This document shows, in pieces, positions 1 through 39,731 of a DNA stretch of 39,731 nt. Source of the stretch: a virus; IMG/VR virus record IMGVR_UViG_3300003885_000035, positions 1-39,731 of that record; one strand, given 5' to 3'. A program made the translations under genes and the position numbers. Below the pieces are notes generated by a model. That model did not search any database, was not told where the DNA came from, and saw only the letters and a list, made by a program, of their open reading frames with translations. Every line of letters begins with the position of its first letter. Position 1 is the first letter of the stretch.

Positions 1-91
1 CGATTTATCCCCCATACTTTTATAAATAGAAGAGAGGGATTTTTTTGGGAAGGAAATTATTTTAGGAGTTTATCCATTGGGATAGAGATCC
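1..91. repeat. Terminal direct repeat, left copy
   Basis: Identical over 91 bases to 39641-39731. This is what an assembler leaves when a circular or circularly permuted genome closes on itself, so the unique genome is about 39,640 bp. A real short terminal repeat of the virion DNA is the alternative. The repeat contains the 3' end of the HTH gene and, in the right copy, the leader of the RusA-like gene, so it is not a dedicated packaging site. Confidence 0.9.
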
Positions 92-269
92 CATAATGAT
101 ATGAGACAGCGGCATTGATTCTTTTTGCTACCTTGGGTTGGATCTTCCCACCTTTCAGATATTTGTAAACAGTCAACCGGCAAACATCTATAAATTTAGC
201 AAATTCCGTGATGGTAACATTGTTTCTCTGTAAGAATTCTTTGATGACTTGAGCGCTTTCTTGTGACAT
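57..269 (-). CDS. Small helix-turn-helix regulator
   Basis: A 70-residue protein that is almost entirely a DNA-binding domain. The segment TITEFAKFIDVCRLTVYKYL (about residues 19-38) fits an HTH of the Cro/XRE or excisionase kind, followed by a basic stretch. The ATG follows a good ribosome binding site (AGAGGAAAAATG). It is transcribed leftward and divergently from the nuclease gene at 349; operator-like repeats lie between the two genes and within this gene. By position it is the likely regulator of the early operon. No integrase or large CI-type repressor is visible, so a lysogeny role is not supported. DNA binding is inferred from the motif; the target is a guess. Confidence 0.7.
   Translation of the reverse strand: MSQESAQVIKEFLQRNNVTITEFAKFIDVCRLTVYKYLKGGKIQPKVAKRINAAVSYHYGISIPMDKLLK
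164..177 (+). promoter_or_regulatory. Operator-like site 1
   Basis: Sequence TGTAAACAGTCAAC inside the HTH gene. It matches the pattern TGTNAACAGTNAAC, also found at 285-299 (minus strand) and 905-918. Possible binding site of the small HTH protein; inferred from repetition only. Confidence 0.35.
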
Positions 270-284
270 TTTTCCTCTTTGATT

Positions 285-326
285 TGTTAACTGTTGACAT
301 TAATGGAGTCCCCTGTAATTGTCAAG
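285..326. promoter_or_regulatory. Divergent early promoters with operator-like palindrome
   Basis: Rightward: TTGACA at 294-299 and TAATTG at 316-321 (16-bp spacing), upstream of the nuclease gene. Leftward: TTGACA on the minus strand at 326-321, followed after 17 bp by a weak TAATGT at 303-298, upstream of the HTH gene. The two promoters overlap. A near-palindrome TGTTAACTGTTGACA at 285-299 covers the rightward -35 box, so a protein bound there would block rightward transcription. Its minus strand matches sites 1 and 3. Confidence 0.5.
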
Positions 327-348
327 GGAAACTTCAACGGAGGCGTCT

Positions 349-900
349 ATGGAAGAAATCAAAGAAGGATACACACGGGTATCATCAATTTTAGGTCAAT
401 GGAATCATTTAGCACATATCGATAAAGATGTATTAGCGAATAAGTGTCGCATCGGCACTAATGTGCATGCAAAGATTGGTGCGGAAATAGATGGAATATT
501 TCTAGACCTAGAGGCAGATGAAGAGGGTTATTTTGAAAGCTGGAACAAATGGCAAAAAGAAGAGCGTCTTGATTATAGCCAAATGATGACGGAGGAAAGA
601 TTTTACTGTGATGAATTAAAAATTACTGGGTGTGTTGATGCCATTAGAATAGAGGAAGAGAGAGGGACGCTTCTTGATTATAAGACGTCTGCGACTCCCA
701 ATAAAAGAATGTGGGCACTACAGGCTGCGTTTTATCACTACCTCGTAAAAAAGAGCGGTAAAAAGATCGAGGATGAGGTCTGGTTTATACATCTGAAAAA
801 GGATGGGAAGGTTGCAAAAGTATATAACTTCGAAATCACCCCTAAGCTATGGGAAGTGTGCGCATCCGCTCTTCATAGCTACCGGTATTTTAATGGTTGA
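349..900 (+). CDS. PD-(D/E)XK nuclease, RecB/Cas4-like
   Basis: A 183-residue protein with the ordered motifs of the RecB/Cas4 exonuclease branch: GTNVH (His40), G-C-V-D (Asp97), LLDYKT (Asp110 and Lys112, the D-x-K core), and Q-x-x-x-Y (Gln125 to Tyr129). Such phage enzymes usually act as double-strand exonucleases that feed a single-strand annealing protein. The ATG at 349 is preferred over an upstream TTG at 319 because CGGAGG lies 6 bases before it and the TTG falls in the promoter. It is the first gene of the rightward early operon, and the gene at 1198 is a plausible recombination partner. There is no separate N-terminal helicase, so it probably works as a stand-alone nuclease. Confidence 0.75.
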   Translation: MEEIKEGYTRVSSILGQWNHLAHIDKDVLANKCRIGTNVHAKIGAEIDGIFLDLEADEEGYFESWNKWQKEERLDYSQMMTEERFYCDELKITGCVDAIRIEEERGTLLDYKTSATPNKRMWALQAAFYHYLVKKSGKKIEDEVWFIHLKKDGKVAKVYNFEITPKLWEVCASALHSYRYFNG

Positions 901-904
901 CAAA

Positions 905-918
905 TGTAAACAGTAAAC
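905..918 (+). promoter_or_regulatory. Operator-like site 3
   Basis: TGTAAACAGTAAAC just after the nuclease stop codon, matching the TGTNAACAGTNAAC pattern at 164 and 285. TTGACA at 898-903 lies beside it, so it may control a second promoter for the genes from 993. Inferred from repetition. Confidence 0.35.
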
Positions 919-946
919 GCATACTACCAGATGTAGATAGAAAAAA

Positions 947-966
947 CCCCGTGTTTGAGCACGGGG
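947..966 (-). terminator. GC-rich hairpin with a T-run on the minus strand
   Basis: CCCCGTG-TTTGAG-CACGGGG forms a perfect 7-bp stem. Six A residues at 941-946 become a U-run on the minus strand, so in shape it is a rho-independent terminator for leftward transcripts. No leftward gene lies immediately upstream, so it could instead stop antisense readthrough or act as a 5' leader hairpin for the gene at 993. Confidence 0.45.
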
Positions 967-992
967 CAAGTTTAACACCCAGGAGTTAAAAC

Positions 993-1190
993 GTGAGCAT
1001 TAAATCTAATATACCATCCCCTTCTTTTTCAGATCTAGAAAAAGTTTTTGCTGAGCTCTCAAGGCTACAGCAAGAAAGCCTTTCTCATTTATTCGAGATT
1101 GCTGAAACCAAGCAAAGAATTCTAAAAGCCCAAGCTATTGCTCAAATTGAAGCAAAGGTTTATGCGGGTATAAGGAAATACTTTAAATAG
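993..1190 (+). CDS. Small helical protein, function unknown
   Basis: A 65-residue protein starting at GTG, with CCAGGAG 7 bases upstream. It is almost all alpha-helix by composition (from about residue 14), with Leu/Gln/Glu-rich heptads that suggest a coiled coil and a basic C-terminus ending RKYFK. It sits between the nuclease and the probable recombination protein, 7 bases before the latter, so it probably shares their transcript. I do not recognise a family. Confidence 0.6.
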   Translation: MSIKSNIPSPSFSDLEKVFAELSRLQQESLSHLFEIAETKQRILKAQAIAQIEAKVYAGIRKYFK

Positions 1191-1197
1191 GCGACTC

Positions 1198-2160
1198 ATG
1201 ATTGATACAAATGCAAGATGGGAATGGGATGTTCCAGAAGAAGAAATTGAAGAAGATAAAGAACTTTCTCTCTCGGAAGAGGAGGAAGAGGAAATTAAAT
1301 TTTGGGGTTATCAATCTCGATGGCCCGAAAAATCATTCGCTAAGGAGAATACAATGAACAAGATGATGATAAAAGAAGAAGTTACTACTGTGGAAGCGGT
1401 AGAACAAACACATAAGCTATGCCAAGTGCTTATGCAAACGCCTCATTATAAAAAAATGGGAGCGGAAGGTATATTTGCTATAGTTCAGAAAGCTAAAGCA
1501 GTAGGAGTAGATCCTCTGGATGCCTTGAATGGAGGAATGTTTTACGTCCAAGGAAAGGTAGAGCTCACTTCTACTATGATGAACGATTTGATCAGACGCC
1601 GAGGACACAGCATTACCAAAGATAAAAAAAGCGATGCGAACATATGCATTTTACATGGAAAACGCAGAGACAACAATGATACATGGTGCGAAAGCTTTTC
1701 AATTGAAGACGCCAAGCAAGCAGGAATTTACAGAAACCAGTGGCTTAAGTATCCCAAAGACATGCTGTTTGCTAGAGCATTAAGCAGGCTAGCTAGACAG
1801 CTTTTCCCGGATGTGATTAAGGGTTGCTATGTCGAAGAAGAGATTAAGCAAGCAGTGGAAGTGAAACATCAGCCACTCGAAGAAGTTGAGCAACCTGATG
1901 AGATAAGCTTAGATACAATGCAAGAAGCCATCGAAAACAATATCGACATCCAAGGAAAAGAGTGGTTAAGAGAATATCTTGAGTTTTGCAAGGAAAAAAT
2001 ACAGAAACCTATGCGAGAGGTATTGACAAGCTGGTTAGAAAATCCTGAGCCCTTTCAAAAACACTATGCAAACTGGATATCAAAGAAAAATCTTGACAAA
2101 ACTATTGAGATGCAAGAAAATGAGGGACGACAGCCTTCTTTATTTGAAGAGCATGCATAG
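1198..2160 (+). CDS. Probable phage recombination protein
   Basis: Up to 320 residues. The first 50 are very acidic (Glu runs). A conserved-looking core follows, from about residue 75 to 220, with segments such as AKAVGVDPLDALNGGMFYVQ, a charged loop with GKRRDNNDTW, and YPKDMLFARALSRLARQLFP. This resembles phage proteins found beside RecB/Cas4-like exonucleases and often labelled RecT-like; the name is inference. Two starts compete: ATG 1198 has only a weak AGG, while ATG 1354 has AAGGAG 6 bases upstream and would remove the acidic extension, giving 268 residues. Both forms may be made. A terminator follows the stop. Confidence 0.6.
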   Translation: MIDTNARWEWDVPEEEIEEDKELSLSEEEEEEIKFWGYQSRWPEKSFAKENTMNKMMIKEEVTTVEAVEQTHKLCQVLMQTPHYKKMGAEGIFAIVQKAKAVGVDPLDALNGGMFYVQGKVELTSTMMNDLIRRRGHSITKDKKSDANICILHGKRRDNNDTWCESFSIEDAKQAGIYRNQWLKYPKDMLFARALSRLARQLFPDVIKGCYVEEEIKQAVEVKHQPLEEVEQPDEISLDTMQEAIENNIDIQGKEWLREYLEFCKEKIQKPMREVLTSWLENPEPFQKHYANWISKKNLDKTIEMQENEGRQPSLFEEHA

Positions 2161-2178
2161 ATAGACTCCTAGTATTTA

Positions 2179-2204
2179 GGGCGCCCTAAAAAGCGCCCTT
2201 TTTT
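2179..2204 (+). terminator. Rho-independent terminator
   Basis: GGGCGC-loop-GCGCCC followed by TTTTTT, directly after the recombination gene. It ends the first part of the rightward early operon. Its T-run touches the stop codon of the convergent gene at 2203. Confidence 0.8.
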
Positions 2205-2532
2205 ATTGCTGAGGAGTTTTACGCGGCCTTCCGCGTTTTCCGGATGATGAGGAAATCTTTTTTGGAGCTGCTAAAGAAGAAATCAAATGAGAAACATTTC
2301 GTTCTTCAAGTCTCGTTTCAACAATCGTTGTTCGGATGGTGAGGTCTTTGATGTCCATACACACTTCTTGAAGATGTCTATCTACCATGTCAATTTTGTG
2401 TCCCAAATGAATAAGTAGTCCCTCAAGTTTTTCTGCATTTCTTTTTTTGAGAAAGGAGGAGCGTAAAAAAAATAATGTGCTGAGAATTATTCCAAATCCG
2501 AGCAATGAAATTTGTATCCAATGTGTGAGCAT
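2203..2532 (-). CDS. Membrane protein with C-terminal AT-hook
   Basis: A 109-residue protein with one transmembrane helix near the N-terminus (ISLLGFGIILSTLFFLR), a helical, probably coiled-coil middle with RTTIVETRLEERN, and a basic tail GKRGRPRKTPQQ. The tail matches the AT-hook core GRP flanked by basic residues, which binds the minor groove of AT-rich DNA. The pairing suggests a protein that tethers DNA to the inner membrane. The ATG at 2532 is chosen because TAGGG lies about 6 bases before it; a TTG at 2565 lacks a site. The coil and RLEER motif recall the membrane proteins at 10975-12573 and 19371. The function is inferred. Confidence 0.6.
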   Translation of the reverse strand: MLTHWIQISLLGFGIILSTLFFLRSSFLKKRNAEKLEGLLIHLGHKIDMVDRHLQEVCMDIKDLTIRTTIVETRLEERNVSHLISSLAAPKKISSSSGKRGRPRKTPQQ

Positions 2533-2610
2533 CGATGACCCTAGCAAAAGGTTTGAGGATAACAACTTCTTGAGATTTTGCCTAGACTTTTTTGGATAGC
2601 ATTCTTTAGG

Positions 2611-2783
2611 ATGGATTTACGCGTAAAGAAAAAGGACCCCACGACGAGGTCCTTTAAAAAGCAGGAGAAACGCGAAACACTTGAAATGAAACCTTTCCCT
2701 ACACAGTTTTGGAAAAATTAAAGGCGGAGAAGCCTTACAAACCAAACCTGATAACACAGATCATAGACAAGGGTTCGGATTAA
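2611..2783 (+). CDS. Possible -1 frameshift gene, ribbon-helix-helix-like
   Basis: Frame A opens at ATG 2611 and stops at 2719-2721. The -1 frame then runs open to TAA at 2781-2783. The overlap holds T TTC CCT in frame A phase, an X XXY YYZ slippery heptamer. Joined there, the product is 57 residues: a basic start, a short strand (RETLEMKPFP) and two helices (YTVLEKLKAEK, KPNLITQIIDKG), the layout of a ribbon-helix-helix DNA-binding protein. Weak points: AGG lies directly against the ATG, and the only downstream stem (AAGGC/GCCTT) is about 20 bases away. A sequencing indel or a dead gene would look the same. A hairpin at 2631-2655 (8-bp stem) lies inside the ORF. Confidence 0.35.
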
Positions 2784-2823
2784 GGTCAAGCTTCTCCTGC
2801 AAAAGTTTACAAAAGGAGAAAAA

Positions 2824-3771
2824 ATGAACTTTTTATCACTGCTCAACGCCAAAAACTTCTGCACATTTAATCGAGAGCTTGCTCATAAGATCGGCCTTCA
2901 TGAAGCTATTTTTTTGCATGCGGTAATAGCTCGTTATGAACAAAACAAAGATCGTTTAGTTTCTTTAGAAGGAGACGAGTATTTTTATTATACCGTGGAT
3001 GATGCCAAGGAAGATACCACTTTGGGTGACAAACCTCAGACAAATGCTATTAAAAAACTGATCTCATTAGGAATATTCAAAAAAAAGACAATTGGGCTCC
3101 CCTCAAAAAGACATTTTTCAATTAATTTAAAAAACTTAGGGGATCTTTTCGACGATAAAGAAATGTTTACTAATTCCTCCCAAAGGGCGGACCTAGGGAC
3201 TCCCAAAGGGCGGATATATGACCTCCCAAAGGGCGGACCTCACCTATATACTAATAAGAATAAGGAAAAGAATAAAGGGTCCAAGGTTTCTGAAAAACCT
3301 TCGACGCCACCTCCCGAAGCAGTTGAAACAGCACTCTATTTTCTGAAAAGGCTCCAAAAGCTTTTCCCGAAGATGAAAGATCCTAATCTGAATAATTGGA
3401 TATCGACGATTCGTCTTATGCATCAAAGAGATGGTCGTGAGTGGAAGGAAATAATGCAAGTCATCGATTTTGCCATGGACCACTCCTTTTGGTGCAAAAA
3501 CATTCTTAGTGCTGAGACTCTTCGAAAGCAATTTGATAAGCTTTATGCTCAAATGACACCAGTCACCAACAAAGGAACGATAGAGGTAGAAAATAAACAA
3601 AATGCTATGAGACTTCTTGATTACTTAAAATCAGAAAAAAATGGAAATCGTATCGTCCTGTATAAAGATTATATTTTTATTCCTGAAAAAAACGAAAAGA
3701 TAATGTATTCTGTAAATCCATCGATTTTTGAAGAACTATTAAGCAAATATTTAGGAGTAAAGAAAAAATGA
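2824..3771 (+). CDS. Phage replication initiation protein, O/DnaD-like
   Basis: A 315-residue protein with a strong ribosome site (AAAAGGAG, 6 bases). Residues 1-110 resemble a winged-helix initiator domain: HEAIFLHAVIARYEQ, then SLGIFKKKTIGLPSKRHFSI. A low-complexity linker at about 118-165 is encoded by the iterons. A C-terminal domain (about 168-245) carries W-x-x-x-I...DGREWKEIMQVIDFAMDHSF and ILSAETLRKQFDKL, a pattern shared by phage replication proteins that load the host helicase. As in lambda O, the origin seems to lie inside the gene. No phage helicase or polymerase is visible, so host replication enzymes must be used. Confidence 0.7.
   Translation: MNFLSLLNAKNFCTFNRELAHKIGLHEAIFLHAVIARYEQNKDRLVSLEGDEYFYYTVDDAKEDTTLGDKPQTNAIKKLISLGIFKKKTIGLPSKRHFSINLKNLGDLFDDKEMFTNSSQRADLGTPKGRIYDLPKGGPHLYTNKNKEKNKGSKVSEKPSTPPPEAVETALYFLKRLQKLFPKMKDPNLNNWISTIRLMHQRDGREWKEIMQVIDFAMDHSFWCKNILSAETLRKQFDKLYAQMTPVTNKGTIEVENKQNAMRLLDYLKSEKNGNRIVLYKDYIFIPEKNEKIMYSVNPSIFEELLSKYLGVKKK
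3177..3237 (+). repeat. Three iterons: probable replication origin
   Basis: The 15-mer CTCCCAAAGGGCGGA occurs at 3177-3191, 3200-3214 and 3223-3237, at exactly 23-bp spacing. Because 23 is not a multiple of 3, each copy is read in a different frame (QRAD, PKGR, PKGG), so selection must act on the DNA and not the protein. An AT-rich stretch follows at about 3242-3290. The layout of iterons inside an initiator gene, next to an AT-rich region, matches the lambda origin plan. Confidence 0.75.
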
Positions 3772-4196
3772 ATGAATGGACCTCGTCAAATAGTGCAAGA
3801 GAAGCAAGGCCCCCATCCGAACCCCATCCAGATTGCGAAAGCAATTACCAAAAATGGAGAAACTTATTCACGCCCACTTTCCATTCAGAAGCTTCTTCGA
3901 ATTTATCTAAAAATTTAATGAAATTAGAATGTAAAGTAGTTGAATTTTTTAGACACGGAGGGAAGGAAGTAAAACATGTTGTATTCAAACCAAAATTTAA
4001 ATGTTTAAATGGAGAAGAACTCCCTCCTTTTCAGGACACTCAAGATGTTTTCAATGTTTATCCAGGAGCGATTCCTTTATGTGTGCAAATATCTTTTGCC
4101 GATAAGAGAGGAAAACATTGTGCCAATATAAATTTTCAACAAAGTTTTCCTGGCTTCAAAAATGAAATGAGTTTTTATTTGAGGGCTGATGTGTAA
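3768..4196 (+). CDS. Hypothetical protein after the replication gene
   Basis: A 142-residue protein translationally coupled to the replication gene: ATG overlaps the upstream TGA (ATGA). The first 50 residues are Ser/Pro/Asn-rich and probably disordered. The rest alternates charged and hydrophobic residues in a beta-like pattern ending FYLRADV. No family recognised. Its place as last gene of the early operon suggests a helper in replication or takeover. Confidence 0.55.
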   Translation: MNEWTSSNSAREARPPSEPHPDCESNYQKWRNLFTPTFHSEASSNLSKNLMKLECKVVEFFRHGGKEVKHVVFKPKFKCLNGEELPPFQDTQDVFNVYPGAIPLCVQISFADKRGKHCANINFQQSFPGFKNEMSFYLRADV

Positions 4197-4353
4197 AGAA
4201 TGCGTCGATATCACGTTTTAGGCGGCACTGACGGCCTTTAAACGAACATGGACGTCCAACCTTTTAGGCTGGCTAAAATAGACGCAATTTGGCCCCTTAA
4301 AACGCAAAAATGCTAATCGATCATTTGATCAGGAAAAGTCAGTAAGAGCAACT
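4197..4353. other. Intergenic gap between convergent operons
   Basis: Early rightward genes and leftward fibre genes converge here. It holds a perfect AT-rich hairpin TTTTAG-GCTGG-CTAAAA (about 4261-4277) and a small GATCA/TGATC palindrome near 4319-4331, but no convincing T-run terminator. A reading frame from ATG 4192 is broken by two TAG codons and I do not call it. Confidence 0.4.
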
Positions 4354-5136
4354 TCAGGCCAATAAGATTCCGCTCATCCATGTAATAGAAGGAGGTGAGG
4401 CGGCAAAGCCAAAAAGATCAAGCGTTTTAGCGCCATTAAAAACTGCGAAAGTAAAGGAAACTTTATCTCCGGCAACCAATTGTATATGTGCACTTCCGTT
4501 AAAATTACACGTATTATTTGCTGTTTGATAAGTAGCGGGACTGAATTCAGCTATTCGAAAAACTCGAGTAACGCTTCCTGATGATCCAAAAGAGGCTATT
4601 AATCTCGTGTGCGCAGCAGAAATGCTTAATAAGTTTAAGGAAGAATTAAACAAATAAATCCCATCCACAGGAGCGGTAAAAAATGCCCCTCCAGAAGCTC
4701 CCAAGGTAAAATGACCGCCAATATTATAAACGCTTGTTAATGCTGTTCCTACATCAGTATCTCCCAATGTAAAACTTGTGCCATCTCCAGTTATATTACT
4801 ATCAGTGCTTGCTAAATATGCCTGAAATGCAGGCTGTAAAGGCATTGTCCTTTCGCCAGCTGTCGTCATGATCCAAGTATCATTTGTCCCAAGCGCGGTT
4901 CCCTCAGAAATTTTCAATTTATCAGAGTCGTTATTGTCGATTCCCATTTCAAAATCGGTAACTCCTGACACATTAAAATTGAGAGAAGGGTCCCCTGATG
5001 ATGCTCCTCCGACAGTAATAGTCTCTCTTGCAACCGAAGAGGCTGTGTTTGAGGGATTCGTGATGGTAAAAGTATTGGTTACTCCAGAAATTGAAGCACC
5101 AACTGTATTATTTATTGCGTTGTTTGAGTCGACCAT
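4354..5136 (-). CDS. Fibre tip protein with C1q-like domain
   Basis: A 260-residue protein. The first 110 residues are Ser/Thr/Asn/Gly-rich repeats typical of fibre shafts. From about residue 103 it has the C1q/TNF-like jelly-roll pattern: PAFQAYL, then GDGTSFTLG, then ASGGAFFTAPVDGIYLF. C1q-like domains trimerise and bind surface ligands, so a receptor-binding role is likely. The same domain occurs in the paralogue ending at 6233. This is the last gene of the fibre cluster; it starts at ATG 5136 with a modest AGG site. Confidence 0.7.
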   Translation of the reverse strand: MVDSNNAINNTVGASISGVTNTFTITNPSNTASSVARETITVGGASSGDPSLNFNVSGVTDFEMGIDNNDSDKLKISEGTALGTNDTWIMTTAGERTMPLQPAFQAYLASTDSNITGDGTSFTLGDTDVGTALTSVYNIGGHFTLGASGGAFFTAPVDGIYLFNSSLNLLSISAAHTRLIASFGSSGSVTRVFRIAEFSPATYQTANNTCNFNGSAHIQLVAGDKVSFTFAVFNGAKTLDLFGFAASPPSITWMSGILLA

Positions 5137-5143
5137 TTTTCGC

Positions 5144-6229
5144 CTACGTTATGATTAAGTTTCCGTTTGAACTAAATATTCTCCATGTTGTATCTGCCGT
5201 GATACATACCATTGCTATGCAATCTCCGACGCCTGTACTGCTGATATTTCCTCCTACGCCTACAGTAGAAGAGGATGCACCTATTAAAATTTGTTGAGCT
5301 GCATTTTGAGTAATTTGCCATCCACCAGCTCCTTCATTTACAACTTGAATTACACTTCCAAAAGCTGCTGTTAAAGGAAGAAGCAATCCAACTTGGGCAG
5401 CATTATTTGCCACATATCCATTATCAATGGCCATTTGAGTAGGACCTACTACGACAACTTCAGTCCATGTAAGCCCTCCTCCGGTTGAGGTAATAGTAAC
5501 AGTAGAGCCCGCCCCAGAAGTACTAGCCGATCCAGCTCCTACGACATTAAGATTGTTTGCTGCTGGAGTGGCTGCTCCTGCATCACAAGTATATGTTGTT
5601 GCAATTGTCGCATCGGCAGTAACTGTAACTGTATCACCTGCTCCAGAGGTGTCAATTCCGGCTCCTCCCAAAACGTTAAGAATATTTAATGCCGGCGTTG
5701 CAGTCCCAGCGTCCGTAACAAAAGAAGTAGGAACTGTGGGTCCAGAAGTAACTGTTACAGTATTTCCTGCTCCTGAGGTACTTGTGCCAGCTGTTCCTAA
5801 AATATTAAGAACGCCTGCTGCTGGAACGGCATTTCCTGCATCTGTTGTGTATGTATCAGCTACTGCGCCATCTAACACGAGGGTAAGAGTGTTTGTGCCC
5901 GGATTCCCAGTAAGGGTTAAATTCCCTGTAGTGAGAATATTAATGTTATCAGCCCCATCAGGGCCCACGGCACCTCCGGCGTCCCCAGTTATCGTGAGAA
6001 TTCCAGTCCCTGTAGCAGCCATTTGAATCCAAGTGCCGGAATTTACGGTTCTATCAACCATTATCCAAGCAGAATCATTAGCATCGTTTATCCAAATATC
6101 GAACACCTGAAAATTCTTATAATCCCCATTTGCTCCAGAAACAGGATTGCGTGCTGGATCGAGCCACTTCCTTACTGGAAAGGCATTTGTTGCTGGGTAG
6201 GTCAAAGTACTTTTATCTACAAATGGCAT
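5144..6229 (-). CDS. Repetitive tail fibre protein
   Basis: A 361-residue protein. Residues 1-75 form a compact N-terminal domain (TNAFPVRKWLDPARNPVSG, FDIWINDAND), likely the attachment part. Residues 80-250 hold about three degenerate repeats of 30-40 residues, each with LN-ILG/VLGG, then STSGAG-TVTVT. The C-terminal 100 residues are another beta-rich domain that differs from the C1q tips next door. The ribosome site TTAGGATAA lies in the last codons of the upstream gene, so the two are coupled. Confidence 0.65.
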   Translation of the reverse strand: MPFVDKSTLTYPATNAFPVRKWLDPARNPVSGANGDYKNFQVFDIWINDANDSAWIMVDRTVNSGTWIQMAATGTGILTITGDAGGAVGPDGADNINILTTGNLTLTGNPGTNTLTLVLDGAVADTYTTDAGNAVPAAGVLNILGTAGTSTSGAGNTVTVTSGPTVPTSFVTDAGTATPALNILNVLGGAGIDTSGAGDTVTVTADATIATTYTCDAGAATPAANNLNVVGAGSASTSGAGSTVTITSTGGGLTWTEVVVVGPTQMAIDNGYVANNAAQVGLLLPLTAAFGSVIQVVNEGAGGWQITQNAAQQILIGASSSTVGVGGNISSTGVGDCIAMVCITADTTWRIFSSNGNLIIT

Positions 6230-6232
6230 AAT

Positions 6233-7171
6233 TTATCCTAATAAATATCCTTGAAGATATGTCAATCCCTGAATACCTCCTATTTCTACAACTTTGGTAC
6301 TTCCTGATAGCTGTATAGTTCCTTGAAGAGTATCGGAAGCAGACATTTGATAAATCGTTGTCCCACCAACTACCATAAAACCCCCACTCGCGCTAACATT
6401 TCCAGGATCATTTTGAGCAAAACGATGAGTTGTAATTCCAGAGCCGGCAAAAGCACCAATAGTAGATGTATGAGATCCTGTGATACCATATAAATAAAAA
6501 TTAATGATGAACACATAAATACCATCAACTGGCGCAGTAAACAGGGCTCCCCCCGAGGCTCCTGGGGTAAAATTTCCACCAATATCGAATTCTTCTGTTA
6601 AAGCGGTTCCTACATCAGTGTCTCCTAAGGTATAAATAGTCCCATCTCCCGTTTCGTTTAAATCATCACTAGGGAGATAGGCGCTAAAGGCGGGTTGCAA
6701 AGGAAGAATGCGCTCTCCGCTAGACGTCATTTTCCATAAATTATTTCCGGTAGAAGGATCGGTGTCATCATTGATTTTCAATGCGTCCGAATCGGAATTG
6801 TCTACGCCAAGCGCATAATCTTGGCCGGTGTTTACATTGAAATGCACAAAAGGATCTCCTGTGGACGCTGATTGGGCAATGAGATCCAGTTGTGCAGAAG
6901 AATAATTTGCTGCCGTCGCATCAGTATTTGAAACCGTGAGAGCTCTTGTTGTTCCTGCCGATGCAGTAGTGAAAGTAAAATCTGCAGCTGCAGAAGAGCC
7001 AAAAGCAGGATCTGCTGCGGATGTCCCAATAAGAAGTTCTCCCGTGGTTCCTACTGCCAGCGGAGTTATCGCTGTAGTTCCAGATCCAACGAGTACGCCG
7101 AAATCAGTGAGAGTAACAGCGCCAGTTCCACCCTCAGCAACTATTTTCGGAGAAATTTGTTTATATGCCAT
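6233..7171 (-). CDS. Fibre protein with C1q-like domain, second copy
   Basis: A 312-residue protein. It begins MAYKQISPKIVAEGGTGAVT, a common start for phage fibre proteins, followed by a shaft of Ser/Thr/Ala repeats. From about residue 160 comes a C1q-like domain, PAFSAYL...GDGTIYTLGDTDVGTAL...GALFTAPVDGIYVF, closely matching the gene at 4354 (shared LGDTDVGTALT). The two look like a duplication with diverged tips, as expected if they bind different receptors. The start overlaps the upstream stop as TAATG. Confidence 0.7.
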   Translation of the reverse strand: MAYKQISPKIVAEGGTGAVTLTDFGVLVGSGTTAITPLAVGTTGELLIGTSAADPAFGSSAAADFTFTTASAGTTRALTVSNTDATAANYSSAQLDLIAQSASTGDPFVHFNVNTGQDYALGVDNSDSDALKINDDTDPSTGNNLWKMTSSGERILPLQPAFSAYLPSDDLNETGDGTIYTLGDTDVGTALTEEFDIGGNFTPGASGGALFTAPVDGIYVFIINFYLYGITGSHTSTIGAFAGSGITTHRFAQNDPGNVSASGGFMVVGGTTIYQMSASDTLQGTIQLSGSTKVVEIGGIQGLTYLQGYLLG

Positions 7172-7965
7172 TAAAATACCTCATATGTAGCTCCGTTGAA
7201 GATAAAATTAGCTGCTTCGAAATTAGTATTCATAACAAAAGTAGCGGCTCCGTCAATATTTACGGCACCCCCCACGGTGGTTACAGTGATATTGTTAGTT
7301 GCCGCATCTCCTCCTGCGTCCTTCAGTATTACTACCCTTCCAGTTGTTGGAGCATTTGCAAGACGAATAGTTAAAACCCCTCCAGAGACATCACAACTTA
7401 AATATTCATCGGCTGCCAGAACTGTATAGGGAGTATCTGCGTCCGTTATAGCCGTCAGATTGAGAATTCCTCCTCCATCCGCATCAATAGTAATTGATCC
7501 AGCAGCGTTTGTGATGGTAATGTTAGAACCCGCAGTGATATTAGCTAAGATTGGAGCTCCTCCTGTATCCCCGATAGGAAGTTGCCCGTCAGTTGCTTCT
7601 CCTAGTGCGGCAAGATTTGTTCCAGCACCACCAGATCCATAAATCAGTCCGTTGGAAGTCTGAGCGCCTAATTTTGTGTCTAAACCAGAAGGGTGAACAG
7701 CTAATGTTGTAGAGGTTCCCGTTGTAGTTTCTGCTGCTGTAGCTAACTCTACAGTTCCTACTTGAGTTTCTGAGGCCGAAAGACCAAGAATGGTTAAAAG
7801 ATTTGATCCTGGAGTTCCTACAATATCAATTCCAACGGCATTGTTTCCAACAATATCAATATTAAAAGCCGCATCTGGCCCTACAACGCCGCCGCTATTT
7901 GCTGTAACAGTTTCAATGCCATCGGCCCCGCTTCCTGTAACATTATTGGCGCCTCCTTGTGACAT
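7171..7965 (-). CDS. Fibre or baseplate-like structural protein
   Basis: A 264-residue Gly/Thr/Ala-rich protein with shaft-like repeats (GVVGPDAAFNIDIVG, GSNITITNAAGSITIDADGG). Its beta-rich end (AADEYLSCDVSGGVLTIRL to FNGATYEVF) resembles the small C-terminal domain of many phage fibre proteins. It starts at ATG 7965 after AGGTAGG. It is coupled to the genes on both sides, by TAATG with the 30-residue upstream gene and by TAATG with the downstream fibre gene. Confidence 0.65.
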   Translation of the reverse strand: MSQGGANNVTGSGADGIETVTANSGGVVGPDAAFNIDIVGNNAVGIDIVGTPGSNLLTILGLSASETQVGTVELATAAETTTGTSTTLAVHPSGLDTKLGAQTSNGLIYGSGGAGTNLAALGEATDGQLPIGDTGGAPILANITAGSNITITNAAGSITIDADGGGILNLTAITDADTPYTVLAADEYLSCDVSGGVLTIRLANAPTTGRVVILKDAGGDAATNNITVTTVGGAVNIDGAATFVMNTNFEAANFIFNGATYEVF

Positions 7966-8057
7966 TAAACACCTACCTTTTTTCTTTTAAGAGAAGAATT
8001 ACTTCTAGCTTCCGTAATTTTTCCACAATATTCACATTGATGAGCTAAACTAGTCAC
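7965..8057 (-). CDS. 30-residue peptide with a CxxC knuckle
   Basis: A tiny gene starting at GTG 8057, 2 bases after the upstream stop, with GGAGG 9 bases before it. It ends in TAATG overlap with the next fibre gene. The product begins MTSLAHQCEYCGK, with one Cys-x-x-Cys pair, then a basic tail. It may be a half zinc ribbon or a translational coupler. Spacing and overlap are the main evidence that it is real. Confidence 0.5.
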   Translation of the reverse strand: MTSLAHQCEYCGKITEARSNSSLKRKKVGV

Positions 8058-8059
8058 TT

Positions 8060-8404
8060 CTATATTCCTCCGGAAGCAGCGATTGCCTCTACCCAAACAG
8101 ACCCAGATGTTGGGGCACCCGAGACTTGTTTGGTATAAAAAATAGTTCCTACCGGGACGAAAAGCCCATCATCTCTGACTTTATTAGAAGAAAAATCTAG
8201 AATGAAGAAACTATTTGCTGCCATTCTTATTTGATCAGTAGAATTATCCAACGAAATGTATATTTCTACATCTGTAGTGTTTACAAATCTTACTAATCGT
8301 GCATGATCAGTTAATGCAACTCCAATAGCTGCATAATTTGCTGATATTCCTCCAAACGCTAGTTCTCTGATTGCATCAAAGGTAGCTCGTGTTCCGTAAG
8401 CCAT
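8060..8404 (-). CDS. Small virion protein in the fibre cluster
   Basis: A 114-residue protein with a strong ribosome site (AAGGAGA). It begins MAYGTRATFDAIRELAFGGI and continues as a compact beta-domain (RLVRFVNTTDVEIYISLDNS, SNKVRDDGLFVPVGTIFYTK). Small proteins of this kind occur next to fibre genes in other podoviruses and may cap or connect fibres. No named family. Confidence 0.6.
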   Translation of the reverse strand: MAYGTRATFDAIRELAFGGISANYAAIGVALTDHARLVRFVNTTDVEIYISLDNSTDQIRMAANSFFILDFSSNKVRDDGLFVPVGTIFYTKQVSGAPTSGSVWVEAIAASGGI

Positions 8405-8420
8405 TTTTTCTCCTTATGTG

Positions 8421-10871
8421 TTAAGCTGTGAATCCCACTTTCATGCTGATAAGATGGCACTCTGATAAATCACCTGACTGTACAAAGTGCATAAATGGAA
8501 CAACTACATCAGCATTATCAAAAGTTAAAGCATTCGTTGCGCTAGGCGCAGCTCCGTTTATTGTATAAGTAACTACCCCGGCGCTGCTTACCAAAACACG
8601 AAGAGTGTTTGCTGTTCCATCCCCTCCCCATACATCAGTAGTATTTGTTATGGTTTGACCGCCAGAATTTAGCTCGTCCATTATCACGATTTCTGTAGCG
8701 CTTGTACCTGAATTCATTCCAATCGTTCCATAATCTGTATAGTCGGCAAACGTTGCATTGTTAGCCTCGCTTTTCCTAAATCCAATTACAAAAGGATTGC
8801 AGGCGCTCATATCTTCAATATTGAACTGAACCTCGAAAAAGAACGCAGCACTTGTACCAATTGTGAAAGCATGTCGACTATTTGTTCTTGCAGCTCCAAA
8901 GTTATATTCCACACCTTCAGTAATTACTAGATCAAGAGCGCATGATAGGCCGGTTCCATCCATTCTAGGAGCTATAATTGTTTGTCCCGCTCCAATGATG
9001 AACTGTTCCATTATAATGCCTTCTTGAAGACTCATTATGTTGACATCTCCAGTGGCACCAGTAGGAACTCCCCCTGTGTTAGCTGCCGTAGACATTACAG
9101 GAGATTGAGTGAAAGTCACGGAATCACCACTACGAGTGGTAAATTCTGATGTTATCTCTTTTACAGTTCCAGTAACTGTGATTTCTCCTGTGCCAGCTTG
9201 CAATGTTAGCGATGCTGCCCCAGTAGTAGATCCAAGCGTAACAACATTAGCAGCCGCTCCTGAAGCTAAATTCACAGTTTTTACACCCGTTGAGTTCATC
9301 ACATTAAGTGTCTGAGCTCCGGTGCCACCGCCGATTGTGATAGTTCCGGTGTTTACGCCTGTTCCAGAGATGTCATATGTGGTAGCAACATTTCCTTCCA
9401 AAGTAAAATTTCCAGTACCGCATACTAAATCGAGGCTCCCAGCGCCCGTTGCGTCCCCAATTGTGATTAAGTCCGCAGATGCAGCAGCTCCCATGTTAAT
9501 GGTTTTGGCTCCTGTACCGCCTCCTCCAATAGTGATTGTTCTTGCGCCGGTCCCTCCCGCTATATTCACAGTTCCGGTATTGACTCCTGTATTTGAAATG
9601 TCATATGTAGAAGCTACATCTCCTTCAAGAGTGAAATTCCCGGTTCCGCAAATAAGATCAAGGCTAGCTGCGTCTGTTACAGTCCCAATTGTTATTATAT
9701 TTCCAATAGCAGCGGTTCCGACATTTATTGTCTTAACGCCTGTTCCACCAGTTCCTAGATTTACGATTCTTGCACCGGTCCCTGCGCCAAATGTGCATGT
9801 TCCAGTGTTTGCTCCTGTAGCTGAGATGTTGTATGTTGAAGCGATATTCCCCTCTAAAGTGAAGTTCCCAGTTCCACATACTAAATCCAGACTGCCAGCG
9901 CCTGTTGTATCACCGATTGTGATTACATCAGCTGATGCGTCGGCGCCGATTCCGATTGTTTTTGCTCCGGTTCCTCCCGCTCCAATGTTAATTGCGCGAG
10001 CTCCAGTCCCTCCAGCAATATTTACTGTGCCAGTATTAACGCCAGTATTGGATATGTCATAAGTGGATGCGACATTCCCTTCTAAAGTGAAGTTTCCTGT
10101 TCCACATAGCAGATCTAGGGACGCAGCACCAGTGACTGTCCCAATTGTAATAGTATGAGCAGCTGCTGAAGAACCAATAGATATTGCTCTTGCAGTTGTT
10201 CCTACTCCAAGATTTACTGCACCAGCATCGTTGTCGGAGCCAAGATTAAGCGCGGTGCCCGCTGTTTCGATTGTAGCAGAAGCGCTCGCTGTCAGAAGTC
10301 CAGTAAATGTAATAGCACCAAATGTCAGAGCTCCGTTTGAATCAATGGAAGCAACTTCTACATCCCCAGTATCAGTAAAAGAAACCTTATTGGCTGCTGC
10401 TGCATCACCCATTTTCATGATGATGTCTTGGCCTACAGGAGCGGTGATAAGTAGATCAGTTCCTGCAGCGGCCGTATAAAGAGCAGACGTAACAGAAGTC
10501 GCTAGTGTAATAGCCGCATCAAGGTTAAAGGTAATTGTAGATCCAGCACCACTTGTGGTAATATTCGTTCCACCAGCAAGTGTAATATTGCCCCCCGCAG
10601 GCGAAATGGCACCCCCTCCGTCCCCTGTGAGAGTATCTACATCAGAAGCTCCAGGGCTTAGAAGGTTCCATGTAGCGCTCCCTCCGGATACAGCTCCAAG
10701 TCCATAAATGATGCCTGTAGAGGTATTAACCCATAATTGCCCAAATGCATACCCTACATCTGCAGTCGTAGGCGCTCTTGTTGATTCAATGGGTTCTGGA
10801 GCATAATCAGTAAATTGGGGATTTGGACTCCCGGATAAAACTTGTGGTTGGGTTTTTTGCTTGCGTGCCAT
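8421..10871 (-). CDS. Major repetitive tail fibre / adhesin
   Basis: An 816-residue protein, the largest in the fibre cluster. Residues 1-80 are an N-terminal domain with Pro-rich start and GYAFGQLWVNTSTGIIYGLG, likely the virion anchor. Residues 85-240 are a Gly/Ser/Thr shaft. Residues 241 to about 543 are four tandem 76-residue repeats plus a partial fifth. From about residue 580 a non-repetitive globular domain follows (EFTTRSGDSVTFTQSPV to the end), probably the receptor-binding tip. It is the first gene of the leftward fibre operon, with AGAGGATC before ATG 10871. The repeats give long false ORFs on the other strand. Confidence 0.75.
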   Translation of the reverse strand: MARKQKTQPQVLSGSPNPQFTDYAPEPIESTRAPTTADVGYAFGQLWVNTSTGIIYGLGAVSGGSATWNLLSPGASDVDTLTGDGGGAISPAGGNITLAGGTNITTSGAGSTITFNLDAAITLATSVTSALYTAAAGTDLLITAPVGQDIIMKMGDAAAANKVSFTDTGDVEVASIDSNGALTFGAITFTGLLTASASATIETAGTALNLGSDNDAGAVNLGVGTTARAISIGSSAAAHTITIGTVTGAASLDLLCGTGNFTLEGNVASTYDISNTGVNTGTVNIAGGTGARAINIGAGGTGAKTIGIGADASADVITIGDTTGAGSLDLVCGTGNFTLEGNIASTYNISATGANTGTCTFGAGTGARIVNLGTGGTGVKTINVGTAAIGNIITIGTVTDAASLDLICGTGNFTLEGDVASTYDISNTGVNTGTVNIAGGTGARTITIGGGGTGAKTINMGAAASADLITIGDATGAGSLDLVCGTGNFTLEGNVATTYDISGTGVNTGTITIGGGTGAQTLNVMNSTGVKTVNLASGAAANVVTLGSTTGAASLTLQAGTGEITVTGTVKEITSEFTTRSGDSVTFTQSPVMSTAANTGGVPTGATGDVNIMSLQEGIIMEQFIIGAGQTIIAPRMDGTGLSCALDLVITEGVEYNFGAARTNSRHAFTIGTSAAFFFEVQFNIEDMSACNPFVIGFRKSEANNATFADYTDYGTIGMNSGTSATEIVIMDELNSGGQTITNTTDVWGGDGTANTLRVLVSSAGVVTYTINGAAPSATNALTFDNADVVVPFMHFVQSGDLSECHLISMKVGFTA
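9243..10151 (-). repeat. Four 228-bp tandem repeats encoding 76-residue fibre units
   Basis: Each unit begins ITIG, contains SLDL-CGTGNFTLEG, then ASTYDIS-TGVNTGT, then GGTGAR and GTGAKTI, and ends before the next ITIG. Units 1 and 3 are most alike, and so are 2 and 4 in their openings (GDTTGAG, GDATGAG), which hints that a double unit was duplicated. A fifth, degenerate unit follows. Unit number can change by recombination, altering fibre length. Confidence 0.8.
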
Positions 10872-10974
10872 ACGATCCTCTATGGTTATTAAAAGTTTTT
10901 CTTTACAATATCACGCGATTAAAAGAATTTCTATATATTTACAAAAATAACACAATCAAGTACAATGAAGTGCA

Positions 10975-11172
10975 ATGAAACCAATAAAAGTTTATCTATC
11001 CATTAGGGAATATGCGAAACGTCAGAATGCTTATACTTTTAATGGTTTAAGAAATTTGAGAGCGCACTGCAAAACAAATGGCTTTGCTAGGGCCTTTATC
11101 AAGGTAGGAAGAAAGGTTTTGATCGATGTTGATGAGTTTTGTGAATGTATAAACTGTCAAAAGGAGAAATAA
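10975..11172 (+). CDS. Small excisionase-like DNA-binding protein
   Basis: A 65-residue protein. SIREYAKRQNAYTFNGLRNL is a helix-turn-helix-like start, and FIKVGRKVLIDVDEFCECI is the wing seen in excisionase/MerR-like HTH_17 domains. It is the first gene of a rightward island, followed directly by the membrane-protein array, and may regulate it. The ribosome site is weak (GAAGTGCAATG). An AT-rich 100-bp region between it and the divergent fibre gene must hold both promoters. Confidence 0.6.
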   Translation: MKPIKVYLSIREYAKRQNAYTFNGLRNLRAHCKTNGFARAFIKVGRKVLIDVDEFCECINCQKEK

Positions 11173-11173
11173 A

Positions 11174-11428
11174 ATGATCGCAGAAATTATAATCGCTGTA
11201 TGTTCAGTACTTACACTAATTATTTCTATAACTAAAGTTTTAGGAAAACAATTTGGTAAAATAGAAAAACGATTTGATAAAATAGATAAAAAATTCGATA
11301 ACTTTACATTAGATTTAAAGGAGATTCAAAAAGACCTTAGGAATCTAGATGTGCGAATGAGTCGATTAGAAGGTGGTTTTACTGAAAGAGGAAATTGGGC
11401 ATCCAAAGAGAAAAAAGTAGGAGAATAA
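11174..11428 (+). CDS. Membrane/coiled-coil array protein 1
   Basis: An 84-residue protein with an N-terminal transmembrane helix (EIIIAVCSVLTLIISITKVL), a coiled coil of Phe/Ile heptads (KQFGKIEKRFDKIDKKFDNF), then RMSRLEGGFTERGNW-S and a KEKKVGE tail. The ribosome site of the next gene is made from these last codons (GTAGGAGAA), linking the array as one transcript. The membrane topology recalls small holins or accessory membrane proteins; no family is recognised. Confidence 0.65.
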   Translation: MIAEIIIAVCSVLTLIISITKVLGKQFGKIEKRFDKIDKKFDNFTLDLKEIQKDLRNLDVRMSRLEGGFTERGNWASKEKKVGE

Positions 11429-11429
11429 A

Positions 11430-11627
11430 ATGGGCTGGACAATATTTTTACAAGTAACCCTTCCTATGGCGGCAGGTTTTGGATGGATGATTATGAGAAT
11501 GGATAAAGGTTTTAATTCTTTATCCGAAAAAATAAATAAACTGGATTCAAGACTTTCTCGTTTAGAAGGATATATTGAAGGAACGGCACAATGGGTATCC
11601 AAAGATAAAAAAGCAGAGGAAAATTAA
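11430..11627 (+). CDS. Membrane/coiled-coil array protein 2
   Basis: A 65-residue paralogue of the preceding gene with one transmembrane helix (FLQVTLPMAAGFGWMIMRM), a shorter coil (NSLSEKINKLDSRL) and the shared motif SRLEGYIEG, then AQWVSKDKK. It starts one base after the previous stop. Confidence 0.65.
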   Translation: MGWTIFLQVTLPMAAGFGWMIMRMDKGFNSLSEKINKLDSRLSRLEGYIEGTAQWVSKDKKAEEN

Positions 11628-11628
11628 A

Positions 11629-11832
11629 ATGGATATATCAAGTATAATCATTGCAGTTTGTACAATAATTGGAACTGTAATTTCAGTTGCTACTGTTATA
11701 TCAAAGAAATTTTCAAGAATTGATGATAAATTAGATAAAATAGTTTTAATATTGAGTCAACAAGGACAAAGATTGTCTAAAATTGAAGGATATATTGAAG
11801 GGAAACATGATCAAATAATAGGAGAGGAATAA
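11629..11832 (+). CDS. Membrane/coiled-coil array protein 3
   Basis: A 67-residue paralogue. It starts at ATG 11629 after GAGGAAAATTAAA; an upstream in-frame start at 11575 would run inside the previous gene and is rejected. It has a hydrophobic helix (SSIIIAVCTIIGTVISVATV), a coil, and SKIEGYIEGK, ending IIGEE. Its helix resembles array protein 1 more than protein 2. Confidence 0.65.
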   Translation: MDISSIIIAVCTIIGTVISVATVISKKFSRIDDKLDKIVLILSQQGQRLSKIEGYIEGKHDQIIGEE

Positions 11833-11833
11833 A

Positions 11834-12016
11834 ATGGATTGGGTGATTTTTTGGACTATTATCGGATCAAGAACGGCAGTTGTTGGCCTTATTTATGTTA
11901 TCGTTAGAAACTTCAAAACCGATTTTAACTCGAAATTCGAATTGTTGGACAATAGGATTTTTCAACTCGCCATGGGGAAATCTTTAAAAGAAATTATGCG
12001 GGAAGAAAAAAAATAG
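11834..12016 (+). CDS. Membrane array protein 4, divergent
   Basis: A 60-residue member with a transmembrane helix (IIGSRTAVVGLIYVIVRNF) and a short coil, but without the RLEG-IEG motif of its neighbours; it ends SLKEIMREEKK. The ribosome site (ATAGGAGAGG) lies in the last codons of protein 3. It may be degenerating or specialised. Confidence 0.6.
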   Translation: MDWVIFWTIIGSRTAVVGLIYVIVRNFKTDFNSKFELLDNRIFQLAMGKSLKEIMREEKK

Positions 12017-12028
12017 GAGAATAATAAA

Positions 12029-12271
12029 ATGGATTGGATGCAAGTTCTTACTATTATTTTATCTATTCTTGTTCCAGTGTTTGCCGCATTTGGTTGGATG
12101 ATAAATAAATTAATGGAAATGAAAAAAGATATCAATATAGAATTAATGGAAATGAAAAAAGATATCAATGTAAATTTAAGAAATTTAGATAAAAGCATGT
12201 CTAGAATAGAAGGATATATTGAAGGAAAAAAACAATGGGAATCTCACGATAAAAAAATAGGAGAGGAATAA
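12029..12271 (+). CDS. Membrane/coiled-coil array protein 5
   Basis: An 80-residue paralogue: MDWMQVLTIILSILVPVFAA membrane helix, then two near-identical 11-residue coil units (LMEMKKDINIE, LMEMKKDINVN), then SRIEGYIEGKKQWES and DKKIGEE. The coil has been lengthened by a 33-bp tandem duplication still visible in the DNA. Confidence 0.65.
   Translation: MDWMQVLTIILSILVPVFAAFGWMINKLMEMKKDINIELMEMKKDINVNLRNLDKSMSRIEGYIEGKKQWESHDKKIGEE
12109..12169 (+). repeat. 33-bp tandem duplication in array gene 5
   Basis: A 28-base segment at 12109-12136 recurs at 12142-12169, a period of 33 bp (11 codons), adding one three-heptad-like coil unit in frame. It looks recent because the copies are identical over those 28 bases. 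Confidence 0.8.
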
Positions 12272-12272
12272 A

Positions 12273-12521
12273 ATGATTGAAATTGTAAATTTCATTAAAG
12301 AATTCGATCTGCATCAAATTCTCAGTATGATAGTGGTGGTGTGGATAATTACATCTTCAAGGATGAAGAAGGTAAATAAAAAAATTTCCGAGATTGATGC
12401 CGTTCTTAAAGATATTAAGATTAGCGTTCTTAATATCGATAATCGTTTGACAAGACTGGAAGGTCGTTTTGAAGAAAGAGGACAATGGGAATCTAGAAAT
12501 AAAAAAATAGGAGAAGAATAA
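12273..12521 (+). CDS. Membrane/coiled-coil array protein 6
   Basis: An 82-residue paralogue with a hydrophobic helix (ILSMIVVVWIITSS), a coil (KVNKKISEIDAVLKDIKISV) and RLTRLEGRFEERGQWES, closest to array protein 1 in this region (GFTERGNW). It ends KKIGEE, whose codons form the ribosome site for the next, truncated member. Confidence 0.65.
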   Translation: MIEIVNFIKEFDLHQILSMIVVVWIITSSRMKKVNKKISEIDAVLKDIKISVLNIDNRLTRLEGRFEERGQWESRNKKIGEE

Positions 12522-12522
12522 A

Positions 12523-12573
12523 ATGACATGGATAATTTTAGGAATTCTAGTCGGGATTTGTCTCGCTAGTTAA
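12523..12573 (+). CDS. 16-residue membrane peptide, truncated array member
   Basis: ATG 12523 follows the standard array ribosome site (AGGAGAAGAATAAA). The product MTWIILGILVGICLAS is only a membrane helix and ends inside the convergent gene's stop region. It appears to be a seventh array copy cut off where the island joins the virion block. It may be an inert remnant or a small membrane peptide. Confidence 0.4.
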   Translation: MTWIILGILVGICLAS

Positions 12574-13836
12574 TTTATCAAAAATATCGGGGTCGGATTT
12601 TTTAATCTCTTTTTCCAATGCGCGAAGATTTTTAACAAATCCACCGGTATTTTCTTTAACGGCATCTTTTACTAAATTTCCGTAAAATCTTCGTAAAGTA
12701 GGATTTCTCATCACTCGAGTAATCATTTCTCCTCCTTTTAGACCTACAAAAGCCGCCGCGCTGGCGGGCACAAGCTTAGGAAACATTCCTTCGATCAATA
12801 AAAGAGCCGGCTTTCCTATTCCTTTAAGCTGTCTATTTATCCAGCGCCCCACTCTTTTGCTTTGATTAAACCCTGCATAAGCTTCATTCGCATTTTTATA
12901 ATGTTCTAAAAAGGCCGGATTTTCTTTCCCATATGCTGCCAATTCAGAGTCAAGCAAAGCCGATAAATCATTTATTTTCCCTTGTGCATAATTTATTGAC
13001 TGTTTTCCGGTAAGATCCTTATATAATTTTCCTCTGAGCTCGTTAATGTCTGTTTTAAATTGGATTAATTCGTCAATTTTTACAGTTCCTTTTTTTATTT
13101 TTTTTCGTATGTTATTTAAGGGAGCGCTCACAAAGGATTTAGAGGGGGTCGTTATGCCCTTTTCCAATTTTCTGCTGAGATTATCTAGCTTTCTTTCCAA
13201 TTTAAAAGTTTCTACTTTAGTATTTTTGGGAACAGCTTCTTCAGATAATTTATATTGTTCTTTCCAGTATTTTTTGACATTCCCTTTCCCTGTTAAACCA
13301 GAAAGGAAAAAAGCGCCCAATTTTGCTGCGGTTTGCCCTTTTTCTCCCAAACCCAACCTTTCAGCTCCTTTTTGGGTTAGATTCCCGGCAATTGCTGTAC
13401 CAATTGAACGGATAAATGGGATTTTTCCTTTTAGAGGGATCGCTAGTGCAGCGGCATCGGAAACAATATTGTCAATAAACGCTTCTGTTTTTGTTTTAGG
13501 AAGAACTTTTTCTCCAAATATTTTAGAAGACAAATCTTTTAATTCTTGTGATCCTGGAAGTCCGGGAGGCGCCCTGATTTCTTTTAATGGTTTTAAACCA
13601 ATTTTTTCTCTGACTTTAGCAGCCTGGGTTTCTGCTGCCCCCGCTCCAGCTTGAAGAAGGCGACCAATATCTCCAGGCAAACCAGCTAAGGTTTCTCCTA
13701 TTCGTGAGGCTGTGCGAGCTGTATGCCGCCCTAATTCTTCCTTAAAAGTTGGAGAGGGCTCAAAAGAAATTTCATCAAAGGCATCTCTTTTAGGCATTTC
13801 TTCTTCAAGAGAAATCTCATCAAAAATATCAGGCAT
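12547..13836 (-). CDS. Internal virion / ejection protein
   Basis: A 429-residue protein. Two copies of an acidic motif (DIFDEISLEEE, DAFDEISFEP) open it, as in several large phage ejection proteins. Hydrophobic Ala/Gly segments follow (DAAALAIPLKGKIPFIRSIG, LGAFFLSGLTGKG) and then a long basic helical part (residues 190-300). It is the last of three consecutive genes of this type, coupled by TAATG to the one before. In podoviruses such proteins sit inside the capsid and form the channel through the envelope. Role assigned by position and composition. Confidence 0.6.
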   Translation of the reverse strand: MPDIFDEISLEEEMPKRDAFDEISFEPSPTFKEELGRHTARTASRIGETLAGLPGDIGRLLQAGAGAAETQAAKVREKIGLKPLKEIRAPPGLPGSQELKDLSSKIFGEKVLPKTKTEAFIDNIVSDAAALAIPLKGKIPFIRSIGTAIAGNLTQKGAERLGLGEKGQTAAKLGAFFLSGLTGKGNVKKYWKEQYKLSEEAVPKNTKVETFKLERKLDNLSRKLEKGITTPSKSFVSAPLNNIRKKIKKGTVKIDELIQFKTDINELRGKLYKDLTGKQSINYAQGKINDLSALLDSELAAYGKENPAFLEHYKNANEAYAGFNQSKRVGRWINRQLKGIGKPALLLIEGMFPKLVPASAAAFVGLKGGEMITRVMRNPTLRRFYGNLVKDAVKENTGGFVKNLRALEKEIKKSDPDIFDKLTSETNPD

Positions 13837-14915
13837 TAAAAATCATAACCTCTTTTTTTAGCTATTTTTCTAGCTAATTCTCTATCTCCTTTTGCTTCTC
13901 TTAAAATATCTTGAGCACGTTCTCGAGTAACATTTTTTCCTTTCCCAAATTTTTCTTCGCCTTTTTTAAATATTTGCATTAATTCTTTTTCTTTTACTTT
14001 TGCATATGGCTTAAGCTGAGCATCAACAAGGCGCCCAATATTTCCCGGGACATACCCGAGGTTTTCTCTATAATAATCTTCTAAAGAATCTGAGATTTTT
14101 ATTTTTTCTTCCTTTAAATCAAGAGCGTTTTTATAAAATTCAACAATTGTCTGATTTGCTTCATTTGATTTTCCTATTTGAGGAATAGCGCGACTTAAAA
14201 TTCTTTCTAAAAATTGATTTGGACGACCAGTAACTCGCTGTAAATCGGAAATAAAAAATTCCTTACCTGCGGTATTTAAAATGGCTCCTTCAGGGCTAAT
14301 CCAGCGATCAAATCCTGCCATAGATTTCAAGTTGTCAGGACTAAAAAATCCTAAATCTTTTCTATCTAATGCGTCTTCAATCGAACTCAAAGAGCTCAGA
14401 GATCTTCTTGTAGAATCTCTATCTGTATTGACTTCATCTAAAAACTTATCCGAGCGTTTTATATCTGATTTAAGAGCTGCCGTTTTTACTCCTTGTCGTT
14501 CTTTAAGTTCAGATTCAGCTGTTTTCGCAAACAGAGGATTACTTAATAATTGTTTAAGTTGTTCATCTGTTCTTCCGGCAATTCCTTGTTTTTGAGAAGG
14601 CATTTGGGTTTGATTATTTTGATCAATTTCAACATTTGTTTGTTCCCCAAATTTTTGCGGAGCTCCCTGCTGAACTTGAGACTCATACAAGGCTTGATAA
14701 AGAAGCGGTTTTTGTAATTCTTTAGGGGCCTTTAAAATGGAGAGAGCCGCCTCTTTAGGCATGTATTGTGAAAGTGCTTCAGTTTGCTGTTGTTGTTGCT
14801 TGTTTTCATGAAAACTTTCTAAACTTTGCTGAAGTCCTTGTGTTACTCCTCCACCTAATCCCTGAAGAATAGCATCTAATCCGGTTTGTTCCGGTTGTCC
14901 CACTGAAAAGCTCAT
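13836..14915 (-). CDS. Internal virion protein, Gln-rich
   Basis: A 359-residue protein. A Gly/Gln-rich start (LQGLGGGVTQGLQQSLE) is followed by a poly-Gln run and a helical body ending in a very basic tail (REAKGDRELARKIAKKRGYDF). ATG 14915 overlaps the upstream TGA (ATGA) and follows GGAGGTGG. Composition and place between two other ejection-type genes suggest a DNA-ejection protein. No homologue can be named. Confidence 0.6.
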   Translation of the reverse strand: MSFSVGQPEQTGLDAILQGLGGGVTQGLQQSLESFHENKQQQQQTEALSQYMPKEAALSILKAPKELQKPLLYQALYESQVQQGAPQKFGEQTNVEIDQNNQTQMPSQKQGIAGRTDEQLKQLLSNPLFAKTAESELKERQGVKTAALKSDIKRSDKFLDEVNTDRDSTRRSLSSLSSIEDALDRKDLGFFSPDNLKSMAGFDRWISPEGAILNTAGKEFFISDLQRVTGRPNQFLERILSRAIPQIGKSNEANQTIVEFYKNALDLKEEKIKISDSLEDYYRENLGYVPGNIGRLVDAQLKPYAKVKEKELMQIFKKGEEKFGKGKNVTRERAQDILREAKGDRELARKIAKKRGYDF

Positions 14916-15595
14916 TGACCACCTCCTAAAAGTCTAGAGAGAAGGTCCGAAAGATTGCCTTGACCGAGGCCTCCAAGGCCTTGTCCTAATCCTTGACCTA
15001 TTCCCCCTGCGATCCCAGATAAACCTTGAGATAATCCTGTGGGTCCTCCAGGTGTATACTGTGTATTGAATTGAGGCTGCATTACTTGTCCCAATAAAGC
15101 CCCTAAAAGGCCTTGTTGTTGCTGTCCTCTTGCCTCTCCCAAACGAGTTGCAAGATTCTCTCCAGAACGAGCTAATGCCTGTTGAAAGCCGGAAGACTTT
15201 TGCGCTCCTAATGCTGAAAATCTTTCCGCAAGTCCAGGAACAATTTCTTCTTGATATTGGCGCATAGCAGGAGCTGCAAAAGCGTCGAATCCCCCTTCAC
15301 CAAATAAACTTCCTAAAAGGCCACCTTGGGGCTGTTCTCCTTGACCGCTAAGAATATTACGCAATAATTCAGTAAGCTGTTGTTGCTCGGGCGTAAAGCG
15401 CTCAAAGCGTTGCTCTTTTCCTTTCCGAGTAAATAATCCATTCCCGGATTTTCCAAATAATCCCGCTAAACCACCAATACCGCCTCCGATTGCAGCTCCT
15501 AATCCAGTTCCTAATCCTGGAATAATTGAACCAATCGTAGCACCGGTACCGGCTCCCGATAATGCCCCTTTTCCCGCTCCTGAAATACTAACCAT
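14912..15595 (-). CDS. Gly-rich DNA-transfer/internal virion protein
   Basis: A 227-residue protein. The first 50 residues are glycine-zipper-like (GAGTGATIGSIIPGLGTGLG, AAIGGGIGGLAGLFG), typical of membrane-inserting ejection proteins such as P22 gp7. A central helical part (RFTPEQQQLTELLRNILSG) precedes a Gly/Gln/Leu-rich end. Strong ribosome site AAGGAGAACACA. It is the first of the three ejection-type genes. Confidence 0.65.
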   Translation of the reverse strand: MVSISGAGKGALSGAGTGATIGSIIPGLGTGLGAAIGGGIGGLAGLFGKSGNGLFTRKGKEQRFERFTPEQQQLTELLRNILSGQGEQPQGGLLGSLFGEGGFDAFAAPAMRQYQEEIVPGLAERFSALGAQKSSGFQQALARSGENLATRLGEARGQQQQGLLGALLGQVMQPQFNTQYTPGGPTGLSQGLSGIAGGIGQGLGQGLGGLGQGNLSDLLSRLLGGGQ

Positions 15596-15646
15596 TGTGT
15601 TCTCCTTTTCTCCAATAGTATTAAAAAAATTATTTACATACTAGAG

Positions 15647-16141
15647 TCAATTTTTGATGAACTCCAAAACGACAATTCCTGAAGTGATAGCCGGAGCGGC
15701 CGCTCCATTTATAATATTGATATTTGTTGCGTCTACATTTACTTCGATTTGCAGATTAACAGCAGTAGCACTCGAATAAGGAATAGGCCTATTATCAATT
15801 GTAGCGGTTCGAACAGTTCCATAAATATGTGTAAATGTTGTGGTTGTATTTGCTGCTGTTATGCCATGAGCAATTGTAGAGGTTGCTCCAGCAGCTATTG
15901 CTCCCACAACAAAAACTTTTCGATAAGCAAACCTCTTCTTTTCTGGATCAGTTGCATTGAAAAATTGCTGCCCATTAAGTTGTTCTATGGTTTCAAAGGT
16001 TCCTATTTCTCGCTGATTGATATTTTGAGCTAAAGACGTGTAATTGTCAGTCAAAACAATTAGGCGTTGGGATTCATCTTCGGGAAAAACTTGAGTGGTA
16101 GGAAGAAAGGGGGATTTGGAGTTAGAAGGAAGAAAAGTCAC
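15647..16141 (-). CDS. Conserved podovirus virion protein
   Basis: A 164-residue protein. The N-terminal half is helical (DESQRLIVLTDNYTSLAQNI, REIGTFETIEQLNGQQFF). The C-terminal half is beta-rich (FRYRKVFVVG-like start, GAIAAGATSTIAHGI, RPIPYSSATAVNLQIEV). I recognise the pattern from unnamed structural proteins in environmental phages. It starts at GTG 16141 overlapping the upstream TGA as GTGA, with AAGGA before it. Confidence 0.6.
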   Translation of the reverse strand: MTFLPSNSKSPFLPTTQVFPEDESQRLIVLTDNYTSLAQNINQREIGTFETIEQLNGQQFFNATDPEKKRFAYRKVFVVGAIAAGATSTIAHGITAANTTTTFTHIYGTVRTATIDNRPIPYSSATAVNLQIEVNVDATNINIINGAAAPAITSGIVVLEFIKN

Positions 16142-18681
16142 TGAATGATCCTTACATTATCTGTTAGATAAAAAGTCATAGCATGTAAAATTACATCACT
16201 AGAATTAATTGCCTCCGTCGACATCTGTGCATCATCAAAAGTTAATTGAAGCTGAAAATTCTGAGTAAGAGAGTAAAAAAACACTCGATGCCATATTTTT
16301 TCCTGGTTAGCTTGAAAAGTAAGATGGGAAGGGTCTTCGGGACGAGTTAAAATAATATTGTCCCCTAATAAACCTTCATTGCTAAAAGAGGTGGGATCGT
16401 TGATAGAAATGCTCGAATTTTCGTCAACAAATAAATTTACCGTCACTTCGCCTTCTTCAGTTTTTTCGAAAAAGAAATCAACGAAACCGAGACGAATTTG
16501 AGATCCTACTTCATAATAAGGAGAAAACCTTTTTGTCAAGATATTTACATTATTTAAGACAGTCAATTTGCCCGCTCCTAAATAAGCCGTAGGCGTTCCA
16601 ATGGCAAAGTTTTCAATCGTTCCAGTTTGGAAATTATATTTAGTTAAATCTAGTTGATTATCATTGACTTTAATAACTTTAAAAATACCGCCGTTCATTG
16701 TTTGGGTGTATGCAGCGATAACAGCTGTATCAGCGCCTAAGATTGTGAAATTTGCGGTAAATTCACCAGAATTATAATTTATTGTTCCGGCAACCGCCCC
16801 GGCTAAATCTAAAGTTCCATCTCCATTATCTGTAAAGCTATTGGCTCCTATCGTAATGGTTAAAGATGAAGGGGAAACCGCTTCAATAGGAATATTATCT
16901 AGAAACCCCGTAAATGTTGTTGAAGCATTTAATGCTGTCCCCACTGCTTCGGCAGCAAAAGCCTGTGTATAACCAATCGCTTCTGTTATTTTTACGAACC
17001 TTCCAGATTGCAAGTTATGATTGGGTACGGTGAGTCTGTCTGGAGTGCCAGTAGTAACCAAAGTAATAGACAAAGACACATCATTAAAAATAGAACGATT
17101 AAGTACTTCAACATAACCTTGCTGGTTACCTCCAATTACATCAGGAAACTGCGATTGGATTAACCCACTATTCCATGGATCTGTCCAATCTGCCCAAGAA
17201 GGATAACCAAGAGTAGCCCAAGTTAAATCACTTCCTCTTTGAAAATAGCCAAAACACGTGAAGCTATCATTAAAAATTGAATAGGTTTGATTTATGTAGT
17301 TATAAACTAATATTTTATTTGGAAATGTAGGATTTTCAGCCGAATTCGGAAAACTCCAATAAACCAACTGTTGTTGAAAATTTCTTATTCCATAAACCCT
17401 TTCGACCCCTTCGTTATCATTATTAAAAGAAAATACAATGTCGGGTATTCTTTCATCTATTCTTGCGACATTTACACTATCATCAGATGTAACTCCATAA
17501 TTACCTACAGTAAAAACTCCCCTGTCAAAAGGAACTATGCTAAAAGTTGATTCAGCTCCCAGTTCTGTGTTAATTTGTTGAAGAATAAAAGGAAGAGTTT
17601 CATTTCCCGTATAAATTATTTTCCAGGATGATCTTTCACATTTTATAAGCAATGTATCTTTAATAAATTCTGCAGAGACAATGGCCTCATTAGTAGGAAT
17701 ATCAATGAATCCTCCTCGACCTACAACATCATCAAGCCATCCGTTTACCTGGTCAGTAGGGTCTCCATTTTGAGAAAAACGAATTCTTTGAGGAAAAGCA
17801 GTTGATCCTGCAAGGGTTGCGCCTTCCCATGTGTTCATTGCAAGTAACCGATCTTTATAAGGAATCAATATTAAAGATTGATGAAGTTCATTTGCCCCAT
17901 TTATTATCGGCAAAAAGTTGGTCCAGGCAACTCCATCGTAATATCTTATAGGATCTCCGGTGGGTCCTGAAAAATTAGTTGCCCAGAAGATATCACCATT
18001 ACCATTTTGATAATAATTTGTTGTCCAAAAGAAGTCAGAATTTGAACCGGACCATATAGTGCCAGCAAGCAATTCTATAAATTGGCCACCAGAAAATTGA
18101 TATGCATAAATCGTATCAAAAGCAATTAATTGTTCGTTGTTTATCAGGGTTGAGCTTTCTCTAGTCCTTAATCCCATGACAGGAAGTGCCGGACAGTATT
18201 GCACATCTCCTTCGACTACCAATGCAGCTCCAGGGGAAACTGTAAACGTTATCGTAACAGCGCCAGTAGAACTAACATAATTGATAACCCCTGCTCCGGT
18301 GAAAGGGCCGGAAATATGAGTGAGGACTCCGTCTGTAACGTTGTCACGGTAAATTGTTTCATTTGGATTTCCTACGTCTATTGTTATTGTTACTGAGCCC
18401 GGAATAATTTCAGCATCAGGCTCGTTAGCCCGGAACGTGTTTAAAATATCTGAATCTGTATAAGTCGCTGTGCCATCTGTTGCATCCATTGCAAGAGCTG
18501 TAACAGATCGACACAATCTTCCTAGGTTCTCAAATCCTAAGCGCCGCTTAATTCTCCCTCTCCAGGCATATGCGTCTTCCAGCTCTGGAAAGGCCTTTTC
18601 AGGAATTAGAAAAGATTCTTTAGAATTATCTAAACCAGAATCATTTTCAAAACTAGAAATATAAAAAGGTTTGTAAGGCAT
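16138..18681 (-). CDS. Large tail nozzle / stabilisation-like protein
   Basis: An 847-residue protein, the largest in the window. The start (KPFYISSFENDSGLDNSKES, AYAWRGRIKRRLGFENLGRL) is common to phage proteins that describe a beta-propeller-like tail hub. Repeated blocks follow, such as QLIAFDTIYAYQFSGGQF and KDTLLIKCERSSWKIIYTGN. Size, order after the head-tail genes and composition suggest the tail nozzle (compare P22 gp10 or T7 gp12). The function is inferred from these. It is coupled to the gene before it by TAATG. Confidence 0.6.
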   Translation of the reverse strand: MPYKPFYISSFENDSGLDNSKESFLIPEKAFPELEDAYAWRGRIKRRLGFENLGRLCRSVTALAMDATDGTATYTDSDILNTFRANEPDAEIIPGSVTITIDVGNPNETIYRDNVTDGVLTHISGPFTGAGVINYVSSTGAVTITFTVSPGAALVVEGDVQYCPALPVMGLRTRESSTLINNEQLIAFDTIYAYQFSGGQFIELLAGTIWSGSNSDFFWTTNYYQNGNGDIFWATNFSGPTGDPIRYYDGVAWTNFLPIINGANELHQSLILIPYKDRLLAMNTWEGATLAGSTAFPQRIRFSQNGDPTDQVNGWLDDVVGRGGFIDIPTNEAIVSAEFIKDTLLIKCERSSWKIIYTGNETLPFILQQINTELGAESTFSIVPFDRGVFTVGNYGVTSDDSVNVARIDERIPDIVFSFNNDNEGVERVYGIRNFQQQLVYWSFPNSAENPTFPNKILVYNYINQTYSIFNDSFTCFGYFQRGSDLTWATLGYPSWADWTDPWNSGLIQSQFPDVIGGNQQGYVEVLNRSIFNDVSLSITLVTTGTPDRLTVPNHNLQSGRFVKITEAIGYTQAFAAEAVGTALNASTTFTGFLDNIPIEAVSPSSLTITIGANSFTDNGDGTLDLAGAVAGTINYNSGEFTANFTILGADTAVIAAYTQTMNGGIFKVIKVNDNQLDLTKYNFQTGTIENFAIGTPTAYLGAGKLTVLNNVNILTKRFSPYYEVGSQIRLGFVDFFFEKTEEGEVTVNLFVDENSSISINDPTSFSNEGLLGDNIILTRPEDPSHLTFQANQEKIWHRVFFYSLTQNFQLQLTFDDAQMSTEAINSSDVILHAMTFYLTDNVRIIQ

Positions 18682-19244
18682 TAATTTCCTATTGCCATAT
18701 AATGTACAGCATCATTACCCCCGGTACTTGTTTTAATTGTAAAACCAGCAGTGGTAAGAGCGGTAAAATATGTAGCGGTATTTGAAGTGCCATTGCGCCT
18801 TTCAGCCATAGTAAGAGCAAAAACTGCAGTTGGGAAGGCCCCTCCTGCAAAAACAACAACAGTTCCATCTGCAGTAACTAAACTGACTCCCCATTTAAGA
18901 ATTAAGCCCCCAGGAAGAAAGGTTGATCCAGATGTGGCAGAAGTAGGATCTGCTCCACTAAGCTGAATTACAGTTCCATTGCTTTCCTGTCTCATATAGA
19001 GTCGAGTATTGCCACCATCATCTTTAGAATAAATTGCAGCTTCGTTTGCTGCTGTAGCTGGGTCTGCTGCCAATTCAATATATGTACTTTGATCATGTTT
19101 ACCGCGATTAGCGGCTGTGGTATCGTTAAAAGGTACATGATCTACATCGAAGACTGTATTTAATTGCTGGAAATTTGTTAAAATCTCTCCCTGAGACTGA
19201 GATGGGATATCTCCGCTCTGTGGAATATTTGGATTAAATGTGAT
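18681..19244 (-). CDS. Tail fibre-like protein with a probable ATC start
   Basis: A 187-residue protein if read from 19244. AAAGGAGG lies 5 bases before ATC 19244, and the frame is open from there: ITFNPNIPQSGDIPSQSQGE, then ILTNFQQLNTVFDVDHVPFN, then the beta-rich C-terminal domain (LILKWGVSLVTADGTVVVF, AFPTAVFALTM) seen at the ends of fibre proteins. The nearest common start, TTG 19073, would cut away this conserved-looking N-terminus and has no ribosome site. No ATG, GTG or TTG fits the strong site, so an isoleucine codon is the best start unless the base call is wrong. Confidence 0.6.
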   Translation of the reverse strand: MTFNPNIPQSGDIPSQSQGEILTNFQQLNTVFDVDHVPFNDTTAANRGKHDQSTYIELAADPATAANEAAIYSKDDGGNTRLYMRQESNGTVIQLSGADPTSATSGSTFLPGGLILKWGVSLVTADGTVVVFAGGAFPTAVFALTMAERRNGTSNTATYFTALTTAGFTIKTSTGGNDAVHYMAIGN

Positions 19245-19370
19245 GGGAGCCTCCTTTCACTAAAACGTGATCTCAAAAAAAGTTTATATATATCCTTTAT
19301 ATATCATTTGGTAAGATATAGCGAAAGAACAAGTGAAAAAGATTTTTGAGCATTCAACAACGGAGAAAAA

Positions 19371-19580
19371 ATGAGTAATATAATTAATTGGATCCCCGTA
19401 ATCGAATTGGCCGTGTTAGCATTTACCACTCTTGGGACAACAATCACACTTTATTTGCACAGTGAATCTAAAATGCAGAGAATCGCAGAAAAAAGTAACG
19501 AAATTCATATGTCGATTTTGGAAGAAATGCGGGATTTTCATGGGAGACTATGTGCAATTGAAGAGAGGAATAAGAAGTGA
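19371..19580 (+). CDS. Small membrane protein with coil
   Basis: A 69-residue protein on a two-gene rightward island. It has one transmembrane helix (PVIELAVLAFTTLGTTITLY) and a helical tail ending GRLCAIEERNKK, which recalls the RL-x-R-L-E-G motif of the array at 11174-12521. CGGAGA precedes the ATG. It could be a holin or accessory membrane protein. It is coupled to the next gene by GTGA. Confidence 0.65.
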   Translation: MSNIINWIPVIELAVLAFTTLGTTITLYLHSESKMQRIAEKSNEIHMSILEEMRDFHGRLCAIEERNKK

Positions 19581-19729
19581 AAAGGATTCAATGGATTGTT
19601 TTAATTTTATTGTTTACATCTTTGTTTTCTTATATTTGCTTTTTGCATGTTAAGGTTAAAGATTTAGAAGAATATTGTGAATACTTAGACGAACAAAAAG
19701 TAGATAACCCTACCTATGATCAATCTTAG
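19577..19729 (+). CDS. 50-residue membrane-anchored peptide
   Basis: It starts at GTG 19577, overlapping the upstream stop (GTGA). The product has a basic N-terminus, a membrane helix (WIVLILLFTSLFSYICFL) and an acidic tail (KDLEEYCEYLDEQKV). The topology would suit an i-spanin or pinholin-like partner of the preceding protein. It ends in convergent 4-bp overlap with the adaptor gene. Confidence 0.55.
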   Translation: MKRIQWIVLILLFTSLFSYICFLHVKVKDLEEYCEYLDEQKVDNPTYDQS

Positions 19730-20796
19730 GTACCACCAAAAAGATTGCCAAATGGATATTGATTTAGTTGCGTTTGTTCAGTGAAAATTGTAGCAGTGCG
19801 TTCACTTGTATACTGCATGATCGTTCTTCTAAGAATTAACTTCATTTGTTCGTCAAGAAGGATCTGAAATTTTTGCAAATCCTCAAAATTAGCATTATCT
19901 GCAAATATTTTGCATGCCGCGCCATATGCAAGGGTTTGCCACCAAGATGCCAATTGCGGATCATCAGTTGAATTGGCTAAGGCAGTCGGATATTTATAGA
20001 CTTCAAATGATACGGTATATGCCTGATCAGGAATCGGGTAAACGATAAACTGGTCTTCAAAAAACATTACTTGCTGAGGACGCGAGGCTACATAAGGAAT
20101 ATATTGAGCGTTGATGTCATTTCCAACAGGAATAGCTGATGCAAATGTGTTTAGAGAAAAAGCTCCAGTTATGTAGTTTATTGTTCCTCGGGCTGAGGCG
20201 GGATCGGTTGTTGTATCTGTAGAATCGAAAAGATTTCCTTGTCCGTCGTCGACTAAAGTTATGGAAGGCGCTATTCCGCTCGTGGCATCCGGAGCTCCAA
20301 GTCCAGAAAAAATCACGTTCCATTTCAAAAATTGGGCCTCTATATCGTTTCCCGCTATTGTACTATCTGAATACGAGCCAGGTGGATTTGGCTTGAATCC
20401 CGGTATAATAGGAAGCTGTGTCAAAGTACCGGTATAGGGCCCAGTAGATCCATCGCCTGTTGCAACAGTTTGTTGCAGAAAATTAAGCTGAGGATTATTT
20501 CGGAAATAATTCTCCCGAGATTGTGTCATATAGGTTCGATATCCAGCTATAAAAACCGGAGGCATATTAGTAAGATATGTGTCTGTTGGAAAATCATAAA
20601 CGGGAATATTTGCAGTAGTAGTAAATTCAAAATTTACGAGCAAACTTTCCATCTTTAAATGTTGAGGAAGATCAAATCGATAAAAAGTATTTACATAATT
20701 GTCAATTTCTGCATCTGTTATTTGTGCCGCAGATGGTCTCCCAGTAATTCTACGAACTTTTTGTCGTATATCAGCTAAAGTTGAGGGGAAAGACAT
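19726..20796 (-). CDS. Head-tail adaptor protein
   Basis: A 356-residue protein. The helical start (STLADIRQKVRRITGRPSAA, ITDAEIDNYVNTFY) fits head-completion adaptors of podoviruses (gp4/gateway type). A long beta-rich insert (about residues 105-230) precedes a C-terminal part with VSFEVYKYPTALANS and SWWQTLAYGAACKIFADNAN, where the helical fold resumes. It lies directly after the head genes and before the large tail protein. The assignment is by pattern and order. Confidence 0.6.
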   Translation of the reverse strand: MSFPSTLADIRQKVRRITGRPSAAQITDAEIDNYVNTFYRFDLPQHLKMESLLVNFEFTTTANIPVYDFPTDTYLTNMPPVFIAGYRTYMTQSRENYFRNNPQLNFLQQTVATGDGSTGPYTGTLTQLPIIPGFKPNPPGSYSDSTIAGNDIEAQFLKWNVIFSGLGAPDATSGIAPSITLVDDGQGNLFDSTDTTTDPASARGTINYITGAFSLNTFASAIPVGNDINAQYIPYVASRPQQVMFFEDQFIVYPIPDQAYTVSFEVYKYPTALANSTDDPQLASWWQTLAYGAACKIFADNANFEDLQKFQILLDEQMKLILRRTIMQYTSERTATIFTEQTQLNQYPFGNLFGGT

Positions 20797-20798
20797 AT

Positions 20799-21143
20799 TT
20801 ATTGCTCCGGAGTAATATTATCATTATTTTTCACGCTCTGTGAGAGTAGAGAGCCTTGTTCGGCAACTGGTATGACCTGTGGGGTCTGCACTGTCCCTAC
20901 GGGGTTAAAAACATCGAAATTTGAGGTATCCACATCAATTGAAAAAGAGGTAGCATTTATTTCAGTAATTTTTACTATTTTATCCTTCAACTGGTTCATC
21001 CCTACATTTAAAGGAAAGAAAAAACGCACGAATAATCCAGTTTCGTATCCATGCGCTTGTGTTGTTGTAACTACACCAGGATTAGCCTGAGTAATTGCAG
21101 AAACTGTTTGGCGGTTAGGAATAAAAAAATTATTAATAGTCAC
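20799..21143 (-). CDS. FCCH-like head protein, short
   Basis: A 114-residue protein with the beta-pattern ITQANPGVVTTTQAHGYETG, then LVRFFFPLNVGMNQLKDKIV, then ITEINATSFSIDVDTSNFD. This is the segment found in phage proteins annotated with the ubiquitin-activating E1 FCCH domain, and it matches the larger gene at 21670. Probably a head-surface or head-tail protein. It starts at GTG 21143 in TAGTG overlap with the upstream gene. Confidence 0.6.
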   Translation of the reverse strand: MTINNFFIPNRQTVSAITQANPGVVTTTQAHGYETGLFVRFFFPLNVGMNQLKDKIVKITEINATSFSIDVDTSNFDVFNPVGTVQTPQVIPVAEQGSLLSQSVKNNDNITPEQ

Positions 21144-21664
21144 TACCTGCCTGGGTTAAACTCCAAAGATTCAAATCCATATCTCTGTTTTCGTTTTGCG
21201 ATTCCAACAACAGAAACAGGAACTCCTCCTTCTCCCAAAGTACTTTCAGGAGCAGATTTACCGGCATCCCATTTGAATCCGTGTATAGGATAAGAGCACG
21301 ATCCAATTTTTCCATCTATAGCCTTTGCTGTTACATCAATTCCATTGAGCCATCTAGCGACCCAAAGAGGAACTTTATATGTTTCCCCATCTTGAAATGT
21401 TTGAGAAAAAACTGGGTGTCCAGGATATTTTCCTCCTGTAAAAGGCAGTTGTCCTCCGGGACTTTCATAATTTTTGAAACGGCCTGTAACCAACTTGGCC
21501 TCTTCGTCCATAAATCGTTTTAATTCTGGGCTCATCCTTCCTTTTGACTCTCCTAACACTTCTGCGTTAGCAGGGGTTACAGATTTTGCTATTCCTTTAA
21601 CTGTTGGCATTTTTCCTCGCATGTTAAATAGGGGGCTGACTGAGTCGTCCCAATTAACCCCCAT
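21143..21664 (-). CDS. Conserved structural protein near the head genes
   Basis: A 173-residue protein. After a 65-residue helical N-terminus comes a conserved-looking region: FTGGKYPGHPVFSQTFQDGE, then YKVPLWVARWLNGIDVTAK. Similar KYPG...DG-x-x-Y...VAR-LN proteins lie between capsid and adaptor genes in N4-gp56-type phages. The function is unknown. ATG 21664 lacks a clear ribosome site; ATG 21610, after GCGAGG, is an alternative. Confidence 0.55.
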   Translation of the reverse strand: MGVNWDDSVSPLFNMRGKMPTVKGIAKSVTPANAEVLGESKGRMSPELKRFMDEEAKLVTGRFKNYESPGGQLPFTGGKYPGHPVFSQTFQDGETYKVPLWVARWLNGIDVTAKAIDGKIGSCSYPIHGFKWDAGKSAPESTLGEGGVPVSVVGIAKRKQRYGFESLEFNPGR

Positions 21665-21669
21665 GGTTT

Positions 21670-22641
21670 TTAAATAGCCACTCCTCTACGAGCTACCCAT
21701 TGGTAAAGAACACCAGTTGTTTGAACTGTTGTGCCAATTTGTACCCCTCTAAAGGCTTGGTTGTCTGTTGCGTCACCTAAATTATTCGCATAGGTGTCGT
21801 TTGCAGTTTCCCCTACAGGAATTACCTGTGGGAATTCAACGCCTGCTCCTGCAGTAGCTGAACTTGGATATGCAAACGCTGTAAATGCAGCACTATTAAT
21901 ATCAACGGTTATTGTATTAGTAGTAGTATTCACAGCAGTGATGTTTCCAAGAAGGTTGTCCATTTCGATCATTCCCCAATCACTTGGAACTTTAAAGCGA
22001 ACGGCTTGGCCAGCAGTAAACCCATGTGTTACTGAAAGCGTTATAACAGCGCTCGCTGCAGCTGTAATAGCTGTAATCACTCTATTTCTAGGATAGAAAC
22101 GAGGGTCGAAAGGGACTCTTCTGATTGTACCAGCTGTACCGGCTGAACCAGGAGCTGTTCCCATAAACGCTAAGTTGAACGTTGTATTAGCTACAATCGT
22201 GTCGATTGTATAATCTATCCCAGCTACCTGGAGTGCTCCAGTTGTACCAAAAAGACGTACAACATCATTTGCAGAAAGTCCTGCAGTAGATGTTAGGGAT
22301 ACGATTGATGGAGAAGCATTGGATACCGCTGTAATAGTGCTATTAGCAGCGCCTAAAGCTTCAGACGCACTGTCATCAACAAACGTAAAACCGCCTGTTG
22401 CTGTAGTAACTTCCAGCGCGTTAGTGGCAGCTCCATTGGTTTTGGGGTTATAATAAGCAGACCCCGCAGCCATTGACGAAGTCCCTGTAGCACGCATTAC
22501 ATTTGTATTTGCTGCTGCAGAACCGATATCAGTGATGTTAACCATCTCAAATTCAGTGTAACCTGATGGTAGAGTAATATTTTCAATTACTCCTGTTGAA
22601 GTAAATGTGCCAGTTATTTGGGCACTAATTGGTGTACTCAT
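21670..22641 (-). CDS. FCCH-domain head protein
   Basis: A 323-residue beta-rich protein. It has two related segments: IVSLTSTAGLSANDVVRLFG and VITLSVTHGFTAGQAVRFKV followed by TAVNTTTNTITVDINSAAF. The second is the pattern of phage proteins named for the E1 FCCH domain; the name reflects fold similarity only and does not imply ubiquitin chemistry. It lies right after the capsid gene with a strong AAGGAGG site, so it is a likely decoration or head protein, presumably abundant. Confidence 0.65.
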   Translation of the reverse strand: MSTPISAQITGTFTSTGVIENITLPSGYTEFEMVNITDIGSAAANTNVMRATGTSSMAAGSAYYNPKTNGAATNALEVTTATGGFTFVDDSASEALGAANSTITAVSNASPSIVSLTSTAGLSANDVVRLFGTTGALQVAGIDYTIDTIVANTTFNLAFMGTAPGSAGTAGTIRRVPFDPRFYPRNRVITAITAAASAVITLSVTHGFTAGQAVRFKVPSDWGMIEMDNLLGNITAVNTTTNTITVDINSAAFTAFAYPSSATAGAGVEFPQVIPVGETANDTYANNLGDATDNQAFRGVQIGTTVQTTGVLYQWVARRGVAI

Positions 22642-22654
22642 CTTTTTTGCCTCC

Positions 22655-25600
22655 TTATGCTAGCGTACAACGCAGGTTAAAGACCCATTGGTCGTTCAAG
22701 ATACGTGGTACTTCAGCGAATTTATATCCCACTGATGCGTTCAGAGCTAAAGGTCCATCATAAATTGGTGGACGATAGATGAATTGAGAACTGTATCCAT
22801 CTTGTTCAATAGCGGCAAAAGCTTCGCGGCCACAAACAAAAATGTTGTATACAGTTGCACCTAAAAGAGAGGCATTCGCAGTTGTTGATCCAATACTAGA
22901 TAGTAAGAATCTAATGTTGGCTACAGTTCCCCATTCAGCATCTAATGTAGACTGTTGATTAGGCATTCTGTTACTTTCGGTTTCTACACCTACTGACCAC
23001 TTATGTGGCGGGGAAACCTCTTCGGATCTCCCTCTGCATGTTTCCATGCAGATCAGACTATGGCATACCGAGGAGCTTATCCTCAGTCCATCGAATTTAG
23101 TCGTTGCAGGTAATTGTTTAGTCTTGTAAAATGGAACCTTACAAAACATTTGTGAGTATTTATGAGATATTTTGCTGGGCTCTTCGATGCTGAGGGATAT
23201 GTTTCCCTTGTTCCTACAGGACATTTTAGAATTGGAATTGAAATTACTCATTCCCCAATCATCGAATCCTTGCAATCTTTCCTGGGAGGAAAGATTTATG
23301 AACATAAAAGGAATAACAAAAAAAGAAGCTGGGAATGGGCGATAGTGACCAATACCAAAGAAATGTTTAATTTTATTGAACATATCCTTCCTTTTACTGT
23401 TATAAAAACTCCTCAACTTCAAAGAATTAAAGATTATTTGGAACTCCCCAGAAAAATGAGAAAAGAGTCCCGAAAAGAGATCTCCCATCAATTGGCTAAT
23501 CTTAAAATTCCTTTGCCGCTCACCAAAAGCCATTTTGATTTCTCTCCCTCTATAATTCCTGATAATTCTTTTTATGAATGGCTCGCAGGATTTTTGGATG
23601 GAGATGGGAACCTTTGTATTTATGAATATAAAGGAACTTCTGGCAATCAAATTTTTAATTCCTGGATAGGAATTTTTAATACCCATGGAGAAGCTATTCA
23701 TTTTGTTCAACAAAGAATAAATGGAAGCATTTCTCAATATAAAGGATGCAAATATCCCGTTTGGAAATGGGTATGTAGACAAAAAGACTCGTTTAATTTG
23801 TGCGAAAAACTTCTCCCCTTTCTTGTTATAAAGAAAGAGCAATGCAAACTTATGATTGAGTACTTTCGAATAAAAGAATTCAAAACAAGAGAGCAGTCTT
23901 ATTCTTTCGATGATATCAACAAAATTAGAGAAATTATTTGTCAAATTAAACATTTAAACTCACTTTAACAATCTTCCTTCAAGTTGCCATGGGCTATGCA
24001 GCCTTTAGGTGTCCTTGATAATTATCGACGGTTTTAGAACTACCACTATTGAAATAGTTCCACTTTTGTCATTCTGTTACTTTCGGCTTCTACACCTACT
24101 GACCTAGTTCCCTAGGCGGGAAAAGCGCTTCAACTCTTCCTCCATGATTTCATTTATATTCATGGTTCGGACTGTTGCATCGTCTATTAGACGTTTTCTC
24201 GCTCAGTCTCTCAGGCTGCTTTCGCTTGCCCCTCGTCGCCCCATCGGGTTTCCGAGTCAATCAGAGAAAATTTTACATTCACACTATTGTTTATGAATCC
24301 TGCTACATTGTCTAATTGACCAATGAGATCTGTGTTTCCCAATCCGAAATATGCATCTCTGACTGGAGCGGTTCCGAATTTATCTTCCCCTTCGACTCCT
24401 GACAAAAAGCTATACGCATTGTTGCCGCGTAAAGTGCGAACGACTACATCCACATCTGAACGAGTAATCTCTGTTGGGTTGTCACCGTTTGTTCCACCAA
24501 CACAGTTGATGAATGAGGCTGTAGAAGAGAGCATATCTCTCATCAACTGGTCCTCTGTTTGCCTGCTATCTGTTACTTTTATGACCATAGGAACTAATAA
24601 TAGCCCCATGGCGGAGAGTCTTGTTATTCCTCTCTCCCATAGTTTCCTATAGGGTCGGACTATCGCATATGCCTGTTTTTTAGCATCTTGATCGCTTAGT
24701 CTCTGCGGGTCTTGACATTTATTCAGTTTGTCTGTAACATGTATATCATGCCTACAGAATTTGCTTACCTTGCTGGATATATAGATGGAGATGGATGTTT
24801 TTATTTGGGTACTACTCTTCAAAAAAATAAAGAAATAATTGTTTTTGAATATAGTATCCAAGTTCTTTCCGTCGAAAGAGAAAACCTTGAAAGCTTTCTT
24901 CCCTACGGAGGCTATATTTCTGAAAAGCCCACAAGACCGGGACATAAGACCCCTTATTGCTGGGTTCTCAAATCGTGCGCTGACTTTTGCACTAAAATAG
25001 CCAATTTTTTGATTGATAAAGAATTTCAATGCACTCAGGTGCTGACTCTTATTCAATCTATCCGTCAATCTAATTTCCAGAAGGTTGGCAATCAAACCTA
25101 TGAACACCGTCTTGAAATTATTAACAATAACCGGAGAAATAAAATGAGTGATTTGGTCACCAAAGAAAATATCGAAAGAATTAAGAATATTGGACCATCC
25201 ATAACCCCTTCCGAAGCCGACTTTGCTTATTTGGCTGGTCTTATTGAGTCCGAAGGAACATTTAGAATAAAGTCCTGGAAACCAAAAAATAGACCCAACA
25301 AAGTTTATAATTCTTCTTTGGAAATTGGAAACACTCGTTTCCCAATCTTTCCATGGTTGATGGATAGACTTGGGGGAAATATTTCTTTCTCTGATAAAAC
25401 CCAACGGAAGAGAGCTGTTGCTATTTGGTCTCTTCAATCTGAGTCTCTTTTTAAAGTTATTGAAAAAATTCATCCTTTTCTTCGCACTAGGAAGAAAAAG
25501 GTTTGTGAGTTGCTTATGGAGTTCCAAAAGACTATTTTGGACAACGGTGGAGATCGTCATTCTTTGATTTTCAAAGAAAGGATGACTTCCATTTTGGCCA

Positions 25601-26103
25601 AACGAGAATCTCTTATCGAAGAGGTTCATAAACTCAACAAAAAAGGTGTTTAAAATAATCAAGTTCCCTCGGGTTGCCATGGGCTATGCTGCCTTTAGGT
25701 TTTCCCAGTTATTCAGATCAAGTTTATTGTCCCCCATGACGTTAAGGGACACGCCAAGCCGTTGGGCTGCCTCATTGAGGACCGGGTCCTGATTTTGGAG
25801 CGTAACCTGTTCATTCAGTAGGATATACGTTCCGTAAAAATCCATCTGCGCATCGATATTAATCGCAGTTAATTGTTGTGGGGGAGGTGTAACTCCACTA
25901 TTTCCTAAAGGCACCGGTGCGGTGGCCAAAGGATTGTAACGTCTCATTCTCAACGTAGTTCCGCCGTTTCTTGCGTTTCTTGGCATGGCCTTAAGATCAG
26001 CTGGGATCTTATGGATCATGTAAGGTACCGGCACAGAGAGCAGCTTAAAGCTGAACGACTGTTGAACTGGCGCTGGAAGGACTGATGATGTCGTAATAGA
26101 CAT
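22655..26103 (-). CDS. Major capsid protein, split by three group I introns
   Basis: Exons on the minus strand: 26103-25745 (359 nt), 24565-24293 (273 nt), 24069-24054 (16 nt), 22963-22655 (309 nt). Together they make 957 nt and 318 residues. The product matches the N4-gp56 capsid family in order: MRRYNPLATAPVPLGNSG near the start, LNEAAQRLGVSL-RQTEDQLMRDML across junction 1, DLIGQLDNVAGFI-QKWNY-PNQQSTLDAEWG across junctions 2 and 3, and YRPPIYDGPLALNASVGYKF at the end. Unspliced, every exon runs into a stop within the intron, so splicing is needed to build the capsid. ATG 26103 is chosen over TTG 26109 because AAGGAAA is correctly spaced only for the ATG. Junction phases are 2, 2 and 0. Confidence 0.85.
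22964..24053 (-). ncRNA. Group I intron 3 of the capsid gene (1,090 nt)
   Basis: P1: exon GAACUAU pairs all seven bases with intron GUAGUUC, with U-G at the splice site and a 10-nt loop. P7 is GACTA (23102-23098) with TAGTC (23060-23056). A stable P9-like hairpin with a GGAAAC loop and CATG pairing follows. The 3' end is GTAACAGAATG, ending in the required G. The stretch 23983-24009 is 26 of 27 identical to intron 1 at 25673-25699 (P4-P6 region). The endonuclease gene sits in the P6 loop (ATTGTT/AACAAT flank it). Confidence 0.85.
23162..23968 (+). CDS. LAGLIDADG homing endonuclease in intron 3
   Basis: A 268-residue single-chain enzyme with two LAGLIDADG helices: YFAGLFDAEGYV (residues 3-14) and WLAGFLDGDGNL (about 141-152). 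Both keep the acidic catalytic residue. Each is followed by the usual beta-sheet DNA-binding half, and both halves contain a KT/KK-Q region after a PF-VIK segment (ILPFTVIKTPQ, LLPFLVIKKEQ), showing an internal duplication. It is coded antisense to the capsid transcript, so it needs its own promoter. The ribosome site is poor. It should cut the intronless exon junction and drive intron spread. Confidence 0.85.
   Translation: MRYFAGLFDAEGYVSLVPTGHFRIGIEITHSPIIESLQSFLGGKIYEHKRNNKKRSWEWAIVTNTKEMFNFIEHILPFTVIKTPQLQRIKDYLELPRKMRKESRKEISHQLANLKIPLPLTKSHFDFSPSIIPDNSFYEWLAGFLDGDGNLCIYEYKGTSGNQIFNSWIGIFNTHGEAIHFVQQRINGSISQYKGCKYPVWKWVCRQKDSFNLCEKLLPFLVIKKEQCKLMIEYFRIKEFKTREQSYSFDDINKIREIICQIKHLNSL
24054..24069 (-). 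other. 16-nt micro-exon of the capsid gene
   Basis: ACAAAAGTGGAACTAT lies between the 3' splice site of intron 2 and the 5' splice site of intron 3. It contributes residues (I)QKWNY, which restores the length and Tyr-Pro of the capsid family at this point (GFI-QKWNY-PNQQS). Its last seven bases form the P1 helix of intron 3, so the exon is barely longer than that splice-site recognition element. Confidence 0.8.
24070..24292 (-). ncRNA. Group I intron 2 of the capsid gene (223 nt, no ORF)
   Basis: P1: exon AUUCAU pairs with intron GUGAAU, with the U-G at the splice site and a 10-nt loop. P7 is GACTG (24208-24204) with CAGTC (24174-24170). P8 is the hairpin CGTCT-AAT-AGACG. P9 has CCATGA/TCATGG. 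The 3' end GTAACAGAATG is identical to intron 3, with TCAGTAGGTGTAGAA and CCGAAA shared just upstream. The core is complete but there is no endonuclease gene. Confidence 0.85.
24712..24740 (+). promoter_or_regulatory. Candidate promoter for the intron 1 endonuclease
   Basis: TTGACA at 24712-24717, 17 bp, TAACAT at 24735-24740, on the strand of the endonuclease. A transcript would begin near 24747, so the ATG at 24748 would be at or close to the 5' end (leaderless). This fits the absence of a Shine-Dalgarno sequence. Confidence 0.5.
24748..25653 (+). CDS. LAGLIDADG homing endonuclease in intron 1
   Basis: About 301 residues from ATG 24748. There are two LAGLIDADG motifs: YLAGYIDGDGCF near the N-terminus and YLAGLIESEGTF about 165 residues later. 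The catalytic Asp of the first is Glu in the second, which is normal in active enzymes. The gene is antisense to the capsid gene and lies in the P6 loop of the intron. It is distinct from the enzyme of intron 3 outside the motifs. An ATG at 24739 and a TTG at 24712 are upstream alternatives; the TTG is part of the likely promoter and is rejected. Confidence 0.85.
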   Translation: MPTEFAYLAGYIDGDGCFYLGTTLQKNKEIIVFEYSIQVLSVERENLESFLPYGGYISEKPTRPGHKTPYCWVLKSCADFCTKIANFLIDKEFQCTQVLTLIQSIRQSNFQKVGNQTYEHRLEIINNNRRNKMSDLVTKENIERIKNIGPSITPSEADFAYLAGLIESEGTFRIKSWKPKNRPNKVYNSSLEIGNTRFPIFPWLMDRLGGNISFSDKTQRKRAVAIWSLQSESLFKVIEKIHPFLRTRKKKVCELLMEFQKTILDNGGDRHSLIFKERMTSILAKRESLIEEVHKLNKKGV

Positions 26104-26138
26104 AAGCAATTTCCTTTTATGTTACGCCAAAAACTACT

Positions 26139-26864
26139 CTAACCCGACTTCATTGCTTGTTGCATCTCAGACCAAAGCTGTTTCTTCAGATCTTTGGTGA
26201 GACCATTCTCAAACAAGTGAGCATTACCTATAGCGCTTTGTTTAGTAACGGCATTAACCGATAACGGTTTTTGGGAATTTTCCATGGCCTTCTTTTTTTC
26301 AAGAGACATGGAACTTTCTCCAGGGATCGCTACTTTTTTAAGCAACTTATAGGCAGCCACTGCCTGACTATAAGGGTCAGGCATGTGATATAGGGATTGA
26401 GCAAGTTCTGGCTCTGTTTGTTTCAAAAGCTCTATATTTTCTTTTGTTACAACGTCAGCATAATCTGAAAATTTAAGTTGAACTCTTTCATCGACGGTTG
26501 CTGCATCGCGTTCTTTTATTACTTCTTCCGTGACACTTCTCGCCATTTTTTTCGCAAGCTTCTTGGCCTGCGCGACTGTTAAGATGTCATCTTCGGCGAG
26601 ATTTGCTAGTTCGTCGACCTCCTCTGGAGGAGGGCTCCGTTTAGCCATCTCTGAGAATTGTTTTCCTAATTCCTCAATTTGCTGATCTTTTTCCCGCATC
26701 TGCCGTCTCACTTCCGCCCAGTTATATTCAGCATCATTGCGCTTACGTTGCTGAGATTCCTGTTCTTCTTTTGAAACGTCGTTATGCTCATTAACTGATT
26801 CGCTGGCTTGAGCGTCGCCTTGAAGAGTTTCCTCTTCTACACTCACATTTGCTTCTTCAGACAT
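26139..26864 (-). CDS. Scaffolding protein
   Basis: A 241-residue acidic, Gln/Glu-rich protein directly upstream of the capsid gene. The N-terminal third is disordered (SEEANVSVEEETLQGDAQAS), followed by helices with WAEVRRQMREKDQQIEELGK and a basic, helical C-terminus (GLTKDLKKQLWSEMQQAMKS). Podovirus scaffolds have this layout, with the C-terminus binding the coat protein. ATG 26864 has AAAGGAG at proper distance; GTG 26870 does not. Confidence 0.7.
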   Translation of the reverse strand: MSEEANVSVEEETLQGDAQASESVNEHNDVSKEEQESQQRKRNDAEYNWAEVRRQMREKDQQIEELGKQFSEMAKRSPPPEEVDELANLAEDDILTVAQAKKLAKKMARSVTEEVIKERDAATVDERVQLKFSDYADVVTKENIELLKQTEPELAQSLYHMPDPYSQAVAAYKLLKKVAIPGESSMSLEKKKAMENSQKPLSVNAVTKQSAIGNAHLFENGLTKDLKKQLWSEMQQAMKSG

Positions 26865-26913
26865 TGGCACTCCTTTGGTTGGTGAGACCCATTACACCTA
26901 TAAGTTGTTACAT

Positions 26914-26953
26914 GAGCCCAGTCCGAGTAACGTACGGAAACGAACCTGGGTTC
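26914..26953 (-). other. Structured leader upstream of the scaffold gene
   Basis: GAGCCCAG (26914-26921) pairs with CTGGGTTC (26946-26953), an 8-bp stem. Inside it TCCG/CGGA (26922-26938) forms a second stem. It lies about 50 bases before the scaffold start on the minus strand. There is no T-run, so a terminator is unlikely. A processing site or leader hairpin for the head operon is possible. Confidence 0.35.
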
Positions 26954-27008
26954 AATTAATTTATTGATAACCTCTCAAATATAATATGTCAAAATTTTTT
27001 TTTAAATC

Positions 27009-27038
27009 TTGACAACGTTGACAGAATTCCTGGATAGT
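27009..27038 (+). promoter_or_regulatory. Candidate promoter for the outer-membrane protein gene
   Basis: TTGACA (27009-27014), 18 bp, GATAGT (27033-27038). An AT-rich stretch lies upstream. A second TTGACA at 27019 makes the pair TTGACAACGTTGACA, whose half-site TGTCAAC recurs in the early operator. Overlap with an operator would allow repression, but this is weakly supported. Confidence 0.4.
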
Positions 27039-27065
27039 TAAAATGTTCTTTAAGGGGAGAAAAAC

Positions 27066-27716
27066 ATGAAAAAATTACTTGGCGCTGCTTTAATAGCAGC
27101 CACTTCTGTGTGTGTTGCTCAAGAAGAGAAAACATATAAACATTGCTTTTCACCAAAAGCATTTTATCGTTATCACAAAGAAGAAAATTACACTTATAAA
27201 ACTTACGGAATGGGATTTCAGTATTCTTTTCAGAAAGACAATGGTTTAAATGTAAAACTTTCGGCATTAAATAGCCTGAAGGGCAAAGAGGTGTTGATTG
27301 AAACAGAAAACACTCTGTTCTTTCGATTCCCTTTACTCGAAGATCAATATCTTTATCCGATTGTTTCTACTAGGTATTCTTCTCACAATATAAAACAATA
27401 TAATAGTCAGAATACTTTTATCTCTAAAAGCTCTCTTGCGGCAGGTGTAGGCTGGGAAAAAAGATTTTCGAAGATTTTCCAACTCCAAATTGAAGGATCC
27501 ATTTTGCGTGACTTACATAATGCTCTTATCATTCATGAATCCAATACTTTTTGGGGCCAGTCTTATTCCAACCCTTATGGATTTCGTGGGAAGATAGGGC
27601 TCAGTTCCCACTGGAAAGACAAGTTATATATTGATTTAGAAACAAATTACTCACAAACTTTTCAAGAATGTTACAAAGAAATTGGAACCGAAATTATATT
27701 TAAATGGGGATTTTGA
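27066..27716 (+). CDS. Secreted outer-membrane beta-barrel-like protein
   Basis: A 216-residue protein. The N-terminus MKKLLGAALIAATSVCVAQE is a Sec signal peptide with a likely cut after CVA. The mature part alternates polar and hydrophobic residues in short strands (YGMGFQYSFQKDNGLNVKLS, SSLAAGVGWEKRFSKIFQLQ, YIDLETNYSQTFQ) and ends IIFKWGF, the C-terminal aromatic signal read by the BAM machinery. This is the profile of a small 8-10 strand porin-like protein. In phages, comparable proteins (such as lambda Lom) alter the host surface or block superinfection. Strong AAGGGGAG site. The function is inferred. Confidence 0.65.
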   Translation: MKKLLGAALIAATSVCVAQEEKTYKHCFSPKAFYRYHKEENYTYKTYGMGFQYSFQKDNGLNVKLSALNSLKGKEVLIETENTLFFRFPLLEDQYLYPIVSTRYSSHNIKQYNSQNTFISKSSLAAGVGWEKRFSKIFQLQIEGSILRDLHNALIIHESNTFWGQSYSNPYGFRGKIGLSSHWKDKLYIDLETNYSQTFQECYKEIGTEIIFKWGF

Positions 27717-27967
27717 TGAAAAAGATAATGATTTTATTTATTCTAGGAACAATGAGTTTGGTATTTTCTGCTGACAGATTTTACCCCCTTCCCGACGAGG
27801 AGGGTGTAATGGAGGAAATTCCGGCATATCTTGAAAAGATTTATAACGTTTTACTTGAACTTAATGAAAATCATTCAATAATCATTGAGCAATTGAGCTT
27901 TCTAAAAGAAGCTGCTCAAGAAGCGAAAGTTGAAATATGGACCGATAATCAGTCTCTCTTAGAGTGA
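27716..27967 (+). CDS. Small secreted protein paired with the barrel protein
   Basis: An 83-residue protein. ATG 27716 overlaps the upstream TGA (TGATG). A signal peptide (MKKIMILFILGTMSLVFSA) is followed by a short acidic helical domain (IPAYLEKIYNVLLELNENHS). It is probably periplasmic and made together with the barrel protein, as a partner or chaperone. No family recognised. It overlaps the convergent gene at 27949 by 19 bases. Confidence 0.6.
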   Translation: MKKIMILFILGTMSLVFSADRFYPLPDEEGVMEEIPAYLEKIYNVLLELNENHSIIIEQLSFLKEAAQEAKVEIWTDNQSLLE

Positions 27968-28440
27968 AAAGGGGTTGAAGCTTCTTTCACCCAACCTACT
28001 AAATCCGGATCATAAAGATTCGGATTTTTTAGTATAGATTTGCAATCTTCCCATCCTGGAACAGTCCAAATTAATTTGACAAGGCCATGTTTAGGATCAA
28101 CTTCATAAAGTGATTTCGCAGAATTAGGATGTACATTCATTACTTCATGCGGCAGCCATTTTCTCTCAGGAAAACACATCGCCTTCTGAAGCATGGCATT
28201 TTCCACGCCTAGATTGCCTAATTGCTTTTTAAATAAGTGCAGAATAAAAAAAGTCTTCTTATATTCTTTACAGCCCTTCTCGGCAGCTTCTTGAATATAG
28301 GCGACAATGCCTTTGCCCATTTCGTCTAAAATTTCTTCTGCAGTATAATTTGGCTGTTCTTTCGAAATGATGTCATGGACAGCTTGGCCTACACGCATCC
28401 CTGTAGCCCCGAAACGGTCGTAAGAATATTTTTTATCCAT
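27949..28440 (-). CDS. Conserved hypothetical virion-region protein
   Basis: A 163-residue protein. Helical N-terminal half (YTAEEILDEMGKGIVAYIQE). The C-terminal half has LYEVDPKHGLVKLIWTVPGW and DCKSILKNPNLYDPDLVGWV, which look conserved and enzyme-free. It lies between the small basic proteins and the scaffold gene, so it is probably a virion or assembly protein. I do not recognise a family. Confidence 0.55.
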   Translation of the reverse strand: MDKKYSYDRFGATGMRVGQAVHDIISKEQPNYTAEEILDEMGKGIVAYIQEAAEKGCKEYKKTFFILHLFKKQLGNLGVENAMLQKAMCFPERKWLPHEVMNVHPNSAKSLYEVDPKHGLVKLIWTVPGWEDCKSILKNPNLYDPDLVGWVKEASTPFHSKRD

Positions 28441-28450
28441 TAATGATGTA

Positions 28451-28678
28451 TTACCACCAGCCGGTATTTTCTTCTACTATTTCTTTTTCTGGTAGTGTAA
28501 CTTCTTTTTCTTCAGTATCGCCAGGTCCTGGCCCGAATCGAATAGCGGCGTCTCTAATTTCCTCTACTGCTTCTTTTTGAGTTGGACTCAGGAAAGTTTG
28601 ATCGAATCTTTTCTCTAAAAATTTAGAGCCACATGCCGTTAAAAAAAATATAGGCAATATTATTAATATAGTTTTCAT
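28451..28678 (-). CDS. Small lipoprotein
   Basis: A 75-residue protein. MKTILIILPIFFLTACGSKF is a lipoprotein signal peptide with lipobox LTAC; Cys16 would be lipidated. The mature part is 60 residues, acidic, and ends NTGWW. Size and lipidation would allow an o-spanin, but it is not Pro-rich and no i-spanin overlaps it. Another role at the host envelope is equally possible. The start follows AGGGGAAATAAA. Confidence 0.65.
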   Translation of the reverse strand: MKTILIILPIFFLTACGSKFLEKRFDQTFLSPTQKEAVEEIRDAAIRFGPGPGDTEEKEVTLPEKEIVEENTGWW

Positions 28679-28679
28679 T

Positions 28680-28976
28680 TTATTTCCCCTTTTTTAGGGA
28701 AGGATATTTCCTTCGTACTGCAGCTTTTATACCCGCTGGATTAGGCGCATTGTGAGCATATGCTAAAGCAGCTCTCGCACGCTTTTTAGTATTAATAGGG
28801 TAAGAGCCCCTAGGAGCAGAGCCAGAAGGACCTGCAAAATCAGTCTTTTTAACTTTTTTGTATCTTCCGACGTTGGAGCCACCGGCTTTTTTTTGGAGTT
28901 GAGATTCTTTTCCTCGCGCAATTCTTACTCCCTTGGCAATACTAACAGTGCTTTTTTTTGCTATTTTTTTCTTCAT
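28680..28976 (-). CDS. Basic protein with conserved C-terminal motif
   Basis: A 98-residue protein from ATG 28976, which overlaps the upstream TGA (ATGA). The first 50 residues are strongly basic. FAGPSGSAPRGSYPINTKKR followed by ARAALAYAHN-P and VRRKYPSL is a motif I recognise from many phage proteins (FAGP...YPI...ARAAL...RRKYP), function unknown. A longer reading from TTG 29051 is rejected, because the coupled membrane peptide accounts for that region. The basic charge may serve DNA packaging. Confidence 0.6.
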   Translation of the reverse strand: MKKKIAKKSTVSIAKGVRIARGKESQLQKKAGGSNVGRYKKVKKTDFAGPSGSAPRGSYPINTKKRARAALAYAHNAPNPAGIKAAVRRKYPSLKKGK

Positions 28977-29068
28977 TTTTTTGTGCGAAATAGGAGCATT
29001 ACTGCTTGAAAACCAGCCGCCCCAATAAAACATGCTAAACATGTAAACCAAAAATCTAAAATATTCAT
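28973..29068 (-). CDS. 31-residue membrane peptide
   Basis: ATG 29068 follows AAAGGAAAGAAAA. The product is one hydrophobic helix (LDFWFTCLACFIGAAGFQAV) with a basic end (FRTKK) and its TGA overlaps the next ATG. The coupling and ribosome site support a real gene, although it is too short for most gene finders. It may be a small holin-like peptide. Confidence 0.5.
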   Translation of the reverse strand: MNILDFWFTCLACFIGAAGFQAVMLLFRTKK

Positions 29069-29083
29069 TTTTTCTTTCCTTTT

Positions 29084-29281
29084 TTAACTTTTTGCTCTTT
29101 TCTTGCCAGCTTTTAAACCTCTTCGCCGCGCCTCTGAAATTCCAATCGCAAGGGCCATTTTTCTGTCCTTTACCACAGGCCCTTTCTTGGAACCAGAATG
29201 TAATTTTTTCTTTCCGAATTCTTCCATCACAGTTTTTATTTTCTTTTCTGCCTTAGGAGAATATTTTCTTTTAGTTGCCAC
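29084..29281 (-). CDS. DUF6496-like small basic protein
   Basis: A 65-residue protein beginning at GTG with GAGGTAAC before it. The pattern KIKTVMEEFGKKKLHSGSKK then GPVV-KDRKMALAIGISEARRRG matches a widespread phage family (K-V-M-x-E-[FY]-K-x-x-x-L-x-S-G...R-K-Q-A-I-A-I-x-x-S-E-A). The function is unknown; it is often found near portal and head genes. Confidence 0.7.
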   Translation of the reverse strand: MATKRKYSPKAEKKIKTVMEEFGKKKLHSGSKKGPVVKDRKMALAIGISEARRRGLKAGKKRAKS

Positions 29282-29288
29282 GTTACCT

Positions 29289-29420
29289 CTAATGTAGGAG
29301 GTAAGGCCCCTTCTGCGTTGTTTTTTGAATAACTTTACGCTTTGGGACCTTTACCCCTTTTTCTTTTAATACCTTCTTAGCGATCTTATATGCCTTTCCA
29401 GGCGGTCTCAACATTACCAT
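29289..29420 (-). CDS. 43-residue basic peptide
   Basis: ATG 29420 or 29414; no clear ribosome site. The product (MVMLRPPGKAYKIAKKVLKE, then KGVKVPKRKVIQ) is very basic and helical. It ends 7 bases before the DUF6496-like start. Its codon use fits the neighbours. It belongs to a run of small basic genes between portal and scaffold. Confidence 0.5.
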   Translation of the reverse strand: MVMLRPPGKAYKIAKKVLKEKGVKVPKRKVIQKTTQKGPYLLH

Positions 29421-29431
29421 TGAAATACCAA

Positions 29432-29668
29432 TTATTTTTGGTTAGACATATTAGAATAGCGGGCTTTGTCTCCTTGAGATTGTACAGCGTCTATATCGCT
29501 CATGGTATCATCCAAGTAACCGCCTTTCATGGCGCGATTTGGTGGATAACTAGCCATCACTTTTTCTGAAGGCATTCCGGCATGATCATTCCGGCCTATA
29601 TCTGGGGCGTGTCCCGTTACAAAACCTTTACCGCCGCCACCTTCTTTCATATATTTTTTCTTTCCCAT
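29432..29668 (-). CDS. Small basic/Gly-rich protein downstream of the portal
   Basis: A 78-residue protein from ATG 29668, which has CAGGAG 6 bases upstream; an ATG at 29704 lacks a site. It contains a Gly run (KEGGGGKGFVTGHAPDIGRN) and the segment PSEKVMASYPPNRAMKGGYL. Similar small unordered proteins follow portal genes in related phages. Function unknown. Confidence 0.55.
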   Translation of the reverse strand: MGKKKYMKEGGGGKGFVTGHAPDIGRNDHAGMPSEKVMASYPPNRAMKGGYLDDTMSDIDAVQSQGDKARYSNMSNQK

Positions 29669-29734
29669 TGGAATCTCCTGTTTTGGGCCATTTTTCTTTA
29701 CCATACACGATAAAGAAATATTTAAATAATTTTT

Positions 29735-31813
29735 TTATACTGCTGCAGGTTGTTCTGCTATTTTTTCTTCTTCACGAACTGGCCGAGCTTGTTCCTCGGT
29801 CTTGCCGAGCGCCGCATCCGTGCTTTCTTTAGCTTCTGTAGCTTGGGTTTCTTGGATGGCACGAATAATATCGAGTGCTTTTCCGAGTTGGTTGAGATCA
29901 ATGTCTGTAAGTTCTTTAACTGCTTTAATACGATCAAGTGTACCCAGATCGCGATCTTTCTGAGCTTCAGCAATCCTTTCGATAGCAAGGGCTCTGTTTT
30001 CATCAACCCTGGACGCCCTTTCAACGCCGAGGCCTTCGTTTGCCATTGCTTTCGCCTTAAGGTCCTCGATTTGTGCTTTGAGCACTTCGAGTTGGACCGC
30101 TTGCTGCTGCTGCTGGCTTTGAGCTTGTTGTTGTTCTTGCTGATCGAGGGCATCTGTAAGCTCCTTTTTATTTTGTATAGTAGAAGATTCCACAAGAATT
30201 TTAGAGGGAATTTCAACTCCGATTTCTCTAAGTTCAAGCAGCTGTCTCAATTGCAATTGTTTTTGAGTTGTGGTATTTAAACCCTCTTCAATTACTGCGT
30301 CGTATTTTCCAAACGCTCTATTGTAAAATTGCGGAGAAGGTTCTTCGTTTGTTATTCTTTGAATTTTTCCAGGCGTCCAGTTTTGTTGAATAAGTCGAAG
30401 GGTTAAATTTCCAAGAAGTTTCTGCGCATTGTCTAGATTATCGAAAAGGATTTGAAGAGTTGTTAGGCCTGCGCCCTGCCGAAGCATAGAAAGAACTCCG
30501 GCTTTATCGTCATCTGCACTCCCAAGCAATTCCTCGTTCACGCCGGAAACCTCAGCCATTTCTTTTCCAAGCAATTCCGACAATTGGATCATAGAAGAGG
30601 GAACATTACCAGGTTCAATTTTACGAACATCTTCTATGGAAGCTTCAGCTTTAACAGCCAGCCCGCGACCCTGACCTTGCAAGAAAATATCTTTGGGATT
30701 AACTAATGCGTTCTCTTTATATATATATCCTGAATTAACCTGGGACTCTAGAATGTCTAATTCAATAATTCTTCGTCGGTTATACAAATACTGGGCATCC
30801 CGAATTCCGCGCACTACTCCCTGTATGCGCCAGGGAAATTCAGGAACTTGTGGTTCGTAATATCCCCAAACAGGAACGAAAGGATATTGGTCGGTTCCGA
30901 GGGGATTGGGGCCGTTGTACATTACTTTCCCCTGCAAGACGATAGCTAGCTTTACCGTGGGAACTTCTACATCTGTAGTGATAATTTTAGGATAAAATCG
31001 AAGGAATTCTCCCAAGTCTTCATCATTCCCTCGCCATTCCATTGTTTCGCCGGTTTCCCCATCGACTAGCATCTTTTGTCTACGTGAATCTAGATACCAA
31101 AACTCATCATAAATCAATAAATCCTGCATCCCATAATTATATGCCTCAGGCATGAATTGGAATTTGCCGTCTCTATTACCCCATCCGCTAAAGTCTTTGA
31201 TCTCATCCTCTCTTCCTGGAAGAAGCGCCATTGCCTGTGTTCGGGATAAATACTTTCTTGTCCAAAGAGAATTGCAATCCGAGAGATCCATCTTTTTAAA
31301 AAACGGATCGATTAAATATGCGTTGTAATTTACATTGTCGACACAAACATCGCCATTTACGGGATCTTTCCGGTAATCCATCCAGACTGAGAGAAGGTTC
31401 ATGCCGGTCGTAACGGCTCCTTCAAACGCCTCTGAAATCGTGTGCAAAACATTTCCATTTGCATTAACATGATACATCAGCTTTGAGAATTGATCAGAGG
31501 TGTCCTGGTCGCTTCCTTCAATTGGAACCACAACTGTCGACTTCCTATGCTGTCTCTGATGACCAGAAATCATATTTACAATGCGTCTAATGCGATTGAA
31601 ATTAAATTGACGTTTTCGAAATGAAGGTAAGTTTCCATAAATATCATTCCAAAGAGTCTGGTCACCCACTTTGAAACGATTATCGATTTCGGCTTCCGAC
31701 CAAAAGCTCATATTTATCGTAATATTCTTAGCGTAAGTATGATCCATCAATTTTAGGAGGTTGTGATCATTGTCTACGTAATAGGAGTCAGAAAGTTGAG
31801 GAAATAGGGACAT
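29735..31813 (-). CDS. Portal protein, P22-like
   Basis: A 692-residue protein. The N-terminal part has RFKVGDQTLWNDIYGNLPSF, then FNFNRIRRIVNMISGHQRQH, the opening pattern of P22-type podovirus portals. The core continues with NYNAYLIDPFFKKMDLSDCN and FVPVWGYYEPQVPEFPWRIQ. From about residue 560 a long Gln/Ala/Lys-rich helix (LDQQEQQQAQSQQQQQ) forms the barrel region. Length and position beside terminase support the call. ATG 31813 follows AAGG. Confidence 0.8.
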   Translation of the reverse strand: MSLFPQLSDSYYVDNDHNLLKLMDHTYAKNITINMSFWSEAEIDNRFKVGDQTLWNDIYGNLPSFRKRQFNFNRIRRIVNMISGHQRQHRKSTVVVPIEGSDQDTSDQFSKLMYHVNANGNVLHTISEAFEGAVTTGMNLLSVWMDYRKDPVNGDVCVDNVNYNAYLIDPFFKKMDLSDCNSLWTRKYLSRTQAMALLPGREDEIKDFSGWGNRDGKFQFMPEAYNYGMQDLLIYDEFWYLDSRRQKMLVDGETGETMEWRGNDEDLGEFLRFYPKIITTDVEVPTVKLAIVLQGKVMYNGPNPLGTDQYPFVPVWGYYEPQVPEFPWRIQGVVRGIRDAQYLYNRRRIIELDILESQVNSGYIYKENALVNPKDIFLQGQGRGLAVKAEASIEDVRKIEPGNVPSSMIQLSELLGKEMAEVSGVNEELLGSADDDKAGVLSMLRQGAGLTTLQILFDNLDNAQKLLGNLTLRLIQQNWTPGKIQRITNEEPSPQFYNRAFGKYDAVIEEGLNTTTQKQLQLRQLLELREIGVEIPSKILVESSTIQNKKELTDALDQQEQQQAQSQQQQQAVQLEVLKAQIEDLKAKAMANEGLGVERASRVDENRALAIERIAEAQKDRDLGTLDRIKAVKELTDIDLNQLGKALDIIRAIQETQATEAKESTDAALGKTEEQARPVREEEKIAEQPAAV

Positions 31814-31948
31814 ATGGCCTTTTTATAGAGTTAAAATATTTACTTTACAATACCTGTTTCACCTATTTCAATCAAAAGAAAGCCGAAAAATGTTTCTTTT
31901 CTTTTTTCCCGCATTTATTTATTCTCTTTCTCAAATGGAGGAAAGACT

Positions 31949-32116
31949 ATGGAACAATTAAATCTTTTTGAGAAAAATAACGGTGAATATTATTTATATG
32001 CCGAATTGGAAAAGCTCAGAAATTCTACGGATCGTAGATGCAGGGCTATATTTTCATTGCTCACAGAACTTCAAGATCAAGTTATAAAAATGCAGGAAAA
32101 AAAAGATGTGGATTAG
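31949..32116 (+). CDS. 55-residue helical protein, first gene of the accessory cassette
   Basis: ATG 31949 has GGAGG 7 bases upstream. The product (MEQLNLFEKNNGEYYLYAEL, LEKLRNSTDRRCRAIFSLL, TELQDQVIKMQEKK) is helical, with a basic turn. It ends inside the next gene's start. I do not recognise a family. Overlap and ribosome site support it. Confidence 0.6.
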   Translation: MEQLNLFEKNNGEYYLYAELEKLRNSTDRRCRAIFSLLTELQDQVIKMQEKKDVD

Positions 32117-32333
32117 TGTTGAAGACCGCCTTCCCGGGATAAGTAAGTTTAAATTAGTGGTTTGCAAAACGGGCGGTGAAATTTTTACCATTCGAACCCC
32201 CCTACTTGCTATTTTTCTTAATGGAGAATGGAAGTGTTGTGGCTCTGATTTTGGGCCCGTGGATCTTCCGATAAATGGAGAAGTAACCCATTGGATGGAG
32301 CTGCCTGCGCTTCCCGAGGAAAAAGATGAATAA
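32106..32333 (+). CDS. DUF551 protein, copy 1
   Basis: A 75-residue protein with the DUF551 signature: WISVEDRLPG at the start and VTHWMELPALPEE at the end. DUF551 proteins are small phage/prophage proteins of unknown role. A second, less similar copy lies at 32873. It overlaps both neighbours (start inside 31949 gene, ATGAATAA with the next). Confidence 0.75.
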   Translation: MWISVEDRLPGISKFKLVVCKTGGEIFTIRTPLLAIFLNGEWKCCGSDFGPVDLPINGEVTHWMELPALPEEKDE

Positions 32334-32609
32334 ACTCTGTAAGGATTGCATAGACTTTTTCCATATCGACCTTCCCAAAAATGCTCACTCTGTCTACGAT
32401 GCTGGAAAATGCGAGGGGTGTTGGGAAAATACATTAACAACAAATCCACAGTATTATCTCGTTCTTGTCGAAAAAAGAGGAGCCAAAAACTGTGCGTCGA
32501 ATGTAGAATATCATCCGGAACGAAGAACGTCGCTCTCTGGAAATTGAATCTAATGTTAGGGAAATGCGATAAATGCAAAAATTCAAGCTGGGTGATTTGG
32601 AATAAATGA
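32326..32609 (+). CDS. Cys-rich zinc-ribbon gene, apparently frameshifted
   Basis: Frame 1 begins at ATG 32326 with GAGGAAAAAG before it and gives MNKLCKDCIDFFHIDLPKNA then GKCEGCWEN, two Cys-x-x-Cys pairs, and stops at 32547. The -1 frame holds SCRKKRSQKLCVECRISSG and LGKCDKCKNSSWVIWNK and stops at 32609 in ATGA overlap with the next gene. Start and end evidence lie in different frames, so the natural gene probably spans both, with one base gained or two lost near the A-run at 32470-32477, or recoding. No canonical slippery heptamer is seen in phase. Confidence 0.45.
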
Positions 32610-32851
32610 CTGAAAGCGGGTCTGCAATAGAGGGAATATGTCCGATATGCAAAGAAAAAAAGGAGCTTCACGACTCTGAGTTTGACTTAGACCCGCTTCC
32701 TGTATGTGAAGGATGCTGGGATAGGCGCCGTGAGACTTTACCCAAGAAAGAAAGATGCCCTATCTGTAAAGAAAAAAAAGCCCTTCTAGATGCTATGTTT
32801 GCTTTACATTCAGAACCTGTTTGCAAAGATTGCTTGAGAAAAAAGATATGA
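32606..32851 (+). CDS. Double zinc-ribbon protein
   Basis: An 81-residue protein made of two copies of one unit: CPICKEKKELHD then DPLPVCEGCW, and CPICKEKKALLD then SEPVCKDCL. Each has two Cys-x-x-Cys pairs spaced about 20 residues apart, so each should bind one zinc. It could bind nucleic acid or protein. It follows the upstream gene by ATGA and shares CKDC/CEGCW with it, suggesting a common origin. Confidence 0.65.
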   Translation: MTESGSAIEGICPICKEKKELHDSEFDLDPLPVCEGCWDRRRETLPKKERCPICKEKKALLDAMFALHSEPVCKDCLRKKI

Positions 32852-32872
32852 TACTCCTGACTAGGGAGAAAG

Positions 32873-33121
32873 ATGAAGTGGATTAGTGTTAAAGACAAAC
32901 TCCCCCCTATTTTAGAAAACGGGGAATGCTCCGAGTCCGTCTTAGTATTTTGTCATCCCTCCTATTGCCGGGGAAGTATTTATATGGCCCAAAGGTATGA
33001 ATTCGAAGAAAATAAAGAAGATTGGGATTGGTTTATTAGTCAAGAATACGACGATCCTTATATTTTAGAAGATATCACCTTTTGGATGCCTTTACCCCAT
33101 CCTCCTTCAGGAAACAAATGA
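32873..33121 (+). CDS. DUF551 protein, copy 2
   Basis: An 82-residue protein with MKWISVKDKLPP at the start and ITFWMPLPHPPSG at the end. The middle differs from copy 1, with Asp/Glu/Trp-rich EENKEDWDWFISQEYDD. It is coupled by ATGA to the phosphoesterase. Duplication of DUF551 within one cassette is unusual. AGGGAGAAAG precedes the ATG. Confidence 0.75.
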   Translation: MKWISVKDKLPPILENGECSESVLVFCHPSYCRGSIYMAQRYEFEENKEDWDWFISQEYDDPYILEDITFWMPLPHPPSGNK

Positions 33122-33759
33122 TAATTGATTGTATATCCGATCTTCACGGGAATTTTCCTGAATTAGAAGGGGGAGACCTTTTAATTCTTGGCGGCGATTA
33201 TACATCTAATGATAGATCAGACCAGTACATTGAATTTGGGTTGTGGTTAGACAAGCAGCGCTATAAAAAGAAAGTTCTCATTGCGGGAAACCACGACGTA
33301 ATGGTAGAGAATACCCCGAAAATATTAGACTGCCCCATTTGGGACTATCTCTGCGATTCCGGAACAGAATTCGAGGGATTAAAGATATGGGGCTCCCCGT
33401 GGACTAAAACTTTTCGGGGGATGAACCCAAGATGTAAAGCGTTTACAATGGAGACGGATGAGGAGTTGGGGGAGAAATGGGAGTTGATTCCTCCTGAAAC
33501 GGATGTCCTTATCACCCATTCCCCTATGCACGGGTGCTTAGACCAACTCCAAGACGGGACCATGTGTGGCAGCTCGACTCTTCAGGACAGGATTGCTAAA
33601 TTAAAGCCTAAACTCCATGTATGTGGCCACATTCACGAAGGATATGAGGAATATCATTCACAGGAAGGGCTTTCTTTTTACCCCACTATTTTCGTAAATG
33701 CCTCATATGTAAATGAATATTATGAACCAGTAAATCGTATCGTGAGAATTATTTTGTGA
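33118..33759 (+). CDS. Calcineurin-like metallophosphoesterase
   Basis: About 213 residues from ATG 33118 (ATGA overlap, AGGAAAC upstream). The metal-binding motifs occur in order: D-x-H (ISDLHG), GGDYT, GNHD, a central ITHSP and a final GHIH. All key residues are present, so it should be an active phosphatase, nuclease or cyclic nucleotide phosphodiesterase. Phage relatives are diverse, including NinX-associated phosphatases, so the substrate is unknown. A longer start at 33082 lies inside the upstream gene and is rejected. Confidence 0.8.
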   Translation: MIIDCISDLHGNFPELEGGDLLILGGDYTSNDRSDQYIEFGLWLDKQRYKKKVLIAGNHDVMVENTPKILDCPIWDYLCDSGTEFEGLKIWGSPWTKTFRGMNPRCKAFTMETDEELGEKWELIPPETDVLITHSPMHGCLDQLQDGTMCGSSTLQDRIAKLKPKLHVCGHIHEGYEEYHSQEGLSFYPTIFVNASYVNEYYEPVNRIVRIIL

Positions 33760-33771
33760 AAAGGAGAAAAA

Positions 33772-34002
33772 ATGACAGGCCCACTAACTAGTACCGATGT
33801 GACAACTTATTATCATCCATATACACCTGAGGAACCCCCTCAAAAGAAACTGAAGAGATCGTCCGTGCTTACTTTTCAGGAATTTATACAAAATTGTAGA
33901 CCTACTTTGCGTCGTACCCAAAAATTTCATAATTTTTCTGACTTCACGGGCCAGCACGGGATCACTAAAGAGATGCTTAGGTCGATGAGGAATTCGATAT
34001 AA
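33772..34002 (+). CDS. Hypothetical protein
   Basis: A 76-residue protein with a strong AAAAGGAG site 6 bases before ATG. The first third is Thr/Pro-rich and probably unordered; the rest is basic and helical (LTFQEFIQNCRPTLRRTQKF). It ends the cassette that starts at 31949. No family recognised. Confidence 0.55.
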   Translation: MTGPLTSTDVTTYYHPYTPEEPPQKKLKRSSVLTFQEFIQNCRPTLRRTQKFHNFSDFTGQHGITKEMLRSMRNSI

Positions 34003-34046
34003 ACCGGCGAATAGCATATAAGGGATTTACGACTCAAAAGAAAACT

Positions 34047-34060
34047 AGCGCATCCCAAAA
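34047..34060 (+). repeat. 14-bp direct repeat, upstream copy
   Basis: AGCGCATCCCAAAA, repeated at 34692-34705, where it is the 3' end of terL. Read on the minus strand this copy also gives FGMR followed by a stop (TAG). The pair brackets the toxin-antitoxin genes. Confidence 0.7.
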
Positions 34061-34072
34061 CTCCGAAACCTC

Positions 34073-34100
34073 TTTACTCAAAGCTTCATTTGAGTATAAT
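34073..34100 (+). promoter_or_regulatory. Toxin-antitoxin promoter with operator palindrome
   Basis: TTTACT (34073-34078), 16 bp, TATAAT (34095-34100). A perfect inverted repeat CTCAAA-gcttca-TTTGAG (34077-34094) fills the spacer. Type II antitoxins usually bind such a site and repress their own promoter, so autoregulation is likely. Confidence 0.65.
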
Positions 34101-34122
34101 GTAAGGAAAAAAGGAGGGGCGA

Positions 34123-34365
34123 ATGCCTCAAACAAAACGACTCAATTTCGATTTCCCATATGAAGAATATGGTTATTTAAAATTAATGTGCCACAAACTT
34201 AACACAACCATGAAAGATTTCTGTACCCAGAAAATAATTGAGGCCATCGAAGAAGAAGAAGACAATCTTTGGGCCGACAGACTTGAAAAACACATCGCCG
34301 AAGCTGCCCCTGCAGACTTTGTGAGTTGGGAGGAAATGAAAAAGCTGGCCCGATGGGATGTATAA
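34123..34365 (+). CDS. Type II antitoxin, RelB-like
   Basis: An 80-residue acidic protein before a RelE-like toxin. The start (TKRLNFDFPYEEYGYLKLMC) with KLNTTMKDFCTQKIIEAIEE resembles a ribbon-helix-helix dimer. The rest is a Glu/Trp-rich tail (EDNLWADRLEKHIAEAAPAD) that would wrap the toxin. Ribosome site AAGGAGG is strong, as expected for antitoxin excess. It overlaps the toxin by 8 bases. Confidence 0.75.
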   Translation: MPQTKRLNFDFPYEEYGYLKLMCHKLNTTMKDFCTQKIIEAIEEEEDNLWADRLEKHIAEAAPADFVSWEEMKKLARWDV

Positions 34366-34615
34366 ACTTCAGTTTGATAAATCTTATTACAAAGCCTACG
34401 CCCAGATTCCAAAGGCCTATCGGCCAAAGATTGAAGCCAAGTTAGACCAGATCGCCCATGAGCCATTTACTGCAGGAAAAAAGTTGAAAAAAAAGGAAGG
34501 AAGCTATTCTGCACGAGTTGGTAGGTATAGAATTATTTATGAGCCGCATGGTGACAAGATGTATGTTATAATTTATGAAGTGGATCATCGAAAAGATGTT
34601 TACCGAAAAAGCTAA
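34358..34615 (+). CDS. RelE/ParE-family toxin
   Basis: An 85-residue basic protein with the RelE fold pattern: YYKAYAQIPKAYRPKIEAKL, then GSYSARVGRYRIIYEPHGDK, then MYVIIYEVDHRKDVYR. The final HRKDVYR matches the C-terminal strand of RelE-type mRNA interferases (H-R-x-x-x-Y/R). It probably cuts ribosome-bound mRNA. It is translated from inside the antitoxin gene. It could defend against competing phages or stabilise the genome; the role here is unknown. Confidence 0.8.
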   Translation: MYKLQFDKSYYKAYAQIPKAYRPKIEAKLDQIAHEPFTAGKKLKKKEGSYSARVGRYRIIYEPHGDKMYVIIYEVDHRKDVYRKS

Positions 34616-34689
34616 AGGCTGAGCGAAGAAACTTTAGAAAATTTAAGAATTACAGGAAAATATGAAAAATGATTTTATCACTCTTATTT

Positions 34690-35988
34690 TCAGCGCATCC
34701 CAAAATCACCATCTTGAAAGAACCGAGGAAGATTAGGCCCCCCTCCTCCTCTGGCCTCCATTTCCATGCGGTCGATGTCTTGTGCGGTCAGTCTTTGTCC
34801 GTCTTTTCCAAATAAGTGAGAAAAAAGGGCGTAACGTATTGAATCTAAACAATGGTCGTTCTGTTTCTTTGGTTTATCAACCCCTGTAAGAGCACTTTTA
34901 TCATCCCAAACGTAGGACTGGAACTCTTTGATGACATTTTTACATGACCTACAGATTTTAAGCGTTCCGTTGTTAAGAAGCTTTGAGACGAAGCGAATTC
35001 CATCTAAGACTTGGTTGTCGGCCTCATAAAGATTTGTCACGCCCTGTTTCTGCAATTCCATGCGAAATGAGACTGCTGAAGGGTCTAAATAGATCGCCTT
35101 AATAGGATGGCCTTCTAAGAACTTTTGGAGGTCGTCTGCGTACTCTGTATCCGTTTTTTGACGTTGCGCAACTCGTGAATCAAAATAATACTCAGATTCC
35201 ACCCAAAAATTGGGAAAGCGATTAGGATCATGCCCAATAAGCACAAAAGCGCATGGATTAGTCGTGCCGTAGTCAACGCCGACAATGTAACTACTCGTAT
35301 AGGAAGGAGCAAAATCGATAACATGAAGTTTTTCATCAAAGTAATCATAGATAGATCCCTCCGCTTGGACCCACTTACCCTCTATAAATCTCTGATACCA
35401 CAATCCTTTATATTGGCGCTTCAAGTATTCTTTATCATCTTCCACTAGCTCGGGATTATCATCTAATTTAAATTGCCATGATTTAACGTCGGGGTTATCA
35501 GTTAGGAAATCTTTTTTAAGCCAGTGATAAGGCGAATCAGGGTTTGTTGTTCCAAAGATTTTAGCTCCGCGCATTGCACATCGAGAGATAAGCATTCTAA
35601 ATACTGACTCAGGGATAATGGTGATTTCGTCAACATATGCTCCTGAAAAGGTGGGTCCTCTAATCTTGGTCTCTGCTCTTTCATCATCCGCTCCTACAAT
35701 GTGAATTTTCTTTCCCCATATATTTAATTCGCGATTGCCCTTATAATATTTCGCATCGGCTCCAATCATTGCCGTGAGCTCGGGAAGGACATTGCGTTTG
35801 AACGAGTCGTAGGTGCGGGAAATCATTACGTATTCCCCTTCGGGTCCTTCGGCTAGTTCTGTAAGGAAGCGCCAAAGAGAAATGTAGGTTTTACCCGAGC
35901 GCACGGCTCCTTCCCAGATATTTATCTTGGCATTAGATTCTTTGAAAGAGCGAATTTGAAGAGGAGAAGGCTCACCACATATTGACAT
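34690..35988 (-). CDS. terL: Terminase large subunit
   Basis: A 432-residue packaging motor. ATPase: Walker A GAVRSGKT (27-34), Walker B AYVDE (118-121), coupling motif FGTTNPDSP (145-153). Nuclease: VGVDYGTTNP (Asp239), IYLDPSA (Asp302) and NDHCLDSIRYA (Asp378/Asp382), giving the three acidic residues of the RNase H-like fold. All motifs are intact and there is no intron. Length is normal for podovirus or PBSX-like terminases. Its last codons coincide with the 14-bp repeat that flanks the toxin-antitoxin genes. Confidence 0.92.
   Translation of the reverse strand: MSICGEPSPLQIRSFKESNAKINIWEGAVRSGKTYISLWRFLTELAEGPEGEYVMISRTYDSFKRNVLPELTAMIGADAKYYKGNRELNIWGKKIHIVGADDERAETKIRGPTFSGAYVDEITIIPESVFRMLISRCAMRGAKIFGTTNPDSPYHWLKKDFLTDNPDVKSWQFKLDDNPELVEDDKEYLKRQYKGLWYQRFIEGKWVQAEGSIYDYFDEKLHVIDFAPSYTSSYIVGVDYGTTNPCAFVLIGHDPNRFPNFWVESEYYFDSRVAQRQKTDTEYADDLQKFLEGHPIKAIYLDPSAVSFRMELQKQGVTNLYEADNQVLDGIRFVSKLLNNGTLKICRSCKNVIKEFQSYVWDDKSALTGVDKPKKQNDHCLDSIRYALFSHLFGKDGQRLTAQDIDRMEMEARGGGGPNLPRFFQDGDFGMR
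34692..34705 (+). repeat. 14-bp direct repeat, terL copy
   Basis: AGCGCATCCCAAAA; minus strand encodes the last residues of TerL (FGMR) before its TGA. Second copy of the repeat at 34047-34060. Confidence 0.7.
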
Positions 35989-36043
35989 ATATACCTAAAT
36001 AATTTTATGATTCTTACGAACATATCAGATTACGGTCTGGTGC

Positions 36044-36229
36044 TTAGGTTGCCGTCTCAAGTGGGGCGGCTTTTTCTTTTTCCTCTTCCAGATGAGGATA
36101 AATCTCTATGAGCTTCCCGTCCCTCTCAAAAATGAGGGCCGTTTTAGTCTCTTTAGCTATGTCATAAGCCCGCTTATAAGATCGTTTATTAGCAGCTAGA
36201 CACTCCCCCATTATTTCTTCGTTATTCAC
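36044..36229 (-). CDS. Small hypothetical protein before terL
   Basis: A 61-residue protein from GTG 36229, which overlaps the upstream TGA (GTGA); a TTG at 36268 would extend it. KRSYKRAYDIAKETKTALIF followed by ERDGKLIEIYPHLEEEKE looks like a small alpha/beta domain seen beside terminases of other phages. Function unknown. Confidence 0.55.
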   Translation of the reverse strand: MNNEEIMGECLAANKRSYKRAYDIAKETKTALIFERDGKLIEIYPHLEEEKEKAAPLETAT

Positions 36230-36354
36230 TGGTGATATTTCCTGAAATTCAGTGCTTTTTCTTTCCAATAAACAGCCTCTTTTTCGAGTTTCTTCATCTT
36301 TTCGCTACAATGAGAACAGTGAAATAATTGTCTAATCTTCTTTAGGAACTTCAT
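36226..36354 (-). CDS. 42-residue Cys-knuckle protein
   Basis: ATG 36354 lies inside the end of the upstream gene with GAGG 9 bases before it. The product is basic (MKFLKKIRQLFHCSHCSEKM, KKLEKEAVYWKEKALNF) and has one Cys-x-x-Cys. Its TGA overlaps the next GTG. It is too short for routine gene finding, but overlap at both ends supports it. Confidence 0.5.
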   Translation of the reverse strand: MKFLKKIRQLFHCSHCSEKMKKLEKEAVYWKEKALNFRKYHQ

Positions 36355-36658
36355 TTTTCTTTTCCTCTTCGGCTTTTTTAGCCTCTTCAGCAGCTCTGTC
36401 TATATCTTCTTGGAATACGGGCAAAAGCTTGAGATCTGTATCGGCTTTAATGCTTTCATAGGTAAGAGACGAGTCTAAATCGGAAAACTTGAGTTTCATT
36501 TGTACGTGAAAATATACAGGGACTTTTTCCTTATATAATTTATCTTTCGCGCGCTTCGCAAATTCCTGCAGCTTGGGAAGAAATGATGTGTCAAACATTT
36601 CATGAATTTCTTCCTCGGAAAAAATCTTTTCTTTTTCTTGTGTTACTTCTTCAGTCAC
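36332..36658 (-). CDS. Acidic helical protein after the small terminase
   Basis: A 108-residue protein starting at GTG 36658 after GGAGGGG, overlapping the terS end by 8 bases. Both ends are acidic and helical (TEEVTQEKEKIFSEEEIHEM, DRAAEEAKKAEEEKKNE), with a beta-like centre (YFHVQMKLKFSDLDSSLTYE). Function unknown; it may be a packaging accessory. Confidence 0.55.
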   Translation of the reverse strand: MTEEVTQEKEKIFSEEEIHEMFDTSFLPKLQEFAKRAKDKLYKEKVPVYFHVQMKLKFSDLDSSLTYESIKADTDLKLLPVFQEDIDRAAEEAKKAEEEKKNEVPKED

Positions 36659-37064
36659 TTTGTCCCCTCCATTTTTTTGCCATTCTGCTAATTAATGGCT
36701 CATGTGTGTCTTTATTTCCATAACTTTCTTTATCCCATCCGAATTTATTTCTCATAAACATCTGAAAAATAGCAGGCTGGCATTTTTCTAGTTGTCCTAA
36801 CATCATAGACAAACCACGATCTTCCCATATCTTTAAACTCTCTGCTTCAGCTAGTTCCTTGTGTATAGGAGGAAAATCAACTGCGCTTTCGCGTATGTAT
36901 TTTTCCATTGTTTTAGAGGTTAAAGATAAATCGGGATGTTTAAATGTCCATGCCTCTTTTGAGTTGCCAAGAGCGATCCACGCACAATATTGTGTGTAAG
37001 CCTCTTTTTTTAATTCAGGGGTTTTTAATTTTTTGGCTGATTGATTTCCTTTTGGAGCTGCCAT
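36651..37064 (-). CDS. terS: Terminase small subunit
   Basis: A 137-residue protein. MAAPKGNQSAKKLKTPE is the classic opening of a small terminase family. It is followed by an HTH-like region (YTQYCAWIALGNSKEAWTF, LTSKTMEKYIRES) and a helical oligomerisation part (ESLKIWEDRGLSMMLGQLEK, FQMFMRNKFGWDKESYGNK). It should recognise the packaging site and feed TerL. AAGGATTT precedes ATG. Two small genes separate it from terL. Confidence 0.75.
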   Translation of the reverse strand: MAAPKGNQSAKKLKTPELKKEAYTQYCAWIALGNSKEAWTFKHPDLSLTSKTMEKYIRESAVDFPPIHKELAEAESLKIWEDRGLSMMLGQLEKCQPAIFQMFMRNKFGWDKESYGNKDTHEPLISRMAKKWRGQSD

Positions 37065-37133
37065 AAATCCTTTTTTGTGGTACGGTTACTTTACTCTTAC
37101 CACAAGAATAATTATTTGGAAACTTTTTGACAA

Positions 37134-37334
37134 ATGGATAAGGAAATAAAAGAAAAGAGTTTAGAAATTGCTGAAGAAATAATGGAATTCGGCAACGAAA
37201 AAGATTATCCCCCAGTCCTTTTTATATTGGGATGTACAAAAGTATTGAAAGCTATGTGGGAAGCAAAGCCAGACGATATAACTGCGGAGGCTCTTTTAAG
37301 AGATATCCTATTTATTTTTAAGGAGGAAACATGA
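37134..37334 (+). CDS. Small hypothetical protein on a rightward island
   Basis: A 66-residue acidic helical protein (KEKSLEIAEEIMEFGNEKDY, VLFILGCTKVLKAMWEAKPD). It lacks a good ribosome site; TTGACA lies directly before the ATG, perhaps by chance. It is coupled by ATGA to the next membrane peptide. Function unknown. Confidence 0.5.
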   Translation: MDKEIKEKSLEIAEEIMEFGNEKDYPPVLFILGCTKVLKAMWEAKPDDITAEALLRDILFIFKEET

Positions 37335-37471
37335 GAGCATTGTGGAAAGAAAACGACGGATTCAGATTATTGGTATGGGTATTTGTAGCATTTTTTGCGA
37401 TAGCATCGGTATGGATGGTGATTGAGAAAATGTCAGACTGGAAATGTATGCCTGAATTATTTTTTTGTTAA
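37331..37471 (+). CDS. 46-residue membrane peptide
   Basis: ATG 37331 follows AAGGAGGAAAC, a very strong site, and overlaps the upstream stop. It has one transmembrane helix (LLVWVFVAFFAIASVWMVI) with a charged start and short Cys-containing tail. Possibly a small holin or membrane modulator. Confidence 0.6.
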   Translation: MRALWKENDGFRLLVWVFVAFFAIASVWMVIEKMSDWKCMPELFFC

Positions 37472-37523
37472 AACAGGGTGAACTTCCAGTCCCAAATCAT
37501 TTTGATTAGCGTAAAGATTCCCA

Positions 37524-37757
37524 TTAAGCCAATTTCCCATTTTCCATTAATACCCGAATAGCTTCCAGCTGATCTTCGAAAGAAGAGTCTTCGTCCGCTA
37601 GAGTATCTTCAGCCTTGTCGCACTCGATTTCTTTTTCTACTCTTTCTATCATAGCCGTTTCCTCCGAGGTGGGAATGTGAATATCCACTAAGTGAGAATG
37701 GGCAAGATTATAATAAGAGATCAAAACAAGTGTCAAGGCCTGAGAGTAATATTTCAC
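37524..37757 (-). CDS. Small acidic protein
   Basis: A 77-residue protein from GTG 37757, with GGAGGAG just upstream and the upstream stop overlapping as GTGA. N-terminal hydrophobic part (SQALTLVLISYYNLAHSHLV), then an acidic helical end (EDTLADEDSSFEDQLEAIRV). A GTG at 37805 lies inside the preceding gene and is less likely. No family recognised. Confidence 0.55.
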   Translation of the reverse strand: MKYYSQALTLVLISYYNLAHSHLVDIHIPTSEETAMIERVEKEIECDKAEDTLADEDSSFEDQLEAIRVLMENGKLA

Positions 37758-38053
37758 TTCTCCTCCAGGTTGGTGAGAGTATATTCGTAAATTGCTTGTG
37801 TACACGCCTCACGCGCTGTTAAAGCAGTAACAGGGACGAAAGCTGCGTTGCCTGGAGGATCTAAAATCAAAACAAGCCACTCACAATCTTTTTTCCAGTG
37901 ATTATATGGAATGGCTTCAATATTTCCAGAGGAAAAGACACCTCCTATTTCTGCAGCGAATGTTTCAAGGTTGTTAAATGGATTAATCTTTATCCCCTTT
38001 TTTAGGTGATGGTCTGATAAACGCGATTATGTTGTATAAAACAAACTTGTCAT
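37754..38053 (-). pseudogene. Gene interrupted by an in-frame TAA, or using an ATT start
   Basis: ATG 38053 overlaps the upstream TGA (ATGA) and follows AGGGGAAATAAAAA, so translation should start there. After eight codons (MTSLFYTT) the frame meets TAA, then stays open for 90 codons to the TGA at 37754, which overlaps the next GTG (GTGA). The open part has protein-like sequence: NPFNNLETFAAEIGGVFSSG, YNHWKKDCEWLVLILDPPGN, AFVPVTALTAREACTQAIYE. It could also start at ATT 37987, which has GGGG 6 bases upstream. Readthrough, reinitiation, a nonsense mutation or a base error all fit. Confidence 0.45.
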
Positions 38054-38208
38054 TTTTTATTTCCCCTATGAAGAAACTTGTGCAAGAAAATTTGCTGTAA
38101 ATTGGCGTCAACATTGACATTTTTTCTCACAATACGTAAAGGCATTTTTTGTAAATTTGGGTCCTTTTTGAAAATGTAATCGAACACTTTGCTTACCCTA
38201 TTCATCAT
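38050..38208 (-). CDS. 52-residue basic protein
   Basis: It starts at ATG 38208 or 38205, overlapping the end of the upstream gene, and ends in ATGA overlap with the next. The product (MNRVSKVFDYIFKKDPNLQK, MPLRIVRKNVNVDANLQQIF) is basic and has no recognised family. Overlaps at both ends and steady codon use support it. Confidence 0.55.
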   Translation of the reverse strand: MMNRVSKVFDYIFKKDPNLQKMPLRIVRKNVNVDANLQQIFLHKFLHRGNKK

Positions 38209-38374
38209 ATAAGTTTTCATGCAGCTCCAGTTTTATTCCTACGTTGGTGGCCTCTCCCTTAATGGAGCATTTTTTTGAGATTATCATATATTCTTTCAGG
38301 AGGGTATATTCGTGGGGCGTTATGCACAGCTCCAAAAATTCTTCTTTATCTACTCTCTCTTGCACAATTTTCAT
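38198..38374 (-). CDS. Small hypothetical protein after the nuclease
   Basis: A 58-residue protein from ATG 38374, which overlaps the nuclease stop (ATGA) and follows GGGATGGGAA; ATG 38383 is an alternative. It is acidic, with an alpha/beta pattern (EFLELCITPHEYTLLKEYMI, NVGIKLELHENLYDE). Function unknown. Confidence 0.55.
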   Translation of the reverse strand: MKIVQERVDKEEFLELCITPHEYTLLKEYMIISKKCSIKGEATNVGIKLELHENLYDE

Positions 38375-39294
38375 ACTTCCCATCCCTGGATAAATCCTCT
38401 CAGCCGTGGAGCGTTATTTTTAAACCAAGGAGCCTCGACTAATTCAAGTCTTTCTTGGCGGAAGTATTTCTTGAATCTTTTGATTTTCGTTTTGCTTCTA
38501 GGGCACATATATCCTTTCACTTCAACCCAATAATGACTCTCATCATTATTTAGTATTTTAAAATCTGGAAGATAGGATACAGCTCCTCTTTCAATCGAAG
38601 GAAACCAAAAGGTTTCTGGTTCGTGAAACCAATCTTTAATTTCGCCGTTTTGTTTTAAAAATTCTAAATATCGAGCGTAATTGGCTTCCCATCTGGATCT
38701 GAAATACTTTCTTTTCCCTCCTATTTCTCTCCATCCTTGTTTCCAGCTTGTTTTAATGTTTACAAGTTGAGGAGCAATCGTCCCATATTTAGCCAATTTT
38801 GTTTTTAGCATTTTAACGTTTCGAGTGTATTTTTGATATTCAGTCGCGGTCAAATACCATTGAGCAGCTCTTCGTCCGCATTCTCGGCTATATTCTTCCG
38901 AATGCGTTTTTCCTAACATTCCGCGAGGATGTTCGTTTTCGTCATGCCAATCTTTTTTAATTTTAGAAAAGGTGTTTTTCAAAGAAGAATGGGATTTTCG
39001 TGTTGGTATGGTCATTCCTTTTTTCCTTGCATACCTGCAAATGCAATGTCGATCTCTTTTAAGAACGATAACGAGTTCATTGATTGTTCCGTCTCCGCTT
39101 GTAAATCCTTTGGCATATGTTTCTCTTATTATTTGATCTTCTTCTTTAGTAAAGCGTCGAACAGGGTGAAGTAATCCGTTCCTTTTTAGCCTTTCCCAAA
39201 CAGCTTGGCCACACATTCCAAATTCTTCGGCAACCTTCCATACATTTCCCATGCGCTCATAGGCTTCCTTCAGTTGAGTAAGAGTGGCTTTCAT
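38371..39294 (-). CDS. PD-(D/E)XK nuclease with HTH and NUMOD3-like motif
   Basis: About 307 residues from ATG 39294; a TTG at 39309 is also possible. Residues 1-100 hold two HTH-like units (VWKVAEEFGMCGQAVWERLK, TINELVIVLKRDRHCICRYA). Near residue 125-145, PRGMLGKTHSEE matches the NUMOD3 motif of homing endonucleases. The C-terminal domain has RSRWEANYARYL (Glu), then IKDWFHEPETFWF, YLPDFKIL (Asp) and YWVEVKGY (Glu-Val-Lys), a complete PD-(D/E)XK core like phage T7 endonuclease I or Vsr-type nucleases. Best reading: a free-standing homing-type nuclease or a junction/mismatch nuclease. Its start overlaps the RusA-like gene. Confidence 0.65.
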   Translation of the reverse strand: MKATLTQLKEAYERMGNVWKVAEEFGMCGQAVWERLKRNGLLHPVRRFTKEEDQIIRETYAKGFTSGDGTINELVIVLKRDRHCICRYARKKGMTIPTRKSHSSLKNTFSKIKKDWHDENEHPRGMLGKTHSEEYSRECGRRAAQWYLTATEYQKYTRNVKMLKTKLAKYGTIAPQLVNIKTSWKQGWREIGGKRKYFRSRWEANYARYLEFLKQNGEIKDWFHEPETFWFPSIERGAVSYLPDFKILNNDESHYWVEVKGYMCPRSKTKIKRFKKYFRQERLELVEAPWFKNNAPRLRGFIQGWEV

Positions 39295-39640
39295 GGATTT
39301 GTGGGACAAGATAAACGTTTACCTTTGGTTCTTTGGAATAAAACTTTTCAATGGAAGTTTTATAAAACTGTTGTTTATTAAAAACTATAACATTTTCTAG
39401 AAGTTGACAATATTTTTCAAGTGCTTTAAATATATTGAAATTGTCAATTGGTTTTATCAAATGATTGACTGCTTCCAGTCTTTTTCTTTTCCCGAACTTT
39501 TGAGGTATTTTAATTCCTACGCCGATGTGAAGCGAAACAGGAATCCTTAAAAGTTCTTTTCCAATCCAGGAACTTTTTAGCTGCCATATCAATTGATCTC
39601 GATTTTTAACTGGATCACCAAAAAGCTCAAATGAAATCAT
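39257..39640 (-). CDS. RusA-like Holliday junction resolvase
   Basis: A 127-residue protein from ATG 39640 (GGGGGA upstream; ATG 39655 has none). The RusA layout is present: KPIDNFNIFKALEKYC (Asp66), then ENVIVFNKQQFYKTSIEKFY, where the usual loop is G-V-I-x-x-D-D-x-Q. Here the Asp is Asn88, so one metal ligand of the known active site seems to be missing. It may be inactive, use another residue, or belong to a divergent group. It is the first gene of the leftward set; its start lies just left of the terminal repeat. Confidence 0.6.
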   Translation of the reverse strand: MISFELFGDPVKNRDQLIWQLKSSWIGKELLRIPVSLHIGVGIKIPQKFGKRKRLEAVNHLIKPIDNFNIFKALEKYCQLLENVIVFNKQQFYKTSIEKFYSKEPKVNVYLVPQIHESHSYSTEGSL

Positions 39641-39731
39641 CGATTTATCCCCCATACTTTTATAAATAGAAGAGAGGGATTTTTTTGGGAAGGAAATTAT
39701 TTTAGGAGTTTATCCATTGGGATAGAGATCC
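39641..39731. repeat. Terminal direct repeat, right copy
   Basis: Exact copy of 1-91. See the left copy; joining them gives a circular genome in which the HTH gene (57-269) lies just upstream of the RusA-like gene on the minus strand, about 57 bases apart. Confidence 0.9.

What the first reader, a model, noticed from the sequence alone, without database searches (positions are those of the whole stretch)
22655..26103. Capsid gene cut by three group I introns
Seen: three introns with P1 helices of 6-7 bp ending in U-G, each with a 10-nt loop; P7 pairs GACTA/TAGTC, GACTG/CAGTC and GACTA/TAGTC; 3' ends that all contain AAGTAACAGA and finish in G. Removing them restores one N4-gp56-type capsid protein with the expected residues across all junctions. 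Known: group I introns in phages usually sit in polymerase, nucleotide metabolism, lysis or terminase genes. Three in one capsid gene, the most heavily expressed virion gene, is unusual.
Basis: partly seen in the sequence, partly recalled or inferred. Interest (0 to 1): 0.9.

Follow-up and report, generated by a model that had tools for sequence, protein, structure and literature searches.

The report
Intron-riddled phage capsid gene
The gene for this virus's main shell protein is interrupted by three self-splicing RNA introns, and hundreds of related viruses show that this one gene is a hotspot for such introns, some of which carry an endonuclease gene on the opposite strand whose codons leave the capsid strand free of stop codons.

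Summary
Confirmed and extended. The capsid gene (22655-26103, minus strand) is split by three group I introns: I1 25744-24566, I2 24292-24070, I3 24053-22964. Removing them gives a 318-residue N4-gp56-family capsid, 87-93% identical to relatives; exon 3 is only 16 nt. A covariance model trained without the window finds exactly these three cores (E about 1e-30, 1e-12, 1e-7), none in 41 intronless loci, and also finds the RT-PCR-proven LittleE capsid intron. Rfam scores all of them below its cut-off.

(2) I1 and I3 carry LAGLIDADG endonuclease genes on the OPPOSITE strand. (3) Those antisense genes almost completely avoid TTA, CTA and TCA, the reverse complements of stop codons (25 of 1,439 codons in 39 genes); control codons are normal. 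The capsid strand is thus kept open, although its amino acids are not conserved.

Capsid introns, three-intron genes and antisense HEGs each have precedents; for the density, capsid restriction and strand-openness constraint I found none in the papers searched. Splicing itself was not tested.

The parts
25745..26103 (-). capsid exon 1 (359 nt)
   Evidence: 93.6% aa identity to an intronless relative; join
24566..25744 (-). group I intron I1 (1179 nt), insertion at codon 117 phase 2 (family site nt 350)
   Evidence: P1 7 bp; core 35.2 bits, E 9e-8, model R1 trained without the window; same site in 11 further long introns
24613..24730 (-). 3' part of the I1 catalytic core (P7, P3', P8, P9)
   Evidence: cmsearch R1
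24712..25653 (+). LAGLIDADG homing endonuclease gene ANTISENSE in I1 (likely start ATG 24751); motifs GYIDGDG and GLIESEG, both catalytic acids present
   Evidence: Pfam LAGLIDADG_1 2.1e-8; ten aligned relatives; 0 TTA, 0 CTA, 0 TCA codons, about 16 expected
24211..25680 (-). stop-free capsid-sense frame complementary to the antisense HEG, running on into exon 2
   Evidence: the ORF listing, frame table
24293..24565 (-). capsid exon 2 (273 nt)
   Evidence: 81% aa identity over the matched stretch; joins
24070..24292 (-). group I intron I2 (223 nt, no HEG), family site nt 623
   Evidence: core 124.1 bits, E 1.6e-30; compensatory changes in all helices of its class
24118..24274 (-). I2 catalytic core P3-P9
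   Evidence: cmsearch R1
24054..24069 (-). microexon 3, 16 nt (completes I, then QKWNY); its last 9 nt form P1 of I3
   Evidence: residues QKWNY conserved in intronless relatives
22964..24053 (-). group I intron I3 (1090 nt), family site nt 639, shared with L003 and L243
   Evidence: P1 9 bp; core 53.7 bits, E 1.6e-12
23010..23162 (-). 3' part of the I3 catalytic core
   Evidence: cmsearch R1; Rfam Intron_gpI 24 bits, sub-threshold
23162..23968 (+). LAGLIDADG homing endonuclease gene ANTISENSE in I3; motifs AGLFDAEG and AGFLDGDG
   Evidence: Pfam LAGLIDADG_1 1.7e-5; relatives; PDB matches I-HjeMI, I-AniI
22655..23953 (-). stop-free capsid-sense frame complementary to the I3 HEG, running on into exon 4
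   Evidence: the ORF listing, frame table
22655..22963 (-). capsid exon 4 (309 nt, with stop)
   Evidence: 91% aa identity to an intronless relative

Best explanation
The major capsid gene of this phage carries three group I introns. Each is expected to fold around a guanosine-binding P3-P9 core, to recognise its 5' exon through P1 (ending U.G) and to excise itself by two transesterifications, so that four exons, one of 16 nt, are joined into a 318-residue N4-gp56-type capsid protein. I1 and I3 are mobile-type introns: a LAGLIDADG homing endonuclease encoded on the opposite strand in a peripheral (P6 region) insertion would cut intronless capsid alleles and drive homing; I2 has no endonuclease gene. 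The capsid gene is the most conserved gene of this phage family, so it offers the most stable target, and it has been colonised repeatedly. SHOWN by sequence: junctions, group I core with covariation, antisense HEGs, recurrence, near-restriction to the capsid gene, avoidance of codons that would put stops on the capsid strand. INFERRED: in vivo splicing, endonuclease activity, homing, conservation as the cause of the hotspot, and the reason for the open strand (most likely ribosomes passing through the long unspliced intron).
For: Intronless relatives with a contiguous gene; exact spliced reading frame; P1 71% against 1.6% in shuffles; P3, P4, P5, P6, P7, P8, P9 with changes on both sides in 37 of 44 pairs, 93% of cells paired against 43-47% when slid; covariance model trained without the window hits only I1, I2, I3 in the 39.7-kb window, 0 hits in 448 kb of 41 intronless loci, 112 of 112 checked hits in the intron-bearing loci inside the capsid span, and the RT-PCR-proven LittleE capsid intron, E 1.7e-8 (experiment in PMC3706429). 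HEGs. Capsid is the best conserved gene: 80-93% aa against portal 63-73% and terminase 62-69%.
Against: No RNA data. Rfam's own model stays below its cut-off for all of them, though also for the proven LittleE intron. P10 pairing is weak by eye. I1 scores lowest because its 5' half lies 1 kb from its 3' half. The spliced-alignment script was given the U/G rule at intron ends, so those ends are not independent evidence. Covariation was counted on an alignment from which the structure was partly derived.
Confidence: 0.93

Rival explanations
1. Assembly artefacts: unrelated DNA was joined into the capsid gene during metagenome assembly.
For: All the sequences are metagenome contigs, and some contigs end at an intron site (L024 at nt 543, L010 at nt 831, L187 at nt 774).
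Against: The same intron at the same nucleotide with a diverged sequence occurs in many independent metagenomes (site 350: at least 12 genes), with compensatory base changes and exact reading-frame restoration.
Confidence: 0.01
2. The introns are degenerate and no longer splice, so the capsid gene is dead or made as pieces.
For: No RNA evidence; other capsid genes of the family are intact.
Against: The core pairs, P1 and 3' ends of the window introns are intact; all four exons encode a protein 87-93% identical to relatives; a dead essential gene would not stay so conserved.
Confidence: 0.04
3. On the open capsid strand: the stop-free frame opposite the HEG encodes a real second protein, for instance a maturase.
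For: The frame is open over 290-570 codons in all 14 introns examined, with a start codon near its beginning.
Against: Its amino-acid identity is only 1.04 times what the HEG alone predicts, at every HEG identity level below 60%; codons at conserved HEG residues are saturated. The sense first position diverges most (0.51).
Confidence: 0.07
4. On the open capsid strand: the avoidance of TTA, CTA and TCA is a codon-usage or mutational quirk of these endonucleases.
For: All are related LAGLIDADG genes.
Against: ATA, ACA, GCA, CCA, GGA, AGA, AAA, GAA, CAA are used normally; sense-oriented HEGs of sister introns and all window genes use the three codons freely; six relatives not placed in a capsid gene use them at 26-63%.
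Confidence: 0.04
5. On the open capsid strand: ribosomes run along the unspliced intron and must not meet stop codons, for example to keep RNA polymerase escorted and avoid Rho-type polarity over the late operon, or to keep the 900-nt insertion from disturbing folding.
For: Openness is selected but not sequence. Shorter introns lack long ORFs, and other long introns of the family often have sense ORFs. The upstream exon frame stops at +4 to +67 inside every such intron, in line with the known in-frame stop of group I introns, and translation of upstream exons is known to be needed for T4 intron splicing (reviews PMC3073962, PMC3984707).
Against: The open frame is not in a constant frame with either exon and I saw no strong Shine-Dalgarno sequence in front of its starts in the window. 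Ribosomes inside the core are reported to inhibit td splicing (PMC3073962). Rho was not tested.
Confidence: 0.4

Closest known systems
LittleE (mycobacteriophage cluster J) major capsid intron, PMC3706429
   Same: Group I-type intron in a phage major capsid gene with a LAGLIDADG gene on the bottom strand; recognised by my model R1 (E 1.7e-8); splicing proven by RT-PCR and N-terminal sequencing.
   Different: One intron, different capsid gene, GC-rich; its endonuclease uses 1 TTA and 1 CTA and the complementary frame has 2 stops in 178 codons, too little to test the avoidance.
Staphylococcus phage Twort gene with three group I introns and exon skipping (Landthaler and Shub 1999, cited in PMC3073962; paper not held)
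   Same: Three similar group I introns in one phage gene; short exons invite skipping.
   Different: Other gene, other phage; here two of three introns carry antisense HEGs and a 16-nt exon separates I2 and I3.
Bastillevirinae polymerase and terminase genes with up to three introns, PMC11878797
   Same: Several group I introns per phage gene.
   Different: Not capsid genes; the word capsid does not occur in that paper.
Faustovirus E12 major capsid gene, PMC6247863
   Same: Capsid gene with 12 introns, five called group I, exons down to 13 bp.
   Different: Giant virus of amoebae with unrelated capsid; GIY-YIG endonucleases; seven introns described as spliceosome-like.
Antisense HEGs in nuclear rDNA group I introns of myxomycetes (Dir.S956-2, Dsq.L2066), PMC9548176
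   Same: HEG on the strand opposite to the ribozyme.
   Different: His-Cys endonucleases in rDNA, which is not translated.

Membership tests
Group I intron | P1 pairing of the 5' exon end with an internal guide sequence, U.G at the splice site | tested here: met
   7, 6 and 9 bp, U.G terminal; family 71% against 1.6% in shuffles
Group I intron | Conserved core P3-P9 with the P3/P7 pseudoknot | tested here: met
   P3, P7 and others supported by changes on both sides; model hits for I1, I2, I3; P3 and P7 of I1 and I3 read off the alignment
Group I intron | Intron ends in G | tested here: met
Group I intron | Rfam Intron_gpI score at or above the gathering cut-off | tested here: not met
   24 bits (I3), none for I1 and I2, cut-off 50; proven LittleE intron also fails, 30.7 bits. 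A library threshold, not a defining property
Group I intron | Guanosine-dependent self-splicing and joined exons | not testable with these tools
   needs RNA
LAGLIDADG homing endonuclease (double motif) | Two LAGLIDADG motifs with acidic catalytic residues | tested here: met
   GYIDGDG and GLIESEG (I1), AGLFDAEG and AGFLDGDG (I3); PDB profile matches I-MsoI, I-CreI, I-HjeMI, I-AniI
LAGLIDADG homing endonuclease (double motif) | Cleavage of the intronless allele | not testable with these tools
   needs purified protein
N4-gp56 family major capsid protein | TIGR04387 score above cut-off | tested here: met
   145.5 bits, cut-off 60, on intronless relative L004; PHROG 1357 major head protein 4.8e-30

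The most novel reading that the evidence does not exclude
Antisense homing-endonuclease genes in phage capsid introns are under selection to keep the host-gene strand free of stop codons, without selection on the protein it would encode: a strand-openness constraint that lets ribosomes pass through an unspliced intron. If so, mobile introns in translated bacterial genes pay a translation toll that shapes the codon usage of genes on the other strand.
Probability: 0.4. Interest if true: 0.85.

Novelty: new variant of a known kind. Interest (0 to 1): 0.75.

Why it matters
It shows that the capsid gene, the most heavily needed virion gene, can be the chief landing site of group I introns in a widespread phage family, with 34 P1-supported insertion sites and up to five introns in one gene; capsid-based surveys and gene callers will split or lose such genes, and Rfam misses them at its standard cut-off. 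The exact avoidance of codons complementary to stops in antisense endonuclease genes is a clean signature that makes a long-standing question, how mobile introns coexist with coupled transcription and translation, directly testable.

Tried and rejected
Rfam cmscan of the window: one sub-threshold Intron_gpI hit and a chance SNORD98 match; rejected as an arbiter because the proven LittleE intron scores similarly. Single-sequence HEG scans of IMG/VR found nothing; the alignment-based scan found 80. AlphaFold of the capsid with ten similar sequences failed (pLDDT 28) and was not used. Candidate introns at sites 265-299, 354-377 and most of the eight in L299 lack P1 at the chosen joins; they are not counted among the 34 sites although many have core hits. 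A real sense-strand protein was tested and rejected. Host assignment through MAG contigs (Simkaniaceae, Parachlamydia, Methanomicrobiales, Methylococcaceae) is contradictory and was left open. Literature was limited to the open PMC library; the Twort paper itself is not held, so statements of novelty mean 'not found there'.
Full report
What was checked. The finding places three group I introns in a capsid gene at 22655-26103. The gene lies on the minus strand. IMG/VR holds 548 relatives of exon 1; most of the best 80 have the gene in one piece, about 315-320 residues. Ten of them align at 78-94% identity to the first and show where the window gene must be joined: GVSL|RQTED, GFI|QKWNY, QKWNY|PNQQ. 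Joining there gives 957 nt, 318 codons and a stop. A spliced-alignment script with a protein profile, given only the U-before and G-at-end preference, returned the same six junctions, including a microexon of 16 nt. On an intronless relative the family is TIGR04387, N4-gp56 major capsid protein (145.5 bits, cut-off 60), and PHROG 1357 major head protein.

Are they group I introns? Each has P1 ending in U.G with a 10-nt loop, of 7, 6 and 9 bp. Twenty-four compact introns of the family, with I2 among them, were aligned. With the classical core (P3, P4, P5, P6, P7, P8, P9), 93% of cells are paired against 43-47% when the partner is slid; 37 of 44 pairs have changes on both sides, and no shuffle of 500 reaches any of the five measures. 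P3 swaps CUC/GAG for GGG/CCC between introns. A covariance model was built from 22 introns without any window sequence. In the whole window it finds three places, all on the minus strand: I2 (124.1 bits, E 1.6e-30), I3 (53.7, 1.6e-12), I1 (35.2, 9e-8). In 41 intronless loci (448 kb) it finds none. In the published LittleE capsid gene, whose intron was proved by RT-PCR and protein sequencing (PMC3706429), it finds that intron (34.1 bits, E 1.7e-8). Rfam Intron_gpI gives LittleE 30.7 bits, the window 24 and other relatives 24-30, all below the cut-off of 50. These introns are therefore invisible to standard Rfam annotation without being doubtful.

The window is one case of an intron sink. Across 203 distinct capsid genes (187 full length), 58 full-length genes carry introns by the script. 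Counting only introns with a good P1, there are 86 introns at 34 sites in 54 genes; 83 of 86 have AGTAAYA near the 3' end. Sampling is by similarity and the fraction is not a census. Several genes have three or four; the contig L297, binned in a Parachlamydia MAG, has five, each with a core hit. L277 has a 15-nt exon (sites 23 and 38). All 112 model hits that were checked in 46 intron-bearing loci lie inside the capsid gene, which makes up 88 of 349 kb. Over 20 whole records, one hit lies outside it, near the start of the portal gene of G011. The capsid is the most conserved gene between the window and six relatives: 80-93% amino-acid identity against 63-73% for portal and 62-69% for the large terminase. 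Conservation of the target is the simplest reason for the hotspot; this is inference.

The two long introns carry endonuclease genes on the other strand. ORFs 24712-25653 (+) in I1 and 23162-23968 (+) in I3 are double-motif LAGLIDADG proteins. The same arrangement holds in every site-350 long intron and both other site-639 introns examined. Scanning IMG/VR with the I1 endonuclease alignment gave 80 loci. In 74 the endonuclease lies in or next to a capsid gene of this family, always antisense, and all 137 core hits in the 65 loci searched are on the opposite strand to the endonuclease. LittleE also has its LAGLIDADG gene on the bottom strand (PMC3706429), so antisense placement is not new.

The capsid strand is kept open. 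In the antisense genes the codons TTA, CTA and TCA, which read TAA, TAG and TGA on the other strand, are almost absent: 19 of 237, 3 of 702 and 3 of 500 in 39 genes. In the window's other genes the same fractions are 0.68, 0.18 and 0.30; A-ending control codons such as ATA (0.29 against 0.28), ACA, GCA, GGA and AGA are normal, with GTA somewhat low (0.17 against 0.32). Sense-oriented endonuclease genes of sister introns do not avoid them. Six relatives not placed in a capsid gene use them at 26-63% of Leu+Ser codons; they are short and distant. As a result the capsid-sense frame in register with the endonuclease has 0-3 stops, against 12-22 and 22-41 in the other two frames. In the window these frames run on into exon 2 and exon 4. 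The amino acids of that frame are not conserved: identity is 1.04 times what the endonuclease alone predicts. Selection therefore acts on openness and not on a product.

Mechanism. Most likely each intron splices itself, and I1 and I3 spread by homing. For the open strand I favour ribosomes that run along the long unspliced intron, because openness without sequence conservation only matters to a translating ribosome. Against it: the open frame has no constant relation to either exon frame, no strong ribosome site was seen in front of it in the window, and ribosomes in the core are known to harm td splicing (PMC3073962). I give this 0.4.

Other points. I2 and I3 share almost the same last 35 nt (GGTCAGTAGGTGTAGAARCCGAAAGTAACAGAATG), which suggests common descent or exchange. 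Pairing of the I2 5' site with the I3 3' site would skip 16 nt and break the frame; skipping is known in Twort (PMC3073962).

Limits. There is no RNA or protein evidence. Sequences are metagenomic. E-values of the custom model are rough. Novelty statements rest on nine searches of an open-access library.

Noticed in passing
window 24712-25653 (+) and 23162-23968 (+): Antisense LAGLIDADG genes avoid TTA, CTA and TCA almost completely, leaving the capsid strand stop-free in the complementary register.
   Followed up: yes
window 11174-12521 (+): A tandem run of small ORFs (about 60-84 aa), most ending in a shared motif like RLEGxxEGxxQWxSxxKKxxEE after a hydrophobic N-terminus; at least five look like paralogues.
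   Followed up: no
L297 4904-8191: Capsid gene with five group I introns on a 39.8-kb contig binned in a Parachlamydia MAG; relatives also appear in Simkaniaceae, Methanomicrobiales and Methylococcaceae bins, so the host is unclear.
   Followed up: partly
L308 about 4118-4270 (record G011 8117-8270): The one core hit outside the capsid gene: it lies just before the continuing portal frame, with a sense HNH-like ORF at L308 3379-3975.
   Followed up: partly
L024, L010, L187 ends: Contigs end exactly at known capsid intron sites (nt 543, 831, 774), as expected if intron-plus and intron-minus alleles coexist in one sample.
   Followed up: no
window 24070-24105 and 22964-22998 (-): I2 and I3 have nearly identical last 35 nt although their cores differ.
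   Followed up: no
window 8421-10871 (-): Putative tail or fibre protein with many repeats of the type SLDLxCGTGNFTLEG.
   Followed up: no
PMC6247863 (Faustovirus capsid gene): The seven introns there called spliceosome-like most often begin AA and end TG, as many introns here do; they could be group I introns below the Rfam cut-off. Not tested.
   Followed up: no
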